Origin: Bradyrhizobium diazoefficiens | GTDB taxonomy: Bacteria; Pseudomonadota; Alphaproteobacteria; Rhizobiales; Xanthobacteraceae | DNA length: 64,000 nucleotides | Direction: 5' to 3' | Assembly: GCF_016599855.1 (NCBI RefSeq) | Contig: NZ_CP067041.1 | Location: 3,534,001 to 3,598,000 of the forward strand | Part shown: positions 1 to 64,000 of the stretch, in pieces | Layout: every line of letters begins with the position of its first letter | Numbering within the stretch: position 1 is the stretch's first letter | The notes under the pieces: generated by a model | What the model saw: the letters and a program-made list of their open reading frames with translations, nothing else | The model's database searches: none | Told to the model about the DNA's origin: nothing | Position numbers and translations under genes: made by a program

Positions 1-147
1 CATATCCGGATCAAGCCCGAGCTCGACCGCCAGCGGCCGGTTCAGCTTGATCAGCCGGGGGGCCGCCACGGGGGTCGGCGCGACGCGGGCAAAGAAGCTG
101 TCCGGCAGGGCCGAATAGGAGTTCTGGAAGGGGAAATGGATCGTCAT
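1..147 (-). CDS. selO: SelO-family protein adenylyltransferase, N-terminal fragment
   Basis: Only the first 49 codons lie in the window; the gene continues past the left edge. Reading leftward from the ATG at 145-147, the product starts [15 protein letters not shown] and contains [10 protein letters not shown] and a leucine-rich stretch ending in ELGLDPD. This is the characteristic opening of the SelO/YdiU (UPF0061) family, pseudokinase-fold enzymes that transfer AMP to protein Ser/Thr/Tyr residues. The catalytic part is outside the window, so activity cannot be judged. It is divergent from aspS, with 196 bp between the two starts. Confidence 0.8.
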
Positions 148-343
148 GGCCTCAAGATAGGGCTGGAACACCCGATGGCAAAGGCCAACGGCTCGATAGG
201 CCAAAATTGGCGGCTCCAGGCCCAAAACAGGCCGTTCCCTTGGTTGCCGCCTCCGGTCACGTCGGGTAAACCCTGCCGCAACTTCGGACCGGTCGTTTCA
301 GGCCGTCCGATTCGACTCCTCCGACATTGATTTTGGGACGACC

Positions 344-2116
344 ATGCATCGCTACCGGTCACATACATGCGGCGCGCTCCGCGAGAGCAACATCGGCGAG
401 ACCATCCGCCTTTCGGGCTGGGTCCATCGCGTTCGCGATCATGGCGGCGTGCTGTTCATCGACCTGCGCGACCATTACGGCCTGACCCAGTGCGTGGTCG
501 ATCCGGACTCGCCGGCGTTCTCGCTGGCCGAAAAGCTGCGCTCGGAATTCGTGGTCAAGATGGACGGCAAGGTCCGTCGTCGCCCCGAAGGCACCGACAA
601 TGACGATTTGCCGACCGGCAAGATCGAGATCTATGTCAGCGAGATCGAAGTGCTCGGCCCGGCCGGGGACCTGCCCCTGCCGGTGTTCGGCGACCAGGAA
701 TATCCTGAAGACATCAGACTCAAGTATCGCTTCCTGGACCTTCGCCGCGAGAAGCTGCATCAGAACATCATGACGCGCGTCGAGATCATCAAGTCGATGC
801 GCCGGCGCATGGAGGGGCAGGGCTTCTTCGAGTTCAACACCCCGATCCTGACCGCGTCCTCGCCGGAAGGCGCGCGCGACTTCCTGGTGCCCTCGCGCAT
901 CCATCCCGGAAAATTCTACGCGCTGCCGCAGGCGCCGCAGCAATACAAACAGCTGCTGATGATGTCGGGCTTCGACCGCTATTTCCAGATCGCGCCCTGC
1001 TTCCGCGACGAGGACCCGCGCGCCGACCGCCTGCCCGGCGAGTTCTATCAGCTCGACGTCGAAATGAGCTTTGTCACGCAGGAAGACGTGTTCGCGGCGA
1101 TGGAGCCGGTGATCACCGGCGTGTTCGAGGAGTTCGCCAAGGGCAAGCCGGTGAGCAAGAACTGGCGACGGATTCCGTTCGCCGAAGCCCTGCGAAAGTA
1201 CGGCAGCGACAAGCCGGACCTGCGCAACCCCATCGAGATGCAGGACGTCTCCGAACATTTCCGCGGCTCCGGCTTCAAGGTGTTCGCGCGCATGCTCGAG
1301 GACCCCAAGAACCAGGTCTGGGCGATCCCGGCAGCCGGCGGCGGCTCGCGCGCATTCTGCGATCGCATGAATTCGTGGGCGCAAGGTGAGGGCCAACCGG
1401 GCCTCGGCTACATCATGTGGCGCGACGGCGGCGAGGGTGCGGGCCCGCTCGCCAACAACATCGGTCCTGAGCGCACCGCTGCGATCCGTGCGCAGATCGG
1501 CACGAAGGAAGGCGATGCCGCCTTCTTCGTCGCTGGCGATCCCGACAAGTTCTGGAAGTTTTCTGGTTTGGCCCGCAACAAGGTCGGGGAGGAATTGAAC
1601 CTCACCGACAAGGAGCGGTTCGAGCTCGCCTGGATCGTCGACTTCCCGATGTACGAGTACAACGAGGAGGACAAGAAAGTCGACTTCTCGCACAACCCGT
1701 TCTCGATGCCGCAGGGCGGCCTCGAGGCGCTGAAGGACCAGGATCCGCTGACCATCAAGGCGTTCCAGTACGACATCACCTGCAACGGCTATGAGATCGC
1801 CTCGGGTGGTATTCGCAACCACGTGCCGGAAGCGATGGTGAAGGCCTTCGAGATCGCAGGCTACGGCGAGCAGGAAGTGGTCGATCGCTTCGGCGGCATG
1901 TACCGCGCCTTCCAGTACGGCGCGCCGCCGCATGGCGGCATGGCGGCCGGCGTGGACCGAATCGTGATGCTGCTCTGTGGCACCACGAATCTGCGCGAGA
2001 TCTCGCTATTCCCGATGAATCAGCAGGCCATGGACCTGCTGATGGGCGCGCCATCGGAAGCCACCGCCAAGCAGTTGCGGGAGCTGCATGTGCGAGTGAA
2101 CCTGCCGCAGAAATGA
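344..2116 (+). CDS. aspS: Aspartyl-tRNA synthetase
   Basis: Class II aminoacyl-tRNA synthetase that charges tRNA-Asp in the cytosol. The 590-residue length is normal for the bacterial type. An N-terminal OB-fold anticodon-binding domain covers about residues 1-105 ([20 protein letters not shown]). Class II motif 2 is [10 protein letters not shown] at 220-229, followed by the aspartate-binding QLDVEMSF. The bacterial GAD insertion lies in the middle, and motif 3 is GVDRIVML near 536-543. Many alphaproteobacteria use a non-discriminating enzyme together with GatCAB; that cannot be decided from this sequence alone. Single gene, divergent from selO. Confidence 0.97.
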
Positions 2117-2126
2117 CGCTCTGTTT

Positions 2127-2270
2127 TGCCTCTCCCTCCGTGCGGGGAGAGACCGCGTAGCGCCAGTCTTTCCACGCAGTCATTGCGAGCGGAGCGAAGC
2201 AATCCAGAGTCCCTCCCCGGACGGATCCTGGATTGCTTCGTCGCAAGGGCTCCTCGCAATAACGAGGAGG
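2127..2270. repeat. Intergenic palindromic repeat element
   Basis: Between aspS and the next gene lies a long imperfect inverted repeat. CATTGCGAG near 2181 and GAAGCAATCCAG near 2196 are mirrored by CTGGATTGCTTC near 2228 and CTCGCAATAA near 2253. A shorter half element (CCTCTCCCTCCGTGCGGGGAGAG) precedes it at about 2130. Sequences of this kind are scattered between genes in Bradyrhizobium-type genomes. The folded transcript may also act as a terminator between the two convergent genes. Confidence 0.75.
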
Positions 2271-2286
2271 AGGGATCTGCTCTCTC

Positions 2287-4269
2287 TTACAGCCCCGTCG
2301 ACGCCTCGATCCGGAATTGCGCCAGCGCGCTCTGTGGGTCGGTTTGCAAGAGCTGCATCAATTGCATCAGCGGCGCCTTGGCGCGCGGAGATAGCTTGAT
2401 GGAAAGCGTCTGGCCGGGCGTCTCGATGAAGCTTGCGATCGCATCCACCGCCGTGCCCGCCGCCGGATTGGCGGAAGCAACTTGCTCGCGTTTAGCCTTG
2501 ATGCTCTCGACGAGCGCCTGGCGCGCGGCGTCGCGACTGACGTTCTGCATCCGCGCGAACTGCGCCACGACGAGATCGACGATGCCGCTATCGCGTAGGG
2601 AGAGCTCGATCGCGCCTGTCTCGATCTGCGCTGCCTGGGCCATGGCTTGGATCGGATCGGTCGTGAACATCCCGCGCGGCACATTGGTGAGCGCGAAACG
2701 GGCCTGCGCCCTGGCGAGATTGCCGAGATCGACCGTGGCGGGCGTCAGCGCGAGCGCGCCCGATGATTCCGTCCAGGCCGCGCCGAGATCGAGGTCGATC
2801 GCGAGCTTGTCGATGCCGGCTGCGGCCAACGGCACCATGGCGAGATTGCCCGCGTTGGTCGGGATGGCGAATCTCGCGACAACTTTGCCGTTGCTGGGTA
2901 TGGGGCCGACCAGTTGCCCCCAGTCGAGACCGACCACGTCGATGGTGAGTAGCCGGTCGGTGCCGTTATAGGGTGCGGCTATGCCCTTGATCTCGGCGCC
3001 TTGGAGCACTCGGAATATGCCCAGTGCCTGATAGAGGCCAGGCTTTTGCGCCGCATCGGAAGCCTGCACCGCCCAGCGCATCAACTTGACCGCACTGAAG
3101 GACTTCAGCGCGAAACGCTCCATCCTGAAGTGACCATGCGGTACCGGCCCGTCAAGGCCTTCGAACGCGAGCTCATCTTGATCATATCTAATTGAATTGA
3201 GCTTGGTCGCCCCTTGTCCTTGCGGCATGTCGATCGAAGAGTTGTTGATCTCTGCCTTGCCGATGCGAACGCCTTCACAAAACTCTGCAAACTTTTCCAG
3301 CATCTCGCGCGCCTGTGCAGGCGTCGGAGGAATGGATCGCTCTTTCGCTAGGAATTCCAGTATCTCCGCCGGCCTGAATCTTGACGGCTGCAGATCAATC
3401 TCGTCGGCTCTGATTCTCTCGACCTGCGCGTGCGCGCCTTGTGTCGAGGTCACTACATATGGTCCGGCCGAGACATGCTGGTACATCCGGCGATAGTTCT
3501 CGTCGTTGGCCTTCTGGGGGTCCAGCGTCGCCGCCGCGACATCGAGATTGATGTCGGATGCAATGATGTTCGATAGGGTGCCGCTGAGTTTGTCGATCTT
3601 GGTGCCGGGGTCGTGCAGCGCGTCGACAACATAGGCGAGAGTGTCAATCGTTAAGCTCCCAGCCCTGCCATTTTTGATATCCTGAATGGACAGCCCAACA
3701 GAACGGACCTCGCTGTTGCTCGATCTTCCGAGGCTTGTATCGAGCGTGCTGACAATGCTGGGGGCTGTGATCGACGAGACGGTCGCGACCGCGAGCTGCT
3801 CTATGGCAAATCGATAAATGTCGATTGGCGAATCGGACATTGGTGCGGGCCGGCCGTGTAGTGGACCGGAATAGTTCCGCAGCATCGCAAGCGGCACCGT
3901 GTATCGGACCTTCGATGGGGAGGGCCCCGGTGCTTCTGTCGTGATCTCTAACTCCGAGACCTCAAGGGTATCGGCAGAAAACTGCCCCTCGTCAGGTTGG
4001 CGCACTCCGGTCGCCCTGACGTTGGCAATCTTGATCTGCGTCTGTGACTGCTGGCCGGGATCGACGGCAATATCCTCGATCGTGAGGGTGCGGCTCGGCA
4101 GATCGAACCCGATCTTGCCATGGCTCGCCTTGCCGCCACGGCTGCGAATCTGCTCGAGGGCCGCCTCGATCTCGGCGGTGACGCGATGCTTTGCGTAGAG
4201 GCTGAAGCCGAACCATCCGCCCGCGGCGAGCACGGCGACTGCGATCAGGCCGATCAGGATCCGCTTCAT
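2287..4269 (-). CDS. Membrane-anchored hypothetical protein, 660 aa
   Basis: Function not recognised. The chosen ATG at 4267-4269 gives MKRILIGLIAVAVLAAGG, a short charged start plus one hydrophobic segment (residues about 4-25), so the remaining 630 residues should be periplasmic. An upstream in-frame start would add 45 residues without a signal-like character. The part after the anchor (IEAALEQIRSRGG, ASHGKIGFDLPSRTLTIEDIAV) resembles the opening of AsmA/DUF-type periplasmic proteins that describe nested beta-strand repeats. Low-complexity regions are absent and codon use matches the neighbours, so it is a real gene. Convergent with aspS, divergent from maeB. Confidence 0.75.
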   Translation of the reverse strand: MKRILIGLIAVAVLAAGGWFGFSLYAKHRVTAEIEAALEQIRSRGGKASHGKIGFDLPSRTLTIEDIAVDPGQQSQTQIKIANVRATGVRQPDEGQFSADTLEVSELEITTEAPGPSPSKVRYTVPLAMLRNYSGPLHGRPAPMSDSPIDIYRFAIEQLAVATVSSITAPSIVSTLDTSLGRSSNSEVRSVGLSIQDIKNGRAGSLTIDTLAYVVDALHDPGTKIDKLSGTLSNIIASDINLDVAAATLDPQKANDENYRRMYQHVSAGPYVVTSTQGAHAQVERIRADEIDLQPSRFRPAEILEFLAKERSIPPTPAQAREMLEKFAEFCEGVRIGKAEINNSSIDMPQGQGATKLNSIRYDQDELAFEGLDGPVPHGHFRMERFALKSFSAVKLMRWAVQASDAAQKPGLYQALGIFRVLQGAEIKGIAAPYNGTDRLLTIDVVGLDWGQLVGPIPSNGKVVARFAIPTNAGNLAMVPLAAAGIDKLAIDLDLGAAWTESSGALALTPATVDLGNLARAQARFALTNVPRGMFTTDPIQAMAQAAQIETGAIELSLRDSGIVDLVVAQFARMQNVSRDAARQALVESIKAKREQVASANPAAGTAVDAIASFIETPGQTLSIKLSPRAKAPLMQLMQLLQTDPQSALAQFRIEASTGL

Positions 4270-4514
4270 TCCCAGCTCCAGTTGTTGGTTGTGCGCTGCG
4301 CAACCTGCCATATTCCGGAAATGTCGAGCGGTCCAGGGAAAGCTAGCGCTATCAGGTATTTGACAGTGCGCCCTGTTGATGGGGGCGCAATCGGATATTG
4401 CCACCGAGGCGGCCGCCGTGCTTCATCGGTTTCCACGACCCGGAAATACCGTCCGCTCGGGCGGCGGCTCCGGATGATGCATTTTGAGGCCGGTAACGCG
4501 AGGCAAGAGACCGC

Positions 4515-6824
4515 ATGTCGTCCTATTCTGATGATCTCCACGAAGCGGCGCTGGCCTATCACCGACTGCCGCGCCCCGGAAAGCTCGAGATCCAGGCGAG
4601 CAAGCCCCTCGCCAACCAGCGCGACCTCGCGCTTGCCTATTCGCCGGGCGTTGCGGCCGCCTGCACCGAGATCGCCAAGAACCCGGCTGAAGCCGCGACC
4701 CTGACCACCCGCGCCAATCTGGTCGCTGTGGTCTCGAACGGCACCGCGGTGCTCGGCCTCGGCAATATCGGTCCGCTCGCTTCCAAGCCGGTGATGGAGG
4801 GCAAGGCCGTCCTGTTCAAGAAATTCGCCGGCATCGACGTGTTCGACATCGAGATCGCCGCCGACACCATCAGCCGCGTGGTTGAGACGGTGGCGGCGCT
4901 CGAGCCGACCTTCGGCGGCATCAATCTGGAAGACATCCGCGGGCCGGAATGTTTCGAGATCGAGGCGCAGCTGAAGGAGCGCATGAAGATCCCGGTCTTC
5001 CATGACGACCAGCACGGCACCGCGATCATCGTTGCAGCCGCCATCACCAACGGCCTCAGGCTGAACGGCAAGAAGCTGTCCGACGTCAAGATCGTGGCAT
5101 CGGGGGCAGGGGCCGCCGCGATCGCGACGCTCAATCTGCTGGTGTCGATGGGCGCACAGCGCAAGAATATCTGGGTCTGCGATATCGACGGCCTCGTCCA
5201 TGAGGGCCGCAACACCTCGATGGACCGCTGGAAGGCGGTCTACGCGCAGAAGACCGACAAGCGCACCCTCGCCGACGTGATCGGCGGCGCCGACATCTTC
5301 ATCGGACTTTCGGCACCGGGCGTGCTCAAGCCGGAGATGGCCAAGGCGATGGGCGACAAGCCCTTGATCATGGCGCTCGCCAACCCGACGCCGGAGATCA
5401 TGCCGGAGGAGGCGCGCAAGGTGCGCCCCGACGCGATGATCTGCACCGGGCGCTCCGACTACCCGAACCAGGTCAACAACGTCCTCTGCTTCCCTTTCAT
5501 CTTCCGCGGTGCGCTCGATGTCGGCGCCAGCGCCATCAACGAAGAGATGAAGCACGCCGCCGTCGAGGCCATCGCGCAGCTCGCGCGCGAGGCGCCGTCG
5601 GATGCGGTGGCGCAGGGCTTCGACACCGGCGAGACGCAAGGTTTTGGCCCGGGCTCGCTGATCCCGAGTCCCTTTGACCCGCGGCTGATTTTGCGCATCG
5701 CGCCTGCCGTCGCCAAGGCCGCGATGGAGTCTGGCGTCGCGACGCGCCCCATCACCAATTTCGACGAATACACCGCGCTGCTCGAGCGCTTTGCCTTCCG
5801 CTCCGGCCTGGTCATGAAGCCGATGTTCGCGAAGGCCAAGACGCAGCCGGTCCGCGTGATCTACGCCGAAGGCGAGGACGAGCGCGTGCTGCGCGCCACG
5901 CAAGTGGTGCTGGAGGAGAAGCTGGCGATGCCGATCCTGGTCGGCCGTCCCTCAGTGGTCGAGGCGCGCATCAAGCGTTTCGGCCTGTCGATCAAGGCGG
6001 GCAAGGATTTCGATCTTGTCAATCCCGAAGACGATCCGCGTTACCGCTCCTACGTGCAGTCCTATGTCGAGGTCGCCGGCCGTTGCGGCGTGACGCCGGA
6101 TGCGGCGCGCACAGTGGTGCGCACCAACAACACGGTCATCGCCGCGCTCGCAGTGACGCGTGGGGAGGCGGACGCCATGCTTTGCGGCGTCGAGGGCCGC
6201 TATATGAGCCATCTGCGCCATGTCCGCGAGATCGTCGGCTTCGCGCCGGGAGTCAGCGACTATGCGGCGCTGGCGCTGCTGATCACTAGCAAAGGCGCCT
6301 TCTTCATCGCCGATACCCAGGTGAGGCCCAATCCGAGTGCGGAAGAGCTCGCTGAGATCGCCTCGCTCGCGGCGGTGCATGTCCAGCGCTTCGCCCTGAA
6401 GCCGAGGATCGCCTTCGTCTCGCATTCGGATTTCGGCAGCTACGACACCGAGTCCTCGCGCAAGATGCGGCGGGCCACCCAGTTGTTGAAGGAAAAGCAT
6501 CCGGAGATCGAGGCCGACGGCGAGATGCAGGGCGACACCGCGCTCTCGGTTGCGGCGCGCAAGATGGTGCTGCCGCACTCCAAGCTCGAGGGCGAGGCCA
6601 ACATCATGATCATGCCGACGCTGGACACCGCCAACGTCGCGTATCAGATGATCAAGTCGCTGGCGGACGCGCTCCCGGTCGGCCCGATCCTGATCGGTCC
6701 GGCACGGCCCGCGCACATCCTCACTCCCTCCGTGACCGCGCGCGGCATCCTCAACATGACCGCGGTCGCAGTGGTGGAAGCGCAGGAGCGGGCCGCGCGG
6801 CAGCAGCCGACGTTGTTTACGTAA
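4515..6824 (+). CDS. maeB: NADP-dependent malic enzyme with phosphotransacetylase-like C-terminal domain
   Basis: Oxidatively decarboxylates malate to pyruvate, giving NADPH. The 769-residue length is that of the fused MaeB type. Residues about 1-430 are the malic enzyme part: the Tyr-containing [24 protein letters not shown], the metal-binding region [13 protein letters not shown], and a Rossmann motif [10 protein letters not shown]. Residues about 440-769 are a phosphate acetyltransferase-like domain ([35 protein letters not shown]) that in this family acts mainly as an allosteric, acetyl-CoA-sensing oligomerisation module. In rhizobia the TME/DME pair of such enzymes feeds acetyl-CoA synthesis during growth on C4-dicarboxylates. 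Single gene. Confidence 0.95.
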
Positions 6825-6838
6825 GGGCAGCGTCTTCA

Positions 6839-6862
6839 CCTCGCCCCGCAAGCCGGGCGAGG
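6839..6862. repeat. Short palindromic repeat (CCTCGCCC type)
   Basis: CCTCGCCC at 6839-6846 pairs with GGGCGAGG at 6855-6862. The same element family recurs at 39342-39365 and, as the variant CCCTCTCCC/GGGAGAGGG, at 16366-16389. It lies just after maeB and could work as a transcript-stabilising or attenuating hairpin, but there is no T-run, so it is not called a terminator. Confidence 0.7.
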
Positions 6863-6988
6863 GAGCGCACCTCCGGCGTCGCCGTACTTTTCAAAGCAGT
6901 TTTCGATTTCCCCGTTTGTAAATCGGCGAATGACTCTTCATAATCCGCAAGCGCGTCCCGTGCTCAGCGTTTTGCCAAGAGGCCGACC

Positions 6989-7441
6989 ATGCCAGCGTTC
7001 GTGACTTTCGGGCGGATTCTGTTCGCCGTGCTGTTCATCTACACGGGCGCGACGAAGCTGTTCGCGATCCAGGCGACGGCCGATTTCATCGCCACCAAGA
7101 TCGTGGTGCCAGAGGTCATCGCGCCTTACGCCAAGCAGGTCGAGACGGCGACCGCCATGACCACGCCGCAACTGCTGGCGATTGCGGTCGGGGTGCTCGA
7201 GATCATCTCGGGGCTGATGATTGCGCTGAATTTCGGCGCGCGGTTCTTCGCGATGCTGCTGATCATCTACCTCGCGGTCGCGACCGCCTTGTTCGACGAT
7301 TTCTGGAACCAGGCGGCGCCTGACAACGCCAAGATGCTGGTCGACGCGCTGAAGAATCTCTCGATCATCGGCGCGCTGTTCATGATCATGGGCTATGGCC
7401 GGGCTACGCGACCGGCGGAGGCGGCGTACGGGGACGTGTGA
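6989..7441 (+). CDS. DoxX family membrane protein
   Basis: A 150-residue integral membrane protein with four hydrophobic segments: about residues 5-25 (GRILFAVLFIYTGATKLF), 58-78 (LLAIAVGVLEIISGLMIAL), 82-100 (FFAMLLIIYLAVATALF) and 120-138 (SIIGALFMIMGYG). The GRILFAVLFIYTGATKL opening is typical of DoxX/DoxD-like proteins, a family linked to redox or sulfur stress in some species but usually without a proven role. An AGAGG ribosome-binding site lies 7 nt before the ATG. Stands alone between maeB and a convergent reductase gene. Confidence 0.85.
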   Translation: MPAFVTFGRILFAVLFIYTGATKLFAIQATADFIATKIVVPEVIAPYAKQVETATAMTTPQLLAIAVGVLEIISGLMIALNFGARFFAMLLIIYLAVATALFDDFWNQAAPDNAKMLVDALKNLSIIGALFMIMGYGRATRPAEAAYGDV

Positions 7442-7448
7442 GCACTAA

Positions 7449-8000
7449 TTAGCCCCGCCGCCACGGCGTAACCGTCACGTCATGCGCCGCGTCGAGCAGG
7501 TATGGCGTGCCCGGCGTCATCCCGTGCGCGGCCAGGACCTCCTGCGGGGTTCGCTGGGGTACGCCGACAAAGCAGCCTTCGCCGCCCGGCAGCCGCACAT
7601 GCGGGGCTTCCGACAGCCAGAACGTGTCGTAGCGGTCCATGAACATGTCGAACACGGCGGGGCCGCCGATGATCGCGACCGTACCGGAGGCGACGCCGGC
7701 AAAGGCAGCGGCTTCCTCGAAGCTTGCGCAATCCGGATTCCACAAGGTCGCGTTCGGCATCTCCGGATCGACGGTGAGGGCCTTGATCTTGCGGGTCGCG
7801 ATCAGCCGCTGGCGCTTCGGCGAGTTCTCCTGGTGCTCATGCGAGTGACGGCCGTGCACGATCAGCGCGGCACGATCGAGCGCCTGCTCGAAGAAGCGCT
7901 TGTCGCCCTCGAACTTCAGGCTGTCGGGCATCACATGGCTGGCGTCGGCAAGCATGCCGTCCGCGGAGACGATGACGTAGCCTTCGAAGCGGAGAGACAA
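7449..8000 (-). CDS. Dihydrofolate reductase-like (RibD C-terminal family) protein
   Basis: A 183-residue protein of the RibD_C/DHFR-like fold, likely an NADPH-dependent reductase of unknown substrate. It shows the family start GYVIVSADGMLAD (residues 7-19), the nucleotide-binding VHGRHSHEH, and IIGGPAVFDMFMDRYD near 110-125, the counterpart of the GG dinucleotide-binding loop. The start appears to be TTG at 7998-8000, because the conserved beta-strand begins at once after it; the next ATG would remove that strand. It lies 7 bp after the polysaccharide deacetylase stop on the same strand, so the two are probably co-transcribed. Confidence 0.8.
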   Translation of the reverse strand: MSLRFEGYVIVSADGMLADASHVMPDSLKFEGDKRFFEQALDRAALIVHGRHSHEHQENSPKRQRLIATRKIKALTVDPEMPNATLWNPDCASFEEAAAFAGVASGTVAIIGGPAVFDMFMDRYDTFWLSEAPHVRLPGGEGCFVGVPQRTPQEVLAAHGMTPGTPYLLDAAHDVTVTPWRRG

Positions 8001-8007
8001 TTGCCGA

Positions 8008-9033
8008 CTATTCGGAAACGGTCGTCACCACGGAATTGACCGGGCGCGTGCTCACCGTCGGCAGCTTGACCTCCTTGAGCAGCTCCTGGTCGTATTCGGG
8101 CAGCGTCGCGACCGGGTTCTTGGCGCGCATCGCCACCACCTTGAAGCCGCCGGCCTTGAGGCGGTTGAGCAGCTCGGGCAGGGCTTCGGCGGTGTGCTTC
8201 TGGAAGTCGTGCATCAGGATGATGCCCTTGCCGAGCTTGTCGAGCTTCTTCATCACGGTGTCGATCACCTTCTCGGGTTTGGAGGCCTTGAAGTCGAAGG
8301 AGTCGAGATCGCAGGAGAAGATCGCGATGTTGCGGTAGCCGAGATAGGTGACCATCTCCGGCGGATGCTGGAGCGCCGGGAAGCGGAAGAATGGCGAGGG
8401 CGAGATGCCGCCGAGCGCCCATTTCACCGCCGAAAAGCCCTTCTCGATCTCGTCCTTCCTCTGTTGTTCGGTGAGCTTCTTGTTGTTGAGATTAGCGTGC
8501 GACCAGGTGTGCGAGCCGACGGTATGGCCGGCGGCATAGACCTGCTTCAGGAGCTCCGGCTCGTAGGTCGCATGCAAGCCGATCGGGAAGAAGATGCCGG
8601 TGGTGCACTGGTCGGCGAGCGCCTTCAGCACTGCGGGGGTGTTGCGCGGCCAGGGGCCGTCGTCGAAGGTCAGGACCACCTCGTGGTCGCGCAGGAAGTC
8701 GAGCTCCTTGAAATGCTCGAAGCCGAAGCCGGGACCGCCTGTGGTATCAATCTCGACGGTGCGGGCGACGCCGAGGGCGTTCGGATTGTTGCATGCGGCG
8801 CGCGCCGGCTGTGGGGCCTGTTGCGGCGGGGGCGGATTGACGAAAGCCGGTTGCGCGGCCGCCGCTGCGGCAGCGGCTGCCGGTGCTGCGGCGGGAGCTG
8901 CAGCTGCCGGCGTTGCCGCCGGTGTGGCTTGCGTTGCGGCTGCGGATTTTGCGGCCGGGGTTTGCGACCATGCCGCACCTGTCAACGCAACGGATATCGC
9001 GCTTGCTAAAATCAGTCCTGCCGCCACACGCAT
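8008..9033 (-). CDS. Exported polysaccharide deacetylase (NodB-type domain)
   Basis: Carbohydrate esterase 4 family enzyme expected to remove acetyl groups from periplasmic or envelope polysaccharide or peptidoglycan. Residues 1-23 form a signal peptide, 28-80 a low-complexity Ala/Pro linker, and 90-310 the NodB domain. Visible catalytic motifs are TFDDGP at 122-127 (catalytic Asp and metal Asp) and HTWSHANL at 175-182 (metal-binding His pair). LMHDF near 263-268 is the C-terminal His motif. First gene of a probable two-gene unit with the DHFR-like gene. The long Ala/Pro linker suggests it reaches across from a membrane-proximal anchor point. Confidence 0.88.
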   Translation of the reverse strand: MRVAAGLILASAISVALTGAAWSQTPAAKSAAATQATPAATPAAAAPAAAPAAAAAAAAAQPAFVNPPPPQQAPQPARAACNNPNALGVARTVEIDTTGGPGFGFEHFKELDFLRDHEVVLTFDDGPWPRNTPAVLKALADQCTTGIFFPIGLHATYEPELLKQVYAAGHTVGSHTWSHANLNNKKLTEQQRKDEIEKGFSAVKWALGGISPSPFFRFPALQHPPEMVTYLGYRNIAIFSCDLDSFDFKASKPEKVIDTVMKKLDKLGKGIILMHDFQKHTAEALPELLNRLKAGGFKVVAMRAKNPVATLPEYDQELLKEVKLPTVSTRPVNSVVTTVSE

Positions 9034-9112
9034 GGTGTTGTCCTCGAGATTGATCCCGGTGTTCCGCCGCGGCTTTTCGCCATTGGCAAAACTTATCCTG
9101 CCCCAGATGATC

Positions 9113-9232
9113 CTAGCCTAGATGGTGCTCCATCGCCATTGCAACGGCTGTTTGGCGCTTCGCCACAACTACCTCGGCAATGTAACCGTCGCGGCCGATC
9201 AGGTATTTGTGGAGGTTCCCCTTCGGAACCTC
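9113..9232 (-). pseudogene. Glutathione peroxidase remnant (C-terminal end)
   Basis: On the minus strand, just after the L,D-transpeptidase stop, an open stretch reads VPKGNLHKYLIGRDGYIAEV and then a helix-like tail ending AMAMEHHLG before a TAG at 9113-9115. The core KGNxxKYLIGRDG is the strongly conserved C-terminal beta-strand/loop motif of thiol/glutathione peroxidases (usually GNFxKFLI(G/D)R(D/E)G). No upstream part carrying the active-site Cys or the Gln/Trp motifs is present. This is therefore a decayed 3' end about 39 codons long, lacking its own start. Confidence 0.6.
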
Positions 9233-9236
9233 AGAC

Positions 9237-10919
9237 TCAGTACAGTCGCACGATGAAATCGGTGCCTTCCCCGGTCTCGCCCTGGTTGATGCCCTGGTCG
9301 GAGACGATGATCGAGCCGCCGGTGGTGAGCATCTCGTTGATCTTCGCCATGGCATCGGCGGGGATCGTGATGCGATCCAATGCCTCGGCCGGGCTGTCGG
9401 GCGTGATCACCGGTTTTGCGGCAACGGGAATGACAGCGGCGCCGCGTTGGCGGTGCGTCAGGTGACCGTCGTCCCCGCGCGCGGCGGCACGGACGGCGGC
9501 GGGCAGCGACACCACTGACCAATGCAGCGCATTGGAATCGGTCTTGTCGACTTCGGCGGTGAAAACGTGAGTGCCGAGCGGCCGCTCGCTAGCCGCGATG
9601 GTCACGGGCACCTCGAACAGCGGCGCAAAATTCTGCCGCACATAGAGCTTGGAATCCTTGCGGCTGATGAACGCCGAAATCTGGCCGGTGCGCTTCGGCA
9701 GGTCCGGTTTCGCGGCGGGGGCGGGATCGGCGATGCGATCGTCCTTCTTCGCGTCCGGCGAAGCCGCCTGCGCGGGCGCCGTCGCCGTCACCGTCGGGTC
9801 CGGCTTCTTCTCGGATGCCGCGGCCGCGGCTTTTGCCGGCTCGGCTTTCACGGGCTCGGACTTTGCCGCGTCCGTCTTCGCAGCATCCGCCGGATTGGCA
9901 GCATCGACCTTCTCGGCGGGCTTGTCGTCAGCGGTAGCCGTGGGGGCTTCGGCAGCATCGGCGGGAGGCGCCTCGGCTTTGTTGGCCGGTGAGGCGGCTT
10001 CCTCACGAATTGGCGCGTTGCCGGTCGTGACATCCGACATCACGGTGTGGCCGACCGAGGGCCGCAGTTCGAGCACGCGCTCAGCGCTGGCAGTCTTTGT
10101 TTCAAGAGAATTGGTTTCGAGAGCCTCATTTTCGAGAGACTTGTTTTGAAGAGACTTGGTCTCGACCGGCTGCGCTTCCGTGACCTTGCTATCGGGCGCG
10201 CTCTTGTCGGCCTTGTCGCCAACCGTGGTCGCTGGCTCGAGACTCGCCGCGGGCTGCGGCGGCACGCGCATGGAGGCGAGCAGGGGATGCGAGAAGCTTT
10301 GCGGCGTCATCTGGCCGGACGTGACAAGCACGCGCGCACCCATCTTGGTCCAGTTCCACATCTTCACCGCGAATGCCATCGGCATGCGAATGCAGCCGTG
10401 CGAGGCCGGATAGCCCGGCAGGACGCCGGCATGCATGGCGATACCGGACCAGGTGATCCGCTGCATGTACGGCATCGGTGCGCCACTATAGATATTGGAA
10501 TGGTGGAATTTGTGCTTCTGGATGACGCTGAAGACGCCCATCGGCGTCGAGTGGCCCTTCATGCCGGTCGATACCGGAGACTCCGCAAATACCCCGTTGG
10601 AGTCGTAGATCGTCACCTTCTGGCGGTCGATCGAGACGACGATGACGAGCGGGCCTTGCGGCTTGGTGCCGGCCTCCTTCTCGGCGAGCGTCCCTTTCTT
10701 GTTCTTTGCGACTGCCGAGCCGCGCCTCTGCGGCTTCTGTCGCGGCTCCTCAATACGTCGCTCTTGCCGGCCGTAGGATCCGTCGGAGTAATCCGACCAA
10801 TAATAGAACGCAGCTTCTGCCTGGCTCGCCGTACCGATCGCACCCGCTGCCGTCAAAATCGCGACCTGCCACAGCCGCACCGGAGCGGACGAAGACCGGG
10901 ACCCGTTCACGCTATTCAT
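9237..10919 (-). CDS. L,D-transpeptidase with long linker and degenerate second domain
   Basis: YkuD-type enzyme that makes 3-3 peptidoglycan cross-links or attaches proteins to the wall. I chose the ATG at 10917-10919; an in-frame ATG five codons upstream is also possible. A signal peptide (about 1-37) is followed by the catalytic domain at about 88-202, with HAGVLPGYPASHGCIRMPM carrying the His and the catalytic Cys (about 176). The next 220 residues are low-complexity Ala/Pro/Lys/Glu linker with short repeats (KSLENEALETNSLETK). The C-terminal part (ISAFISRKDSKLYVRQ ... PLGTHVFTAEVD) looks like a second YkuD-like sheet that has no Cys motif. 560 residues, larger than simple family members. 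Confidence 0.88.
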   Translation of the reverse strand: MNSVNGSRSSSAPVRLWQVAILTAAGAIGTASQAEAAFYYWSDYSDGSYGRQERRIEEPRQKPQRRGSAVAKNKKGTLAEKEAGTKPQGPLVIVVSIDRQKVTIYDSNGVFAESPVSTGMKGHSTPMGVFSVIQKHKFHHSNIYSGAPMPYMQRITWSGIAMHAGVLPGYPASHGCIRMPMAFAVKMWNWTKMGARVLVTSGQMTPQSFSHPLLASMRVPPQPAASLEPATTVGDKADKSAPDSKVTEAQPVETKSLQNKSLENEALETNSLETKTASAERVLELRPSVGHTVMSDVTTGNAPIREEAASPANKAEAPPADAAEAPTATADDKPAEKVDAANPADAAKTDAAKSEPVKAEPAKAAAAASEKKPDPTVTATAPAQAASPDAKKDDRIADPAPAAKPDLPKRTGQISAFISRKDSKLYVRQNFAPLFEVPVTIAASERPLGTHVFTAEVDKTDSNALHWSVVSLPAAVRAAARGDDGHLTHRQRGAAVIPVAAKPVITPDSPAEALDRITIPADAMAKINEMLTTGGSIIVSDQGINQGETGEGTDFIVRLY

Positions 10920-11121
10920 TCCTCGAATCCGCATTCCAAATCAGACATTAGTGTCGCAGAGGGGATACGCGTTCACCAGCACGGCAGTTCTGCCATCAGC
11001 TAATTTTGTCCCAGACGTAGCAAAAAAGCCTCACGGAGCGGTAAACGGCGGTCGGCTGCCATCAGCTTCCTGACCGGACGTCACATGCCTATATTGTGGG
11101 GGCTTCTTACCGGAGAACTCC

Positions 11122-11670
11122 ATGTCATCTCGTTTCCCCGGTCTTTCCGGCATCCGCTTGAAAGACTTCGCTTTATTCCTGTTGTTGCTGGTCGTCCCGG
11201 CGGCGTCCGCGCGGGCCGCTGACGAGCCGGATCTGATCTTCCGCCGCTCCACTGTGTTCAAATGGATGAGCCCGAATGACAAGCTCGCGACCTATGGCCT
11301 CGACGATCCTGAGGTCGAGGGCGTGGCCTGTCATTTCACGGTGCCGGAGAAGGGCGGCTTCAAGGGCTGGCTCGGTCTCGCCGAGGAGGTCTCGGACGTC
11401 TCGCTCGCCTGCCGCCAGATCGGTCCTATCAAGTTCAGGGACAAGATGGAGCAGGGCGACGACATGTTCCGCAAGCGCCGCTCGCTCTTCTTCAAGAAGA
11501 TGCAGATCGTGCGCGGCTGCGACGCCAAGCGCAATGTGCTGGTCTACATGGTCTATTCGGACAAGCTGATCGAGGGGTCGCCGAAGAATTCGACCTCAAC
11601 CGTGCCGATCATGCCGTGGGGACCGGCTGACGCGAACGTCCAGAAGTGCGGTGACTTCTTCACTCAGTGA
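11122..11670 (+). CDS. creA: CreA family periplasmic protein
   Basis: CreA homologue of 182 residues, a family of exported proteins of unknown biochemical role. An N-terminal signal peptide (about 1-33, with LFLLLLVVPAASARA) is followed by the conserved CreA core: LIFRRSTVFKWMSPNDKLATYGLDDPEVEGVACHF split around residues 37-72, then GWLGLAEEVSDVSLACRQIGPI and the ending seen in the family, STVPIMPWG. Four Cys residues could form disulfides in the periplasm. Single gene, divergent from the L,D-transpeptidase, about 200 bp away. Confidence 0.9.
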   Translation: MSSRFPGLSGIRLKDFALFLLLLVVPAASARAADEPDLIFRRSTVFKWMSPNDKLATYGLDDPEVEGVACHFTVPEKGGFKGWLGLAEEVSDVSLACRQIGPIKFRDKMEQGDDMFRKRRSLFFKKMQIVRGCDAKRNVLVYMVYSDKLIEGSPKNSTSTVPIMPWGPADANVQKCGDFFTQ

Positions 11671-11712
11671 TGGAATTGCGCCCCATCTGAAATGACCGAT
11701 GTTTTCCGGGAA

Positions 11713-11743
11713 TTGTTTCGTCGCGCCACCGGTGACGAAACAA
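11713..11743. repeat. Perfect 10-bp inverted repeat downstream of creA
   Basis: TTGTTTCGTC at 11713-11722 is mirrored exactly by GACGAAACAA at 11734-11743, with 11 bp between them. A third related half (GAACGAAACC) follows at about 11756. No T-run follows, so it looks more like a protein-binding site or RNA hairpin before the small gene at 11861 than a terminator. Confidence 0.6.
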
Positions 11744-11860
11744 CTCTCATCGGGAACGAAACCATTTTCCGCTTTGCGCGCATCACGGGAGAAACCGCGG
11801 ATGGTTATCAACTTCACAACGACGACGGCGCACCGCCGGCCGCCATTTGGAGACAAATCC

Positions 11861-12025
11861 ATGCGCGCGCTCAGCTTCATCCTTGCTTTCGGCTTCGTAC
11901 TTGCCGATTCCTCGTTCGCTGGTGCACCGGACGGCAATCTGCCTGGTATCGGCACCTTCCAGTACTCAGGCTCGCCGGTCACCACCACGGCGCCGCAGCC
12001 GATCGTCCTCGCGGCGCGCTTCTGA
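11861..12025 (+). CDS. Small secreted hypothetical protein, 54 aa
   Basis: Function unknown. The ATG at 11861 has a GGAGA ribosome-binding site 7 nt upstream. The product is MRALSFILAFGFVLADSSFA, a clear signal peptide, followed by a 34-residue mature part rich in Gly, Pro, Thr and Ser (GNLPGIGTFQYSGSPVTTTAPQP). The mature part has no Cys and no recognised domain. It lies 37 bp before the next secreted small protein on the same strand, so they may be co-transcribed. Confidence 0.55.
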   Translation: MRALSFILAFGFVLADSSFAGAPDGNLPGIGTFQYSGSPVTTTAPQPIVLAARF

Positions 12026-12062
12026 ATAGCAACAAGAAAAAAATCAGCCGGCAAAGGTCATC

Positions 12063-12425
12063 ATGTCCCGTCGTCTCTGCGCCGCGGCGTTCCTCTTTCT
12101 TCTGACGATGAGCTCCGTTCAGGCGCAGGTCCGGGCACCGAGCCGATTGCCGGATCCGCGCACGGAATTCGTGCGCCAATGCGCCCCGCGCATGCTCGGG
12201 CGCTGGGAGCATCCGGAAGAGGTCTGCGGCTGTCTGCATGATCATGCCGCGGCCGTCGTCGAGGATCGTGACCTGCGCGAGGCGCTGCTGCGCGGCATCA
12301 GCGAGACCGGTGTGCCCACGATCGAAACCGATTGGGTGCCGGCGGCAAAGCAAAACGAAATCGGTGCGACCTTCACCAAGATCGCCAAGCCGACATTGCA
12401 GTGCATGTTCGACCCGGCGAAATAG
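12063..12425 (+). CDS. Secreted hypothetical protein, 120 aa, Cys-rich
   Basis: No function recognised. Residues 1-22 form a signal peptide (LCAAAFLFLLTMSSVQAQ). The mature part has four Cys in the arrangement C..LGRWEHPEEVCGC (about residues 40-59) and a last one in LQCMF near the C-terminus, compatible with periplasmic disulfides. The mid-section (EDRDLREALLRGISETGV) is helical. The pattern resembles small alphaproteobacterial proteins described only as hypothetical. Start supported by the signal peptide; the preceding sequence AAAGGTCATC gives an acceptable ribosome-binding site. Confidence 0.7.
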   Translation: MSRRLCAAAFLFLLTMSSVQAQVRAPSRLPDPRTEFVRQCAPRMLGRWEHPEEVCGCLHDHAAAVVEDRDLREALLRGISETGVPTIETDWVPAAKQNEIGATFTKIAKPTLQCMFDPAK

Positions 12426-12437
12426 TGTTTCAGCTCG

Positions 12438-12683
12438 TCATCTCGACTTGGGACCGAACCGCGCGACGCAGGAACTGGTCCGCACGACGCCCTTGTCGGT
12501 CATCTTCGCGCCACGCACTTCCTTGACCTGCCCGGCCGGGCAGGTGCCGTCATCCACGAGCACACGCTGACCGAGCTTGAGATCGACGATGTCCTGTTCG
12601 CGTCCAAGGGTGCCGGCGCCCGCCGTCGTGGCGAGCGCGATCGACATCAAAAGCGAGAGGCAGGTCGCGCGGCGGAGTGACAT
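12438..12683 (-). CDS. Small secreted hypothetical protein, 81 aa
   Basis: Function unknown. The ATG at 12681-12683 gives a signal peptide (SLRRATCLSLLMSIALATTAGA) and a 57-residue mature protein: LGREQDIVDLKLGQRVLVDDG, then a Cys pair in TCPAGQVKEVRG and SSCVARFG. The compact beta-like pattern with two Cys suggests a disulfide-bonded periplasmic protein. Convergent with the preceding secreted protein, 12 bp between stops. A longer open frame to the right is the antisense shadow of the regulator gene and is not used. Confidence 0.65.
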   Translation of the reverse strand: MSLRRATCLSLLMSIALATTAGAGTLGREQDIVDLKLGQRVLVDDGTCPAGQVKEVRGAKMTDKGVVRTSSCVARFGPKSR

Positions 12684-12747
12684 GATGAGAGATCCCGGCA
12701 TTGACGCAATGTAGGAAGCGGCAAGCGATTCTGATAGTGAACCTTCG

Positions 12748-14208
12748 TCACCGCCGGACCGATTTACCTTGCGCGCGCAAAGCCGCGCGCGCTTTCCGGG
12801 CGAGCTTTTCGGCCGAAGCGACCAGTTCCGGAACCGCATGGCCGGAAAATCCCAACACGAAGCCGGGCTGGGGACGCGCGCGCGCATAGGTCTCGGCGAG
12901 CAGCCAGCCCTCGGCGCCGGATGCCTGTTTCGTCTCTGCCGCGACCGCCGGGGCAACCGACGGATCGAACCGCGCCACGAGGTGCAGGCCCTGCGACGGC
13001 ACGGGCACCGACAGCGCGCCGTCGGATTCGGCTTCGAGTGTTTCGGCGAGCGCATCGCGCGCCTCACGATAGAGTTTTCGCACGCGCTTCAGGTTTGCCG
13101 CAAATGCGCCGGAATTGAGCATGTCGGCGACCGCGCCTTCCATCAAGGTCCCGGGAAAGCGGTCGAGCGCAGCGCGCGCGGCCGTGACGTCGCCGAGCAG
13201 GCGCTCGGGTAGGGCGCAATAGCCGATGCGCAGGCCTGGAAACAGAGTCTTGGCAAAGGTGCCCATGTAGATCACGCGCTGGAGCTGATCGATGCCGGCG
13301 AGCGACATCAATGGCGCGCCGTCATAGCGGAACTCGCTGTCGTAATCGTCTTCGAATACGAAGGCGCCAGCCTGCTTGGCCCAGTCCAGCAGTTCGAGCC
13401 GCCGTGGCATCGACATCTGCACCCCCAGCGGAAACTGGTGCGATGGCGTCACATAGGCCGCGCGCGCGGACGGCGCGGCGGTGCGGCCTTTTGCGACGTC
13501 CAGACCCTGCGCGTCGACGGGAACGGGGGCGGTGCGATAGCCGCATTGCGCGATGGCCCTGCGCACAATGGGATAACCGGGATCCTCGCACCACACCTGA
13601 TCGTCGACCTTCAGAATCGCGCCGAGAACGATGCGCAGCGTGTGCAGCGTGCCCGATGTCAGCATGATCTGGTCAGGATCGCAGCGCAGGCCCCGCGCCG
13701 ACAACAGATGATCGGCGATCGCGACGCGCAGCTCGCGGCTGCCGCGCGGGTCGCCGTAATGCAGGTGCTCGTTACCGAAGCCGCGCCGGCCGATGAAGGC
13801 GCGAAAGCGCTGCACCGCGCGCGCGTCGATATGGGTGCAGCCGAGCGAGAGCGCGCCTTGCTTCGGCGCCTCGACAATCACCTTCGGCTTCTTCGGTGCG
13901 GCGGCGCGCGCCGGGATGCGCGCGGCGACGAACGTGCCTGAGCCCACGGTGGCTTCTGCAAAGCCGTCGGCGATCAGGCGCTCATAGGCGGTGACCACGG
14001 CATTGCGCCGAAATCCCGTCTGTTTTGCCAGCGTCCGCGATGGCGGCAGCAGCTCGCCAGGCTTCACGAGGCCTCCGACGATCATCTCGCACAGCGCCTG
14101 ATAAAGCCGGTGTGCCGAGGAGGCGCCGGCTGTGATGTGGGGGCCGGTGAGATCGAGCGGCAGCTCGGCCTTGGCTGGTGAGGAAGAATTGGTCGGAATT
14201 TTTTGCAT
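12748..14208 (-). CDS. MocR/PdxR-type transcriptional regulator (GntR-aminotransferase fusion)
   Basis: 486-residue regulator. Residues about 32-97 form a GntR winged helix (YQALCEMIVGGLVKPGELLPPSRTLAK). Residues 115-486 form an aminotransferase class I fold used as a PLP sensor: EDDYDSEFRYDG near 286-297 and the PLP-binding Lys320 in MGTFAKTLFPGLRIGY. The ATG at 14206-14208 is chosen because an extra 32 residues upstream would run across the divergent operator region. Divergent from an FMN/PNPOx-like gene 76 bp away, the classic arrangement in which MocR proteins control a neighbour and themselves. Confidence 0.9.
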   Translation of the reverse strand: MQKIPTNSSSPAKAELPLDLTGPHITAGASSAHRLYQALCEMIVGGLVKPGELLPPSRTLAKQTGFRRNAVVTAYERLIADGFAEATVGSGTFVAARIPARAAAPKKPKVIVEAPKQGALSLGCTHIDARAVQRFRAFIGRRGFGNEHLHYGDPRGSRELRVAIADHLLSARGLRCDPDQIMLTSGTLHTLRIVLGAILKVDDQVWCEDPGYPIVRRAIAQCGYRTAPVPVDAQGLDVAKGRTAAPSARAAYVTPSHQFPLGVQMSMPRRLELLDWAKQAGAFVFEDDYDSEFRYDGAPLMSLAGIDQLQRVIYMGTFAKTLFPGLRIGYCALPERLLGDVTAARAALDRFPGTLMEGAVADMLNSGAFAANLKRVRKLYREARDALAETLEAESDGALSVPVPSQGLHLVARFDPSVAPAVAAETKQASGAEGWLLAETYARARPQPGFVLGFSGHAVPELVASAEKLARKARAALRAQGKSVRR

Positions 14209-14209
14209 G

Positions 14210-14268
14210 GAATTGGCACTATCGCAGACCAAATGCACCGCTACAACTGGTCTGGAATTTGTCAATTC
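14210..14268. promoter_or_regulatory. Divergent operator region between MocR regulator and PNPOx-like gene
   Basis: Two nested inverted repeats lie in the 76-bp gap: outer GAATTG (14210-14215) with CAATTC (14263-14268), and inner CAGACCA (14225-14231) with TGGTCTG (14248-14254). The inner pair is centred 23 bp apart, and its TGGTCT halves resemble sites bound by other MocR regulators. Assignment to this regulator is inference from position and symmetry. Confidence 0.55.
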
Positions 14269-14284
14269 CCGACAGGAGCAGTCC

Positions 14285-15010
14285 GTGTCTGAAGACCAGG
14301 TCACCGCGTCTTATCCGATCTCCCAGCGCAACCGGGTGAAGCGCCTGCATGAGCGTGGCGCCTACGATCACGCCACAGTTCACCGCATCCTGGATGCCTC
14401 GATGCTGTGTCACGTCTCGTACGTGGTCGACGGCCAGCCCTATTGCACGCCGACCTTCTTCTGGCGCGAGGGGACGAAGCTCTATTGGCACGGCAGCAGC
14501 GCGAGCCGGATGCTGCGCAACCAGACCAAGGGCGAGCGCGTCTGTCTGACGGTTGCGCATCTCGACAGTCTCGTGCTGGCGCGTTGCGGCTTCAACCACT
14601 CGGCCGATTACCGCGCCGTGATGGCGTTCGGCAGCGCCTATCTTGTGACCGATCCGGACGAGAAGCAGCGCGCGGTGGTCGCGATGGTCAATCGCTTCTA
14701 TCCCGACCGCACCGCGGGCCTGCGTCCATCGACCTCGCAGGAGATCAAGGCGACCTCGTTCATCGCAATGGAGATCGAGGAGGCCTCGGCCAAGATGCGC
14801 AGCAAGGGTGTCGGTGACGACGAGGAGGACTATGCATTGCCGATCTATGCCGAGCGCATTCCGGTGCGCACCATCCTTGGTGCACCCGAGCCCTGCCCAC
14901 GCCTGCTGGACGGGGTGACGCGGCCTGCGACGCTGGCTGGCTATTCGGAGGGCCGGCTGCTCGAAGATGCATTGCGGGATGCTTATTTTGTGGAGTACCC
15001 GAACGGCTGA
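14285..15010 (+). CDS. Pyridoxamine 5'-phosphate oxidase family (FMN-binding split barrel) protein
   Basis: A 241-residue protein of the Pyridox_ox_2-like FMN-binding split-barrel family. It shows RVKRLHERGAYDHATVHRILD (residues 13-33), CHVSYVVDGQPYCTPTFFWREG, LYWHGSSASRMLRN with the FMN-phosphate-binding Ser/Arg region, and VCLTVAHLDSLVLAR. The GTG at 14285 is chosen: it follows GACAGGAG by 6 nt, whereas upstream ATGs lie in the operator or inside the regulator gene. Its partner is the MocR regulator on the other strand. The chemistry could be flavin-dependent reduction or oxidation of a PLP-related or amine compound; the substrate is unknown. Confidence 0.82.
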   Translation: MSEDQVTASYPISQRNRVKRLHERGAYDHATVHRILDASMLCHVSYVVDGQPYCTPTFFWREGTKLYWHGSSASRMLRNQTKGERVCLTVAHLDSLVLARCGFNHSADYRAVMAFGSAYLVTDPDEKQRAVVAMVNRFYPDRTAGLRPSTSQEIKATSFIAMEIEEASAKMRSKGVGDDEEDYALPIYAERIPVRTILGAPEPCPRLLDGVTRPATLAGYSEGRLLEDALRDAYFVEYPNG

Positions 15011-15062
15011 AATCGGCTAGCTTGCGTGCACCCGAGACCAACTGGATGCCCGGAGTTGCCTG

Positions 15063-16340
15063 ATGAATGCCGAAACGCAGCAGAGGATTCTAGACGCCGT
15101 CGATGCCGGCTTCGAAGCCCAGCTTGCAACCACCCGCGATTTCGTCGCGATCCCCTCGACCCGCGGGGCGGAGGGGCCGTGCCAGGACATGATCGGCGAC
15201 CTCCTGCGCGCGCGCGGCTATGAGGTCGATGACTGGCACATCAATGTCGACGATCTGAAGGACCTGCGCGGCTTCGGCCCGATCGCGCATGATTTCTCGA
15301 AGGCACGCTCGGTCGTGGGCACCTATCGGCCCAAGACCGAGGCAGGCAAATCGCTGATCCTCCAGGGGCACTGCGACGTGGTGCCCGCGGGCCCGCTGGA
15401 ATTATGGGACACGCCGCCGTTCTCGCCTGTTATCAAGGACGGCAAGATGTTCGGCCGCGGCGCCTGCGATATGAAATCCGGCACCATCGGCGCGCTTTAC
15501 GCGCTTGATGCGATCAAGGCCGCCGGTCTCAAGCCGACGGCGCGGATTCACTTCCAGTCCGTGATCGAGGAGGAGAGCACCGGCGTCGGTGCACTCTCGA
15601 CGCTGCAGCGCGGCTATCGCGCCGATGCCTGCTTCATCCCCGAGCCGACCGGCGGCAAGATGGTGCGCTCGCAGGTCGGCGTGATCTGGTTTCGCCTGCG
15701 TGTGAAGGGCCATCCGACCCATGTCGCGTTCGCCGGTTCGGGTTCCAACGCCATTATGGCGGCGTATCACCTCGTCCACGCGTTGCAGAAGCTCGAGATC
15801 GAGTGGAACGAGCGGGCGAAAGCTGATCGCCATTTCAAGACGCTGAACCATCCCATCAACTTCAACCCTGGCATCATCAAGGGCGGCGACTGGGCCTCCA
15901 GCGTGCCGGCCTGGTGCGACGTCGATTGCCGCATTGCGATCCTGCCGGGCTGGTCGGTCGCCGATCACCAGAAGGAAATTTTGGCCTGCGTTGCGGCCGC
16001 CTCGCGTAACCACCGCTTCCTCGCCAACAACCCGCCGGAGGTCGAATGGTCGGGCTTCCTGTCGGAAGGCTATGAACTGACCGACGCCGCCGCGCCGGAA
16101 GCCGCGTTCGGCAAGGCCTTCGACAAGGTCTACGGGGGTGCGGTCGAAGATCTCGTCTTCACCGCGCTCACGGACACCCGCTTCTACGGCCTCAATCACG
16201 GCATTCCGAGCCTCTGCTTCGGCGCCAGCGGCGGCGAGATGCACGGCTTCAACGAATATGTCGATCTGGAATCCCTGAAGAAGACCACCAAGGCGATGGC
16301 GCTGTTCATCGCAGAGTGGTGCGGGGTGGAAAAGGCGTAA
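15063..16340 (+). CDS. M20 family amidohydrolase (ArgE/DapE-like)
   Basis: A 425-residue metallopeptidase of the acetylornithine deacetylase/succinyl-diaminopimelate desuccinylase family. It contains LQGHCDVVPAG (first metal His and Asp), GRGACDMKSG (bridging Asp), and EEESTGVGA with the general-base Glu, followed by a dimerisation insert (VKGHPTHVAFAGSGSNAI). The final metal His lies in GEMHGFNEYV near the C-terminus. The substrate is unknown, but the family typically cleaves N-acyl amino acids. It lies just before the tryptophan-degradation genes, separated by a repeat, so co-transcription with them is doubtful. Confidence 0.88.
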   Translation: MNAETQQRILDAVDAGFEAQLATTRDFVAIPSTRGAEGPCQDMIGDLLRARGYEVDDWHINVDDLKDLRGFGPIAHDFSKARSVVGTYRPKTEAGKSLILQGHCDVVPAGPLELWDTPPFSPVIKDGKMFGRGACDMKSGTIGALYALDAIKAAGLKPTARIHFQSVIEEESTGVGALSTLQRGYRADACFIPEPTGGKMVRSQVGVIWFRLRVKGHPTHVAFAGSGSNAIMAAYHLVHALQKLEIEWNERAKADRHFKTLNHPINFNPGIIKGGDWASSVPAWCDVDCRIAILPGWSVADHQKEILACVAAASRNHRFLANNPPEVEWSGFLSEGYELTDAAAPEAAFGKAFDKVYGGAVEDLVFTALTDTRFYGLNHGIPSLCFGASGGEMHGFNEYVDLESLKKTTKAMALFIAEWCGVEKA

Positions 16341-16365
16341 CGGTGGGCGACATCGGCGATGCGCT

Positions 16366-16480
16366 CCCTCTCCCGCTTGCGGGAGAGGGTCAGGAGAGGG
16401 TGTCTCCGCTGGAAAGACTCCCAGTGTGGAGAGAGCCCCCACCCGGCGCTTCGCGCCGACCTCCCCCGCAAGCGGGAGAG
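16366..16480. repeat. Intergenic palindromic repeat cluster
   Basis: Three hairpins occur in tandem: CCCTCTCCC/GGGAGAGGG (16366-16389), CGGCGC/GCGCCG (16444-16458) and CTCCC/GGGAG around CCGCAAGC (16461-16480). The first and third are inverted copies of one element, so the whole unit is itself a large imperfect inverted repeat. It separates the M20 gene from the kynurenine genes. Confidence 0.75.
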
Positions 16481-16604
16481 GTTACAGAGAACGCCGCAGC
16501 ACCTACTGCATCCAAATCCTTTAAGCTTAAAAGAAGGACTAGGATGCCGCGCTGACAGGTGGCAGACTGATGCCCGAACGCCCGAGTCCGCCAAGGGAGT
16601 CACA

Positions 16605-17414
16605 ATGCGCGATTGGGATGATGCCTACGCCAATTCGGCCCATATCCCGGGCTCGGACAAGATGCCGGCAATGTGGGCGGAGCGGGCGGCCGCGTACCGC
16701 GCCGGGCTGAGAGGTTTTCGTCCCGACATTGCCTACGGCCCCGGTGAGCGCCAGCGTTTCGACCTGATCCTGCCGGACGGCGACAGCAAGGGCCTCGTCG
16801 TGTTCGTGCACGGCGGTTACTGGATGCGTTTCGACAAATCGAGCTGGACGGATCTTGCCGAAGGCGCGCGGCACCACGGCTGGACGGTTTGCTTGCCGAG
16901 CTACACGCTGACACCGGCTGCGCGCATCTCCGACATTACCGCGGAGATTACCGCCGCGATTGCGACAGCGGCCGCGCTCGTCGCGGGGCCGATCCGGCTC
17001 GCCGGCCACTCCGCCGGCGGCCATCTCGTCACGCGTATGCTGTGCGACGACAGCCGGCTTGAGCCCGCCGTCTTCAACCGCATCACCGGCACGCTCTCGA
17101 TTAGTGGCCTGCACGATCTGCGGCCGCTCTTGAAGACCAAGATGAACGAGACGCTGCGCATGACCATGAAGGAATCTACGCTCGAAAGTGCGGCGCTGCA
17201 TCCGTCGCGCGGGCATTCGCCAGTCACGGCTTGGGTCGGCGGCAGCGAGCGGCCAGAATTCATCCGTCAGTCTGACCTGATGGCCAATGTCTGGACCGGT
17301 TTCGACGTGCCGACGCGTCTCGTCGTCGATCCCGGGCTGAATCATTTCACCGTGATCGACGCGCTCAAGGATCCGTCGTCGCAGATCACCGCGCGCCTGA
17401 TCGGCCTCGACTAA
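16605..17414 (+). CDS. Alpha/beta hydrolase, probable kynurenine formamidase
   Basis: A 269-residue alpha/beta hydrolase. HGGYW at 69-73 provides the oxyanion hole and GHSAGGH at 134-140 the nucleophile Ser136; the C-terminal [10 protein letters not shown] holds the likely catalytic His. This is the AFMID-like type, which converts N-formylkynurenine to kynurenine plus formate. The role is supported by position: it is followed by tryptophan 2,3-dioxygenase (34 bp) and kynureninase. Most bacteria use an unrelated metal-dependent formamidase (kynB), so I leave the symbol empty. Start: first ATG after the repeat; a weak GGGAG lies 8 nt before it. Confidence 0.8.
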
Positions 17415-17448
17415 CGAGGGCAGGGATGATCGATCGAAAGGGTCTGTC

Positions 17449-18288
17449 ATGACGTCCAGCGATTACGATCCCACACGCGAAGGCGCCGAGACCGATTTTG
17501 CCCGGCGCATGTCCTATGGCGACTATCTGGCGCTGGATGCGATCCTCGGCGCGCAGCATCCGCTGTCGGAGGCGCATGATGAGATGCTGTTCATCATCCA
17601 GCATCAGACCACCGAGCTGTGGATGCGCCTTGCGATCCACGAGCTCAGCGCTGCGCGCCGTGCCATCGCGAGGGACGACGTGCAACCCGCGATGAAGATG
17701 CTGGCGCGGATGTCACGCATCTTCGAGCAGCTCAACAACGCCTGGGATGTGCTGCGCACCATGACGCCGAGCGAATATACGCGCTTCCGGTCGCAGCTCG
17801 GCCAATCCTCTGGCTTCCAGTCGCGCCAGTACCGGCTGATCGAATATCTGCTCGGCAATCGCAACCATGCCATGCTGAAGCCGCACGCACACGATGTGGA
17901 GACGACCAAGCTGCTCGAAGCCGAGCTCGCAACTCCGAGCCTCTACGACGAGGTGCTGCGGCTCGCCGACCGCAACGGGCTCGAGATGCCTGCCGCCGTG
18001 CTGGCGCGCGATGTCCGCGAGACCCACGGCTTCAACGAAGGCGTGCTTCACGCTTGGCGTATCGTCTACGAGGCGCCGGAGACGCACTGGATGCTGTACG
18101 AGCTCGCCGAGAAACTGGTCGACTTCGAGGACTATTTTCGCCGTTGGCGCTTCAACCATGTCACGACGGTCGAGCGCGTCATCGGCTTCAAGCGCGGCAC
18201 CGGCGGCACCGGCGGGGTCAGCTATCTCAAGCGCATGCTGGAAATCGAGCTGTTCCCCGAGCTTTGGCGCGTCCGCACCATTCTCTAG
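17449..18288 (+). CDS. kynA: Tryptophan 2,3-dioxygenase
   Basis: Heme dioxygenase opening the indole ring of L-tryptophan to N-formylkynurenine. The 279-residue length matches the bacterial family. Visible are the substrate-binding His52 in [11 protein letters not shown], the [18 protein letters not shown] region that binds the indole and carboxylate, and, near the C-terminus, the heme-proximal His in [14 protein letters not shown] followed by the glycine-rich loop [11 protein letters not shown]. Middle gene of the tryptophan-to-anthranilate operon, 14 bp before kynU. Confidence 0.96.
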
Positions 18289-18302
18289 AGATATCCACTC
18301 GC

Positions 18303-19505
18303 ATGACCAAGCTTCGCGTCTACGACGACACCAAGGCGCTGTTCCATCTGCCTGACGGTGTGATCTATCTCGACGGCAACTCGCTCGGCGCGCTGCCGCA
18401 GGGTGTTGCCGAGCGCGTCAACCGCGTGATCACGGCCGAGTGGGGCAATGAGCTGATCCGCGCCTGGAATACAGCAGGCTGGTATGCCCAGCCGCGCCGC
18501 GTTGGCGATCGCATTGCGCCGCTGATCGGGGCGGAAGCCGGCTCCGTGATGGTCGGCGACACGCTGTCGCTCAAGGTCTATCAGGCGCTCGCCGCCGCCC
18601 TCGACATGAATGCCTCGCGCAAGGTCGTCTTGTCTGACACCGGCAATTTCCCCACCGATCTCTACATGGCCGAAGGTCTGATCACGACGCTCGGGCGCGG
18701 GCATCAATTGCGTCTGGTGACGCCGGAGGAGATCGAGGCCGCATTGTCGGAAGAGATTGCGGTGCTCTACGTCACCGAGGTCGACTACCGCACCGGCCGC
18801 CGTCATGACATCGCGAAGCTGACCGCGAAGGCGCATGCGCTGGGGATCGTGACCGTCTGGGATCTCGCCCATTCGGCCGGCGCGCTGCCGGTCGATCTCG
18901 CCGGCTGCAACGTCGATTTCGCTGCCGGCTGCACCTACAAATACATCAATGCCGGGCCGGGCGCGCCGGCCTTCCTCTACGTCTCGCCGCGCCATGCCAA
19001 CGACGCACGCGCCGCGCTGTCGGGATGGATGGGCCATGCAAAACCGTTCGCGTTCGAGCTCGCCTATGCGGCTGCCGGCGGCGTCGAGCGTATGCGCGTC
19101 GGGACGCCGCCGGTGCTGGCGATGGCGGCGCTGGAGGCGTCGCTCGATCTTTGGGACCGCATTGACATCAATGAGGTCCGCGCCCGCTCGCTGGCGCTCG
19201 GCGATTTGCTAATTGCGGAAGTCGAACGCCGCTGCCCGCAACTCAAGCTCGTCACCCCGCGCGCGCATGAGCACCGCGGCTCGCAGGTCTCCTTCGCCTT
19301 CGAGGGCGGCTATGCCGCGATGCAGGCCCTGATCGCCCGCGGCGTGATCGGCGATTTCCGCGCGCCAGATATCATGCGGTTTGGGATTACACCGCTTTAT
19401 ATCGGAGAGGATGAGATTTTCCGTGCTGCCGAGATCATCGAGGAGGTGATCGCAGGCGACGTGTGGCGCCGGCCGGAATACCAGGTCGTCAACGCGGTGA
19501 CGTGA
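18303..19505 (+). CDS. kynU: Kynureninase
   Basis: PLP enzyme cleaving L-kynurenine to anthranilate and alanine. 400 residues from the ATG at 18303. The opening LFHLPDGVIYLDGNSLGALP (residues 13-32) is typical. DLAHSAG at 187-193 contacts PLP, and the PLP-binding lysine is Lys213 in GCTYKYINAGPGAPAF. The last of three genes converting tryptophan to anthranilate. No anthranilate-degrading genes follow in the window, so the product may be recycled to tryptophan or used elsewhere. Confidence 0.96.
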   Translation: MTKLRVYDDTKALFHLPDGVIYLDGNSLGALPQGVAERVNRVITAEWGNELIRAWNTAGWYAQPRRVGDRIAPLIGAEAGSVMVGDTLSLKVYQALAAALDMNASRKVVLSDTGNFPTDLYMAEGLITTLGRGHQLRLVTPEEIEAALSEEIAVLYVTEVDYRTGRRHDIAKLTAKAHALGIVTVWDLAHSAGALPVDLAGCNVDFAAGCTYKYINAGPGAPAFLYVSPRHANDARAALSGWMGHAKPFAFELAYAAAGGVERMRVGTPPVLAMAALEASLDLWDRIDINEVRARSLALGDLLIAEVERRCPQLKLVTPRAHEHRGSQVSFAFEGGYAAMQALIARGVIGDFRAPDIMRFGITPLYIGEDEIFRAAEIIEEVIAGDVWRRPEYQVVNAVT

Positions 19506-19596
19506 GGAAGGGCCCCGCCCAGCTATGACCTCCGAGGTCATTGCTTTGCCACGCGAAGCCATTCACGCTGACAACAAGGAATTGGGAGGAGATCTG

Positions 19597-19995
19597 ATGA
19601 CGCCGCTCGAGAGACTTAAAGCGATGAAGATGCCGTTTGCCGAGCTCAAGGGCGTCGAATTTGTCGAAGCCGAGAAGGATCGCGTGGTGGCGCGGATGAC
19701 GGTGCGGCCCGATCTCTGCACCTTGCATCACACCATCCATGGCGGCGCGGTGATGGCTCTTGCAGATTCCGTCGGCGCGGCCGCGACGGTGATCAATCTG
19801 CCTGAGGACGCCAAGGGCACGACCACGCTGGAGAGCAAGACCAATTTCGTCGGCGGGGCCAAGGAGGGAACCACTGTCATTGCCACCGCCACCCCGGTTC
19901 ACCGGGGCCGCCGAACCCAGGTCTGGACGACCCGGTTGGAGACAGAGGACGGCAAGCTGGTCGCTGTGGTGACCCAGACGCAGCTGGTCCTCTAG
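19597..19995 (+). CDS. PaaI-type hotdog thioesterase
   Basis: A 132-residue single-hotdog protein. The conserved LHHTIHGGAVMALADSVG (about residues 43-60) carries the catalytic HGGxxxxLAD motif of the PaaI/YdiI group. LESKTNFVGGAKEGT and the ending QTQLVL complete the fold. Likely hydrolyses an acyl-CoA. The start at 19597 is chosen because GGGAGGAG lies 6 nt upstream; an in-frame ATG at 19525 has no ribosome-binding site. It follows kynU by 91 bp and may be read through from that operon, though no pathway link is evident. Confidence 0.85.
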   Translation: MTPLERLKAMKMPFAELKGVEFVEAEKDRVVARMTVRPDLCTLHHTIHGGAVMALADSVGAAATVINLPEDAKGTTTLESKTNFVGGAKEGTTVIATATPVHRGRRTQVWTTRLETEDGKLVAVVTQTQLVL

Positions 19996-20146
19996 GACTA
20001 CGGAGCTTTGGTTTTATTAACGAATTGGTGGCTTCCGCCGCCTCAAAATTGAGCAGGTCCTACCTTGAAAATCTTGCTGCGATGCACAATATAGGGAGCC
20101 TAGGGATTCGAACGCCTCCTCGAGGGACACCAAGAGGAGTTTTGAC

Positions 20147-20752
20147 GTGGTACTTGAAGACACTCTCCGCACCGCTCCGGGCTATGTGCGGACCTTGATC
20201 CAGCAGGAAGAATTGCCGCTGCTGCGCGATCACCTGCTTAGACTCGATCCCCAAAGCCGGCATGACCGCTTCAACGGTTTTCTCGACGACAGCTTCATCG
20301 AGCGTTACGCCGCGCGCTGCGCCGAGGACGGCACCGTGATCGTCGCCTACATCGTCGACGGCGTGGTGCGTGGTGCGGCCGAATTGCACCCGCCGGAGGG
20401 CGATTCGCTGCCCGAAGTCGCCTTCAGCGTGGAAGCGTCCGCGCGCCGTCAGAACGTCGGCACCGTGCTGTTCAGCCGCCTGATCGCGGAAGCGCGTTGG
20501 AAGGGCTACAAGAGCCTGCGCATCACCACGGGCGCGGAGAATCACGCCATGCGGGCGCTCGCCAAGAAGTTCGGCGCGCATCTGCAGTTCCGCTATGGCG
20601 AATCGACCGGCACGATTGATCTTGCCAAGACGCCCGAGGCCGAACTTGCTGATCTTGCCGCAGCGCCGTTCAAGGCGGGACGAGCGATTCTCAACTTCAA
20701 CTCGACCTGCTGGAAGCTGATCTCCAGCATGTACGGCAATCGCGCGGCCTGA
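20147..20752 (+). CDS. GNAT family N-acetyltransferase
   Basis: A 201-residue protein with a GNAT fold. LLRLDPQSRHDRFNGFLDDSFIERYA (residues 26-51) is a known opening of a PAT-like GNAT group. Beta-strands 4 and 5 around VAFSVEASARRQNVGTVLF contain the acetyl-CoA pyrophosphate-binding R/QxxGx(G/T) pattern. The substrate is unknown. The GTG at 20147 follows AAGAGGAG by 8 nt. Single gene closed by a strong terminator. Confidence 0.85.
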   Translation: MVLEDTLRTAPGYVRTLIQQEELPLLRDHLLRLDPQSRHDRFNGFLDDSFIERYAARCAEDGTVIVAYIVDGVVRGAAELHPPEGDSLPEVAFSVEASARRQNVGTVLFSRLIAEARWKGYKSLRITTGAENHAMRALAKKFGAHLQFRYGESTGTIDLAKTPEAELADLAAAPFKAGRAILNFNSTCWKLISSMYGNRAA

Positions 20753-20768
20753 AATTGAAGGCCTGAAT

Positions 20769-20806
20769 CAAAAAAGCGGACCGGCCAGGCCAGTCCGCTT
20801 TTTTTA
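20769..20806. terminator. Bidirectional Rho-independent terminator
   Basis: AAAAAAGCGGAC at the left pairs with GTCCGCTTTTTTT at the right across an inner GGCCAGGCCA. It has A-runs and T-runs on both sides and sits between the convergent GNAT gene and the 100-residue gene on the minus strand, so it can end both transcripts. Confidence 0.9.
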
Positions 20807-20828
20807 TTGAAGCTGAGGATATAAAAGC

Positions 20829-21131
20829 TCAGGTGCCGGTGCGCTTGTTGCCGAAGCGGCGGACGACACGGCGTTCAACCACCACGGAGCGCTGCGCACC
20901 CTGTTCGCCGGCGATCACGCGCGTGGCGGTGATGCGGCTGTTGGTGCGGGCCTGTTTCTTGACCTCGGCCTGAACGATTTCCAGCGGCATCCCCATCAGG
21001 GCTGCGGCGATCTCGGCCTGCTGCTCCTGGTCGTCGGTGATGCCGACAGCGGCGAAGATCGCCTCATCCAGCGTGGGCGGGTCGTGGCGGACACGCCGCG
21101 TGCCATATTTGGTATTCCAGTCTGCGCTCAT
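20829..21131 (-). CDS. Conserved hypothetical protein, 100 aa
   Basis: Function not recognised. Soluble, without signal peptide or membrane segment. The N-terminus MSADWNTKYGTRRVRHDPPT is followed by a helical middle (LDEAIFAAVGITDDQEQQAEIAAALM) and a basic, Arg-rich tail (VVVERRVVRRFGNKRTG) that may bind nucleic acid or be disordered. Codon use and the downstream terminator support a real gene. Single gene on the minus strand. Confidence 0.7.
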   Translation of the reverse strand: MSADWNTKYGTRRVRHDPPTLDEAIFAAVGITDDQEQQAEIAAALMGMPLEIVQAEVKKQARTNSRITATRVIAGEQGAQRSVVVERRVVRRFGNKRTGT

Positions 21132-21225
21132 AACGGCCTCTTTTGATGCCGGGATACCTAGTGCTGTACATGTTGCATTGCAATATGAAATCGGTGTGGC
21201 AGCTCAGCTATGCACCGGTCGGGTG

Positions 21226-21912
21226 TCACGCCGGTGACGGGACACCGGCATCAATCTCAACGCGTTGCTGTGGCCAGCGCTTCAGCGCCGCACGCCCTGC
21301 CTCGGTCAGCCCGTAGATTCCCCGGTCGGCACGCTCGAACCAGCCATACACATTGTGAAGCAAGATCTTGCCGGCATCAGGACAGCGTTGGCGCAAATCG
21401 CGCACGCGCCGCGGGCCTGTGGCGAGCTCTGATGCGCAGGCCAGCGCCTGCTGTCGATAGGCCGTCATGATCGGCGCGCGGGTGCTGCCGCCGGGCACGG
21501 GATCACCTTGGCGGCGCTGATGCTCCGTCACGAGCCGCGAGCGCGTCTTCGGTTCACGGCGGGGAGCAGCCGTCGGTGGCTTCACCAGCACCTCGACCTG
21601 ACCGCGGTCGGTCACCCCGAGCATGCCGAATCCAAGGCGACGACAGAGATTGCGATAGCGTGCGTCGCTCTCGCGGCCCTTGCCGCGCACCGACATCTTT
21701 GCCGCAATCCACACCTCGTCGCCCGCTGGCGCGCGATCGACCGCTTGCAGGATCAGTTCGAGGTTGAATGAAAGCTTGAGCTCGCCGATCACCACCACCG
21801 GCGGATCGCCGGCGCTCAGGCCCACGAGATCACAGCCGCCGATCTCGCCTTTCACGCTGAAGCCGAGTCCTTCGAGGAAGCGTTTGACGGGGAGATAGAG
21901 CGCGGTTTCCAC
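21226..21912 (-). CDS. DUF2161 PD-(D/E)XK-like protein
   Basis: A 228-residue protein of the DUF2161 type, placed by family knowledge in the PD-(D/E)XK phosphodiesterase clan. Residues 1-100 carry the candidate nuclease core: FLEGLGFSVKGEIGGCDLVGL followed by VVVIGELKLSFNLEL, that is D..(x)n..ExK with Asp28, Glu and Lys in GELK. The last 80 residues look like a winged-helix domain (RVRDLRQRCPDAGKILLHNVYGWFE). Start is GTG at 21910-21912. Substrate and role are unknown; no methylase or toxin partner is adjacent. Confidence 0.75.
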   Translation of the reverse strand: METALYLPVKRFLEGLGFSVKGEIGGCDLVGLSAGDPPVVVIGELKLSFNLELILQAVDRAPAGDEVWIAAKMSVRGKGRESDARYRNLCRRLGFGMLGVTDRGQVEVLVKPPTAAPRREPKTRSRLVTEHQRRQGDPVPGGSTRAPIMTAYRQQALACASELATGPRRVRDLRQRCPDAGKILLHNVYGWFERADRGIYGLTEAGRAALKRWPQQRVEIDAGVPSPA

Positions 21913-22039
21913 AGGTGTTCCGAATCGGAGAATCAGTTGGTTGGCAGTCTAGCCCGGATCGGATTCTGGCTGACCGGCATTTGCCCGGACGGGCTCAAGC
22001 CAGCTATATCCTTGCGCGGGGAACAGGGCGCTTGCGAAT

Positions 22040-22387
22040 ATGACGATCAGGAACGGGCTCTATCACATCCGGATCGAGTTCCTGGACAGCGTTCAGGGCG
22101 GCAATCAGGGCGTGATGGTGCTGCGCGACGGCACCATGCGCGGCGGCGATTCGTTTTTCTTTGCCCGTGGCAGCTACACGTCCGCCGACGGCAAATGGAA
22201 GGGCGAACTGACCAACGAGGAGCATTCGCCCTCGTTCGACGAGCGTCCGGTGTGGGGGCGCAAGGTTGTGACCATCGGCTTCAGCGGCACCTACACCGAT
22301 GAGACCGCCTATGGCGAGGGCATCGCGCTCGCCGGCAAGCAGAGCATCCGTTTCAAGGGCAATCTGCGACTCTTGGTGCCGGATTGA
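22040..22387 (+). CDS. GrlR-like domain protein, single domain
   Basis: A 115-residue protein resembling the GrlR family, a beta-barrel fold first known as a negative regulator of type III secretion genes in enteropathogens but widespread in rhizobia with unknown role. It contains GLYHIRIEFLDSVQGGNQGVMV, MRGGDSFFFARGSY and KWKGELTNEEHSP. The same pattern occurs twice in the 233-residue protein at 26040. No type III secretion genes are nearby, so the local role is open. Overlaps or abuts the convergent SDR gene (22388). Confidence 0.7.
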   Translation: MTIRNGLYHIRIEFLDSVQGGNQGVMVLRDGTMRGGDSFFFARGSYTSADGKWKGELTNEEHSPSFDERPVWGRKVVTIGFSGTYTDETAYGEGIALAGKQSIRFKGNLRLLVPD

Positions 22388-23071
22388 TCATACCCTCCCG
22401 CTCACCGGAATCAGCGCGCCGGTGACGCCGCTCGCGGCATCGCTGACGAGGAACAGGATCACCTCAGCAAGCTCCTGGGGCGTCACCCATTTGGCGAAGT
22501 CGGCGTTCGGCATGTCGGCGCGGTTCGCCTTGGTGTCGATTGTCGACGGCAGCACCGCGTTCACAGTGACCTTGCCCTTCCATTCGTTGGCCAGCGCCTC
22601 GGTCAGCCGATGCACGCCTGCCTTCGACGCTGCATACGGCCCCATGCCGGAGCCGGCCTGCAGCGCGCCCATCGCGCCGATATTGACGATGCGTCCTGCC
22701 TTCGAGGCGGCGAGATGGGGTAGCGCCGCCTGTGAGGTGTTGAGGGCCGTCAGCAGGTTCAGCGCGTGCATGCGCTGCCACGTCTTGATATCGCCGTCGC
22801 CGACGGTCTCGAAGGCAAAGCCGCCGGCGATGTTGACCAAGGCATCCAGCCTGCCGAAATGCTTCGCGGCAGCCTCGACCGCCCTCTTCGCCTGCGCCGG
22901 GTCGGACAGGTCGACGCCGCCGATCTCGATGCGCTCGGCCGTCGCAGGCATTTGCGAGGGCGCATGATCCATGCCAGCAACGCGCGCGCCGCGCGATTGC
23001 GCAAGATCGGCGACCACCTTGCCAAGCGCGCCGAGTGCGCCGGTTACGATCAGAACCTTGCCTTGCATCAT
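22388..23071 (-). CDS. Short-chain dehydrogenase/reductase
   Basis: A 227-residue classical-type SDR using NAD(P). The N-terminal dinucleotide-binding motif is LIVTGALGALGKVVADLA (residues 5-22, a GxxGxxG variant). NIAGGF replaces the usual NNAG, and the catalytic pair is Tyr/Lys in YAASKAGVHRLTEAL with a Ser in the preceding strand (INIGAM region). The C-terminal VSDAASGVTGALIPVSG is typical. Substrate unknown. Located 23 bp downstream of the tyrosine phosphatase gene on the same strand, probably one operon. Confidence 0.88.
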   Translation of the reverse strand: MMQGKVLIVTGALGALGKVVADLAQSRGARVAGMDHAPSQMPATAERIEIGGVDLSDPAQAKRAVEAAAKHFGRLDALVNIAGGFAFETVGDGDIKTWQRMHALNLLTALNTSQAALPHLAASKAGRIVNIGAMGALQAGSGMGPYAASKAGVHRLTEALANEWKGKVTVNAVLPSTIDTKANRADMPNADFAKWVTPQELAEVILFLVSDAASGVTGALIPVSGRV

Positions 23072-23094
23072 AGATCTCCCGGCGCGGCCGGCTA

Positions 23095-23835
23095 CTATTG
23101 CAGATACAGCGCTTTCAGTGCGGTCCGTTCTGCTGCGCCCAGTTTGAGGCCGTCGCGCAGGTAAGTTTCGAGATCGCCATAGTCGCGGCTGACGGCATCG
23201 AAGGCGGCATTGAGATAGGACGCCTCGACCGAACCGATCGCGTCGAGGACGTCGGCTGGCAGATCGGATACGCTCGATACGTCGCGCTTGTAGTGGCGGT
23301 TGGTCAGCAGATAATCCTCCGCAATCACGTCATCCGGCACGCCGAGCGCACTCAGGATCAGGGCGCTAGCGAAGCCTGTGCGGTCCTTGCCGGCGGTGCA
23401 GTGGATCACGAGCGGGGCGCGGTCTTCCAGGAGATGGCCGAACAGCATGCGGAAGCTATGCGTGTTATGGCGGACATAGTTGCGATAGGACTCGCGCATG
23501 AGCTCGAGCGCGACCGGTCCAGTCAGCGCGCCCCTTGCCAGTTCAGCGCGCAGCGCGGCGACAACCGTCGGCTCGATCGGCAGAGAGTGCACGGTGATCT
23601 CGTTCACAACGCAGATGCCGGCCGCACGCTCTTCGACGCCGCGGAAGTCGAACGCGCTTCTGACGCCGAGCGCGCGGACGATCTCGACGTCGGCAGCGGT
23701 GAGCTGGCCGAGATGGTTGGAGCGGAAGATGTGGCGCCAGCGCGTGATGCGGCCGTCTTTCGTGGCGTAGCCGCCGAGGTCGCGAAAGTTGCTGGCGCCT
23801 TGCAGAGCCAGGTGACGGGCAGGGGAATCTGACAT
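23095..23835 (-). CDS. Tyrosine-protein phosphatase-like protein
   Basis: A 246-residue member of the bacterial tyrosine phosphatase family related to MptpB/lipid phosphatases. The P-loop is HCTAGKDRTG (Cys and Arg) near residues 150-159. The opening LALQGASNFRDLGGYATKDG is diagnostic for this group. The ATG at 23833-23835 is used; a longer frame extends 48 residues upstream without family character. May dephosphorylate proteins or phosphoinositides. First gene of a pair with the SDR. Confidence 0.88.
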   Translation of the reverse strand: MSDSPARHLALQGASNFRDLGGYATKDGRITRWRHIFRSNHLGQLTAADVEIVRALGVRSAFDFRGVEERAAGICVVNEITVHSLPIEPTVVAALRAELARGALTGPVALELMRESYRNYVRHNTHSFRMLFGHLLEDRAPLVIHCTAGKDRTGFASALILSALGVPDDVIAEDYLLTNRHYKRDVSSVSDLPADVLDAIGSVEASYLNAAFDAVSRDYGDLETYLRDGLKLGAAERTALKALYLQ

Positions 23836-23976
23836 GGTTCTTCCATTGGACGCAATGAAGGCGTCCTTCAAGTCTATCGCGCTCAAGATCGGCAAGAGGC
23901 GCCGCCTCGGCCAAGCGTCTGCGGCAGCCCCGTCACGGCCCGCGCGGTGAGCAGACGACGCAGCCAGTTCCGGAAT

Positions 23977-24015
23977 CAAAAAGGGTCGAAACGTCGTTGT
24001 TTCGACCCTTTTTCA
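23977..24015 (-). terminator. Rho-independent terminator of gstI-like gene
   Basis: AAAAAGGGTCGAAAC at the left pairs with GTTTCGACCCTTTTT at the right with a 6-nt loop. It lies 53 bp downstream of the 67-residue gene on the minus strand and reads as a terminator in that direction (ending in a T-run). Confidence 0.88.
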
Positions 24016-24067
24016 ACATCCGCCGGGCGCTTGAAAGAGCGCGGCGGTCTCAGACCAGACACTGGCA

Positions 24068-24271
24068 TTAGCGGTCCCATTTGGGCTTTGCTTCGTCGAC
24101 CGCGTCCTGGTGGTACCAGCTCTCGCTACAGATCGAGGTGTTCACGGGAGGCGAAGCGTGATCGGCAGGAAGGCGGGTCTCACCATAGCGGCGTCCCGCG
24201 AGAGCTGCGCGGCCCCCGACAGGGAATTGGTAGATCGTTGCCGATCCGTGACTCAGACCATTGTTCATCAT
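24068..24271 (-). CDS. gstI: GstI-like small protein (DUF2735), probable inhibitor of glnII expression
   Basis: A 67-residue protein with the DUF2735 signature: AKIYQFP-like ATIYQFPVGGRAALAGRRYG (residues 11-30) and the ending ICSESWYHQDAVDEAKPKW. In Rhizobium leguminosarum GstI is a protein of similar size, encoded upstream of and divergent from glnII, that blocks translation of glnII mRNA. Here the same arrangement is seen, with glnII starting 534 bp away. An AAGGAG ribosome-binding site lies 8 nt before the first of two ATG codons. The function is taken from the family and the position, not proven here. Confidence 0.8.
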   Translation of the reverse strand: MMNNGLSHGSATIYQFPVGGRAALAGRRYGETRLPADHASPPVNTSICSESWYHQDAVDEAKPKWDR

Positions 24272-24705
24272 TGCGATTGCTCCTTGGTCGAAGCGCCTTG
24301 GCCTCCATGGTGCGCCCGACTCGTTCGATTGTGGTTACTGGAATCTCCATATCGGCCGTGCTTCCCGGATTGGGAAGTGCTGAAAAGGAAATCAGTTTCT
24401 GCCTAATTTGTGGGCAGTCGACTATCTGCATCCCTTTAGGCACCGCGCTGGTGACCAACGTCTGGGCCATTCCAAAGGTTGCTGCGCAGGGACCGGCGCT
24501 TTTCGAAAGTTGCCGGACGTTGATGCGCGTTTCATCGGCAACCTCCAGCAGGGGACTGTCTGCTGCGGAATCAGGCGTTTTCCGGGGGATTTTTGCGATG
24601 CACCTTCACGGCAAGGTGCGCGGCTATGACGCACACCGTGGTGGATGGCGGGCCCACCGCGCGGGAGGTCGGCCGCGGTGGAAAACCTCCCGCGTTGCGC
24701 TCTTT

Positions 24706-24721
24706 TGGCACGCAAAATGCT
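24706..24721 (+). promoter_or_regulatory. Sigma-54 (-24/-12) promoter of glnII
   Basis: TGGCACGCAAAATGCT has GG at 24707-24708 and GC at 24719-24720, exactly 10 bp apart, matching the RpoN consensus TGGCAC-N5-TTGC except at one base of the -12 element. Predicted start of transcription is near 24732. Nitrogen-limited, NtrC-dependent expression of glnII is known in rhizobia. Confidence 0.88.
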
Positions 24722-24730
24722 TGTGAAGGG

Positions 24731-24775
24731 CCGGCCGATGATGGCCGGGTACAAACGTGCGGGGGCTCTCAACCC
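24731..24775 (+). promoter_or_regulatory. Structured 5' leader of glnII
   Basis: CCGGCC at 24731-24736 pairs with GGCCGG at 24743-24748, and GGGG at about 24761-24764 with CCCC at 24772-24775. The two hairpins precede the ribosome-binding site AGAGAGG. Given the GstI-like gene on the other strand, this leader is the natural candidate target for translational control. Confidence 0.5.
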
Positions 24776-24805
24776 CACCTTTCGCATCATCTACAGAGAG
24801 GCTCA

Positions 24806-25840
24806 ATGACCAAGTACAAGCTCGAGTACATCTGGCTCGACGGATATACGCCGACACCGAACTTGCGCGGCAAAACTCAGATCAAGGAATTCGCGTCGTT
24901 CCCCACGCTCGAGCAGCTTCCGCTCTGGGGCTTCGATGGCTCCTCCACCCAGCAGGCCGAAGGCCACAGCTCCGATTGCGTGCTGAAACCGGTCGCCGTG
25001 TTCCCGGACGCCGCCCGCACCAATGGCGTGCTCGTGATGTGCGAAGTCATGATGCCCGATGGCAAGACCCCGCACGCCTCCAACAAGCGCGCCACCATTC
25101 TCGATGACGCCGGCGCCTGGTTCGGCTTCGAGCAGGAATACTTCTTCTACAAGGACGGCCGTCCGCTCGGCTTCCCGGCTTCCGGCTATCCGGCGCCGCA
25201 GGGCCCGTACTACACCGGCGTCGGCTACTCCAATGTCGGCGACGTCGCCCGCAAGATCGTCGAAGAGCATCTCGACCTTTGCCTCGCTGCCGGCATCAAC
25301 CATGAAGGCATCAACGCGGAAGTCGCCAAGGGACAGTGGGAATTCCAGATCTTCGGCAAGGGCTCCAAGACCGCTGCCGACCAGATGTGGATGGCCCGCT
25401 ATTTGATGCTGCGCCTGACGGAGAAGTACGGCATCGACATCGAGTTCCACTGCAAGCCGCTCGGCGACACCGACTGGAACGGCTCCGGCATGCACGCCAA
25501 CTTCTCGACCGAGTATATGCGCACGGTCGGCGGCAAGGAGTACTTCGAGGCGCTGATGGGAGCCTTCGACAAGAACCTGATGGACCACATCGCCGTCTAC
25601 GGCCCGGACAACGACAAGCGTCTGACCGGCAAGCACGAGACCGCGCCGTGGAACAAGTTCAGCTACGGCGTGGCTGACCGCGGTGCCTCGATCCGCGTTC
25701 CGCACTCCTTCGTCAACAACGGCTACAAGGGCTATCTGGAAGACCGCCGTCCGAATTCGCAGGGCGACCCATACCAGATCGCTTCGCAGATCCTGAAGAC
25801 GATCGCGTCCGTGCCGACCGAGAAGAAGGCCGTGGCCTAA
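24806..25840 (+). CDS. glnII: Glutamine synthetase type II (eukaryote-like)
   Basis: ATP-dependent ligation of ammonia to glutamate, type II enzyme, 344 residues (type I enzymes are about 470). The N-terminal beta-grasp domain begins KYKLEYIWLDGYTP, and LPLWGFDGSSTQQA is the conserved GSII motif. The catalytic domain has WFGFEQEYFFY (metal-binding Glu residues), the nucleotide region WEFQIF, HCKPLGDTDWNGSGMHANFST (ammonia and glutamate sites), and ends with DRGASIRVP and YLEDRRPNSQGDPY. The ATG at 24806 matches the family start. Regulated by the sigma-54 promoter and probably by GstI. Single gene closed by a terminator. Confidence 0.97.
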   Translation: MTKYKLEYIWLDGYTPTPNLRGKTQIKEFASFPTLEQLPLWGFDGSSTQQAEGHSSDCVLKPVAVFPDAARTNGVLVMCEVMMPDGKTPHASNKRATILDDAGAWFGFEQEYFFYKDGRPLGFPASGYPAPQGPYYTGVGYSNVGDVARKIVEEHLDLCLAAGINHEGINAEVAKGQWEFQIFGKGSKTAADQMWMARYLMLRLTEKYGIDIEFHCKPLGDTDWNGSGMHANFSTEYMRTVGGKEYFEALMGAFDKNLMDHIAVYGPDNDKRLTGKHETAPWNKFSYGVADRGASIRVPHSFVNNGYKGYLEDRRPNSQGDPYQIASQILKTIASVPTEKKAVA

Positions 25841-25884
25841 GATCCTCCCGGCCCGGGCTTGAGGGCTGGCCCGGGTTAGCTTTC

Positions 25885-25920
25885 AAATCCGCCGGAGCTG
25901 CAAGGCTCCGGCGGATTTTT
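25885..25920 (+). terminator. Rho-independent terminator of glnII
   Basis: AATCCGCCGGAGC pairs exactly with GCTCCGGCGGATT across a short loop, followed by TTT. A second GC-rich hairpin (CCCGGGC/GCCCGGG) lies just upstream at 25852-25875. Located 45-80 bp after the glnII stop. Confidence 0.9.
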
Positions 25921-26039
25921 GCATTCCGATGACAGCCTTGTTGCGGGTCTGCCCGCCATGCCGGCTTGACGCCTGTCCATGCCAGCCCAAACCGGGATAG
26001 AGTGGCCGCTCGGATGCGCGCGGGCCGGGGACACGGCTG

Positions 26040-26741
26040 GTGTTTGAAGGCTTCTACAAGGTGCGGTTTCAGCTCGGCGACAATTTCGGCCGGAGCGTGA
26101 TGCATGCCGGCAATGGCAACATGCTGGGCGGCAATTCGGCGTTCGCCCATATCGGCAGCTATGAGAAGACCGCAGACGGCATCGACATCATCATCAAGAC
26201 CGTTCGCCACAACCCCGATCCGAACTACCGCGCCATGGCCGGCACCGACGATGCGACGCTGATCGCAAAAGGCTCGGCCGACGGCGATCTCTACCGCTTC
26301 AAGGGTGAGCTCAAGGAGCTGTCCGGCGTACCCTTCCAGTCGGTGATGACGCCGATCACGGAGGACGAGGTGCCGATCGCCGGCGGCGTCGGCGAGGGCG
26401 GCATCGCCGATGGCCTCTACTCTGTTCACCTGCGCATGCTCGACGGCGTCGATGGCGGGCTGACCGGCGTGATGCTGCTCAAGGGCGGCCGCATCCTCGG
26501 CGGCGATGCCTCGTTCTATTATCTCGGCAGCTACACCGCCGCGAACGGCCGCTGGAAGGGGCAGATCCTCAACCAGGAGCACACGCCCGCCAAGGACGAT
26601 CCGATCTTCGGCGGCCATGAGGTCGGCATCGGCTTCTCTGGCAGCTATGACGGCGATGGCGCCGTGCTGGAGGCCACTGCGCTTGCCGGCAAGCGCAGCC
26701 TGCGCCTGACCGCCGCGCTCAAGCTGATGCATCGCGCCTGA
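26040..26741 (+). CDS. Tandem GrlR-like domain protein
   Basis: A 233-residue protein made of two GrlR-like barrels. The first (residues 1-112) contains FEGFYKVRFQLGDNFGRSV and MLGGNSAFAHIGSYE; the second (about 123-233) contains DGLYSVHLRMLDGVDGGLTGV, ILGGDASFYYLGSYTAANG and RWKGQILNQEHTPA. The second copy is closer to the single-domain protein at 22040. The start is GTG at 26040. No effector-secretion genes are adjacent; a role as a regulatory or ligand-binding protein is only a guess. Follows glnII after its terminator, so it has its own promoter. Confidence 0.75.
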   Translation: MFEGFYKVRFQLGDNFGRSVMHAGNGNMLGGNSAFAHIGSYEKTADGIDIIIKTVRHNPDPNYRAMAGTDDATLIAKGSADGDLYRFKGELKELSGVPFQSVMTPITEDEVPIAGGVGEGGIADGLYSVHLRMLDGVDGGLTGVMLLKGGRILGGDASFYYLGSYTAANGRWKGQILNQEHTPAKDDPIFGGHEVGIGFSGSYDGDGAVLEATALAGKRSLRLTAALKLMHRA

Positions 26742-26759
26742 TCGATACGGAAATTGCCT

Positions 26760-27442
26760 ATGGAAAAAATCCGCATGCTCTCGACGCTCGGCCTGATGGG
26801 CGCGATGCGCAACCTGTCCTCCGCCTTCGAGGCGGTGAGTGGCATTCATGTCGACTCCGACTTCGCGCCGACCCTGGCGCTGCTCAAGCGCTTGCGCGCG
26901 GGCGAAGCCGCTGATCTCGTGATCCTCACGCGCGAAGGGCTCGACGAGATGATCGGCGAGGGCCGGGTGATCGCGGACACCGCCGCCGACCTCGCGCGCT
27001 CCTATGTCGGCCTTGCGTGCGGGCAGGGCAGCCCCATCCCGAGATCGCCACTGAAGCCGCGCTGCGCAAGACGCTGCTCGCGGCGCGGTCCGTTGCCTAT
27101 TCGCGGCTTGGCGCGAGCGGCGTCTACTTCGCCCAGCTGGTCGTGCGCATGGGCATCGCAGATGAGATCAACGCCAAGGCTACCATCGTCGAGCAGGGCT
27201 TTACGGCGGAACGGCTCATCACCGGCGAGGCTGATCTCGCCGTGCAGCAGATCAGCGAGCTGAAGCAGGTCGACGGCATCGAGGTGATCGGCGCGGTCCC
27301 ACACGAATTACAGACGCCGGCCGTGTTCTCCGCGGGCCGCATGGCGGATGCGGAGCAGGCCGAGGCCGCCGAGGCGCTGCTGCGCTATCTGGCATCGCCG
27401 GAGATTGTGCCCGTCCTGCGGCACTCAGGATTCGAGCCTCAA
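26760..27442 (+). pseudogene. ModA-like substrate-binding protein, frameshifted
   Basis: The first frame (26760 on) reads a cytosolic or exported binding protein of the SBP_bac_11/ModA type: LSTLGLMGAMRNLSSAFE, FAPTLALLKRLRAGEAADLV, LTREGLDEMI. It is lost at about 27017, where the next frame continues the homology exactly (RAGQPHPEIATEAALRKTLL, SGVYFAQLVVRMGI, LQTPAVFSAGRMADAEQ, RYLASPEIVPVLRHSGFEP). One base is missing between SYVGLA and the continuation. The second frame has no stop at the expected C-terminus. Either a true pseudogene or one sequencing error plus a readthrough; no signal peptide is visible. Confidence 0.72.
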
Positions 27443-27489
27443 AACGCCGCGCCTGCGTCACTGCGGCCGGCACTTCGCGGGTTCGAAAA

Positions 27490-27514
27490 GGAACCTGTCC
27501 GGGCACGGATCGTT
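27490..27514 (+). promoter_or_regulatory. Predicted EcfG-type general stress promoter
   Basis: GGAAC at 27490-27494 and CGTT at 27511-27514 are separated by 16 bp, a full match to the EcfG consensus of alphaproteobacteria (GGAAC-N16/17-CGTT). It lies 29 bp before the start of the 49-residue small protein and inside the 3' end of the decayed binding-protein gene. Confidence 0.7.
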
Positions 27515-27542
27515 GGAATCGTCACAAGCAGGAGGCGCAACC

Positions 27543-27692
27543 ATGATCCGGAAACTTGCATCCGGCGAATACCGACTCTATTCGCGCAAGGTGAATCCCA
27601 AGACCGGCAAGCGGCGCAACCTCGGCACCTTCAAGAGCCGCGCGGCGGCCGAGAAGCACGAGCGCGACGTGCAGTATTTCAAGCGGCACTGA
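27543..27692 (+). CDS. Small basic hypothetical protein, 49 aa
   Basis: A 49-residue, strongly basic protein: MIRKLASGEYRLYSRK, then TGKRRNLGTFKSRAAAEKHE and QYFKRH. The pattern, a short beta-hairpin followed by a helix of the form SRAAAEKHERDVQYF, recurs in small unnamed proteins of Bradyrhizobium; the K/R content suggests nucleic-acid or phosphate contact. A strong AGGAGG ribosome-binding site lies 8 nt upstream and an EcfG-type promoter 29 bp upstream. Function unknown, likely induced in the general stress response. Confidence 0.75.
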   Translation: MIRKLASGEYRLYSRKVNPKTGKRRNLGTFKSRAAAEKHERDVQYFKRH

Positions 27693-27751
27693 CGTCCGAG
27701 CAATGCCACGCGAGGTCGGTCAACGCAAAAAGTCGAAAACAACCGTCGCGA

Positions 27752-28885
27752 CTAACCTTGTTGTCGTAGAGCCTCGACGGGGTCGAGCCGCGCAGCGCGC
27801 CACGATGGGTAGAGCGTCGCGAGGAACGACAGGGTCACTGCCATGATCACGACCGCTGCGGTCTCCACCAGATCGAGTTCTGCCGGCAGCTTGGACAGAA
27901 AATAAAGCTTCGGCGGGAACAGGTCGGTGCGGGTCAGCCAGGACATGAACTGTCGGACGACTCGATATTGGCGCAGACGAAAAGCCGACGACGAAGCCGA
28001 CCAATGTCCCCGCCACGCCGATCGAAGCGCCGGTGATCATGAAGGTGCGCTCGCCTCAAGCGCGCCAAAGAAGGTCGCATTGCGCTGCCGCCAGTCGACC
28101 AGGAAGATCGGTCGACCAGCCGCTTCCGCGACCGTCTTGCGAAGCAGGTCGATCCGATCGGGATTGCCGTAAACACCTCGATCGCAGTGACGTCCTGATT
28201 GCGGTTGAAAAAGGCCTGCGCTTCCGCGATCGGCATGAAGATGACGCCCGAATCGTATTCGGACATCCCGATCTCGAACACGGCCGCGACTTGATATTTC
28301 TTGACGCGCGGCATCATGCCCATCGGCGTGACTGCGCCGCGCTGTGCAACGAGCGTGATGTTTTCACCGGCGTGGACGGAGAGTAGATCGGCAAGGCTCT
28401 GGCCGACGGCGATACCCTGCCCTCGTCAAAATGTTGGAGCGACCCGTGCTTGATGCCGCCAGCGATCGAGGGAAGCTGACTGAGATCGGCCCCCCGAATG
28501 CCGCGCACCAGGACACCGGAGGCATTGGACGACGATGCCAACGCCGGGCCGTCAACGACCGGTACCGCCAACCGAACGCCCTGCACCTGACTGATGCGCT
28601 CGGCAACATCCTTCCAGTCGATCAACGGACTTTCCAGCGGCTGCACCACAAGATACCGTTGAACCCGAGAATCTTGCCGAGAAGCTCCGTGCGAAAGCCG
28701 TTCATCACCGCCATGACGATGATCAGCGTGGCGACGCCGAGCATGATGCCCAGAAACGAAAACCCGGCGATGACTGAGACAAACCCTTCTTTGCGGCGGG
28801 CCCGCAGGTAGCGCGCGGAGAGCACCCACTCGAATGGAGCAAAGGGGCCTGCTTGTGGCGAATCCATCACCGCCTCATCCGTCAT
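27752..28885 (-). pseudogene. lolC/lolE-like lipoprotein-release permease, disrupted
   Basis: The start is intact (28885 down: FEWVLSARYLRARRKEGFVSVIAGFSFLGIM interrupted at about 28640), matching the N-terminus of LolC/LolE-type permeases. The reading frame then shifts several times: ISQVQGVRLAVPVVDGPALA, KKYQVAAVFEIGMSEYDSG, TGASIGVAGTLVGFVVG and finally SFLATLYPSWRAARLDPVEALRQQG in different frames. The total length of about 1130 bp is shorter than the usual 1280 bp, so a deletion is likely too. The true lolC/E copy must be elsewhere in the genome. The remaining protein pieces cannot work. Confidence 0.82.
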
Positions 28886-29028
28886 CCGGTAGTCATTCTC
28901 TTCCGTTGTAACGGGATTGGCTATAGCTTCGCTCTATTCCCCGGAAGCCGTCGTTGCTGAGCACTCGCGATCGAAGCAGCCAACAACGCGGGTCTTAGGC
29001 TTCAAGGCGGATTTAGCGACATCGCAAT

Positions 29029-29916
29029 TCATATCCCCAGGGCCGAAAGCCGTGCCGCAAGGAATTCCATCGCGGCGCGGATGCGCCGCGGCAAGGCGCC
29101 GGCGCTCGGCCTGATCCAAACGATCTGGAGTGGAATTGGCGGCGGCTCGTGGCCCACGAGGATTTGTTCGACGATGCCCTGCTCGATCAGCCTGCGCACC
29201 TGCCAGAGCGGAGCGAGGCCGATGCCGATCCCGGATGCTACAGCCGCGTTGCGAGCCGCGGCACTTTCCGAGCGAAAACGACCCTGAACCTCGATGCGCC
29301 GTTTGTTACCGCCGAATGCCCATCTGTCGTCGTCGCTGGTTCGCAACACACATTCATGATGGGCCAGGTCTCGCGGACGTTCGGGATGGCCGAAGGCGGC
29401 GAGATACGCCGGTGAGGCGAACACGGCCCAATTCAATCCGCCGAGGCGGCGAATGCGCAAGTTCGAATCCGGCAGGTGGCCGATGCGGATGGCGAAATCC
29501 AGCTTCTCGGCGACAAGCTCGACACGTTCGTCAGACAGCACGAGTTCGACGTCGACTTCCGGATTGCGCGTCAGAAATTGGCTGAGGACGGGAGCCACAT
29601 ATTCTGGACCGAACAGGCTCGACGTGCCAATGCGGATCGTGCCGGCGAGCCGCCGGTCGCTGGCGAGCAGATCTTCACGCGCTGCGTCGATAGTCGTGAG
29701 TGCCAGGCGGATGCGGCCCGCAAATTCGAGCCCGACCGCTGTCGGACGCAAGCGCCGCGTCGTTCGTGATACCAGCTCCACGCCCAGGTCGCCCTCGAGT
29801 CGCGCGAGCGAACGGCTCACGGACTGCAATGATTTGCCGAGACGCGTTGCCGCCGACGTCAGGCTCCCCTCATCGATGATGGTCAGGAACGTCGCGTAAT
29901 CTGCAAGCGAGGTCAG
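29029..29916 (-). CDS. LysR family transcriptional regulator, probable CTG start
   Basis: A 295-residue LysR regulator. The HTH region is LADYATFLTIIDEGSLTSAA and SLQSVSRSLARLEGDLGVEL, and the C-terminal effector domain holds GTIRIGTSSLFGPEYVAPVLS and LDFAIRIGHLPDSNLRIRRLG. The complete HTH needs residues upstream of the first TTG at 29827-29829. In frame there is no ATG, GTG or TTG; the fit that gives a normal LysR start (MTSLADYATF) uses CTG at 29914-29916, 6 nt after GGGAGA. So a CTG start is proposed. Divergent from the GlcG-like gene, which it probably controls. Confidence 0.82.
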   Translation of the reverse strand: MTSLADYATFLTIIDEGSLTSAATRLGKSLQSVSRSLARLEGDLGVELVSRTTRRLRPTAVGLEFAGRIRLALTTIDAAREDLLASDRRLAGTIRIGTSSLFGPEYVAPVLSQFLTRNPEVDVELVLSDERVELVAEKLDFAIRIGHLPDSNLRIRRLGGLNWAVFASPAYLAAFGHPERPRDLAHHECVLRTSDDDRWAFGGNKRRIEVQGRFRSESAAARNAAVASGIGIGLAPLWQVRRLIEQGIVEQILVGHEPPPIPLQIVWIRPSAGALPRRIRAAMEFLAARLSALGI

Positions 29917-29937
29917 CGTTATTCTCCCGAAAAATGA

Positions 29938-29967
29938 GATAATATATCCATTTTATCAGATATTATC
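29938..29967. promoter_or_regulatory. AT-rich palindrome between LysR and GlcG-like genes
   Basis: GATAATAT at 29938-29945 is mirrored by ATATTATC at 29960-29967, with 14 bp between. It is centred in the 100-bp divergent gap and is much more AT-rich than its surroundings. Position and symmetry fit a LysR operator overlapping both promoters. Confidence 0.6.
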
Positions 29968-30018
29968 ATTACGTCTGCGATGTGTTGTGAATGGGGCCCC
30001 AATAACCTGGAGTCTCCC

Positions 30019-30480
30019 ATGACGAAACCAGATGCTTGCGCGGCAAGAGCGCCTCTAGCGGCCCTCACGCCTCTCTATGGCGCCCCGATCACGCTCGATG
30101 AGGCGAAGACCGTGGCCTATGCAGCTTGTGCGGAGGCGCAGCGTTATGGCTGGCCCATGGTGATTGCTATCGCCGACAGCACCGGCCATCTCGTTCTGCT
30201 GTCCCGTCTCGATCAGGCGCAGCATGGCAGCGTGCTCGTTGCGCAACAGAAGGCGAAGACGGCAGTCGATTTCAGGCCGCCGACGGGCGCATTCGAATCC
30301 GCGCTGGCTGACGGTGGCCTTCACTTGCGGCTGTTGGGCATGACCAACCTGATGCCTCTGGAGGGCGGCCTTCCGATCCTGCGCGATGGCAGGGTGATTG
30401 GTGCGATCGGCGTATCCGGCATGCAATCGACCCAGGACGCGCAAGTCGCTGCGGCAGGTGTTGCGGCGTTTGAAGCTTGA
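30019..30480 (+). CDS. GlcG/HbpS family protein
   Basis: A 153-residue protein of the GlcG/HbpS (haem-degrading domain) family. It shows the conserved LDEAKTVAYAACAEAQRYGWPMVIAIAD region split over residues 23-50 (LDEAKTVAYAACAEA, VIAIADSTGHLVLLSRLD), KAKTAVDFRPPTG, and GGLPILRDGRVIGAIGVSG. The family is of uncertain activity; members bind haem or cobalamin, or accompany oxidoreductases. The ATG at 30019 has GGAG 6 nt upstream and is preferred to one 13 codons upstream. Convergent with the cytochrome gene, 18 bp between stops; probable LysR target. Confidence 0.82.
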   Translation: MTKPDACAARAPLAALTPLYGAPITLDEAKTVAYAACAEAQRYGWPMVIAIADSTGHLVLLSRLDQAQHGSVLVAQQKAKTAVDFRPPTGAFESALADGGLHLRLLGMTNLMPLEGGLPILRDGRVIGAIGVSGMQSTQDAQVAAAGVAAFEA

Positions 30481-30498
30481 CCGGTTCGAAGCACCCGC

Positions 30499-31128
30499 TC
30501 ACGGCGGCGGACAAGCCGCTCCGGTCTTCACCCACGCCTCCACCAGCGCGCCGGCCTGCTCCTGCGTGCCCGGCGCGGGCGAGCGGCCGAAGCCGGGCTT
30601 CCAGGCCCAGCCGACGAGGGTGTCCTTGCCGATATGGTCGATCAGGTCTTCCACCTTGCGGCCCCCATTGCGCGCGGGATCCCTGATCTGCTCGCAGATA
30701 TCACTGACGCTCTTGCCTTCCCAGGCCATTTCGCGTGGAGCAAGATGCCAGTCGGGATGGCCGGGCATGCGGCCGGGCTCGAAATTGGCGCTCTGGTGGC
30801 AGGTGTTGCAACGCATCGCCTCGAGGCCATGACCGTCGGCGCCGCGCGTCACCGGCGGCTGATGGAGGCGGGAATTGTCGCCCTGGTGCGGTCTGTCGCC
30901 GGCCGGATGGCAGTTGGTGCAGCGCGGATGCGTCAGCACTTTTCCGAGCTCGGTGAAGATCGCGGCCGAGCGCTTTTCGGTGTCGGCGATGCCGGCGAAG
31001 CTTTCGGGCGAGGCGAGGCCGTGGCCCGTCGTGTCCGACGCGGCGTAGCCGGCGCATAGGCTGCTCATCAGCGCTGCCGTCAAAACCGCGATCTTGATGC
31101 GCGCATTGATCATCGCTGGCGCGCTCAT
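30499..31128 (-). CDS. Periplasmic dihaem cytochrome c of the molybdenum hydroxylase operon
   Basis: A 209-residue exported protein: signal peptide about 1-30 ([19 protein letters not shown]), then two CxxCH haem motifs, CTNCH and CNTCH (about residues 70-74 and 107-111). [17 protein letters not shown] and [14 protein letters not shown] are typical of the cytochromes that accept electrons from isoquinoline 1-oxidoreductase-like hydroxylases. Start overlaps the stop of the 2Fe-2S subunit (ATGA), showing translational coupling. Last gene of the three-gene operon. Confidence 0.88.
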
Positions 31129-31649
31129 TTGGTGGCGACCAGATAGCGGCTTGAATCGGCCAGGATCACGTCACGTACCGCCTCGTGATACTTGACGTAG
31201 CCGGTGCAGCGGCAGATGTGCCCGTCGAGCGCGTCCGCGATGGTTTGCTCCAGGGCCTCGCGGGCGACGGGGGCGCGCGCCAGACGTTCGAGCAGCACCT
31301 GGCCCTCGTTGAGGAAGCCGGCGGTGCAATAGCCGCACTGGAAGGCGAAATGATCGATGAAGGCCTGTTGCAGGGCGGAGAGCTGGCCGTCCCTGGCGTG
31401 GCCCTCGACGGTGCGGATCGACTTGCCGTCAAAGTTCACCGCCGGCGCGACGCAGGTCGGGCTGGTGTAGCTGGTGCCATCGGGCGCATCGACGATGATG
31501 GCGCAGCTCAGGCATTGCGCGGCGCCGCAGCCGAACTTGGTGCCGGTCATGCCGAGCATCTCGCGCAGGAAATCGTTCATCGAGAGATCGTCGCGGACAT
31601 CCATCGGGCCGTGCTTGCGGCCGTTAATGGTCAGGCTGAGGGTCGTCAC
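31125..31649 (-). CDS. 2Fe-2S subunit of a xanthine dehydrogenase-family hydroxylase
   Basis: A 174-residue small subunit of IorA/CoxS type. The plant-type ferredoxin cluster is in [15 protein letters not shown] (residues about 39-53), with a fourth Cys in TCVAPA. The second cluster is in [14 protein letters not shown] and [13 protein letters not shown]. Passes electrons from the molybdenum subunit to the cytochrome. GTG start at 31647-31649 overlaps the stop of the large subunit gene. Without an FAD subunit the electron route must be to the cytochrome. Confidence 0.93.
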
Positions 31650-34417
31650 GCGAGCACTCCCTTCAAAAGGCTTGTCGTGACCGGCAGCGCGCGGAAGCGG
31701 TGGCCGGTGGCGTCGTGGATAGCGTTGATCAGCGCTGGAACGATCGGGACCATCACGACTTCAGCCATGCCTTTGGGCGGCTCGTCCGGCGTCAGCGGCT
31801 TCAGCATCTCGATCTCGAGGTCGTGCAAGGGCAGATCCGAGCCGCGTGCGACCAGATAGCGGCCGAGATTCCAATCGCCGCCACCGGGTCCGCCCTCGAA
31901 CGGCGGCAGACTTTCCAGAAGCGCGTAGCCGACGCCCATGGCAAACCCGCCCTGAGACTGGCCCATCACCACCTCGGGCACGAGCGCGGTGCCGCATTCG
32001 AGCACGCTGTAAGCCTTGACGATGCGCAAGGCGCCCGTCGTGCGCTCGATCTCGATACGGACCAGCGCCCCACACATCGAGGTGTAGGAGGTGCCGATCC
32101 GGTTATTGTCGGTCGGTGGAAACTTCACGCTGGTGCGGGTGATCCGCTCGAATTTGCCGTTGCCGCGGCGGATCGCGAGTGCGTCGATGTCGGCACGATA
32201 TTGCTCGCCGAACAACGGAAAGCGTGCGCGCGACCAGGCCCAGCGCGAAAAGCTGTGGGCGATCGCGCCAGTGACGAAGCCGTGGGCGTGGGCAGTTGCC
32301 GCGAGCGTGGGAAGTGCCAGCGGTTCGAGGCCGGCCATCGTGAGCTGGCCGTTCGTCCAGGTCGCAGTCGCCCATTGCCTGGCGCGTGGATCTGTCTTCG
32401 GGATGCGCCACAATTCCAGCGCCGCGGGCCACAGTCCGAAACGGAAGATGACGTGAGCGGCTTCCGCCGCGGAATGGGTCCCGACATGCGCGCCGACGGA
32501 GGCTGACGTCGCCGAGCTGATCCTGGGCACCCAGCGTGGATTTCTCTGCGCCGCATCCTGGGTCTTTTGATCCATCGTGTAGGGATCGCCCGACGTGACG
32601 AGGCCAAGGGCGTCATATCCGTCGACCCGGGCAATCGAGACTTCGTCCGCAATGGCGCCGAGATGGCCGGCGACGCGGTTTGCCAGCGCCGTGCCGATCC
32701 CGTTCCCCATCTCGACATGGTCGCAGAAGATCGCGATCTTGCCGTCGGGTCCGAGCTCGACGCGGCCGAGCGAGCAGTCCGCGCCTGCGCCGTAGTCCTT
32801 GGTCACGCAGGCAACGCCGGTGCCGACCAGCCGGTCGGATGCACTCTGCTTGAACTGTGCGCGCTGCTGCCAGATCGGATGCTGCTCGAGCTTGTCGAGC
32901 ATTTCCGGCGTGCGTACCGAGACGATGTACGGATTGCCCGTCATGGTCCGGCCGTTCTGCGTCAGCGCGTTGCGGCGGCGGAATTCGATCGGATCGAGCT
33001 TGAGCTCGCTTGCCGCCTCGTCAATCAGCGCTTCAAGGGCCGTCATTGTCTGGAGGGTGCCGTAGCCGCGCATCGAGCCGGCGGTCACGCCGCGCGAATG
33101 CAGCGCGACGGTGGTGACGTCGACTTTTGGAACGTCGTAGATGCCGATCGACGCAGCGGCCGCGGTGGTGGCGACGTTGGCGGAGAAATTGGCAAGGCCG
33201 CCGCCGTCGAGCACCTGGTCGGCGACAAACGCCTTGATCTTGCCGGTTGCCCGATCGATGCCGATGCGCGAGCGCATCTTGATCGGATGGCGCTTGATGC
33301 CGGCCTGGAACTGCTGGTAGCGGTCGTGCGCGAGCCGCACCGGCTTGCCGGGAAAGCAAATCGCCGCCAGCGCGACGTAGAGGATGAACGGGGTGTGATC
33401 GCGGCCGCCGAAGCCGCCGCCGACATGGGCGAACTGGGCGTTGATATGGGTCGGCTTGTAAGGCGCGGCGGCCTTGGCCAGAAGAGTCGCCAGCGACTCG
33501 GTCGCCTCATAGGGCGACTGCACGCCGAGCACCAGTTCGAGCTTGCCGCCCTTGCCACTGTACCAGGCGAGCCCGCATTCGGGCTCCAGGAACATCGGAT
33601 CGACCGATTGCGTCTCGAACTCGCGGTCGAGCACCAGCAGCGAAGCATCGTCTGCGGCGAGCTCGGCGCGGATCTGCTCGCCATATTTGGCGCCCTTGAC
33701 GTAATCGGGCGACATTTCCTTCGCGAGCGGCGACCACACCGGAAGTGCTGCGTTCTGCACTTTCCTGGGCGTGATCCAGCCGGCCTGGAGCGGCGAATAG
33801 ACGTCCGGCTTCTCGGGCGAGGAACCTGCCACACGCGTGAAGCGGTAGGAGCCGTAATCGGGCGCCACCACCGGTCCGGTCTCCTCGCCGAATTTGACGA
33901 AGGTGCCGTCGCGCAAGGCGAGGCGCGCCTGATCGAAGGCATCGAACTTCTCGAAGATCAGCAGCGCGACCGGCTGTCCGAGATAAAGCGGCGTCTTGCC
34001 GGGCGTGCAGAACAGGTGGCCGGCATAGAATTCCGGCACCTGCGTGCCGATCCGGTCGAGATCGGCGGCAGTGACGACGACGGAAGGCTTGAGTAGTCCC
34101 TTCAGGCGGGCGAGGTCCATGCCGGTGTAGACATGCGTGGCATCATTGGCGCGCACCAGGATCGCGTGCGAGGTGGTCTGTGGCCAGCCCGGCAGATCAT
34201 TGGCCCGGAAGTCGGAGGCGTAAAGCTTTGCGCCGGTGACCTTGGCGACACCGTCGACACGGCCTGCCCCCTTTGTTGCGGGATTGAATTTGCCGCGTCC
34301 AGGCAGTGTCTCATGCGCTGCGAACGGGACTTCCGCCGCCGAAGCAATTTGTGACAGGCTGACCGAAATGCCTCCCGCCGACAACCATTTGACGAACTCG
34401 CGTCGCGACGGCCGCAT
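31646..34417 (-). CDS. Molybdopterin-binding subunit of a xanthine dehydrogenase-family hydroxylase
   Basis: A 923-residue large subunit of the IorB type: hydroxylates an N-heterocycle or oxidises an aldehyde. The ATG at 34415-34417 gives a Tat signal (RPSRREFVKWLSAGGISVSLSQ). GGFGGRDHTPFI is the molybdopterin-dinucleotide site, VTAGSMRGYGTLQ the second Mo-contact region, and EVVMGQSQGGFAMGVG near the end has the catalytic Glu. An upstream in-frame TTG is less likely; AAGGA lies 8 nt before the chosen ATG. Exported folded by Tat with its 2Fe-2S partner. The substrate is not predictable from sequence. Confidence 0.92.
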   Translation of the reverse strand: MRPSRREFVKWLSAGGISVSLSQIASAAEVPFAAHETLPGRGKFNPATKGAGRVDGVAKVTGAKLYASDFRANDLPGWPQTTSHAILVRANDATHVYTGMDLARLKGLLKPSVVVTAADLDRIGTQVPEFYAGHLFCTPGKTPLYLGQPVALLIFEKFDAFDQARLALRDGTFVKFGEETGPVVAPDYGSYRFTRVAGSSPEKPDVYSPLQAGWITPRKVQNAALPVWSPLAKEMSPDYVKGAKYGEQIRAELAADDASLLVLDREFETQSVDPMFLEPECGLAWYSGKGGKLELVLGVQSPYEATESLATLLAKAAAPYKPTHINAQFAHVGGGFGGRDHTPFILYVALAAICFPGKPVRLAHDRYQQFQAGIKRHPIKMRSRIGIDRATGKIKAFVADQVLDGGGLANFSANVATTAAAASIGIYDVPKVDVTTVALHSRGVTAGSMRGYGTLQTMTALEALIDEAASELKLDPIEFRRRNALTQNGRTMTGNPYIVSVRTPEMLDKLEQHPIWQQRAQFKQSASDRLVGTGVACVTKDYGAGADCSLGRVELGPDGKIAIFCDHVEMGNGIGTALANRVAGHLGAIADEVSIARVDGYDALGLVTSGDPYTMDQKTQDAAQRNPRWVPRISSATSASVGAHVGTHSAAEAAHVIFRFGLWPAALELWRIPKTDPRARQWATATWTNGQLTMAGLEPLALPTLAATAHAHGFVTGAIAHSFSRWAWSRARFPLFGEQYRADIDALAIRRGNGKFERITRTSVKFPPTDNNRIGTSYTSMCGALVRIEIERTTGALRIVKAYSVLECGTALVPEVVMGQSQGGFAMGVGYALLESLPPFEGGPGGGDWNLGRYLVARGSDLPLHDLEIEMLKPLTPDEPPKGMAEVVMVPIVPALINAIHDATGHRFRALPVTTSLLKGVLA

Positions 34418-34659
34418 GATCTCATCCTTGCACAAGGTCTTAAGGGCTCACGATGCTGACGGCGCCGCGGCGATCGATACGAACCAGCGCTGGCTGAAGC
34501 TGTCATGATTCGTCATCCAGGAATAGAAGCGGCAGGGCGTTACCATCCGATGAAGATGCCGTGCCTCGCGCGTGCGCGGATTGAGAAGTCGCGGTTTTCC
34601 CGCTTGGTTTGCCGTCGAATCGAATAAGACGAGTTCGCAACGCGAGGGGCGGGAAAATC

Positions 34660-36258
34660 ATGCAGCACGATCGAAACGACGGCTCACCGGATAGCACCGC
34701 TCCAGAGACCGGGAGGTTGTCGCGACGTCAACTGCTCGGCGCGGTGGGCGCGCTGTCGCTGATCGGAGGCACCGCCAAGGCTCAGCATGCGATGCACGAC
34801 CATACCGGCAGCGCTCACGCCGCCGACATGTCGCCGACGATGGGCATGGTGCCGGACGCCGCTGTTCCGGCCATGGACCAGCCGCTGGTCGAGCCCGAGG
34901 TTCGCAGGTCGGTTAATGGCGTACTGAGCACGAATTTGCGCTGCGCCTACGCCTATCGCCAGATCGGCGGCGTCAGGCTTTATGTCAGGTCCTATGAGGG
35001 CGGCAGTCCCGGCCCGACCCTGCGCATGAGGCCGGGCGAGACGCTGCGGATCAAGCTGATCAACGATCTGCCGCCGAACCGCGACGGCTTGCCTGCCGAT
35101 ATCAGCCATCCGCACCAGTTCAACAATACCAATTTCCATTTCCACGGCGCGCATGCGAGCCCGAGCGGGATCGCCGACAACGTCATGCGCTCGATGGCGC
35201 CCGGCCACAGCTACAACATCGAGATCGCGCTGCCGGCCGACCACACCGGGGGCACCTATTGGTATCACCCGCACCACCACGGAAGTGCCGACATCCAGAT
35301 GTCGAGCGGCATGGTCGGCGCCATCATCGTCGAGGGCGATTTCGCCGACGTGCCGGAGATCACCACCGCGCGCGAGCGGCTGCTGGTGCTGACCCAGGTC
35401 GTCTTTGACGCCAACGGCATGGTCGAGGATTTCGAGACCCTGTTTCCGGAGACGGCGACGCGCTTCCTCGCCATCAACGGCCAGCGCCGCCCCGTCATCG
35501 AGATGCGCCCCGGCGAAGTGCAGCGCTGGCGCATCCTCAATGCCGCTTACCAGGACGACATGCTGCTGGATCTCGAGAAGCACGATCTGCATGCGATCGC
35601 CTATGACGGCATCCAGCTCGGCGCGGTGCAGAAGCCCAAGCAGGTCCTGATCGCGCCCGGCCAGCGCGCGGACATTCTGGTCAAGGCAGGCAGCCCCGGC
35701 ACCTACGCCTTCAACGCGGCGCCCTATGATCAGGGCCACCCGTCACCGGTCGGACCGCTGGCGCGGATCGTGGTGTCGGGCGCACCGATGGAGATGAAGC
35801 TGCCGGCGGCCCTGCCGGCACCACCGCTTGCGAGCATCAAGGACAACGAGATCACCAATCGCCGCAAGGTGGTGCTGTCGGCGACCGCGCCGGAGGCTGA
35901 TGCCGCCGGCCATTGGCAGGAGTTCAGCTTCTTCATTGACGGCAAGAAGTTCGATCCCGGCCGGATCGATCAACGGGTCAAGCTCGGCGCCGTCGAGGAG
36001 TGGACCATCGTCAACACACATGAGCATGACGACCACGTCTTCCATATCCATACCAACCCGTTCCAGGTGGTCTCGGTCAACGGCAAGGCGCTGGCCGTAC
36101 CGGAATGGCGGGATTCCGTCATCGTCGAGCGCAAGGGCGGCGAGGTCGTGTTCCGCTCGCGCTTCCTCGATTTCACCGGCGTCTACATGCTCCACTGCCA
36201 CATGATGAATCACGAGGAGATGGGCATGATGCAGACGGTCGAGGTCTATAAGGCCTGA
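34660..36258 (+). CDS. Tat-exported multicopper oxidase (laccase/CueO-like)
   Basis: A 532-residue periplasmic multicopper oxidase. Tat signal with twin Arg in SRRQLLGAVGALSL (22-23). Copper ligands: NFHFHG (158-163), YWYHPHHHG (200-208), HDDHVFHIHTNPF and MLHCHMMNHEEMGMM near the C-terminus. A Met/His-rich stretch (HAMHDHTGSAHAADMSPTM) after the signal may bind Cu(I) and direct activity to copper or phenol oxidation. The start at 34660 is chosen over 34609 because the Tat motif follows and GGGAAAA precedes. Divergent from the hydroxylase operon; about 240 bp between them, no known link. Confidence 0.92.
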   Translation: MQHDRNDGSPDSTAPETGRLSRRQLLGAVGALSLIGGTAKAQHAMHDHTGSAHAADMSPTMGMVPDAAVPAMDQPLVEPEVRRSVNGVLSTNLRCAYAYRQIGGVRLYVRSYEGGSPGPTLRMRPGETLRIKLINDLPPNRDGLPADISHPHQFNNTNFHFHGAHASPSGIADNVMRSMAPGHSYNIEIALPADHTGGTYWYHPHHHGSADIQMSSGMVGAIIVEGDFADVPEITTARERLLVLTQVVFDANGMVEDFETLFPETATRFLAINGQRRPVIEMRPGEVQRWRILNAAYQDDMLLDLEKHDLHAIAYDGIQLGAVQKPKQVLIAPGQRADILVKAGSPGTYAFNAAPYDQGHPSPVGPLARIVVSGAPMEMKLPAALPAPPLASIKDNEITNRRKVVLSATAPEADAAGHWQEFSFFIDGKKFDPGRIDQRVKLGAVEEWTIVNTHEHDDHVFHIHTNPFQVVSVNGKALAVPEWRDSVIVERKGGEVVFRSRFLDFTGVYMLHCHMMNHEEMGMMQTVEVYKA

Positions 36259-36379
36259 ATTCCGGGGCGAACTGGCGGTTTTGAGGTCCGGCGAGGGCGG
36301 AATCCGTACCCCGCCGGGCTTCCCTTGGGCATGGGCATGGCCTATTACGCTGCAAGCAAAATTCCCCCAAAAGACCCCC

Positions 36380-38002
36380 ATGATCCGCCTCGACAACGTC
36401 AGCAAGCAAGCCGGCCACCAGATCCTGTTCATCGAAGCTTCCGCCGCCCTCAACAAGGGCGAGAAGATCGGCCTCGTCGGCCCCAACGGCGCCGGCAAGA
36501 CCACCCTGTTCCGGATGATCGCCGGTGAAGAACTGCCCGACGAAGGGCAGGTGTCGACCGATCGCGGCATCACCATCGGTTATTTCAACCAGGACGTCGG
36601 CGAGATGTCTGGCCGCAGCGCCGTGGCCGAGGTGATGGACGGGGCAGGTCCCGTCAGCGAGGTCGCAGCCGAGCTGCGCGAGCTCGAAGCCGCCATGGCC
36701 GACCCTGACAAGGCCGACCAGATGGACGAGATCATCGCGCGCTATGGCGAGGTGCAGCACGCGTTCGAAGAGCTCGACGGCTACGCGCTCGACGGCCGCG
36801 CACGCGAGGCGCTGTCGGGCCTCGGCTTCAGCCAGGAGATGATGGACGGCGACGTCGGCAAGCTCTCCGGCGGCTGGAAGATGCGCGTGGCGCTGGCTCG
36901 CATTCTCCTGATGCGTCCCGACGTCATGCTGCTCGACGAGCCGAGCAACCATCTCGATCTCGAAAGCCTGATCTGGCTCGAGAAGTTCTTGCACGATTAC
37001 GAAGGCACGCTGTTGATGACCTCGCATGACCGCGAGTTCATCAACCGCGTGATCTCGAAAGTGGTCGAGATCGATTCCGGCTCGCTCACCACCTACACCG
37101 GCAATTACGAGTTCTACGAGCAGCAGCGCGCGCTGAACGAGAAGCAGCAGCAGGCGCAGTTCGAGCGCCAGCAGGCGATGCTCGCCAAGGAGATCAAGTT
37201 CATCGAGCGTTTCAAGGCGCGCGCATCTCATGCCGCCCAGGTGCAGAGCCGCGTGAAGAAGCTCGACAAGATCGAGCGGGTCGAGCCGCCGCGCCGCCGC
37301 CAGACGGTGGCCTTCGACTTCCCGCCGGCGCCGCGCTCGGGCGAGGACGTTGTCGCCTTGAAGCAGGTGTTCAAGGGCTATGGCACCAAGCGGATCTATG
37401 ACGGCCTGGATTTCATGATCCGCCGCAGGGAGCGCTGGTGCGTGATGGGCGTCAATGGCGCCGGCAAATCGACGCTGCTCAAGCTCGTCGCCGGCGCGAG
37501 CGAGCCCGACGAGGGCACGGTGGCGTTAGGGGGCAGCGTCAAGATGGGCTATTTCGCCCAACACGCGATGGATCTGCTCGACGGCGAGCGCACCGTGTTC
37601 CAGTCGCTGGAAGATCAGTTTCCGACCGCGGGGCAGGGGAGCTTGCGCGCGCTCGCCGGCTGCTTCGGCTTCTCCGGCGACGACGTCGAGAAGCGCTGCC
37701 GGGTGCTGTCAGGCGGCGAGAAGGCGCGGTTGGTGATGGCCAAGATGCTTTTCGATCCGCCGAACTTTTTGGTGCTGGACGAGCCGACCAACCATCTCGA
37801 CCTCGCCACCAAGGAAATGCTGATCACGGCACTGTCGGATTTCGAAGGCACCATGCTGTTCGTCTCGCATGATCGCCACTTCCTCAGCGTCCTGTCGAAC
37901 CGCGTGCTCGAGCTGACGCCGGAGGGCATCCACCAATACGGCGGCGGCTACACGGAATATGTCGCGCGCACCGGGCAGGAAGCACCGGGATTGCGGTCGT
38001 AG
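36380..38002 (+). CDS. ABC-F family ATP-binding protein
   Basis: A 540-residue cytosolic ABC-F protein, two fused ATPase domains without membrane segments. First domain: Walker A GPNGAGKTT (34-42), signature LSGGWKMR, Walker B VMLLDEPSNHLD. The P-site linker QQQAQFERQQAMLAKEIKF follows. Second domain: GVNGAGKST, LSGGEKAR, FLVLDEPTNHLD. Such proteins act on the ribosome (translation factors EttA/Uup/YbiT) rather than in transport. The length and the linker fit the YbiT or Uup groups; specific subgroup not determined. Confidence 0.92.
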   Translation: MIRLDNVSKQAGHQILFIEASAALNKGEKIGLVGPNGAGKTTLFRMIAGEELPDEGQVSTDRGITIGYFNQDVGEMSGRSAVAEVMDGAGPVSEVAAELRELEAAMADPDKADQMDEIIARYGEVQHAFEELDGYALDGRAREALSGLGFSQEMMDGDVGKLSGGWKMRVALARILLMRPDVMLLDEPSNHLDLESLIWLEKFLHDYEGTLLMTSHDREFINRVISKVVEIDSGSLTTYTGNYEFYEQQRALNEKQQQAQFERQQAMLAKEIKFIERFKARASHAAQVQSRVKKLDKIERVEPPRRRQTVAFDFPPAPRSGEDVVALKQVFKGYGTKRIYDGLDFMIRRRERWCVMGVNGAGKSTLLKLVAGASEPDEGTVALGGSVKMGYFAQHAMDLLDGERTVFQSLEDQFPTAGQGSLRALAGCFGFSGDDVEKRCRVLSGGEKARLVMAKMLFDPPNFLVLDEPTNHLDLATKEMLITALSDFEGTMLFVSHDRHFLSVLSNRVLELTPEGIHQYGGGYTEYVARTGQEAPGLRS

Positions 38003-38081
38003 GGATGAGCGGTGGCCTGGATGGCGCGTAGCGCAATCCGGGATCAATCTTCGCGCTCACCGAGACCGCGCCTCGGATGCC

Positions 38082-39173
38082 CTAATACGTGTAGAACATC
38101 CGCTGGATCTCCTTGCTGTCCGTCGTCTTGGTCAGCGCCAGCATCAGCAAGATACGCGCCTTTTGCGGATTGAGCGTATCCGAGACGATGAAGTCGTGTT
38201 CGTCGTCCTTGGCTTCGCCATTGCGCGCGACGATGCCGTTGCCGACACGGCTGCTGCGAACGATCGCGACACCCTTCTTGTGGGCCTCGTCGAGGGCCGG
38301 CTCCACCGCGGGCCGGGCAAGGCTGCCGTCACCCACACCGGCATGAACGATGCCCTTGGCCCCCGCGGCGACAAAAGCGTCGATCGCGACCCGGTTCATA
38401 TTGGCGTAGCCGTAGACGATATCGACTTGCGGCAGGGCATCGAGGTTGGAGACGTCAAATTCGGAGTCCGCCGTATGCCGGCGCGTCGACTGACGATAGA
38501 AGTACGGCTTGTTTCCCTGCATGTAGCCGAGAAAGCCCAGTTCAGGCGTGCGGAAGGTGTCTGCCGTGGAGGTGTTGGTCTTGGTGACCTCGCGCGCTGC
38601 GTTGATCTGATCGTTGAGGGCAACGAGCACGCCCTTGCCGACGGCCTCTTCACTGCCTGCGAGGATCACGGCATTGTAAAGGTTGATCGGCCCGTCCGCG
38701 CTGATCGCCGTCGACGGCCGCATCGCGCCCACGACGACGACAGGTTTCCTGCTCTTGACGACGAGGTTCAGGAAATAACTGGTTTCCTCGATCGTATCGG
38801 TGCCGTGTGTGATTACGATCCCGTCGACGTCGTCCTGCGCAAGGAGCGCGTTGACGCGCTTGGCGAGCTTGAGCCAGTAGTCATTGTTCATATTCTCGCT
38901 GGCGATCTGGAAAACCTGCTCGCCCTTAACGTTGGCCACGGTTTTCAGCTCGGGGACGGCGTTCAGGAGGGTCTCTATGCCCACCGTGGCTGCGGTGTAG
39001 CCGACCACGGTGGTGCTGCTCGCACCGGTGCCGGCGATCGTGCCGCCGGTCGCCAGAACCATGACGTTGGGCAGACCGGGGCCCCTTGCGTTCGCGGCTT
39101 GAACACTGATCAGCAGCGCGAACAGCAAGGCCGCTGTCGCCATGATCTGATGACGCACTCGAAGTTGCCACAT
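38082..39173 (-). CDS. ansB: Periplasmic L-asparaginase, type II
   Basis: A 363-residue asparaginase that hydrolyses asparagine (and glutamine) in the periplasm. Residues 1-29 form a signal peptide (MATAALLFALLISVQAANA). The catalytic threonines are in VLATGGTIAGTG (41-50, Thr at 42/45) and ITHGTDTIEET (121-131), and YGYANMN and GDGSL complete the site. C-terminal FIVSDTLNPQKARILLMLAL is conserved. Single gene. Convergent with the ABC-F gene. Confidence 0.93.
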   Translation of the reverse strand: MWQLRVRHQIMATAALLFALLISVQAANARGPGLPNVMVLATGGTIAGTGASSTTVVGYTAATVGIETLLNAVPELKTVANVKGEQVFQIASENMNNDYWLKLAKRVNALLAQDDVDGIVITHGTDTIEETSYFLNLVVKSRKPVVVVGAMRPSTAISADGPINLYNAVILAGSEEAVGKGVLVALNDQINAAREVTKTNTSTADTFRTPELGFLGYMQGNKPYFYRQSTRRHTADSEFDVSNLDALPQVDIVYGYANMNRVAIDAFVAAGAKGIVHAGVGDGSLARPAVEPALDEAHKKGVAIVRSSRVGNGIVARNGEAKDDEHDFIVSDTLNPQKARILLMLALTKTTDSKEIQRMFYTY

Positions 39174-39341
39174 CTTGACGTCCCTGTCCTGGAAAGCTCG
39201 TCGATGCGCCCCAATTCGCTCAGTGCGCCATGATCCGCCAGCAGACGGCTTCTGTCTAGGATCGTGATCTTATCGGATGACTTGGCTTGGGTGCGCGGGG
39301 AGGCGCGTTCGGCATCAAGCGGGATCGAAGGTCTGTCTTAA

Positions 39342-39365
39342 CCTCGCCCCGCTTGCGGGGCGAGG
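39342..39365. repeat. Short palindromic repeat (CCTCGCCCC type)
   Basis: CCTCGCCCCGC pairs with GCGGGGCGAGG with a two-base loop. Same family as the element at 6839-6862. Lies downstream of the PsiF-like gene on the minus strand; may terminate or stabilise its transcript. Confidence 0.7.
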
Positions 39366-39383
39366 GAGTAGAACTCTCAGCGA

Positions 39384-39632
39384 TCAGGCGCCCATCTCGC
39401 ACTTCTTCATGAAACTGTTCTTAGCGGCACCGGCAAGCGGTTTGCCGTCGGAGCCGACCGCCTTGGGCGCGCAGGCCTCTTCCTTGCACTTCTTCATGAA
39501 CGAGGTCTTGGCGGCGCCGGCGAGGGCCTTGCCGTCCTTGCCGACTGCCTTGCTCTCGCAGGTGTCGTCCGCGAGCGCCGAGCCCGCTGCAAAGGTAGCA
39601 ACGATCGCGGCGAGGAAAATTCGCTTCATCAT
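39384..39632 (-). CDS. PsiF-repeat family secreted protein
   Basis: An 82-residue exported protein: signal peptide about 1-20 (KRIFLAAIVATFAAGSALA), then two PsiF repeats, CESKAVGKDGKALAGAAKTS and CAPKAVGSDGKPLAGAAKNS, each ending in FMKKC. In E. coli psiF is phosphate-starvation inducible; the function is unknown. Two ATG codons at 39630-39632 and 39627-39629; GGGAGA lies 5 and 8 nt from them. The four Cys residues would form disulfides in the periplasm. Single gene. Confidence 0.85.
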   Translation of the reverse strand: MMKRIFLAAIVATFAAGSALADDTCESKAVGKDGKALAGAAKTSFMKKCKEEACAPKAVGSDGKPLAGAAKNSFMKKCEMGA

Positions 39633-39751
39633 GGGTGTCTCCCTAAACCAAAAGCTGGCGTGGGAATTGGAGCCCGGAATCACGGCGCAATCAAGCAGGA
39701 TCGGGGCCCGGGGCACGACCGACATTGCGGATTTTTCTCCGCCCAGGGCCT

Positions 39752-40711
39752 CTATGCCCCGCGCGCGAGCAACGCCTTGAAGTCGGCGCGTGCGCGCTGC
39801 GCCTCGGTGCGCGCGACCTCGGAGGCGTCGCCGAGGCCGAAATAGCCGTGGATCAGGCCCGGCCCCTCATGATGCTTGACCCGGACGCCGGCGGCCTCCA
39901 GCGCCCGCGCATAGGCGACGCCTTCGTCGCGCAGCGGATCGAACCATGCGGTGGTCACGATCGCTGGTGCTACGCCGGCAAGGGATGGCGCGCGCAACGG
40001 CGAGACCCGCCAGTCGGCAGCATGGCCGGGGTCGGCCAGGTAGTGGCCGCAAAACCATTCCATCACGGCACGCGAGAGGAAGTAGCCCTCGGCATTCTCG
40101 GCGCGTGATGGAAAGCGCGCGTTCTCGTCCGCGTCGGCATAGCCGCCCGCGACGTCGGTGACGGGATAGACTAGCAGCTGGCCTGCGAGCTTGATGCCGG
40201 CATCGCGACAGGCGATTGCGGTCGCGGCCGCGAGATTGCCGCCGGCACTGTCGCCGGCCACCCCGAGCCGCTTGGCATCGCCGCCAAATTCCGGGACGCG
40301 GCCAAACACGTCGCTCGCAGCAGTGAACGCGTCCTCGAATGCGCCGGGAAAGCGTGTTTCCGGCGCTCGCCGGTAATCGACCGAGACCACGACCGCGCCG
40401 GTCTCGATCGCGAGATTGCGCGCTTGCCGGTCGTGGGTCTCGAGATCGCCCGCGACCCAGCCGCCGCCATGGAAGAACACGACAGTGGGCGCAGGCGCGC
40501 CGCCGACCCGGTAGACCCGTGCATCAAGCGGACCGGCGCCGCCTTTGACCTTGATATCCTGCACGGCATCGACGGGCGGCGGCTCGGCGGCGCGCGAGGC
40601 GGCCAGCGCGCGCAAGGAATCGCGGGCGCTCTGTGGCGTCATCATCGCGGGATCGCGCAGCGGCAGCGTCGGAATGATCTCTGCGATGACGGGATCGAGC
40701 GGTGCGGCCAT
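39752..40711 (-). CDS. HSL-family alpha/beta hydrolase (esterase)
   Basis: A 319-residue esterase of the hormone-sensitive lipase (family IV) group. HGGGW at 81-85 builds the oxyanion hole, GDSAGG at 153-158 holds the nucleophile Ser155, and the C-terminal HEGPGLIHGYFGLG the catalytic His. VVVSVDYRRAPETRFPGA is the conserved strand before the nucleophile. Broad carboxylesterase activity is likely; substrate unknown. No signal peptide, so cytosolic. Confidence 0.9.
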   Translation of the reverse strand: MAAPLDPVIAEIIPTLPLRDPAMMTPQSARDSLRALAASRAAEPPPVDAVQDIKVKGGAGPLDARVYRVGGAPAPTVVFFHGGGWVAGDLETHDRQARNLAIETGAVVVSVDYRRAPETRFPGAFEDAFTAASDVFGRVPEFGGDAKRLGVAGDSAGGNLAAATAIACRDAGIKLAGQLLVYPVTDVAGGYADADENARFPSRAENAEGYFLSRAVMEWFCGHYLADPGHAADWRVSPLRAPSLAGVAPAIVTTAWFDPLRDEGVAYARALEAAGVRVKHHEGPGLIHGYFGLGDASEVARTEAQRARADFKALLARGA

Positions 40712-41137
40712 GATCGGATCCTCACGAGATTATTGGTCTTGCTTGCAGGCTAGCATAGATTTCGCGCGTCGCGTCGGCAACCGCAGACCTACGCAATTGA
40801 AGCATGCTGCAATTGCCAGGCCGGCGAAGGCACGGGCAGGGAGATCTTGAGGTGGAATTCGAAACGCTGGTCCAATCGCGCCGCAGCGTGCGCGGTTGAC
40901 TTGCGGCGCGATGAGCTATCCGGCGACAACTTGCCGCGAAGGCCGTTCGTTCGGATTGCGAAATCAACGACGAGTTCGTGCGCTACGTCGGCTTTGCCGA
41001 CTGACGCAGAGAAGCCGGAGGAGACTATTCCCCCACGAAATTTTTCGCGCAGCCTTCTTGCGGCTCTTGCAATCTCCATCCTGCAGGAGGAACAATATGC
41101 GGACTCGAAGGTTTGTTGCTGGCGCGAGGGAATTGAC
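40712..41137. other. Gap of 426 bp with no supported gene
   Basis: No open frame has a convincing start and protein-like composition here. At 41085-41093 lies AGGAGGAAC, where a ribosome-binding-site-like AGGAGG overlaps GGAAC; 16 bp on is GGTT, one base off the EcfG promoter CGTT. An ATG at 41097 could use the AGGAGG, but its 58-residue product looks like a shadow frame of the gene at 41138. Confidence 0.5.
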
Positions 41138-41341
41138 ATGCGGCGGCTGGCTAGCCTGGTTCGATGGTTCTTCGGCCCGCGGATGCGGAGTCCGATCGAT
41201 GATGATCCCAGTCTTCCTTTTACTCCTGAAGAATTCAGCAGGCTGGTTCGCAGCGGCCGGCGCGAGGACATGAAGCTGCTTGCTGAAGGGCTGGCTTCTC
41301 GTTCGATCCCGCGCCGCATCAAATACCGGGCGACGCATTAG
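41138..41341 (+). CDS. Small hypothetical protein, 67 aa (tentative)
   Basis: Reads MRRLASLVRWFFGPRMRSP, then a helical part (LPFTPEEFSRLVRSGRREDM, KLLAEGLASRSIPRRIK). Basic, no signal peptide recognised, no known family. A GAGGG sequence lies 7 nt before the ATG. The amphipathic N-terminus could attach to the membrane. Convergent with the HD-GYP gene. Tentative because an overlapping frame (start 41097) has a better ribosome-binding site but a less protein-like product. Confidence 0.4.
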   Translation: MRRLASLVRWFFGPRMRSPIDDDPSLPFTPEEFSRLVRSGRREDMKLLAEGLASRSIPRRIKYRATH

Positions 41342-41369
41342 GCTCGTCCGCAAGACGAGATCGACGCGC

Positions 41370-42491
41370 TCACCGCGTGAGCGCGACCTGCTTGAACGAG
41401 GCGACCAGCGCCTTCTCCAGCTTTCCATTCATGCCGCAGAGAATGTTGTAGGCTTCCGTTCGCGGCATGGTCGGCTTGTAGGGGCGGTGCTCGATCAGCG
41501 CCGCGAAGATGTCCGAGATCGTAAGGATTCGAACGACATCGCCGATGCTCGCGGCGCAAAGCGCATCCGGATAGCCGCTGCCGTCGAGATATTCGTGATG
41601 ATGGCGCACGGCGTCGAGGATTTCAGGCGAGATCCCATCGTGCCCCTGCAGAACCTCGTAACCTGCGGCCGGATGCGTCTCGATGAGGGCGCGTTCCTCG
41701 GGATCGAGGCGGCCCGGCTTGTCAAGGATGGCGAGCGGGATCCGGGCCTTGCCGATGTCGTGGAACATGGCCGCCGAGTAGAGGCGCTCCAGATCGGCTC
41801 TGCCGACCCCAAGACTCAGGCCGAAGTCGATGGTGACGCCGGTCACCAGCAGACAGTGCTGATAGGTTCCCTCGTGGTGGCGCCGTACCGTCCTGAGCCA
41901 TTCGGATAGGCCGTGCTGGGTGATGCGATCGGCAATCTGGCGACCTGCCTTCCTGGCGCCGTCGACGTCGAGCGGCTGGCCGAGCGTGACGGCCGTGAAC
42001 ATCGATGCGATCGCGGTCGCGGCGGCCTCGACGGCATTGTCGAGCTGCGCCGGATGACCTGACGCGGCCGACACCGGGTCGACCGGGTCGGACAGCGCCG
42101 CCAGCAATTTGATCCGGTTGATGGTGCCGGGAAGCACCAGCGTCGCCCCGAGCGCGTAAGCCTGCGAGATGCCGACGTGAGAGGTGTGCTCGAGCAGGAA
42201 GATGCGCTTGCTGGCCTTCGCCAGCTTGCCGGCGCGTCTTTTGATGGCCGCGATGTTGTCGACGTCGCGCAGCTCCGCGCGGATAATGATGGCGTATGGA
42301 ACTTGCGACAGCTTGGCATCGGCGTCGAGCCGTTCGCCCGCGACGATAAATTTCCGTTCGAGGATCGAGCAGATGCCCGACAGCTTGTCGGACGTGTCGG
42401 CCAGCACGTGCACGAACGGGCGGCCCGTCTCCGTCTCCCGGACGCCGTCGTCGCGATTCACAGGGCTGTGTAGGGTTCGCGCGTTCTGCAC
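41370..42491 (-). CDS. HD-GYP cyclic-di-GMP phosphodiesterase with degenerate receiver-like domain
   Basis: A 373-residue protein. Residues 25-135 resemble a receiver fold (PFVHVLADTSDKLSGICSIL, YALGATLVLPGTINRIKLLAAL), but the phospho-accepting Asp position is IIIRAELRD, so it should not be phosphorylated. The HD-GYP domain (about 200-373) has His211 in GTYQHCLLVTG, the HD pair in MFHDIGKARIP (244-245) and HHEYLDGSGYP (298-308), all metal and substrate residues of c-di-GMP hydrolases. GTG start at 42489-42491. Downstream of a PilZ gene and a DUF2336 gene, consistent with a c-di-GMP module. Confidence 0.9.
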   Translation of the reverse strand: MQNARTLHSPVNRDDGVRETETGRPFVHVLADTSDKLSGICSILERKFIVAGERLDADAKLSQVPYAIIIRAELRDVDNIAAIKRRAGKLAKASKRIFLLEHTSHVGISQAYALGATLVLPGTINRIKLLAALSDPVDPVSAASGHPAQLDNAVEAAATAIASMFTAVTLGQPLDVDGARKAGRQIADRITQHGLSEWLRTVRRHHEGTYQHCLLVTGVTIDFGLSLGVGRADLERLYSAAMFHDIGKARIPLAILDKPGRLDPEERALIETHPAAGYEVLQGHDGISPEILDAVRHHHEYLDGSGYPDALCAASIGDVVRILTISDIFAALIEHRPYKPTMPRTEAYNILCGMNGKLEKALVASFKQVALTR

Positions 42492-42547
42492 GTTCTGACC
42501 TGGACCTGACCGTACTGGAGTTCAATGCGTGGGGTGAATTCTCGGGC

Positions 42548-42874
42548 CTATTTGCTCTGAGTGGAGTTCTGCGCGGCGGGCTGTGCACTCGCCGGTTTTC
42601 TCTTGTTGTCCGTAATGAAGTGGACGCCGGCCATGGTGCCGTCGATCCAGACCAGTTCGCAGCGCCGATAGGCGAGGCCGGTCGACGACAGCAGCATGAA
42701 GAATTCCTTGGCCTGGAGCACGTCGAGCGTGCCCTCGACCTCGACCTTCGCGCCCGTTTGCGACACGTCGAGCAGGACGCAGCTGCGGCGCCAAGTGCCG
42801 TCCGAGCCCATCAGATTGACAGGCTGCTTGTGGTCCATTTTCACGCGAGATGCTTTGCGACCATCGAACTTCAT
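42548..42874 (-). CDS. PilZ domain protein
   Basis: A 108-residue PilZ protein, the usual c-di-GMP receptor fold. It reads RKASRVKMDHKQPVNLMG, then SQTGAKVEVEG, followed by EFFMLLSSTGLAYRRCELVW and GVHFI. The first c-di-GMP motif is normally RxxxR; here R-KASR-V provides it (residues 5-9), and the second motif D/NxSxxG is DVSQTGA. So it may bind c-di-GMP. Between the DUF2336 and HD-GYP genes, same strand, gaps of 30 and 56 bp. Confidence 0.87.
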   Translation of the reverse strand: MKFDGRKASRVKMDHKQPVNLMGSDGTWRRSCVLLDVSQTGAKVEVEGTLDVLQAKEFFMLLSSTGLAYRRCELVWIDGTMAGVHFITDNKRKPASAQPAAQNSTQSK

Positions 42875-42904
42875 CGCCTATTCCCCCATTGTTGCGCCGC
42901 GATT

Positions 42905-43978
42905 TCACAGACCGTTCGCTTTGGCGCGTGCTGCGATTTCCCCCCAGCGCACTGTCCATTGGCTGGTCGACAGAAGAAGTGTCTCGAAGATGTGTTGCGC
43001 GCGTTCGCGGTCGGCGAAGGACAGCCGTGTGCGGCCGCGATTGCTCAGGATCGCCAGCGTCGTGGGCCAGTTCAGCCGTGATGCCCGGCAGGCCATGACT
43101 ATGCCTTCGCAGTCGTCATCGGTCATGACGTGCTCGACGATCTCGATCGGAGCGCCCGACAGCACCGATATTGCCGTGAACAGATTGGCGGTCTCGCCGC
43201 GGATCGCAAAGCGGTTCACTGTGGAATCGTTGAGCTTGCCGACGCGGTTGAGCGCGACGATCTCGGGCCGCGCGCTTGCATAGTCGGCCGAGGAGGGCGG
43301 CTTGGACGGAGCCGGCGCGGCCGCTTGCGCAGGCGGTGCGGCAGAGGCGTTGGGCTTAGCCGGCGCGGTCTTGTCGCGCGAGGCGGCGAGCAGTTTCCGC
43401 ACGACTAGGTCGGGTGCGCCGGGCCGGAGCGCCAGCGGCTTCACGATCTCGCCGTCCTGCCAAGCCCCGGCGATCAGCGCGGCATAGGCTGCCTCGGAGA
43501 ATTTGGCTCCGGGGTTCTTGATCAGCGCGAGGCAGATCGGGCCGCCGCGCGCAATCAGCGCCTCGGTCACTTCAGGCTCGATCGAGCTGCGGGCGACGAT
43601 CGCGCGCTGATGCTGCTCGCCGCAGGACGCCGCGACCGCCGCGAGATCGGCTGCGGCGAGCGCCTGTGATTTGAGCAGGACCGGACACGCCACGTCCGGA
43701 TCGTCGTGTGAGGCGAGACGTCGCAGCGTCTGCGACGGCGCCACCTTGAGCCCGGAAAGCGCGGTGCCGAGGTGAATCAGCGCACCGGTCTCGACCCGTT
43801 CCGTCAATCGCAGCAGAACACCGTCGACCACACCGGCGAGCAATTCTAGAGACCGGTCGCGGCTGCCGGTGAGCAACTGCACAATGCCTTCGAGGATACG
43901 AGTGCAGCGGTCCGGCGGGTACGTTGTGACCGCCTCTTGCAATTCAACCAGAATATCAGCAGGCGAATTTGCCATCAT
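42905..43978 (-). CDS. DUF2336 family protein
   Basis: A 357-residue cytosolic protein with DUF2336-like helical repeats: GIVQLLTGSRDRSLELLAGVV, LTERVETGALIHLGTALSGL, RLASHDDPDVACPVLLKSQAL, AALIAGAWQDGEIVKPLALR. A low-complexity Pro/Ala linker is present at about 205-235. Proteins of this family occur next to flagellar or c-di-GMP genes in alphaproteobacteria; no enzymatic role is known. First gene of a probable operon with PilZ and HD-GYP. The C-terminal part (LNDSTVNRFAIRGETANLFTAIS) looks like another helical repeat. Confidence 0.8.
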   Translation of the reverse strand: MMANSPADILVELQEAVTTYPPDRCTRILEGIVQLLTGSRDRSLELLAGVVDGVLLRLTERVETGALIHLGTALSGLKVAPSQTLRRLASHDDPDVACPVLLKSQALAAADLAAVAASCGEQHQRAIVARSSIEPEVTEALIARGGPICLALIKNPGAKFSEAAYAALIAGAWQDGEIVKPLALRPGAPDLVVRKLLAASRDKTAPAKPNASAAPPAQAAAPAPSKPPSSADYASARPEIVALNRVGKLNDSTVNRFAIRGETANLFTAISVLSGAPIEIVEHVMTDDDCEGIVMACRASRLNWPTTLAILSNRGRTRLSFADRERAQHIFETLLLSTSQWTVRWGEIAARAKANGL

Positions 43979-44200
43979 GGCAGAGCCTGTAGTTAAATGA
44001 ATTTTCGGCTATCCAACGCCCTTCATTGCGAACCAAAGGCGTTAATTTGAAATTTAGACCTTCATCGCTCGGGTATTAATGCACCGCCGATACAGCTGGA
44101 AACGATATCGAAATTTGGCGAGGCTTGATGCGACGTCTTGTTCTTTGAAGAGGACGCTCGCCAATTGATCGCGTGGGGCTAGGATGATTCTTTCGGTCTG

Positions 44201-45226
44201 ATGGGACAACCGAAAGGGGGAATGAGATCGGCGCTATTGTCGGACACACGTCGTTTCAGACGCAGTTTTTCATTTATCATGAACAACAATGATGATGCGC
44301 CAAGGTTGGCGCCAAAGACATTTCGCTTCTCCGACGCTGATGAATTTCGAAATGCCATACGAGGCCTGAGCTTCGAATTCACGCCTTTCGTCCGGAGGAT
44401 TTCGGCCGAGCAGACCGTTCTGTCGCTGCCCGGCTGCGACGTGAATTTGACGCACGCGTTTCCCCGCGTCGTCGACGCGCAGCTCGTCGACAATTGTACC
44501 GCGATCGGGTTCACGATGGACGACCTCAACGCGCCCATTCGCTTCAATGGTTCGCAGCGCGCACGACCGGTCGTCGTCATCGGCAGCGGCGGCGCGGCTT
44601 ACACCACCATCGAGGAAGTGCAGCGGCAAATCGCCTCGGTCGTATTCAGGCCGGAGGTAACGGATCGCGGCTGGCCGCAAGCAGCCCTCAGCTTCAAGAT
44701 TTTCGAGACGACGGCTGCAGGCTTGAACGTGTTACGCAGTGTGGTTCGGGAGGTACTGGCCGCGGCGTCTGAGCCCATTGCGGCGGCCGAGGTGCCGTTG
44801 AAGGCCGCGGCCATGAAGGAGTCTCTGCTCGGCGCCGTCGACGGTGTCTTCGAAAGCATCGTGCCCGCGCGATGGGCCCTACGCCCGAATGACGAGCGAC
44901 AGTTCAAGCTGTTCCAGGACATCCGCGCGCTGCTGTCCGACGACCTCTCGCAGCCGATCTACAGCGAGGAGATCGCGCGCAAGCTCGGCCTGTCCGTCCG
45001 CACCATGCACGACGTCGTCCGCCGCTATCGCGGCATGAGCCTGCATCGCTATTTGCGCCTGCGCCGGCTCTGGCTGGTACGCCAGCGGCTGCTCGCCGGT
45101 GCCGACAGCGTCAAGGCCGTCGCCCTGGCGTTCGGCTTCTGGCATCTCAGCGATTTTTCCGGAAGCTACCGCGATCAATTCGGTGAGACGCCGTCGGAAA
45201 CGCTGGAGCGCGGACGCAGGCGATAG
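44201..45226 (+). CDS. AraC family transcriptional regulator
   Basis: A 341-residue regulator with an N-terminal domain like AraC_binding_2 (DADEFRNAIRGLSFEFTPF, TRFNG-like motif IRFNGSQRARPVVVIGSG) and a C-terminal double HTH (about 245-341): YSEEIARKLGLSVRTMHDVV, MSLHRYLRLRRLWLVRQRLL, DSVKAVALAFGFWHLSDFSG. The start is uncertain: ATG at 44201, 44222 (after AAAGGGGG) or 44279. The GGG-rich sequence favours 44222, but its spacing is short. Single gene before an FMN reductase gene, which may be its target. Confidence 0.87.
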   Translation: MGQPKGGMRSALLSDTRRFRRSFSFIMNNNDDAPRLAPKTFRFSDADEFRNAIRGLSFEFTPFVRRISAEQTVLSLPGCDVNLTHAFPRVVDAQLVDNCTAIGFTMDDLNAPIRFNGSQRARPVVVIGSGGAAYTTIEEVQRQIASVVFRPEVTDRGWPQAALSFKIFETTAAGLNVLRSVVREVLAAASEPIAAAEVPLKAAAMKESLLGAVDGVFESIVPARWALRPNDERQFKLFQDIRALLSDDLSQPIYSEEIARKLGLSVRTMHDVVRRYRGMSLHRYLRLRRLWLVRQRLLAGADSVKAVALAFGFWHLSDFSGSYRDQFGETPSETLERGRRR

Positions 45227-45277
45227 CGAGGCAAATTGGCTGGGGCCGTCCCGCCATTTCGTGCTAGCCTGCCGGCC

Positions 45278-45868
45278 ATGAGCAATCGCATCCTCGTCCT
45301 CTACGGTTCCTACCGCTCCGACCGCATGGGCATCCGCCTTGCCAATTTCGTTATCGATCGCCTGCGCGGCCGCGGCGACGACGTCGAGTTCATCGACGCC
45401 AAGGCGATCGGCCTTCCAATGCTCGACCGCATGTACAAGGAATATCCTGAAGGCACCGCGCCCGAGGCGCTGGAGAAACTCGCCGGCCAGATCCGCGGCG
45501 CCGACGGCTTCATCTTCGTCACCGGCGAATATAATTGGGGCATTCAGCCCGGATTGAAGAACCTCACCGACCATTTCCTGGAGGAGTGGTTCTGGCGACC
45601 GGCCGCGATCGTGAGCTATTCCGCCGGCCGCCTGTCTGGCGCGCGCGCTTCCACCGCGTGGCATGGCACGCTATCGGAGATGGGCATGGTGGTGATCTCG
45701 AGCACCATTGGCGTCGGCCCGATCGCGCAGACGCTGTCAGCCGAAAGCGAGCCGATCGGCGAGGGCGGCAAGGCGCTGGAGCGGTCGTTCCCGCGCTTGG
45801 CCGATGACCTCAATTGGTGGATCGAGGCGGCTAAGGCGCAACGCGCACGCAGGGCGCCGCCGTACTAG
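45278..45868 (+). CDS. NADPH-dependent FMN reductase-like flavoprotein
   Basis: A 196-residue flavodoxin-like protein of the NADPH-dependent FMN reductase family. YGSYRSDRMGIRLANFVI (residues 9-26) is the FMN phosphate-binding loop, FVTGEYNWGIQPGLKNLTDHF the isoalloxazine-contacting GEYN motif, and AAIVSYSAGRLSGARAS the third segment. Probable quinone or chromate/azo reductase. The ATG at 45278 is chosen from the family start (MSNRILVLYGSYRS). 51 bp after the AraC gene, on the same strand. Confidence 0.88.
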   Translation: MSNRILVLYGSYRSDRMGIRLANFVIDRLRGRGDDVEFIDAKAIGLPMLDRMYKEYPEGTAPEALEKLAGQIRGADGFIFVTGEYNWGIQPGLKNLTDHFLEEWFWRPAAIVSYSAGRLSGARASTAWHGTLSEMGMVVISSTIGVGPIAQTLSAESEPIGEGGKALERSFPRLADDLNWWIEAAKAQRARRAPPY

Positions 45869-45884
45869 ACCGCAATGCTCTGGA

Positions 45885-46418
45885 TCAGCGTGACGACGTC
45901 GCCGTCTTCTGCGCGCCCTCGGCGAGCGCACGCGCGGTCGAGCGTCGTGCAGCCGTCTTCGAGGGCCGATGATCTGAGACGCTACGGCTGACGGTCGAGT
46001 TTGGGAGGATCTCCAACGTCGCCCCGTCGCGCGCGCCGGCGAAGTACCGGGCGAGCGCCTCGTCGAAAATGGGCTGGTCGGAGACCACGCCGAACAGCGT
46101 CATCGACGAGCGGAATTTGGCATCATCGGGCGCGCCGAGGATCGCGTTGATGATTCGTCCTTCGACGGCAAGGACGAGGCGGGTGCAGTCGATCAGGCGC
46201 GGGCCGAGGACGGGGTGGGCGAGGTAGGCCTTGGCCTCCGCCCGCGAGCCGATGGCATAGCGTTGCGACATGGCGCTGAAGCCGAGGCCGGCGATCTGCG
46301 GGAAGACGAACCACATCCAGTGAGTCTGCTTCCGCCCCCGGGCCAGCTCGCCCTGAACGACGCGAAAAACCGGGTCCTGGGCCCTAAGGAAGCGCTCTAG
46401 ATCGAAAAGGTCGGTCAT
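45885..46418 (-). CDS. DUF1810 family protein with C-terminal extension
   Basis: A 177-residue protein. Residues 1-140 are a typical DUF1810 domain: LERFLRAQDPVFRVVQGELA, KQTHWMWFVFPQIAGLG, SAMSQRYAIGSRAEAKAYL, LGAPDDAKFRSSMTLFGVV. The family normally ends at about 140 residues (calpastatin-like in the fold literature, role unknown). Here about 37 basic residues follow (SVSDHRPSKTAARRST...), probably disordered. Convergent with the FMN reductase gene. Confidence 0.87.
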   Translation of the reverse strand: MTDLFDLERFLRAQDPVFRVVQGELARGRKQTHWMWFVFPQIAGLGFSAMSQRYAIGSRAEAKAYLAHPVLGPRLIDCTRLVLAVEGRIINAILGAPDDAKFRSSMTLFGVVSDQPIFDEALARYFAGARDGATLEILPNSTVSRSVSDHRPSKTAARRSTARALAEGAQKTATSSR

Positions 46419-46539
46419 TGGATACCCCAGGAAGGGCTTGCCGGCCGCGATTATGCCTAACTTTTGGCTCCCAATGTGGTAGCTGGTAGAGAGTCTCCGG
46501 GTGGTGGTTGGGTCCCCCGGGGTCGATTTTGGGGATCTG

Positions 46540-47565
46540 ATGGTTTCCGACCGCGCAAGCGCCGAGAGGCTGTTGTCGCGCCGCCGTGTTGGGCGAGCCG
46601 AGACAATACTGCTGTCTATGGCCGCCATCGCGCTGGCGCTGGGCGCCGCCGCGTGGGTCGCGGATATTGGCGATTCGACCCAGCTGGTGTCAGCTGCACT
46701 GCCGCCGGCCAATGCCCCGTCGTTCGAAGACCGTTTCGCCTCGCTGCCGAGCAACCCGCCCGCGCCAGACCTTGGCTTGCGAGCGCTGGAGCGCTCCGCC
46801 CTGAATGCGGTCGAGCTCAAGCTTCGCGACGCCAAGGCGATGCTCGCCCAAAAGCTCCAGGGCGATGACTGGCGCTCGACCCTGACCGAGAACGACCAGC
46901 CGCCTGCAACCGAAGAGACGGCGAAGCCCTCGCCGCACGCCGACGCCGTTCCAATGCCGCGCTCGCGGCCGGTCCAGGCGGACTTCTCCGCCCAGATCGC
47001 CTCGAGCCAGGCCTACGCCGACACCAATCCCAGGGTCGACAACCGCAACTTCTTCGAAAAATTCACCGACAAGATCAGGCTGGCCTCGCTGACACCCGAC
47101 AGCGGCCTGTTCGGCAAGGCGCCCGATCTGGCCGCGCTCGGCTACGATTCGCGGACGGCGGTCTATGACATCAAGGCCAAGGCGCTCTATTTGCCGAGTG
47201 GCGTCGTGATCGAGGCCCATTCAGGCATGGGCGCACTGATGGACGACCCCGACCATGTCGACCAGCGCATGGTCGGTGCGACCCCGCCTGCGACCTACGA
47301 GCTCAAGCCGCGCGAAAAACTGTTCCACGGCGTTCGGGCGCTGCGCATGACGCCGACGGACGGTACCAGCGCGCTCGGCCGCGTCGGCCTGCTCACCCAC
47401 ACCTACATGCTCGGGCCGCGCGGCGATTCCAACGGCTGTGTCTCGATCAAGGACTATGATCGCTTCCTCAAGGCCTACGACAATGGCGAGTTCAATCGCC
47501 TGGTCGTGGTGCCGAGCCTGAGCGGGGCGGCGACCGCTTCGCAGCGTGGAAGCACCGCCTCCTGA
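46540..47565 (+). CDS. DUF2778 (L,D-transpeptidase-fold) envelope protein
   Basis: A 341-residue protein. N-terminal part carries one membrane segment (ETILLSMAAIALALGAAAW, about 22-40), a Pro/Ala linker, and a C-terminal DUF2778 domain (about 205-325). That domain is related to YkuD L,D-transpeptidases. The core is HTYMLGPRGDSNGCVSIKDY with the conserved H, and the SNGC motif with the catalytic Cys. So it may act on peptidoglycan. The ATG at 46540 follows GGGGA; a GTG 13 codons upstream is possible. DUF2778 also includes type VI effector domains, but no T6SS gene lies here. Confidence 0.85.
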   Translation: MVSDRASAERLLSRRRVGRAETILLSMAAIALALGAAAWVADIGDSTQLVSAALPPANAPSFEDRFASLPSNPPAPDLGLRALERSALNAVELKLRDAKAMLAQKLQGDDWRSTLTENDQPPATEETAKPSPHADAVPMPRSRPVQADFSAQIASSQAYADTNPRVDNRNFFEKFTDKIRLASLTPDSGLFGKAPDLAALGYDSRTAVYDIKAKALYLPSGVVIEAHSGMGALMDDPDHVDQRMVGATPPATYELKPREKLFHGVRALRMTPTDGTSALGRVGLLTHTYMLGPRGDSNGCVSIKDYDRFLKAYDNGEFNRLVVVPSLSGAATASQRGSTAS

Positions 47566-47629
47566 TATTCGCCGGAGGGCGAGGCTGCCGTTTTCCCTTC
47601 GTTAAGCCGTTGTCGTCCAGAAGCAGCCC

Positions 47630-47887
47630 ATGAGTGATCCAGCAAGCTCCGAGACCCCGCTGCGCACGACGTTCAAGATCAAGCTGAACGGTGACACGCT
47701 GGCAATCGCGACCGTCGGCCAGGCCTATCAATTCCTGACCAACTTCAAATCGGTCGAGTGGATGGAATTCCGCTCGCTGCATGAGGACGCCGTCCAGGCG
47801 CTGGAGGGCGCCGCCGACAACGCCATGCTCGCAGTCCAGGCGACCAACGCGGTGCGCGCGCTGTTCGTGAGCGCGAAGCTGCTCTGA
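47630..47887 (+). CDS. DUF982-like small protein, 85 aa
   Basis: A small acidic protein resembling DUF982: LAIATVGQAYQFLTNFKSVEW (residues 24-44), then HEDAVQALEGAADNAMLAVQ and ATNAVRALFVSAKLL. The family is common in rhizobia, often on symbiotic or plasmid DNA, with unknown role. Start at ATG 47630, preceded by no clear SD (CCAGAAGC). Convergent with the ABC ATPase gene of the next cluster. Confidence 0.65.
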   Translation: MSDPASSETPLRTTFKIKLNGDTLAIATVGQAYQFLTNFKSVEWMEFRSLHEDAVQALEGAADNAMLAVQATNAVRALFVSAKLL

Positions 47888-47906
47888 GCGGACGGGAGCG
47901 AGGCGG

Positions 47907-48680
47907 TTACGCCGCGCCCAGCCCCAGCTTCGCGTAAATCCGCCTTGCATAGGCGCCGAACGCGTCCGTGGTTTTCAGCGGAAGGTCGCGCGGGAAGGGC
48001 AGGTCAATCGGGAAGTAATCGGCCATCTTGGCAGGTCCCGCCGTCAGCACCGCGCAGTGCGACGACAGGAATACGGCTTCCTGAATCGAATGCGTGACGA
48101 AGATGATGGTCTTGCCGCTCTCGCGCCAGATCCGCAGCATCTCCAGGTTCATCTGCTCGCGCGTCAGCGCGTCCAGTGCGCCGAACGGCTCGTCCATCAG
48201 GATCAGTTTTGGATCGTGGATGAAGGCGCGCGCGATGGCAGTGCGCTGCTGCATGCCGCCGGAGAGCTCTCGCGGATATTTCTGCTCGTAGCCGGCAAGG
48301 CCGACGAGGCTAAGCAGATCGTGTGCCCGCTCGCGCGCGGCCTTCATCGGCAGGCCGACGATCTCGGCTGGCAGCAGCACGTTGTCCAGAATGTTGCGCC
48401 ATTTCAGCAGCAGCGCCTGCTGGAACACCATGCCGATGTCGCGGGTCGGATCGAACGGACTGTTGGCGTTGCCGATTGTCACCGTGCCGCCGTCGGCGCC
48501 GTGAAGGCCGGCCAGAATCTTCATCACCGTGGTCTTGCCGCAGCCGGACGGGCCGACCAGCGAGACCAGCTCACCTTCCTGCACGTCCATGGTCACGTCG
48601 GACACCGCGAGAAATTCCGCGCCGCCGCTGCGATAGACCTTTCGGACGCCTTGCAGGCTGATGAAGGGTTTTGGGCTCAT
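47907..48680 (-). CDS. ABC importer ATPase (nitrate/sulfonate/taurine-type)
   Basis: A 257-residue ATPase: Walker [11 protein letters not shown]-loop, signature [15 protein letters not shown], Walker [14 protein letters not shown]-switch VTHSIQEAV. The closest subfamily is that of NitT/TauT-type importers. Start is ATG 48678-48680, overlapping the stop of the DapA-like gene by 4 bp (ATGA). Last gene of the operon 52382-47907. It energises the permease at 51612 with the binding protein at 53214. Confidence 0.93.
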
Positions 48681-49732
48681 GCCAGCCATTTGCTCAAATT
48701 GGCCGCGACGAAGGCGTCGTCGCTGAGGTCGGCGTGCTCGCGCGTGACCCGGTCGATCTCCTCCTTCTGGCCGGGGCTGAGGCCCTCGTTCGGATCGAGG
48801 CACCACAAGCCCTGCATCAGGCCCTGGCGCCGCAACACCTCGTGGCAGCCGGCGATGCAACCGTGAAAATTGTTGGCGACGTCGAAAAAGGCGCTATTGC
48901 AATCGGTGACGCGGGCATCGAGCGCGAGCAGGTCGGTCGGCACGCTGTCCTTGTGCCGTGCCGCCTTGCAACGCTCGAACTGCTTGATGGCGCTCGCCGT
49001 CCACACCGACCAGTGGCCGAGCAGGCCGCCTTTGAAATAGGTACGCGTGGTGACGCCCTTGTCACGCAGATCGAACGGCAGCAGGAGATCAAGCAGGATG
49101 TGATCGTCGTTGCCGGTGTAGAGCGCGACGCGATCGAGCGCGCCGGCGGCCGCGACGCCGCGCAGCACATCGAGCGTGCGATAGCGGTTGAACGGCGCGA
49201 TCTTGATTGCGATCACATTGTCGATCGAGGTAAAGCGCTGCCAGAACCGGCTCGACAGAATGACGCCGCCGACGGCCGGCTGAAGGTAGAAGCCGATCAG
49301 CGGGATTTCGGCGGCGACTGCCGTGCAATGCGCAATGATCTCGTCCTCGGACGCGCTCTTCATCGCGGCGAGGCTGAGCAGGCCGGCGTGATAGCCGATG
49401 TCGCGCGCGGTGCGGGCTTCAGTGGTTGCCTGCTGGGTCGGGCCGGCAAGGCCCGCGACCATCGCCAGCGGTCGCTTGGTCCAGTTCGCGGCAGTCTCGG
49501 CGGCAAGCTCCAGCACGGGACGGTAGAGGCCGACATCGCGGATGGCGAATTGCGTCGTGTGCACGCCGACGGCAAGGCCGCCGGAGCCGGCGTCGACGTA
49601 ATAACGGGTCAGCGCGCGCTGATGGGTTTTGTCGAGCTGGCGCTCGGCGGTGAGGGCGAGGGGATGCGCCGGCAGCACGGTGCCCTCGGCAATCAGCTTG
49701 CGGATGTCGCTGTTGATCTGGCTGTGGTGCAT
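48677..49732 (-). CDS. DapA-family (dihydrodipicolinate synthase-like) aldolase/lyase
   Basis: A 351-residue TIM-barrel protein of the DapA/NAL superfamily. AVGVHTTQFAIRD replaces the usual GTTGE motif, and the probable Schiff-base lysine is in VIAIKIAPFNRYRTLDVL. The chain is longer than the usual 300 residues. A Tyr of the Y-x-N motif is not obvious (IGFYLQPAVGG), so catalysis may differ from true DapA. Its position between GNAT and ATPase genes of an uptake operon suggests cleavage of the imported compound into pyruvate or a similar product. Confidence 0.85.
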   Translation of the reverse strand: MHHSQINSDIRKLIAEGTVLPAHPLALTAERQLDKTHQRALTRYYVDAGSGGLAVGVHTTQFAIRDVGLYRPVLELAAETAANWTKRPLAMVAGLAGPTQQATTEARTARDIGYHAGLLSLAAMKSASEDEIIAHCTAVAAEIPLIGFYLQPAVGGVILSSRFWQRFTSIDNVIAIKIAPFNRYRTLDVLRGVAAAGALDRVALYTGNDDHILLDLLLPFDLRDKGVTTRTYFKGGLLGHWSVWTASAIKQFERCKAARHKDSVPTDLLALDARVTDCNSAFFDVANNFHGCIAGCHEVLRRQGLMQGLWCLDPNEGLSPGQKEEIDRVTREHADLSDDAFVAANLSKWLA

Positions 49733-49738
49733 GATGTC

Positions 49739-50560
49739 CTATCCGAATTCGGGGCCGGTGACGGCGAATGGCATTTCGTCGGACATGGCTGTAGCGGGGC
49801 CGAACCGCATGCGCTGGAACGGGCGCTCGATGGTCCAGCCCGTTGAGGTCAGTCCATCCAGGAACGCGGCCTGCGAGGCGACGACGTCGAGCAGCAGCGG
49901 TCCGGTTTCCGATCGCGCGATAGCATGGACGAGCGCCAACGCTTCCACAGCATGATCGGCAAACAACGGGCCGATATGGCGCGCCGTCCTGCCGTCGCGG
50001 ACCAATGCAATCGACCCGCCCGTTGCGAGGATGCGCGACCCCGAGCGTTGCGCAAGGGCGGTCAGGAGGGCGGTCCGGTCAAAGCCAGTGGTGCGCCGGT
50101 CGCGCGCGCAAAGCGCGTCGAGCGTTGCGGCTGGCGGCGCCGGTGCGGGGGCCTGCGTCGGCTTGGCCAGCTTCAGCCGGCGCAATTGCAGCGTCGGGGT
50201 GAAGCCGAGCGGCCCGTAGACCGCGGCGCCGTCGGGCGTCGCATCGAGCCAGCTGGTCAGGCCGTTCTTTCGCGCGGTTTCCAGGCAGGCATCGAGGAGA
50301 CGCGTCGCAAGGCCACGCCGGCGATGGCTCGCCGTCACCAGCACCATGCTGATCCAGGCGTTGTTGCCGGAGTAGGGCAGCAGCGCGGCCGTCGCGACCA
50401 GCAGCACGCCGGTGCGGATGCCGAAGACGACGCCGTCGCGCAGGAAGACGCGCCAGTCCTCTTCGGTTTGGTTCCAGTGCGCTTCCGTCGAGAGCACGAG
50501 CCCGGCCATTGCATCATCCAGGCCGAGCTTGATGACGGGAGGCCCGTCAGTAGCGGCCAT
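49739..50560 (-). CDS. GNAT family N-acetyltransferase (C-terminal part divergent)
   Basis: A 273-residue protein. The N-terminal half is a GNAT core: WISMVLVTASHRRRGLATRLLDACLETARK holds the acetyl-CoA loop R/QxxGLA. The C-terminal 120 residues (from about DALCARDRRTTGFD) form the GNAT-like acetyltransferase-associated domain seen in Acetyltransf_18 proteins. Start overlaps the previous gene by 14 bp. It may acetylate the substrate or product of the DapA/epimerase enzymes. Confidence 0.82.
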   Translation of the reverse strand: MAATDGPPVIKLGLDDAMAGLVLSTEAHWNQTEEDWRVFLRDGVVFGIRTGVLLVATAALLPYSGNNAWISMVLVTASHRRRGLATRLLDACLETARKNGLTSWLDATPDGAAVYGPLGFTPTLQLRRLKLAKPTQAPAPAPPAATLDALCARDRRTTGFDRTALLTALAQRSGSRILATGGSIALVRDGRTARHIGPLFADHAVEALALVHAIARSETGPLLLDVVASQAAFLDGLTSTGWTIERPFQRMRFGPATAMSDEMPFAVTGPEFG

Positions 50561-51584
50561 CGCGCACCTCGTATTTGGTCGGCTTGCCCAAGCTCGGCAT
50601 GGCGCGGGAGACCCAGTCGGCGGTCCAGGCGATCAACTGTTCGGTGTCGACGATCGGCAGGCCGAACAGTTCGACTGCTTTCGACGTGTTGGTCAGCCAA
50701 GCCGTCGGCTCTTCCTGGCCCGTCAGCACCGGGGCGCGGCCGAAGCGGGCGCCGAATTTCTGCGCGAGGTCGCGCACCGCCAAGATCTCGTGGCCGCTGA
50801 CATTGATCGGCGAAGTCGGCGCCGTGCAATGCGCCAGGCACCGAAGCGCCTGCGCGGATGCATCGCCCTGCCAGATGAAATTGACGTGGCCAAGGCTGAC
50901 GTCGATCGGCGTGCCCGTGAGAACTTTCGTGGCGATGTCGTGCAGCACGCCGTAGCGCATGTCGATCGCGTAATTGAGCCGGAACAGCCGGCCTGGCGTT
51001 CCGAATTTGTGCGAAAAATACTCGAACATGCGCTCGCGGCCGACGCAGGATTGGGCGTATTCGCCGGGTGGGTTCGGCGCCATGTCCTCGGTCGAGCCTT
51101 TGCCGTCGACCGGCACGAACGGATAGACGCAGCCGGTCGAGAACGCCACGATCCGCGATGAGGAGAAGGCCTGCGCCACCAGCGCCGGCACATGCGCATT
51201 CATCGCCCAGGTCAACGACAGATCGCCCTCAGCCCCGAACTTGCGACCGGCCATGAAGACGATGTTCGGCGCCTTCGGCAGCGCCTTGATTGCAGCCTCA
51301 TCCAGCAGGTCGCAATTGATCGTCTCGACGCCGCGCGCATGCAGCCAGTCATTGACGCTAGCGTCGCTGAAGCGTGCGACGCCGGTGACGCGGCGTTCCG
51401 GTGCGGCGGCTTTGGCCAGCCCCGCCAGCGTCGGGCCCATCTTGCCGCCGACGCCGAGGATCATGATATCGCCATTGATGCTGGCGAGGTCGTCGATCAG
51501 CGCCTGGGTCGGCCGGCACAAGAGATCGTCGAGCGCCGCGATGTCAGGAATGGTCTTTGGCAGGGTCTGGCGGGTGAGCAGCAT
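50547..51584 (-). CDS. NAD-dependent epimerase/dehydratase family protein
   Basis: A 345-residue extended SDR. The N-terminal nucleotide-binding motif is MILGVGGKMGPTLAGLA (a GxxGxxG variant, residues about 42-58). INCDLLDEAAIKALP and VFMAGRKFG follow. STGCVYPFV has the Ser/Cys-Tyr stretch where TxxxYG would lie, and the catalytic YxxxK is changed to YAQSCVGRERM, so the usual catalytic Lys appears absent. It may be a non-catalytic or altered enzyme. Fully overlapped operon context with GNAT (14 bp). Confidence 0.85.
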   Translation of the reverse strand: MLLTRQTLPKTIPDIAALDDLLCRPTQALIDDLASINGDIMILGVGGKMGPTLAGLAKAAAPERRVTGVARFSDASVNDWLHARGVETINCDLLDEAAIKALPKAPNIVFMAGRKFGAEGDLSLTWAMNAHVPALVAQAFSSSRIVAFSTGCVYPFVPVDGKGSTEDMAPNPPGEYAQSCVGRERMFEYFSHKFGTPGRLFRLNYAIDMRYGVLHDIATKVLTGTPIDVSLGHVNFIWQGDASAQALRCLAHCTAPTSPINVSGHEILAVRDLAQKFGARFGRAPVLTGQEEPTAWLTNTSKAVELFGLPIVDTEQLIAWTADWVSRAMPSLGKPTKYEVRDGRY

Positions 51585-51611
51585 GGATTGGTCCTTCGTT
51601 AGTTCTGCCGT

Positions 51612-52382
51612 TCAGTTTTGTCTTGCATCGCCGACCACGAACATCCGTTCGAGCGCGAGCACCAGGCCGTAGAGGGCGACGCCGAGCAGCGTCAGCAGCA
51701 CGACGGCCATTACCATCGCGGGCGTGTCGAGCGAGGACTGCACCTGGATCATGAGGTAGCCGAGCCCGCGCTCGGAGGCGATGAACTCGCCGACAATGGC
51801 GCCGGCGACGGCGAGAATGGCGCCGACCTTCATGCCGGAGAACACGTAGGGCAGTGATCCCGGCAGCTGAATCTTGCGGAACAATGTCCAGCGCGAGCCG
51901 CGCAGCGATTTGACGAGATCGAGCAGATCCGGCTCGACCTCGCGCAGGCCCCGCGCGGTGGTGAGCAGGATCGGGAAGAAGCAGATGCTGAAGGCGATCA
52001 GGATGTTCGGCAGGATGCCGTAAGAGAACCAGACGATGAAGAGCGGGCCGAGCGCGACCTTCGGGATCATGTTCAGCGTCACGAACAGCGGCAGCAGCAT
52101 CAGGCTCAGCAGCGGCGCCCAGCTGAAGATCACCGCGAGCGCGACGCCGACGACCGCGCCGAGCCCAAAGCCGCCGAGGATCTCGGCCGCCGTCACCAGC
52201 GTGTTCGCGCCCCAGGAATAGCTCGCAGTTCCCAGCGTCTGCACCGTTGCAAGCGGCGAGGGCAGGATGAATTTCGGCACGTGGAAGGCGTCGACCGCGA
52301 CCTGCCAGAGCACGAGCACGGCGAGGTGCACGATCAGCACGATCACAAAGCTGCGTGCGGTGCGTGCCCCGTCAGCTGGCAC
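51612..52382 (-). CDS. ABC importer permease (NitT/TauT-type)
   Basis: A 256-residue membrane protein with six hydrophobic segments: FVIVLIVHLAVLVLWQVAV, GLGAVVGVALAVIFSW, LMLLPLFVTLNMIP, ILIAFSICFFPILLTT, GAILAVAGAIVGEF and MVMAVVLLTLLGVALYGLVL. The EAA-type cytoplasmic loop is LVKSLRGSRWTLFRKIQLPGSLPYVFSG. GTG start at 52380-52382, 7 nt after AGGGAG. First gene of the five-gene operon, 68 bp from the palindrome at 52450. Confidence 0.92.
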   Translation of the reverse strand: MPADGARTARSFVIVLIVHLAVLVLWQVAVDAFHVPKFILPSPLATVQTLGTASYSWGANTLVTAAEILGGFGLGAVVGVALAVIFSWAPLLSLMLLPLFVTLNMIPKVALGPLFIVWFSYGILPNILIAFSICFFPILLTTARGLREVEPDLLDLVKSLRGSRWTLFRKIQLPGSLPYVFSGMKVGAILAVAGAIVGEFIASERGLGYLMIQVQSSLDTPAMVMAVVLLTLLGVALYGLVLALERMFVVGDARQN

Positions 52383-52449
52383 CTTTTGCTCCCTGTTGCT
52401 CGCGGCCTCGCTGCCACGACCGTGAGCCTAACCGGGCTTCGGCCAAGTT

Positions 52450-52465
52450 TCAACCAATTGGTTGA
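52450..52465. promoter_or_regulatory. Perfect 16-bp palindrome upstream of the importer operon
   Basis: TCAACCAATTGGTTGA is an exact palindrome at 52450-52465, directly after the TetR stop codon and 68 bp before the permease start. A related site lies before the TetR gene at 53116. It resembles RutR-type TetR operators (TTGACCANNTGGTCAA) and is taken as the operator of this cluster. Confidence 0.78.
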
Positions 52466-53113
52466 TTACGGCCGGAGCGACTGCAGCACGAGATCGGCGA
52501 CGTGCCGGCGGCGGGCGCGGCGGGCGGTGCGGCTCGACAGGTCCTTGCCGAAGATCGCCGACAGCGTCGGCGTGTTGGAGAGATAGAAATAGCTAAGGCC
52601 GGCAATGGAAATATAGAGCTGGATCGGGTCGATCCCCTTGCGAAATACCCCGGCGCGGACGCCCTCGTGCAGGATGTGGGACACGCTCCGGACCAGCGGC
52701 GAATGCATCGCCTCGAGCCGCGTCGAGCCGCGGACGTGACGCGCGCCGCCGCGGTTCTCGTCGTTCAGCAGCACGATGAAGTCAGGATTGGTTGCAAGGT
52801 AATCGAACGAGGCCTCGATCAGCTTGCGGATCGCCTTTTCCGGGGGCAGGCCTTCGAGATTGAGTTGGCGCTCCTGCTCACGGATGTCGGCGTAAACCCA
52901 TTCGAGCACGGCGAGATAAAGCGCGTCCTTGTCGCCAAAGTAGTGATAGACCAGTTGCTTGTTGACGCCGGCGCGCTCCGCGATCTCGTCGACGCGGGCG
53001 CCCGCAAAACCATGCCGGGCGAACTCCTGCCGCGCCGCGGTGAGCAGCTTGTTGCGGGTCGCGACGGGGTCGCGGCGCTGCGGCACGGTGCCGCCTGAAC
53101 GTTTTGCGGGCAT
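52466..53113 (-). CDS. TetR/AcrR family transcriptional regulator
   Basis: A 215-residue TetR protein from ATG 53111-53113 (a start seven codons upstream would sit in the operator-like site). N-terminal HTH: LLTAARQEFARHGFAGARVD and IAERAGVNKQLVYHYFGDKDALY. The C-terminal ligand domain (SHILHEGVRAGVFRKGIDPIQLYI, FYLSNTPTLSAIFGKDL) is similar to RutR-type regulators of pyrimidine use. It is flanked by two related palindromes, so it probably represses the importer operon, itself and the binding protein gene in the absence of ligand. Confidence 0.9.
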   Translation of the reverse strand: MPAKRSGGTVPQRRDPVATRNKLLTAARQEFARHGFAGARVDEIAERAGVNKQLVYHYFGDKDALYLAVLEWVYADIREQERQLNLEGLPPEKAIRKLIEASFDYLATNPDFIVLLNDENRGGARHVRGSTRLEAMHSPLVRSVSHILHEGVRAGVFRKGIDPIQLYISIAGLSYFYLSNTPTLSAIFGKDLSSRTARRARRRHVADLVLQSLRP

Positions 53114-53115
53114 TT

Positions 53116-53131
53116 CCAACCAAACAGTTGA
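53116..53131. promoter_or_regulatory. Second operator-like site between TetR and binding-protein genes
   Basis: CCAACCAAACAGTTGA matches 12 of 16 positions of the palindrome TCAACCAATTGGTTGA at 52450. It lies 3 bp before the TetR start and 83 bp before the binding-protein start on the other strand, so it could control both. Confidence 0.6.
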
Positions 53132-53213
53132 CAAGTTGAGGACGGGCTTGTTGCATTGGTAGCCTCACATCGGGAGAGCGACAAGCCGGGTCGCGGCAAT
53201 GAGGAGACAGGCA

Positions 53214-54218
53214 ATGAAGCGTTTGCAGGCGGCATTTGCGGCTCTGATGCTCGGTTTGCCGGCGACGCCGGCGAGCGCGGGCGAGGCGGTCAATTTGATC
53301 CTGAACTGGACGCCGACGGCGGACCATTCGCCTTTTTATTACGCCAAGGCGCAGGGCTGGTACGAGAAGGCCGGCATCGACCTGACCATCGAGTTCGGCA
53401 AGGGCTCCGGCGTCTCCGCCGCCAAGGTCGGCTCCGGCGGCTCGCCCTTCGGCATCGCCGATCTTGCCACCATGCTGGTTGCCAAGAGCAAGGGCGCCGA
53501 CGACGTCGCGCTGATGAGCATCTACGCCAACACCGGGCAGACGTTCTACTGGCTGAAGAGCTATGGCGTGAACGGCGTGAAGGATTTCCCGAACCACAAG
53601 ATCGGCAATCCGCCCGGCGACGCCTCGCGCGTGATGTGGCCGGCTTTTGCCAAGGCCGCAGGCATCGCGCCCGACTCTGTGAGCTTCGTCAATATCGGCC
53701 CCACTGCGAAGATCGCGGCGCTGAAGAGCCACACCGTCGACATCATCAGCGACTTCTACAACGAGCACGATCTGAAGGTGATCGAGTTCGGACAGGACCT
53801 CGGCTACGTCAACTGGAAGGACATCGGGCTCAATCCGTACGGTAATTCGCTGATCGTCAATGGCGCGTACCTGCAGAAGAACCCGAAACTTGTCGAAGAG
53901 TTCGTGCGCGTCTCGCAGAAGGCGTTTGCGACTTGCGTCGCCGACGTCACACCGTGCCTGAAGGCACTGCTCGACCAGGTCTCCGGTCTCGACAAGGAGA
54001 ACCAGGTGCGCCAGTGGGAGCGCATCAAATATCTGATGACGGACGAGTTCACGACGACCAAGGGTCTCGGCTGGATCGATGGCGAGCGAATGCAGAAGGA
54101 CTACGAATTGGTCCAGACCTATCTCGGCATGGAAAAGCCGTTCGATGTCTCGACGGCGTTCACGACCAAGATGCTGGATCCGGCCATCAAGATGGATGCG
54201 AGCAAGGTGAAGAAGTAA
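53214..54218 (+). CDS. ABC importer periplasmic binding protein (NMT1/THI5-like)
   Basis: A 334-residue secreted binding protein. Signal peptide about 1-21 (AAFAALMLGLPATPASA), then the NMT1/THI5-like fold: NLILNWTPTADHSPFYYAKAQ, GWYEKAGIDLTIEFGKGSGV, GIADLATMLVAKSKGADDVA, and IGNPPGDASRVMWPAFAK. Family members bind taurine, nitrate, pyrimidines or thiamine precursors; the ligand here is unknown. The ATG at 53214 follows AGGAG by 7 nt. Divergent from TetR, the sole periplasmic part of the importer 51612/47907. Confidence 0.92.
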   Translation: MKRLQAAFAALMLGLPATPASAGEAVNLILNWTPTADHSPFYYAKAQGWYEKAGIDLTIEFGKGSGVSAAKVGSGGSPFGIADLATMLVAKSKGADDVALMSIYANTGQTFYWLKSYGVNGVKDFPNHKIGNPPGDASRVMWPAFAKAAGIAPDSVSFVNIGPTAKIAALKSHTVDIISDFYNEHDLKVIEFGQDLGYVNWKDIGLNPYGNSLIVNGAYLQKNPKLVEEFVRVSQKAFATCVADVTPCLKALLDQVSGLDKENQVRQWERIKYLMTDEFTTTKGLGWIDGERMQKDYELVQTYLGMEKPFDVSTAFTTKMLDPAIKMDASKVKK

Positions 54219-54244
54219 GGGGCTTTCGCCCACGGGCGCGTCTA

Positions 54245-54335
54245 TGCCCCGGCTTGACCGGGGCATCCCCTACGCCGCGCTTTCGAGTGACTCACTACCG
54301 TCTCGGAGTACTGGATCGCCCGCCTTCGCGGGCGA
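54245..54335. repeat. Intergenic palindromic repeat
   Basis: Two hairpins: TGCCCC/GGGGCA around GGCTTGACC (54245-54265) and TCGCC/GGCGA around CGCCTTCGCG (54316-54335). Both belong to the GC-rich families scattered between genes of Bradyrhizobium-type genomes. They follow the binding-protein gene and may end its transcript. Confidence 0.7.
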
Positions 54336-54483
54336 CGACAGCGTTTGCTGGGCGCGAGCACCGCCCCAACGCCGCCTAGCCGGAGCCCATCCCGCCCACG
54401 TAGCCCCACGGAGAAATTAACCAGCCATTAACCATCCCGGCCGCATCGTTAACCATTCAATAATAGGGAACGAGTCGGCCGCC

Positions 54484-55182
54484 ATGGAGGCTGTAGCAAA
54501 AGTCCAACGCCAGATGGTGCGCCTGCGCGGGCGGTCCTATGTGGCCTTCGTGTTCGTGCCGATGGTTCCGATCCAGGTCTGGCTTCAGGAGATCGACGCC
54601 ACCATCGCCCGCTCGCCGGGCTTCTTCGCCGGCCGCCCCGTCGTGATCGACCTGTCCTCGGTCGATCTCAGCCAGTCCGGCATCGGCCACCTGCTGACCA
54701 GCCTTCAGGACCGCAACATCCGCGTGCTTGGCATCGAAGGCGTGGAGGAGGGCCGGCTGACACCCTCCATGCCGCCGCTGCTCTCGGGCGGGCGCAGCTG
54801 CGTGATCGAGTCGAGCGCGGCGAAGAAGGTTGAGGCGAAGGCCGAGACCAAGCCGACCTCCCTGCTGCTGGAGGCCCCTGTTCGCTCCGGCCAGACTGTG
54901 ATCTTCCCCGAAGGCGACGTCACCATTCTCGGCTCGGTCGGCTCCGGGGCCGAAGTCGTCGCCGGCGGCTCCATCCACGTCTACGGCGCGCTGCGCGGCC
55001 GCGCCATGGCGGGCGTGAACGGGCACACGAGCGCGCGTATCTATTGCCAGAAGATCGAGGCCGAACTGCTTGCGATCGATGGGTTTTACCAGACTGCGGA
55101 CGACATCGACGCCGCCTTGCGCGGCAAGCCGGCGCAGGCCTGGCTGCAGGGGAATACCATGCGAATTACAGCACTGAACTGA
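54484..55182 (+). CDS. minC: Septum site-determining protein MinC
   Basis: A 232-residue inhibitor of FtsZ assembly. N-terminal domain: VRLRGRSYVAFVFVP region at 12-28, PSFFAGRPVVIDLSSVDLSQ region, then a linker at about 110-130. C-terminal beta-helix: PVRSGQTVIFPEGDVTILGS, EVVAGGSIHVYGALRGRAMA, RIYCQKIEAELLAIDG, the MinD-binding part. First gene of minCDE, 19 bp before minD. Confidence 0.94.
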   Translation: MEAVAKVQRQMVRLRGRSYVAFVFVPMVPIQVWLQEIDATIARSPGFFAGRPVVIDLSSVDLSQSGIGHLLTSLQDRNIRVLGIEGVEEGRLTPSMPPLLSGGRSCVIESSAAKKVEAKAETKPTSLLLEAPVRSGQTVIFPEGDVTILGSVGSGAEVVAGGSIHVYGALRGRAMAGVNGHTSARIYCQKIEAELLAIDGFYQTADDIDAALRGKPAQAWLQGNTMRITALN

Positions 55183-55201
55183 CCAGAAGGAGATATTTGA
55201 G

Positions 55202-56017
55202 ATGACCAAGGTACTGGTCGTGACATCAGGCAAGGGCGGCGTCGGCAAGACGACGACGACCGCCGCGCTGGGCGCTGCGCTCGCGCAACGCGGCGACAAG
55301 GTCGTCGTCGTCGATTTCGACGTCGGCCTGCGCAACCTCGACCTCGTGATGGGCGCCGAACGCCGCGTCGTGTTTGACCTCATCAACGTGGTGCAGGGCG
55401 TCGCGAAACTGCCGCAGGCGCTGATCCGCGACAAGCGGTTGGAGAATTTGTGGCTGCTGCCGGCCTCGCAAACCCGCGACAAGGACGCGCTGACGGAAGA
55501 GGGCGTCGGCAAGGTCATCGCAGACTTACGCAGCCGCTTCGACTGGGTGATCTGCGACAGTCCGGCCGGCATCGAGCGCGGCGCCTCCATGGCGATGCGC
55601 TTTGCCGACGAGGCCGTGATCGTCACCAATCCGGAAGTCTCCTCGGTGCGCGATTCCGACCGCATCATCGGCATGCTCGATTCCAAGACGGTGCGGGCCG
55701 AGAAGGGCGAGCGCGTCGAGAAGCACATTCTCATCACCCGCTACGATCCCTCGCGCGCAGCGCGCGGCGAGATGCTGACTATCGACGACATCCTGGAAAT
55801 CCTCGCAACGCCCTTGCTCGGCATCATCCCCGAGAGCCAGGACGTGCTGCGCGCCTCCAATGTCGGCACGCCGGTGACGCTGTCGAACGCCGAAGGCGCA
55901 CCCGCGCGGGCCTATATCGACGCGGCGCGGCGGCTCTGCGGCGACACCGTGCCGATGCAGGTGCCCACCGAGCGCAAGGGATTCATGGATCGTCTGCTGC
56001 GACGGAGGGCTGCATGA
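55202..56017 (+). CDS. minD: Septum site-determining protein MinD
   Basis: A 271-residue membrane-associating ATPase. The deviant Walker A is SGKGGVGKTTT (residues 9-19), Walker switch I and II are VVVDFDVGLRNLDLVMG and CDSPAGIERGASMAM. The C-terminal amphipathic helix KGFMDRLLRRRAA is the membrane-targeting tail. AAGGAGAT lies 9 nt before the start. The end overlaps the minE start (ATGA). Recruits MinC to the pole membrane; placed by oscillation with MinE. Confidence 0.97.
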   Translation: MTKVLVVTSGKGGVGKTTTTAALGAALAQRGDKVVVVDFDVGLRNLDLVMGAERRVVFDLINVVQGVAKLPQALIRDKRLENLWLLPASQTRDKDALTEEGVGKVIADLRSRFDWVICDSPAGIERGASMAMRFADEAVIVTNPEVSSVRDSDRIIGMLDSKTVRAEKGERVEKHILITRYDPSRAARGEMLTIDDILEILATPLLGIIPESQDVLRASNVGTPVTLSNAEGAPARAYIDAARRLCGDTVPMQVPTERKGFMDRLLRRRAA

Positions 56018-56295
56018 GCATGGGTCTGCTCCGGCTTCTCCGCGGCAACAAGGCCTCTGCACCCGTGGCGCGCGAGCGCTTGCAGATCCTGCTTGCCCAT
56101 GAACGCGGACTGCGCGGCCAGCCCGATCTGCTCGGCGTGCTGCGCGAGGAAATTCTCGCTGTCGTCTCCAAGCATGTCATGCTGGATCCGACCAAGGTCA
56201 TCGTACGGCTCGAACGTGGCGACGAGGTGTCGACGCTGGAGGTCGATATCGAAGTGCCGAACGATTTCGAGCGCAAGAGGGTGGCGGTCGCGTAG
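56014..56295 (+). CDS. minE: Cell division topological specificity factor MinE
   Basis: A 93-residue protein. ARERLQILLAHERGLRG holds the MinD-stimulating N-terminal helix; REEILAVVSKHVMLDPTKVIV and LEVDIEVP form the topological-specificity domain. Translationally coupled to minD by the 4-bp ATGA overlap. Drives MinD release from the membrane to position the septum at mid-cell. Confidence 0.95.
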   Translation: MSMGLLRLLRGNKASAPVARERLQILLAHERGLRGQPDLLGVLREEILAVVSKHVMLDPTKVIVRLERGDEVSTLEVDIEVPNDFERKRVAVA

Positions 56296-56335
56296 GGACG
56301 CGGCTGACGACGGCCCATTTTGGGGTGGGTGAGAA

Positions 56336-56366
56336 GGCGGTCCGCTGGGCATGGCGGGCCGCTTTT
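56336..56366 (+). terminator. Probable minCDE terminator
   Basis: GCGGTCCGC at 56337-56345 and GCGGGCCGC at 56354-56362 form a stem with one G-T pair, followed by TTTT. It is 40 bp after the minE stop. Confidence 0.6.
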
Positions 56367-56387
56367 GCGTGTTGATCTGAGCGCTGC

Positions 56388-56413
56388 GGAACGAGGTCCC
56401 AGGCTCAATCGTT
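56388..56413 (+). promoter_or_regulatory. Predicted EcfG-type general stress promoter
   Basis: GGAAC at 56388-56392 and CGTT at 56410-56413, spacer 17 bp: a complete match to the alphaproteobacterial EcfG consensus. The start of transcription would be near 56420, 48 nt before the 61-residue gene. Confidence 0.75.
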
Positions 56414-56467
56414 GTGATGCATCCGCGCGAGCGATGCGTCGCGGGTCGTCAAACCGGGAGAGCCCCC

Positions 56468-56653
56468 ATGATGTCCGAGGTCCAGGTTCACACCGTCGCG
56501 CGGCAGATGCTGGAAAAGCATGGTTTCGCGGCGATTGCGAAAGCGGCCGAACAGGCCCAGGCCTGCGACGGCCGGGGCGAAGCGGATGAGGCCAAGGAGT
56601 GGCGTCACATTGCCGACGCCATGAAGATCATGCGCGGACCGCACCAGAGCTGA
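56468..56653 (+). CDS. Small hypothetical protein, 61 aa, general-stress candidate
   Basis: A 61-residue helical protein: VQVHTVARQMLEKHGFAAIA, then KAAEQAQACDGRGEADEAKE and WRHIADAMKIMRG. No known family. A GGGAGAG ribosome-binding site lies 6 nt before the first of two ATG codons. Its own EcfG-type promoter lies upstream, so expression should rise in the general stress response. Similar small proteins with the pattern RQML..HG..A..KAAE occur in Bradyrhizobium without assigned role. Confidence 0.75.
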   Translation: MMSEVQVHTVARQMLEKHGFAAIAKAAEQAQACDGRGEADEAKEWRHIADAMKIMRGPHQS

Positions 56654-56692
56654 TGTACCGGAACTAGCCCGGTCAGTTCCACCAGAGCCGGC

Positions 56693-56941
56693 TTAGCGCT
56701 CGCCCTGTTCGGCGCCCTGTGTCACCCGCTTGTGCCGGGTCTGTGGCTGGGCGCGCTCGCCGGTCTCCTTGCAGGGGAGCTGCTCCCACGATCCATCCGC
56801 GGCCTGCTGATAGGCACTGCAGGATGAGGAGGTCGCCTTGTCCTCGCCCTTCTGGGCATCGGAATTCTTCGCCAGCACTGGCGCTGCCAGCGCGGCGCTT
56901 GCCACGAGCGCGCCGGCGAAGACGAGATGAACTATCCGCAT
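56693..56941 (-). CDS. Small secreted hypothetical protein, 82 aa
   Basis: ATG 56939-56941 after GGAGAA. Signal peptide about 1-24 (VHLVFAGALVASAALAAPVLA), mature part with Lys/Glu-rich start (KNSDAQKGEDKATSSSCSAY), two Cys in CSAYQ and LPCKETG, and a Gln/Arg-rich tail. The two Cys could be disulfide-linked. No family recognised. Single gene. Confidence 0.7.
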   Translation of the reverse strand: MRIVHLVFAGALVASAALAAPVLAKNSDAQKGEDKATSSSCSAYQQAADGSWEQLPCKETGERAQPQTRHKRVTQGAEQGER

Positions 56942-57042
56942 GGGGTTCTCCAGATTGAAGAGCCCGCATGCTGGACAGGAATGTGACGATTCTTGGCCGG
57001 GACGGAGGTTCCGTCGCAGCGTCGTTAACGGCCCGAAAGTGC

Positions 57043-57435
57043 CTAGCCGCCCTTGCTGCGGATCAGGCCGGCAAGGCTGGTCTTCTGCTTTTCGCACCAA
57101 TTGCTCATGCCGAGTCGGCGTTGGTCGAGATCGGTCGCCTGGGTCGCGACCGCAACTTCCGCCATGATGTCGTCGGCCTGCTTCTCGCCCATCTTGCCGC
57201 CGGTGTGCATCCAGGCAATGGCCTTGCGGACCTGCTCGGTCGTGCCGTCGGGAAGCTGCATCTGCTGCGCCTTCTGCACCAGATCCTGGTAGGCGACATC
57301 CGTGTTCGGGCATTCGACCTTGGCGGCAAAGGCCTGCAAGACCATGGTCACATAGGTCGAGCGTGTATGGTCGTCTGCCGCTTGGGCTGGCGCTGCGATC
57401 AGCAACAGGCCTGCCATCAGGAAACTGTAGCGCAT
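57043..57435 (-). CDS. Secreted hypothetical protein, 130 aa
   Basis: ATG 57433-57435 preceded by AAGG. Signal peptide about 1-20 (YSFLMAGLLLIAAPAQA), then a helical mature protein: TYVTMVLQAFAAKVECPNTD, VAYQDLVQKAQQMQLPDGTT and DDIMAEVAVATQATDLDQRR. Two Cys (VECPNTD and NWCEKQ) may form a disulfide. No known domain recognised. A longer frame to 57492 would precede the signal peptide and is not used. Confidence 0.7.
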   Translation of the reverse strand: MRYSFLMAGLLLIAAPAQAADDHTRSTYVTMVLQAFAAKVECPNTDVAYQDLVQKAQQMQLPDGTTEQVRKAIAWMHTGGKMGEKQADDIMAEVAVATQATDLDQRRLGMSNWCEKQKTSLAGLIRSKGG

Positions 57436-57524
57436 CCTTGGTACCTCCCCGGATTTTCGGGAAAGGCTAGCGGCTGGAGCGCCGCTTCGCAATGGGGCGC
57501 GCGGCCGTGAACCCCGCCGACGCG

Positions 57525-57755
57525 CTATCGCCGCCAGGCCGGCACGGGATCAAGCGGCGTGCGATAGACCTCGTTGTGGTCGCGGTCGGTGACGCGCACG
57601 GCGCAACCCTTGCGCTGCAGCTCCGGCTTCACCTGCGACAGCTCGGTGGCCAATTGAACGGCGCGATCGGAAGCGACCTCAATATCCTCAAGGATGATTC
57701 CGCCCTGGTTCTTGAACTCTTCACCGACCACGAGATCGAAGGAATAGTAAGGCAT
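57525..57755 (-). CDS. DUF6894-like small protein, 76 aa
   Basis: A 76-residue protein beginning MPYYSFDLVVGEEFKNQGG, followed by ILEDIEVASDRAVQLATELS and AVRVTDRDHNEVYRTPLD. The MPxYxFDL start and the later helix resemble DUF6894, a group of small proteins frequent in Bradyrhizobium; function unknown. ATG 57753-57755 begins the motif. Single gene on the minus strand. Confidence 0.7.
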   Translation of the reverse strand: MPYYSFDLVVGEEFKNQGGIILEDIEVASDRAVQLATELSQVKPELQRKGCAVRVTDRDHNEVYRTPLDPVPAWRR

Positions 57756-58124
57756 CTGAATTCCCCGATGTGACGACCCAAACCTTCCAAAGAAGCCTTC
57801 AACGGAAGTTTTCAAAAAACATGCTGGATCGTACCACTGAGTCGCTATCTGTCCGATGAACGGAGCGCGCAATCTCTGTGCTTATGGCGCAGAAATCATG
57901 TGCAGCATTCAAGTGCGTTAAGTTTTTATTAAATATGTCTGCGCGATCATCAGGCATGGAATCGCAGCAGAACCGGGCTCCGGGAACCGGCAGCTGAAAG
58001 AGAAGGCCGGCGGCATAAATCCCGACGGCCTTTTCTCTTTGCGCCGCGCTGCGCATCACCGTAGTTGCACGGACTCAACGCATCCCATCGAGTCGGCCAG
58101 CTTGTGTTCTCGGTTGGAGCGGCT
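57756..58124. other. 369-bp gap with terminator, no supported gene
   Basis: The left part is the upstream side of the DUF6894-like gene; AT-rich DNA near 57925-57945 could hold a promoter. At 57997-58040 a hairpin occurs. An open frame at 57799-58059 on the minus strand runs through the hairpin and lacks protein character. Confidence 0.6.
57997..58040. terminator. Bidirectional hairpin terminator after the 355-aa gene
   Basis: AAAGAGAAGGCCG at the left pairs with CGGCCTTTTCTCTTT at the right with a small bulge. Reads into a T-containing end in both directions. Most likely terminates the 355-residue gene on the minus strand. Confidence 0.65.
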
Positions 58125-59192
58125 CTAGCGTAGCGGCATCGGTGGACGCACGACAGGTCCGTCATCATCGGCAACACTTTGGGTCGTCGCGACCGGTGCT
58201 ACCGGCGGCGGGACAGCGGCGGCCTGCGACGGCGGCGGCAGAGGCGCGAGCGGCGGCGGCGAGTAGGCCGGCATGTAGGTGTGCGATACCACCGGCTTCG
58301 GTCTGCGAACCGGTGTCGGCGCCGGGGCTCGCGGCGGCAACGCAGATGCGCGCGCGCGCGGATCGATCGGCGGTTTCGCCTCGGCGACCGGCTTTGGCGC
58401 CGGCGGCTTCGCCATCTCTCGCACCATCTGCTCCTGACCGGCCTTCAACTCGGCGATGTTGGCCTTGAGCTGTTCGATCTGCTGCGCCATCGCGGCGATA
58501 TCGCGCGTCATTGATTCCACGTTTTGCGTGGCATCGGCTTGTGTCGCGGCAGGTGCGGCATCGGGAGTGACCGCCGGTGCTGCGGCAGTGACCGCCTGTG
58601 CCGCGGGCGGCGTCGCCGGTTGATCGGTGGTCTGATCCTGTGCCGCAGGCGGTGCGGCCTGCGCCGCCGCGACCGAGGCTGTCTGCGATGTCGAAGGCAG
58701 CAGCGACGATGTCGAAGGCAACAGCGACGCCAGCGCCGGTGTCCATTCGGCGAGCATCTGCGTCGCAGTGTCGCCGTGCTTCTCCCAGGCAACGGTGGCG
58801 GCCGCGCTGCCACCCGCAAGCAAGAACGTGACGAACGCACCGCGCAGCCACTTGCCGACGGTTGACCGCTTCGGTCGGCTTTGGCCATCGCTCGCCGTCA
58901 CGCGCACGGCGGTGTCGACCGAGGGCGCTGCCGCCGGCCGTGCCGAGACAGCTGCCGCTGGCGGCATCGAGAGGGGGGTGAACTTCGGCTCCAGATGAAG
59001 TTTGGGCTCCGGCGCGAATTTCGGCTCCGGACGAGCCGTGAACTCAGGTGCAAGCGTTGGCGCCTCGCTGCTCACGCGCGAGGCCCGTACCATTTCGGGC
59101 GAAATCTGGATCGCATCGTGCGGATCGTTGTCCTTGACAACATCCTTCACGATCTCATCGACGATCTGCCGGCTGTTCAACGTCGCGAGCAT
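58125..59192 (-). CDS. Pro/Ala-rich membrane-anchored hypothetical protein, 355 aa
   Basis: Function unknown. The cytosolic N-terminus (about 110 residues) contains PEPKF-type repeats (PEPKFAPEPKLHLEPKF). One membrane segment follows at about 113-135 (GKWLRGAFVTFLLAGGSAAATVAW). The outer part has a short tandem (LLPSTSSLLPSTSQ), an Ala/Gln/Pro-rich stretch, a predicted coiled coil (MTRDIAAMAQQIEQLKANIAEL, about 237-265) and a Pro-rich tail. Bradyrhizobium has many such envelope proteins of unknown role. Confidence 0.72.
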   Translation of the reverse strand: MLATLNSRQIVDEIVKDVVKDNDPHDAIQISPEMVRASRVSSEAPTLAPEFTARPEPKFAPEPKLHLEPKFTPLSMPPAAAVSARPAAAPSVDTAVRVTASDGQSRPKRSTVGKWLRGAFVTFLLAGGSAAATVAWEKHGDTATQMLAEWTPALASLLPSTSSLLPSTSQTASVAAAQAAPPAAQDQTTDQPATPPAAQAVTAAAPAVTPDAAPAATQADATQNVESMTRDIAAMAQQIEQLKANIAELKAGQEQMVREMAKPPAPKPVAEAKPPIDPRARASALPPRAPAPTPVRRPKPVVSHTYMPAYSPPPLAPLPPPSQAAAVPPPVAPVATTQSVADDDGPVVRPPMPLR

Positions 59193-59365
59193 CGCAGCTC
59201 CCCTGAAGCGTGGTCGTCGTCCGCATTGGCGCGAGCCGATCTGTTACGTGGGCTCGTCCCGAGCCCGATGGCGCACGAGTCCAGCCGGGTTTGACCAAAG
59301 CAAGGCGAGGCGATGGAGAGACTGCGACGGTCTTCCGCCGTTTGTGGTGATGGAACCAGATGTCC

Positions 59366-59385
59366 GGAACACGGGCACGTGTTCC
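59366..59385. repeat. Perfect palindrome upstream of lipoprotein L,D-transpeptidase
   Basis: GGAACACG at 59366-59373 and CGTGTTCC at 59378-59385 with a four-base centre. It lies 79 bp before the GTG start and could be an operator; no regulator is next to it. Confidence 0.55.
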
Positions 59386-59463
59386 ACGCTGCCTTGTTTT
59401 TAGCACGATTTGGGCAGCATCTTGCGGTGCTGGGGGCTGCTATCCGCTATCCGGGGGCCGGCG

Positions 59464-60117
59464 GTGCCAAAATCTCTATTCGCTTTGTTCGTGGTTGCTT
59501 TGCTGCCGCTTTGCGGCTGCATGCAGACGACCCTTTCGCCGTCGACGGACGCAAGCATGACCGCGCGCGACCGGCAGTTGCTGGCGCATGTGCCCTACGC
59601 CCAGGCCAACCTGCCCGAGCAATTTCTCCGCCATTTCGTCGATTATCCGCGCAAGGAGCAGCCGGGCACCATCCTGGTCGATACCGATGCGCGCTATCTC
59701 TATTACGTGCTGCCTGACGGCAAGGCGATCCGCTACGGCGTTGCGGTCGGCGAGGAAGCGATGGCCTTCTCGGGCGTCGCGCGCGTCGGCCGTCTGGCGG
59801 AATGGCCGGACTGGGTGCCGACGGCAGAAATCCAGGCGCGGCTCGGACCCTATCCGGCGCGCGTGCCCGGCGGTCCCGCCAATCCGCTCGGCGCACGCGG
59901 CATCTATCTCTATGTCGGCAACAAGGACACGCTCTACCGCATCCACGGCACCAACCAGCCCGAATATATCGGCCAGGCGATCTCGTCCGGGTGCATCCGG
60001 ATGCGCAACGAGGACGTGATCGACTTGTTCGACCGGGTGAAGCTCAATGCGACCGTCGTGGTGCTGCCGCCCGGGCAAAGCGCGCAGGTCGAGGCAGCGC
60101 CTGCCTGGCGCGGGTGA
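59464..60117 (+). CDS. Lipoprotein L,D-transpeptidase (YkuD family)
   Basis: A 217-residue enzyme. The GTG at 59464 is chosen because it is followed at once by a lipoprotein signal (KSLFALFVVALLPLCGC) whose lipobox LCGC gives an acylated Cys. The YkuD domain (about 65-210) includes VDTDARYLYYVLPDGKAIRYG, IYLYVGNKDTLYRIHGTNQP with the His, and AISSGCIRMRNEDVIDLF with the catalytic Cys. Acts in the periplasm on peptidoglycan 3-3 cross-links. Single gene; upstream ATG at 59410 would put extra residues before the signal. Confidence 0.9.
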   Translation: MPKSLFALFVVALLPLCGCMQTTLSPSTDASMTARDRQLLAHVPYAQANLPEQFLRHFVDYPRKEQPGTILVDTDARYLYYVLPDGKAIRYGVAVGEEAMAFSGVARVGRLAEWPDWVPTAEIQARLGPYPARVPGGPANPLGARGIYLYVGNKDTLYRIHGTNQPEYIGQAISSGCIRMRNEDVIDLFDRVKLNATVVVLPPGQSAQVEAAPAWRG

Positions 60118-60158
60118 ACGCGCGCGTCGGGCGGTGACGGATGCGCGCCGTTCGCGCC

Positions 60159-60590
60159 TTAATTGTCAGGCCGAGCGATGCGCCATTGCAGCGTCGTGGC
60201 GTTACCGTTGGCATCGCCCGGCGCCTTGTCGGCGAGCGAGGTATAGAGTGGGCGGTAGCGGTAGGCCCACATCCTGCTCCCGTCGTTGCGGCTGATCACG
60301 GTGAAATCGCCGATGGCCTTGGCATCAGCGGTTGCGGGCAGCGGCACCCAGCTCTCGGTGCACTTGCCGTTGCAGTTCGAGGTTTTTCCAGTGATGTCGC
60401 GCTCGTAGTAATAGAGCGTCATGCCCTTGAGATCGACCAGCGTGGGACCCTGCTTGGTCAGGACCACCTTCGCCGGCGCGTTCGTCGCGTCGGGTTTCGG
60501 CGGAGGAGGGGCTTCGCCGCCATGGCCGTTCGCGAGCGCAGGGCCCGCGGACAGTGCGATGATAGCGGTCGCAACGACGAACCTGAACAT
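60159..60590 (-). CDS. Secreted protein with Yx(F/W/Y)xxD motif (COG4315-like)
   Basis: A 143-residue exported protein. Signal peptide about 1-20 (FRFVVATAIIALSAGPALA), then LVDLKGMTLYYYERDITGKT with the Y-Y-Y-E-R-D motif of COG4315 lipoproteins, and CNGKCTESWVPL, typical of the same group. One copy of the repeat, whereas relatives have two or more. No lipobox Cys is seen at the signal-peptide end. Function unknown. ATG 60588-60590 follows GGAG by 6 nt. Confidence 0.85.
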   Translation of the reverse strand: MFRFVVATAIIALSAGPALANGHGGEAPPPPKPDATNAPAKVVLTKQGPTLVDLKGMTLYYYERDITGKTSNCNGKCTESWVPLPATADAKAIGDFTVISRNDGSRMWAYRYRPLYTSLADKAPGDANGNATTLQWRIARPDN

Positions 60591-60710
60591 CCGAAACTCC
60601 AACCCGGCAAAGTTAATCGCGCGTTAAGCGCCGAATTGGGAGCGACGGTAGCAGACGAAGGTTAGTTCCAGGTTTCGCAGGCCTGCGACAAATACGTATA
60701 AAAATACGGT

Positions 60711-61175
60711 TCATGCCTGCGCATCGCGCAAGGGAGCGCGGCTGAGCTCGTTGCCGGCGGCAATGGCCTTGCGCAACAGCCGCATCAGTTCCTCGCCTTC
60801 CCCGGCGCTGAGGCCGCGCAGCATGAGGCGCTGGGCGGCTTCGACGGCCGGCGTGATCTTGCGCAGCGTGCGGCGGCCCTCGTCGGTGATCTCGAGTTCG
60901 CGCGCGCGGCGGTCGCGGCTGCTGGCGCGGCGTTCGGCAAGGCCCTTCTGGACGAGACGGTCGATCACGCCCGTGATGGTGGTCCGGTCATAGGCGATCA
61001 GTCCGGCGAGCGTGACCTGGTCAAGCCTCGGATTGGCCTTGATGGTCGCAAGCGCTGCGTATTGCACCGGCGTGAGGTCGAAGCCGGCTTCGCCGACTTC
61101 GGCCAGAAACACGGCGACCGCGATCTGCTGGAACCGCCGTGCCAGATGGCCGGGCATGTCGTTGTTGTCTTTCAC
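60711..61175 (-). CDS. mobR: MarR family regulator, MobR-like
   Basis: A 154-residue MarR-type regulator. Winged HTH: LTPVQYAALATIKANPRLDQ and AGLIAYDRTTITGVIDRLVQ, wing ERRASSRDRRARELEITDEG. GTG at 61173-61175 follows GGAGAA; an upstream TTG is less likely. Divergent from the 3-hydroxybenzoate hydroxylase-like gene. In Comamonas MobR (MarR family) represses mobA and is released by 3-hydroxybenzoate; this pairing and the promoter-site palindrome suggest the same here. Confidence 0.82.
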   Translation of the reverse strand: MKDNNDMPGHLARRFQQIAVAVFLAEVGEAGFDLTPVQYAALATIKANPRLDQVTLAGLIAYDRTTITGVIDRLVQKGLAERRASSRDRRARELEITDEGRRTLRKITPAVEAAQRLMLRGLSAGEGEELMRLLRKAIAAGNELSRAPLRDAQA

Positions 61176-61210
61176 CGAATTCTCCGTTGGGGCAGGGACG
61201 GTGCGGATCG

Positions 61211-61239
61211 TTGACAAGTATACTGATAGTCAGCATACT
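61211..61239 (+). promoter_or_regulatory. mobA promoter with embedded MobR-type operator
   Basis: TTGACA at 61211-61216 (-35) and CATACT at 61234-61239 (-10) are 17 bp apart. An imperfect 23-bp palindrome at 61217-61239, with arms AGTAT-ACTGA and TCAG-ATACT, fills the spacer and the -10 element. A regulator bound here would block RNA polymerase. Position relative to the MarR gene is strong support. Confidence 0.72.
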
Positions 61240-61277
61240 GATTAATGTCCAACAGAACGTTATCGGGAGAGGTGCTG

Positions 61278-63194
61278 ATGCAATTCCATCTCAACGGATT
61301 TCAGCCGGGCGACCCCGAGATTACCGATCCCGCCGATCGCGTTCAGCCCTCGGGCGCAGTGGGCGCCGTGCCCGACGAGGTCGATGTCCTCATCGTCGGC
61401 TGCGGCCCTGCGGGTCTGACGCTCGCGGCGCAGCTCGCACAATTCCCCGACATCAAGACTTGCATCGTCGACCAGAAGCCGGGTCGGCTCGCGGTCGGGC
61501 AGGCCGACGGTATTGCCTGTCGCACCATGGAGATGTTCCACGCTTTTGGTTTCAGCGAGCGCGTGCTGAAGGAAGCCTATTGGGTCAACGAGACGACGTT
61601 CTGGAAGCCGGACGAACGGACGCCGGAGAGAATCGTCCGCAGCGGCCGGGTGCAGGATGTCGAGGACGGGCTGTCGGAGTTTCCGCACGTCATCCTCAAC
61701 CAGGCGCGCATCCATGACGGCTTTCTCGATGTCATGCGCAAATCGCCGGCCAAGCTCGAGCCCCATTACAGCCGCCGTCTGCTCGACCTCCGGGTCGATC
61801 CGGCTGCGGGGCCGGCCGATCATGCCGTGACCGTGCGGCTCGAGTGCGTCGATGGTCCGAACGAGGATCAGGTCGAGACCGTCAAGGCGCGCTATGTCGT
61901 CGGTTGCGACGGCGCGCGCAGCACGGTGCGCAAGTCGATCGGCCGCGAGCTGCATGGCGATTCCGCCAACCACGCCTGGGGCGTGATGGACGTGTTGGCG
62001 GTGACCGATTTTCCCGACATCCGCTTCAAGGCGCTGATCCAGTCGGCGAAGGACGGCAGCCTGCTCATCATTCCCCGCGAGGGTGGTTACATGGTCCGCC
62101 TCTATGTCGAGCTTGCAAAGCTCGATGCCGGCGAGCGCGTCGCCAACCGCAACATCACGGCCGACGAGGTGATCGCGAAAGCGCAGCGGATCCTGAAGCC
62201 GCATGCGCTCGAGGTGAAGGAGATCGCCTGGTGGTCGGTCTACGAGATTGGCCAGCGCCTGACCGACAAGTTCGATGACGTGCCGGAAGCCGAGATCGCG
62301 ACGCGGCAACCGCGCATCTTCATCGCCGGCGATGCTTGCCACACCCACAGCCCGAAGGCCGGGCAGGGCATGAACGTCTCGATGCAGGACGCCTTCAACC
62401 TCGGCTGGAAGCTCGCTGCCGTCCTCCGCAAGCAGTGCGCGCCGGGCCTGCTGCATTCCTATTCGGCCGAACGGCAGGCGGTTGCGAAAGAGCTGATCGA
62501 TTTCGATCGTGAATGGGCCGGGATCCTGGCCTCCGCCGCCAAGGCCGGCGGCGCCGATGCGGCGAAGACGCAGGACTATTTTGTCAGGCACGGCCGCTAC
62601 ACGGCGGGTACGGCGACGCACTACACGCCGTCGATCCTCACCGGCGCGGGCTCTCATCAGCATCTTGCCGAGGGCTTTGTCATCGGCAAGCGCTTCCACT
62701 CCGCGCCCGTCATTCGGCTCGGCGACGCAAAGCCGGTTCATCTTGGCCACGCCGCACAGGCGGACGGACGCTTCCGCATCTACGCGTTTTCTCCTGCTGA
62801 GAATCCCGCAGCCTCGGACTCGGCCATTCGCGCTTTGTGCAATTTCCTCGCCGAGTCCCGGGAATCACCCATCCGGCGCTATACGCCCATTGGCGCCGAC
62901 ATCGATGCCGTGATCGATCTGCGTGCGGTGTTTCAGCAGGATCACCGCGAACTCGCCATCGGGGCGATGCCGCCGTTGCTGCTGCCGCGCAAAGGCCGCT
63001 ACGGCTTGCTCGACTACGAAAAGATGTTCTGCCCGGACCTCAAGGGCGGCCACGACGTTTTTGCCATGCGCGGCATCGATCGGAAGGCCGGCTGCATCGT
63101 CGTAGTGCGGCCGGATCAGTACGTCGCGCAGGTGCTGCCGCTCGATGATTTTGCCGGGCTCGCCGCGTATTTCGACGGCTCATTTTGCAGCTGA
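61278..63194 (+). CDS. mobA: FAD monooxygenase, 3-hydroxybenzoate 4-hydroxylase-like
   Basis: A 638-residue flavoprotein hydroxylase of the phenol 2-monooxygenase group with the MobA N-terminus MQFHLNGFQPGDPEI. FAD/NADPH motifs: GCGPAGLTLA (41-50), GCDGARSTVRKS (about 214), and GDACHTHSPKAGQGMNVSMQ (about 353). A C-terminal thioredoxin-like domain (about 480-638) is present as in phenol hydroxylases. Hydroxylates 3-hydroxybenzoate to protocatechuate in the known relative. ATG 61278 follows GGGAGAGG by 5 nt; the ATG at 61245 would be too close to the transcription start. Confidence 0.85.
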   Translation: MQFHLNGFQPGDPEITDPADRVQPSGAVGAVPDEVDVLIVGCGPAGLTLAAQLAQFPDIKTCIVDQKPGRLAVGQADGIACRTMEMFHAFGFSERVLKEAYWVNETTFWKPDERTPERIVRSGRVQDVEDGLSEFPHVILNQARIHDGFLDVMRKSPAKLEPHYSRRLLDLRVDPAAGPADHAVTVRLECVDGPNEDQVETVKARYVVGCDGARSTVRKSIGRELHGDSANHAWGVMDVLAVTDFPDIRFKALIQSAKDGSLLIIPREGGYMVRLYVELAKLDAGERVANRNITADEVIAKAQRILKPHALEVKEIAWWSVYEIGQRLTDKFDDVPEAEIATRQPRIFIAGDACHTHSPKAGQGMNVSMQDAFNLGWKLAAVLRKQCAPGLLHSYSAERQAVAKELIDFDREWAGILASAAKAGGADAAKTQDYFVRHGRYTAGTATHYTPSILTGAGSHQHLAEGFVIGKRFHSAPVIRLGDAKPVHLGHAAQADGRFRIYAFSPAENPAASDSAIRALCNFLAESRESPIRRYTPIGADIDAVIDLRAVFQQDHRELAIGAMPPLLLPRKGRYGLLDYEKMFCPDLKGGHDVFAMRGIDRKAGCIVVVRPDQYVAQVLPLDDFAGLAAYFDGSFCS

Positions 63195-63288
63195 ACTGAA
63201 GCGTGCTGCGCCGATGAATGGCGGATGAATATTGAACTCCGCGCGCGGTGTGTCTCTTAATCTTTCGGCTGATGCGACCTTTGCGCGC

Positions 63289-63314
63289 GGAACGCTTCAT
63301 TTCGCTCGCGCGTT
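63289..63314 (+). promoter_or_regulatory. Predicted EcfG-type general stress promoter
   Basis: GGAAC at 63289-63293 and CGTT at 63311-63314 with a 17-bp spacer, full match to the EcfG consensus. The two elements are also within an inverted repeat (GCGCGGAACG/CGCGTTCCGC). Located 26 bp before the SH3-domain gene start. Confidence 0.75.
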
Positions 63315-63339
63315 CCGCCTCTCAAAGGAGGACTTCGCC

Positions 63340-64000
63340 ATGAGACTAAGAACCGCTTTAGTTACCGCATTCCTGTTCGCCCCGACCGCCGCATTGGCCG
63401 CGCCGGGCATCGTCACCGTCTCGACCGGTCTGCGTGCCGGCCCGGGTGCGGGCTTTCCCCTGGTCGATCGCGTCCCGGAGGGCGCCCGCGTCAACATCCA
63501 TGGTTGCCTGCGCGGCAATGCCTGGTGTGACGTGAGCTTCTCCGACGACCGCGGCTGGGTGTCGTCGCAATATCTCGAATATCTCTACCGCAACCACTAC
63601 GTCTATCTGCCCGACTATGCCGACGAGGTCGACGTGCCCGTCGTTCCCTTCGTGCTCAGCTCGTACTGGTCGAGCTACTATGAGGGGCGTCCCTGGTATC
63701 GCCGCCACGCCTACTGGAACAATTACTGGACCTCGCATGAGCGTTTCGCGACGCGAATGACGATCGATCCGCGCGCCGCCCGCATCGGCCGTGCGGCGAC
63801 GCGTGACGCTACGGTCGCGCTGGACCGGGAAGGCATCCATAGCAAGGCCAATGTCAACGGAGCCGCCGCGATCTCCGGGCGCGATGCTGCGACGGCACGG
63901 CGCGATGCTGCCGTCACGAAGCGCGACGCTGCGGTCGGCGCCAATCGGGGCCAGCGTTTCGTCAACGAGCGGACTGCTGTCCAAGCGCACAATCCCCGCG
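63340..64000 (+). CDS. SH3b-domain envelope protein with RDA repeats, truncated by window
   Basis: The gene runs past the right edge; 220 codons are visible. AAAGGAGG lies 7 nt before ATG 63340. Signal peptide about 1-20 (RTALVTAFLFAPTAALA), then a bacterial SH3 domain (21-75: VTVSTGLRAGPGAGFPLVDRVPEG and WVSSQYL). Then a Tyr/Trp-rich linker (YYEGRPWYRRHAYWNNYWTS). From about 155 a low-complexity tail repeats R-D-A (GRDAATARRDAAVTKRDAAV). SH3b domains bind peptidoglycan, so an envelope role under stress is likely. An EcfG-type promoter lies 26 bp upstream. Confidence 0.82.
   Translation, partial: MRLRTALVTAFLFAPTAALAAPGIVTVSTGLRAGPGAGFPLVDRVPEGARVNIHGCLRGNAWCDVSFSDDRGWVSSQYLEYLYRNHYVYLPDYADEVDVPVVPFVLSSYWSSYYEGRPWYRRHAYWNNYWTSHERFATRMTIDPRAARIGRAATRDATVALDREGIHSKANVNGAAAISGRDAATARRDAAVTKRDAAVGANRGQRFVNERTAVQAHNPR

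Follow-up and report, generated by a model that had tools for sequence, protein, structure and literature searches.

A seven-gene unit of Bradyrhizobium diazoefficiens, contained in a stretch of 64,000 nucleotides (the window), is read here, with a probability of about 0.5, as a TetR-controlled catabolic operon in which a sugar-acid-like compound would be imported by an NMT1-type transporter, oxidized by an extended SDR, and then split by aldol cleavage. The regulator, the binding protein, and the five-gene operon are one unit, composed as follows.

53199..54218, plus strand: NMT1/THI5-type periplasmic substrate-binding protein, 339 aa (PF09084, E 5e-38, 131.6 bits against a cut-off of 20.5)
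53117..53130: CAACCAAACAGTTG, probably a copy of the TetR operator, in the gap that separates TetR from the binding-protein gene (CAAC-N6-GTTG in 63 of 66 loci)
52466..53134, minus strand: TetR-family regulator (TetR_C_29; PF17938, E 3.6e-40); likelier start ATG 53113
52450..52465: TCAACCAATTGGTTGA, a perfect palindrome of 16 bp ahead of the permease gene and probably a TetR operator (CAAC-N6-GTTG in 65 of 66 loci)
51612..52382, minus strand: ABC permease, 256 aa (PF00528, E 4.5e-27)
50547..51584, minus strand: epimerase-like extended SDR, 345 aa (PF01370, 35.5 bits against a gathering cut-off of 20.9)
49739..50560, minus strand: GNAT N-acetyltransferase-like protein, 273 aa (PF00583 and PF18014, on two separate stretches)
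48677..49732, minus strand: aldolase-like protein of DHDPS/NAL fold, 351 aa (PF00701, 31.3 bits against a gathering cut-off of 22.1)
47907..48680, minus strand: ABC ATPase, 257 aa (PF00005, E 7.8e-31)

The five genes on one strand, from 52382 to 47907, follow the order given by the first-pass annotation (permease, SDR, GNAT, DapA- or DHDPS-like protein, ATPase), which was also right in placing a TetR gene upstream of the operon and an NMT1/THI5-type binding protein divergent from it. The overlaps of 4 or 14 bp which it described throughout the operon are found at just two of the four junctions: by coordinates, SDR and GNAT overlap by 14 nt and the DHDPS-like gene and the ATPase by 4 nt, and 27 nt separate permease from SDR and 6 nt GNAT from the DHDPS-like gene. 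The unit is flanked by genes named by eye as YkuD-like, MinC, and MinD.

Of the 66 loci with the standard arrangement, 62 have the CAAC-N6-GTTG palindrome in each of the two regulatory gaps. If TetR started at the TTG at 53134, its gene would include the conserved operator copy, which makes the ATG at 53113 the likelier start. The strict pattern CAACYANNTRGTTG, which the unit's degenerate second operator copy does not fit, has three occurrences in the genome of 7.1 Mb. One of the other two sites is within a DegP-like ORF and the other in the gap of a divergent gene pair that includes an ArsR-like gene (names assigned by eye), so that no additional regulon member is claimed. TetR would bind the two operators and repress both transcripts until a compound of the pathway frees it. 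RutR is the best NCBIfam model for this regulator (TIGR03613), yet with 66.4 bits against a curated cut-off of 368, so that by this test it is not RutR.

Coupling of the genes is evident across genomes. All seven proteins are encoded, at E ≤ 1e-40, in 67 of the best 80 of 548 confirmed matching stretches in named genomes. Four of the genes (SDR, GNAT, DHDPS-like, and binding protein) go together within the genus: of 21 related genomes, 15 have all four and six have none (E cut-offs of 1e-10, 1e-40, 1e-20, and 1e-100, respectively), these counts referring to related genomes and not to independent events; one of the six (G016) has an almost empty site. A search with the four proteins in 14 relatives from other families found none of these four genes. 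The homologue search scored the 8000 candidates sharing most words and listed 120 of them. Of 20 plasmid records with a DHDPS-like gene, belonging to four phyla, 18 also carry the SDR, the other two being short fragments. The two genes lie at most one gene apart in the 12 annotated regions read; in unannotated loci, genes were called by ORF/GC3 scripts, which missed some. No DHDPS-like match at E ≤ 1e-30 was found on three haloarchaeal plasmids carrying the SDR, and no SDR beside the DHDPS-like gene of one locus (L077) in about 9 kb upstream and the 1.3 kb covered downstream. Uncoupling of the genes in most relatives had been named in the first-pass annotation as evidence against its proposal; the SDR/DHDPS-like pair proved coupled, whereas GNAT and transporter are uncoupled in distant relatives. 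The core of the system is this pair, and GNAT and the type of transporter vary.

The DHDPS-like protein belongs to the DHDPS/N-acetylneuraminate lyase superfamily (PF00701), with which it shares the predicted fold, the Schiff-base Lys177, and Tyr149. Its structure model (pLDDT 88.4) is a DHDPS-type TIM barrel whose first match is 3eb2 of R. palustris (TM 0.86 by target length); the two structure models obtained here used 25 and 24 rows. It differs from the superfamily in being about 50 residues longer and only 13–22% identical to the 50 structures listed. The carboxylate-binding motif of the superfamily is GxTGE; as claimed earlier, no GTTGE is present, and GVHTTQF stands at that place. Among 35 homologues, which we chose from the loci as a nonrandom sample, the position reads GVHTTQF in 29, GVHSTQF in three, AVHTTQF in two, and GVHATQF in one, and Lys177 (placed by sequence alignment) is kept in all 35 and Tyr149 in 33. 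With GTTGE lost, pyruvate-type chemistry is not assured. The protein matches five NCBIfam models, in every case with a score far short of the cut-off; for the DapA, NanA, and KdgD equivalogs the scores are 15.5 against 206.15, 18 against 382, and 17.3 against 373.95 bits.

The SDR has in common with the extended SDR/NAD-dependent epimerase family the Rossmann-type domain, the GxxGxxG motif (GVGGKMG, at residue 44), and the active-site Tyr and Ser. It departs from the family at the catalytic Lys of the YxxxK active-site motif, which reads YAQSC from residue 176, confirming the alteration first noticed in the sequence. In 33 homologues chosen likewise, the lysine position holds Cys in 31 and Val in two, both actinobacterial; the motif is mostly Y-A-x-S-C, and the Tyr and the Ser of an FST motif are kept in all 33 (the unit's own row, L089, is incomplete at the locus edge in this alignment). 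Cys is found at this position also in three haloarchaeal homologues. The changed motifs of both enzymes had been taken to suggest unusual chemistry; they are conserved family-wide and not peculiar to the B. diazoefficiens copy. The structure model of the SDR has a pLDDT of 88.9.

NMT1/THI5-type ABC importers are better known for taurine, nitrate, alkanesulfonate, and pyrimidine or vitamin (thiamine) precursors, and to our knowledge none of their binding proteins has been demonstrated to take a sugar acid. The unit encodes the same set of binding protein, permease, and ATPase as the known importers of this type; unlike them, its relatives link the importer to sugar-type enzymes. The binding protein falls well below the NCBIfam cut-offs for TauA (31.9 against 304.25 bits) and SsuA (46.1 against 163.5 bits), and the permease scores under the curated nitrate, SsuC, and TauC cut-offs. 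The scores thus point to none of these ligands, and the taurine and nitrate readings, which were considered, become less likely. Among relatives, the pair is adjoined by NMT1, tripartite tricarboxylate (TTT; loci L073 and L078 included), or carbohydrate ABC transporters, and in some by MFS genes instead, which are uninformative on substrate class; the binding proteins fall into three groups only 27–33% identical. The transporter is an exchangeable part of the system and therefore a weaker guide to the substrate than the catabolic neighbours.

The search for the same gene set and its catabolic neighbours in other genomes, proposed in the first-pass annotation, showed genes of the enolase superfamily, Gfo/Idh/MocA, xylose-isomerase-like, or hydroxyacid-dehydrogenase type beside the pair in many relatives; DUF993 is also among the neighbours. 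These genes suggest a sugar or sugar acid as the substrate. The same B. diazoefficiens genome holds a second locus with a TetR 51% identical, another NMT1 importer (its ATPase was missed by the ORF/GC3 script and found by tblastn), and four sugar-type enzymes. No CAAC-N6-GTTG was found there in the 19.5 kb examined, so that control shared with the unit lacks support, and across the genus, unit and second locus show a weak statistical association (75/78 against 33/39, Fisher p 0.058). Loci combining DUF993, Gfo/Idh/MocA, and xylose-isomerase-like genes (e.g., on S. meliloti pSymB and in Chelatococcus) resemble the unit in that such genes adjoin the pair in R. palustris and Burkholderiales and that TetR genes stand at all six loci read; no epimerase-family gene is annotated in these six stretches. 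DUF993 (PF06187) and the DHDPS-like protein have the short motif YTG[ND]D in common, and hhalign aligns their profiles through Lys177 and this motif at a probability of 2.6% (E 0.017), which does not establish homology. For SMc04132, SMc04133, and nearby genes, one paper gives expression changes and no function (PMC12542648). The literature searched (titles and abstract openings, with subscription papers mostly outside coverage) contained no paper describing the gene set of the unit and none on DUF993 alone.

The sequences themselves show the gene set with its coupling and conservation, the repeated palindrome, the predicted fold, and the retention of lysine and tyrosine; we infer the class of substrate, the order of the steps, a ketone as the Schiff-base partner, and binding and repression by TetR. 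The substrate would be a small polyhydroxylated carboxylate, namely, a sugar acid, the lactone of one, or a closely related derivative, taken up by the NMT1-type importer. The SDR would oxidize one of its hydroxyls to a ketone with NAD(P)+, and Lys177 of the DHDPS-fold enzyme would form a Schiff base with this ketone, followed by a retro-aldol split whose fragments may enter central metabolism. Nonphosphorylative sugar-acid pathways, such as that of uronate dehydrogenase and KdgD, follow a comparable general scheme, an SDR oxidizing and a DHDPS-fold enzyme following; going by its score, however, the unit's DHDPS-like protein is not a KdgD. GNAT looks accessory and may deal with a toxic intermediate or with substrate variants bearing an amino or acyl group.

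Other readings concern the role of single members. The SDR could be a nonoxidative epimerase, dehydratase, or decarboxylase with bound NAD, which prepares the aldolase substrate and whose lost lysine reflects this role. Enzymes of all three kinds are among its fold matches, and the Cys or Val at the lysine position fits; this is a real though lesser possibility, as the Tyr and Ser are retained throughout and the protein nearest in both sequence and fold, TerB, is described as an NADP-dependent oxidoreductase. An amino-sugar-like substrate whose amine GNAT acetylates as a required step seems unlikely. GNAT does occur in all 16 SDR-bearing genomes among the 22 of the genus searched (own included) and adjoins the SDR in Aquisphaera, and at two of three haloarchaeal SDR loci DegT-type aminotransferase genes adjoin the SDR with a RidA-type gene near. 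Nevertheless, among the three enzymes GNAT diverges most (35–88% identity), and no homologue at E ≤ 1e-6 was found at seven of 11 plasmid-borne loci of the pair (L119–L129). Of the earlier proposal that the imported compound is cleaved by the lyase and modified by GNAT, the presence of a lyase- or aldolase-type protein is supported and a central role of GNAT is not.

The importer has its own rival reading, a nitrogen heterocycle or pyrimidine-like substrate degraded or salvaged by the enzymes, as with ThiY-type binding proteins and RutR-like regulators. The best solved relatives of the binding protein are 4nmy and the FAMP-binding 3ix1, THI5 is also among them, and RutR is the best model for TetR; we consider this reading improbable given the distance of TetR from the RutR cut-off, the neighbours in the annotated regions read, among which sugar-type enzymes recur and genes for pyrimidines or thiamine do not, and the carbohydrate ABC or TTT transporters adjoining the pair in distant relatives. 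That an importer and unrelated enzymes are neighbours by chance might be argued from the swapped transporter lineages, but it is rejected as very improbable, being largely refuted by the single presence/absence pattern of four members in 21 genomes, the paired palindromes, and the nearly empty site in G016.

Beyond the sugar-acid reading of this operon, the pair may, quite tentatively, represent a dehydrogenase-aldolase couple spread over at least four bacterial phyla, its SDR also occurring in haloarchaea. The lysine-less SDR would make a ketone, which an aldolase of DHDPS fold that has lost its fit for pyruvate would capture as a Schiff base and split, and bacteria would combine the couple with importers of NMT1, tripartite tricarboxylate, or carbohydrate type. 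If these readings hold, a single pair of catabolic steps lies behind two widespread annotations, “epimerase” and “dihydrodipicolinate synthase family,” and the system offers a short pathway open to direct test, its SDR motif being conserved and nonstandard. Some NMT1 importers would then carry sugar acids, which would change the reading of such importer genes in soil bacteria.

The seven genes form one real, coupled catabolic unit. The window lies within a genome that is a single contig of 7.1 Mb, and re-reading of the coordinates confirmed the gene positions of the first-pass annotation. Each of the seven proteins scores above the cut-off of its Pfam family.

Genes of the unit (window coordinates; the operon genes in transcription order)
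52382-51612, minus strand: permease, first gene of the operon
51584-50547, minus strand: epimerase-like extended SDR, second
50560-49739, minus strand: GNAT, third
49732-48677, minus strand: DapA-like (DHDPS-like) protein, fourth
48680-47907, minus strand: ATPase, fifth
Upstream of the permease, same (minus) strand: TetR gene
53199-54218, divergent from the TetR gene: NMT1/THI5-like binding protein

The description of the operon as a chain of overlapping genes was half right, because two junctions overlap (by 14 and 4 nt) and the other two are gaps of 27 and 6 nt. The claim of a single gene set was borne out in other genomes. The closest named matches of the DapA-like protein (the best 80 of 548, in named genomes) are nearly all from Bradyrhizobium, and all seven proteins are matched at E ≤ 1e-40 in 67 of these 80 loci; several of the other 13 stop at contig edges. 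When the DapA-like protein, the SDR, the GNAT, and the binding protein were used as queries, the four were found together in the same 15 of 21 same-genus relatives and were missing from the same six, and none of 14 relatives of other families had any of them. In one of the six (G016), the YkuD-like and MinC genes that flank the unit are separated by about 0.8 kb; in the genome under study the distance is 6.9 kb, with the module between them. The corresponding gaps in G010 and G007 (about 3.6 and 8.1 kb) contain no module genes. A search of the stretch taken from G003, G004, and G009 detected no YkuD-like gene. The DapA-like gene is present in 78 of 117 sampled genomes of the genus. Across the phylum, the protein was detected at E ≤ 1e-30 in 12 of 398 sampled genomes, eight of which, the present one included, belong to this genus.

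A perfect palindrome, TCAACCAATTGGTTGA, precedes the permease start by about 69 nt; a second, degenerate copy, CAACCAAACAGTTG, separates the TetR and binding-protein genes. Among the 66 loci with this gene arrangement, mostly of Bradyrhizobium, CAAC-N6-GTTG occurs in the TetR/permease gap of 65, in the TetR/binding-protein gap of 63, and in both gaps of 62; over the 1.53 Mb of the 80 loci it occurs 151 times, gap sites included. The strict palindrome pattern occurs three times genome-wide, and its two sites outside the unit have no visible relevance. The paired gap sites are consistent with the control of both transcripts by one TetR protein, which, judging from the sequence, would bind the palindromes and act as a repressor.

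The core of the unit is the SDR/aldolase-like pair, so far uncharacterised. Twenty plasmid records gave a match to the DapA-like protein, and 18 of them also encode the SDR; the remaining two are short sequence fragments from Subdoligranulum, for which the SDR is present in other records. Plasmid records with the pair range from Tistrella to Streptomyces, Paenibacillus, and Aquisphaera, and the two genes are adjacent or one gene apart in the 12 annotated regions read. On three haloarchaeal plasmids the SDR is present, and no DapA-like protein was detected there at E ≤ 1e-30. At one locus (L077), the SDR was not found in about 9 kb upstream of the DapA-like gene, with 1.3 kb examined downstream; L054 and L085 also lack it, their sequence ending short of its place. 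DegT-type aminotransferase genes adjoin the haloarchaeal SDR homologues of L131 and L133, with RidA-type genes close by. A Burkholderiales relative (L082, 16057-18578) carries an additional SDR (56%) preceded by another TetR-like gene, and a second DHDPS-like gene is absent from the stretch examined. Of the 22 genus genomes searched, 16 have the SDR, and every one of these also has the GNAT. The GNAT is nevertheless taken as accessory, because seven of the 11 plasmid-borne loci that carry the pair gave no homologue of it at E ≤ 1e-6.

The odd motifs noticed earlier in both enzymes are real, but they are family traits rather than peculiarities of a single copy, since they are kept across 35 DapA-like and 33 SDR homologues. 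In the DapA-like set, which was chosen by us, identity is at least 90% at 135 alignment columns, Lys177 is kept in 35/35 and Tyr149 in 33/35, and the GTTGE position reads GVHTTQF (29), GVHSTQF (3), AVHTTQF (2), or GVHATQF (1). The Lys of the SDR YxxxK motif is replaced by Cys in 31/33 and by Val in 2/33; YAQSC is also present in three haloarchaeal SDR proteins. The Val form belongs to L122 (Rhodococcus) and L127 (Glaciihabitans), which share a CoA transferase, an enoyl-CoA hydratase, an FAD oxidoreductase, and a LacI gene near the pair and perhaps represent a variant pathway. Structure predictions were confident (mean pLDDT 88.9 for the SDR and 88.4 for the DapA-like protein); the SDR model is nearest to TerB and the DapA-like model to DHDPS proteins, at 13-22% identity.

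Recurrent neighbours of the pair are an enolase-superfamily protein, Gfo/Idh/MocA oxidoreductases, xylose-isomerase-like barrels, and DUF993. All four adjoin the module in R. palustris 2.1.18 (L062) and in two Burkholderiales loci (L078, L082), and a third Burkholderiales locus (L087) has three of them within the stretch examined. An enolase-superfamily protein, a Gfo/Idh/MocA oxidoreductase, DUF993, and an isomerase-like barrel, with a TetR gene and an NMT1 importer, constitute a second locus of the same genome (contig 1, 2451235-2459616; L141, 6236-14617), whose TetR and binding protein are 51% and 28% identical to those of the unit. Within the genus the association of the two loci is statistically weak, because the enolase-superfamily gene is matched in 108/117 genomes anyway: 75/78 with the module versus 33/39 without it (p 0.058), two matches being poor (G505, 49% with a stop; G514, a fragment). 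DUF993 may itself be a DHDPS-like aldolase: in 11 aligned sequences the Lys of G-[VI]-K-[VI]-S-L-L is invariant and a YTGDD motif is present, features similar to Lys177 and YTGND of the DHDPS-like protein, although profile comparison did not establish homology. The six DUF993 loci read elsewhere contain no annotated SDR of this kind, and two of them contain a glycerate kinase. A hydroxyacid dehydrogenase gene also lies beside the pair in Streptomyces and Glaciihabitans.

The importer is exchanged among loci: three groups of binding proteins share 27-33% identity, and elsewhere the transporter genes adjoining the pair are of TTT or carbohydrate ABC type or, in two actinobacteria, of MFS type. 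At L060 (11955-12914), L085 (1740-2677), and in G019 (contig 2, 47769-48779) the binding-protein gene is duplicated, and the extra copy (76-81% identical) follows the ATPase gene or lies close to it. As suggested by the neighbouring genes, the substrate would most simply be a sugar acid, a kind of compound that could suit carboxylate-type as well as carbohydrate-type transporters. By score, the DapA-like protein is none of the named DapA, NanA, and KdgD enzymes, but the unit presumably works in a manner resembling the non-phosphorylative sugar-acid pathways.
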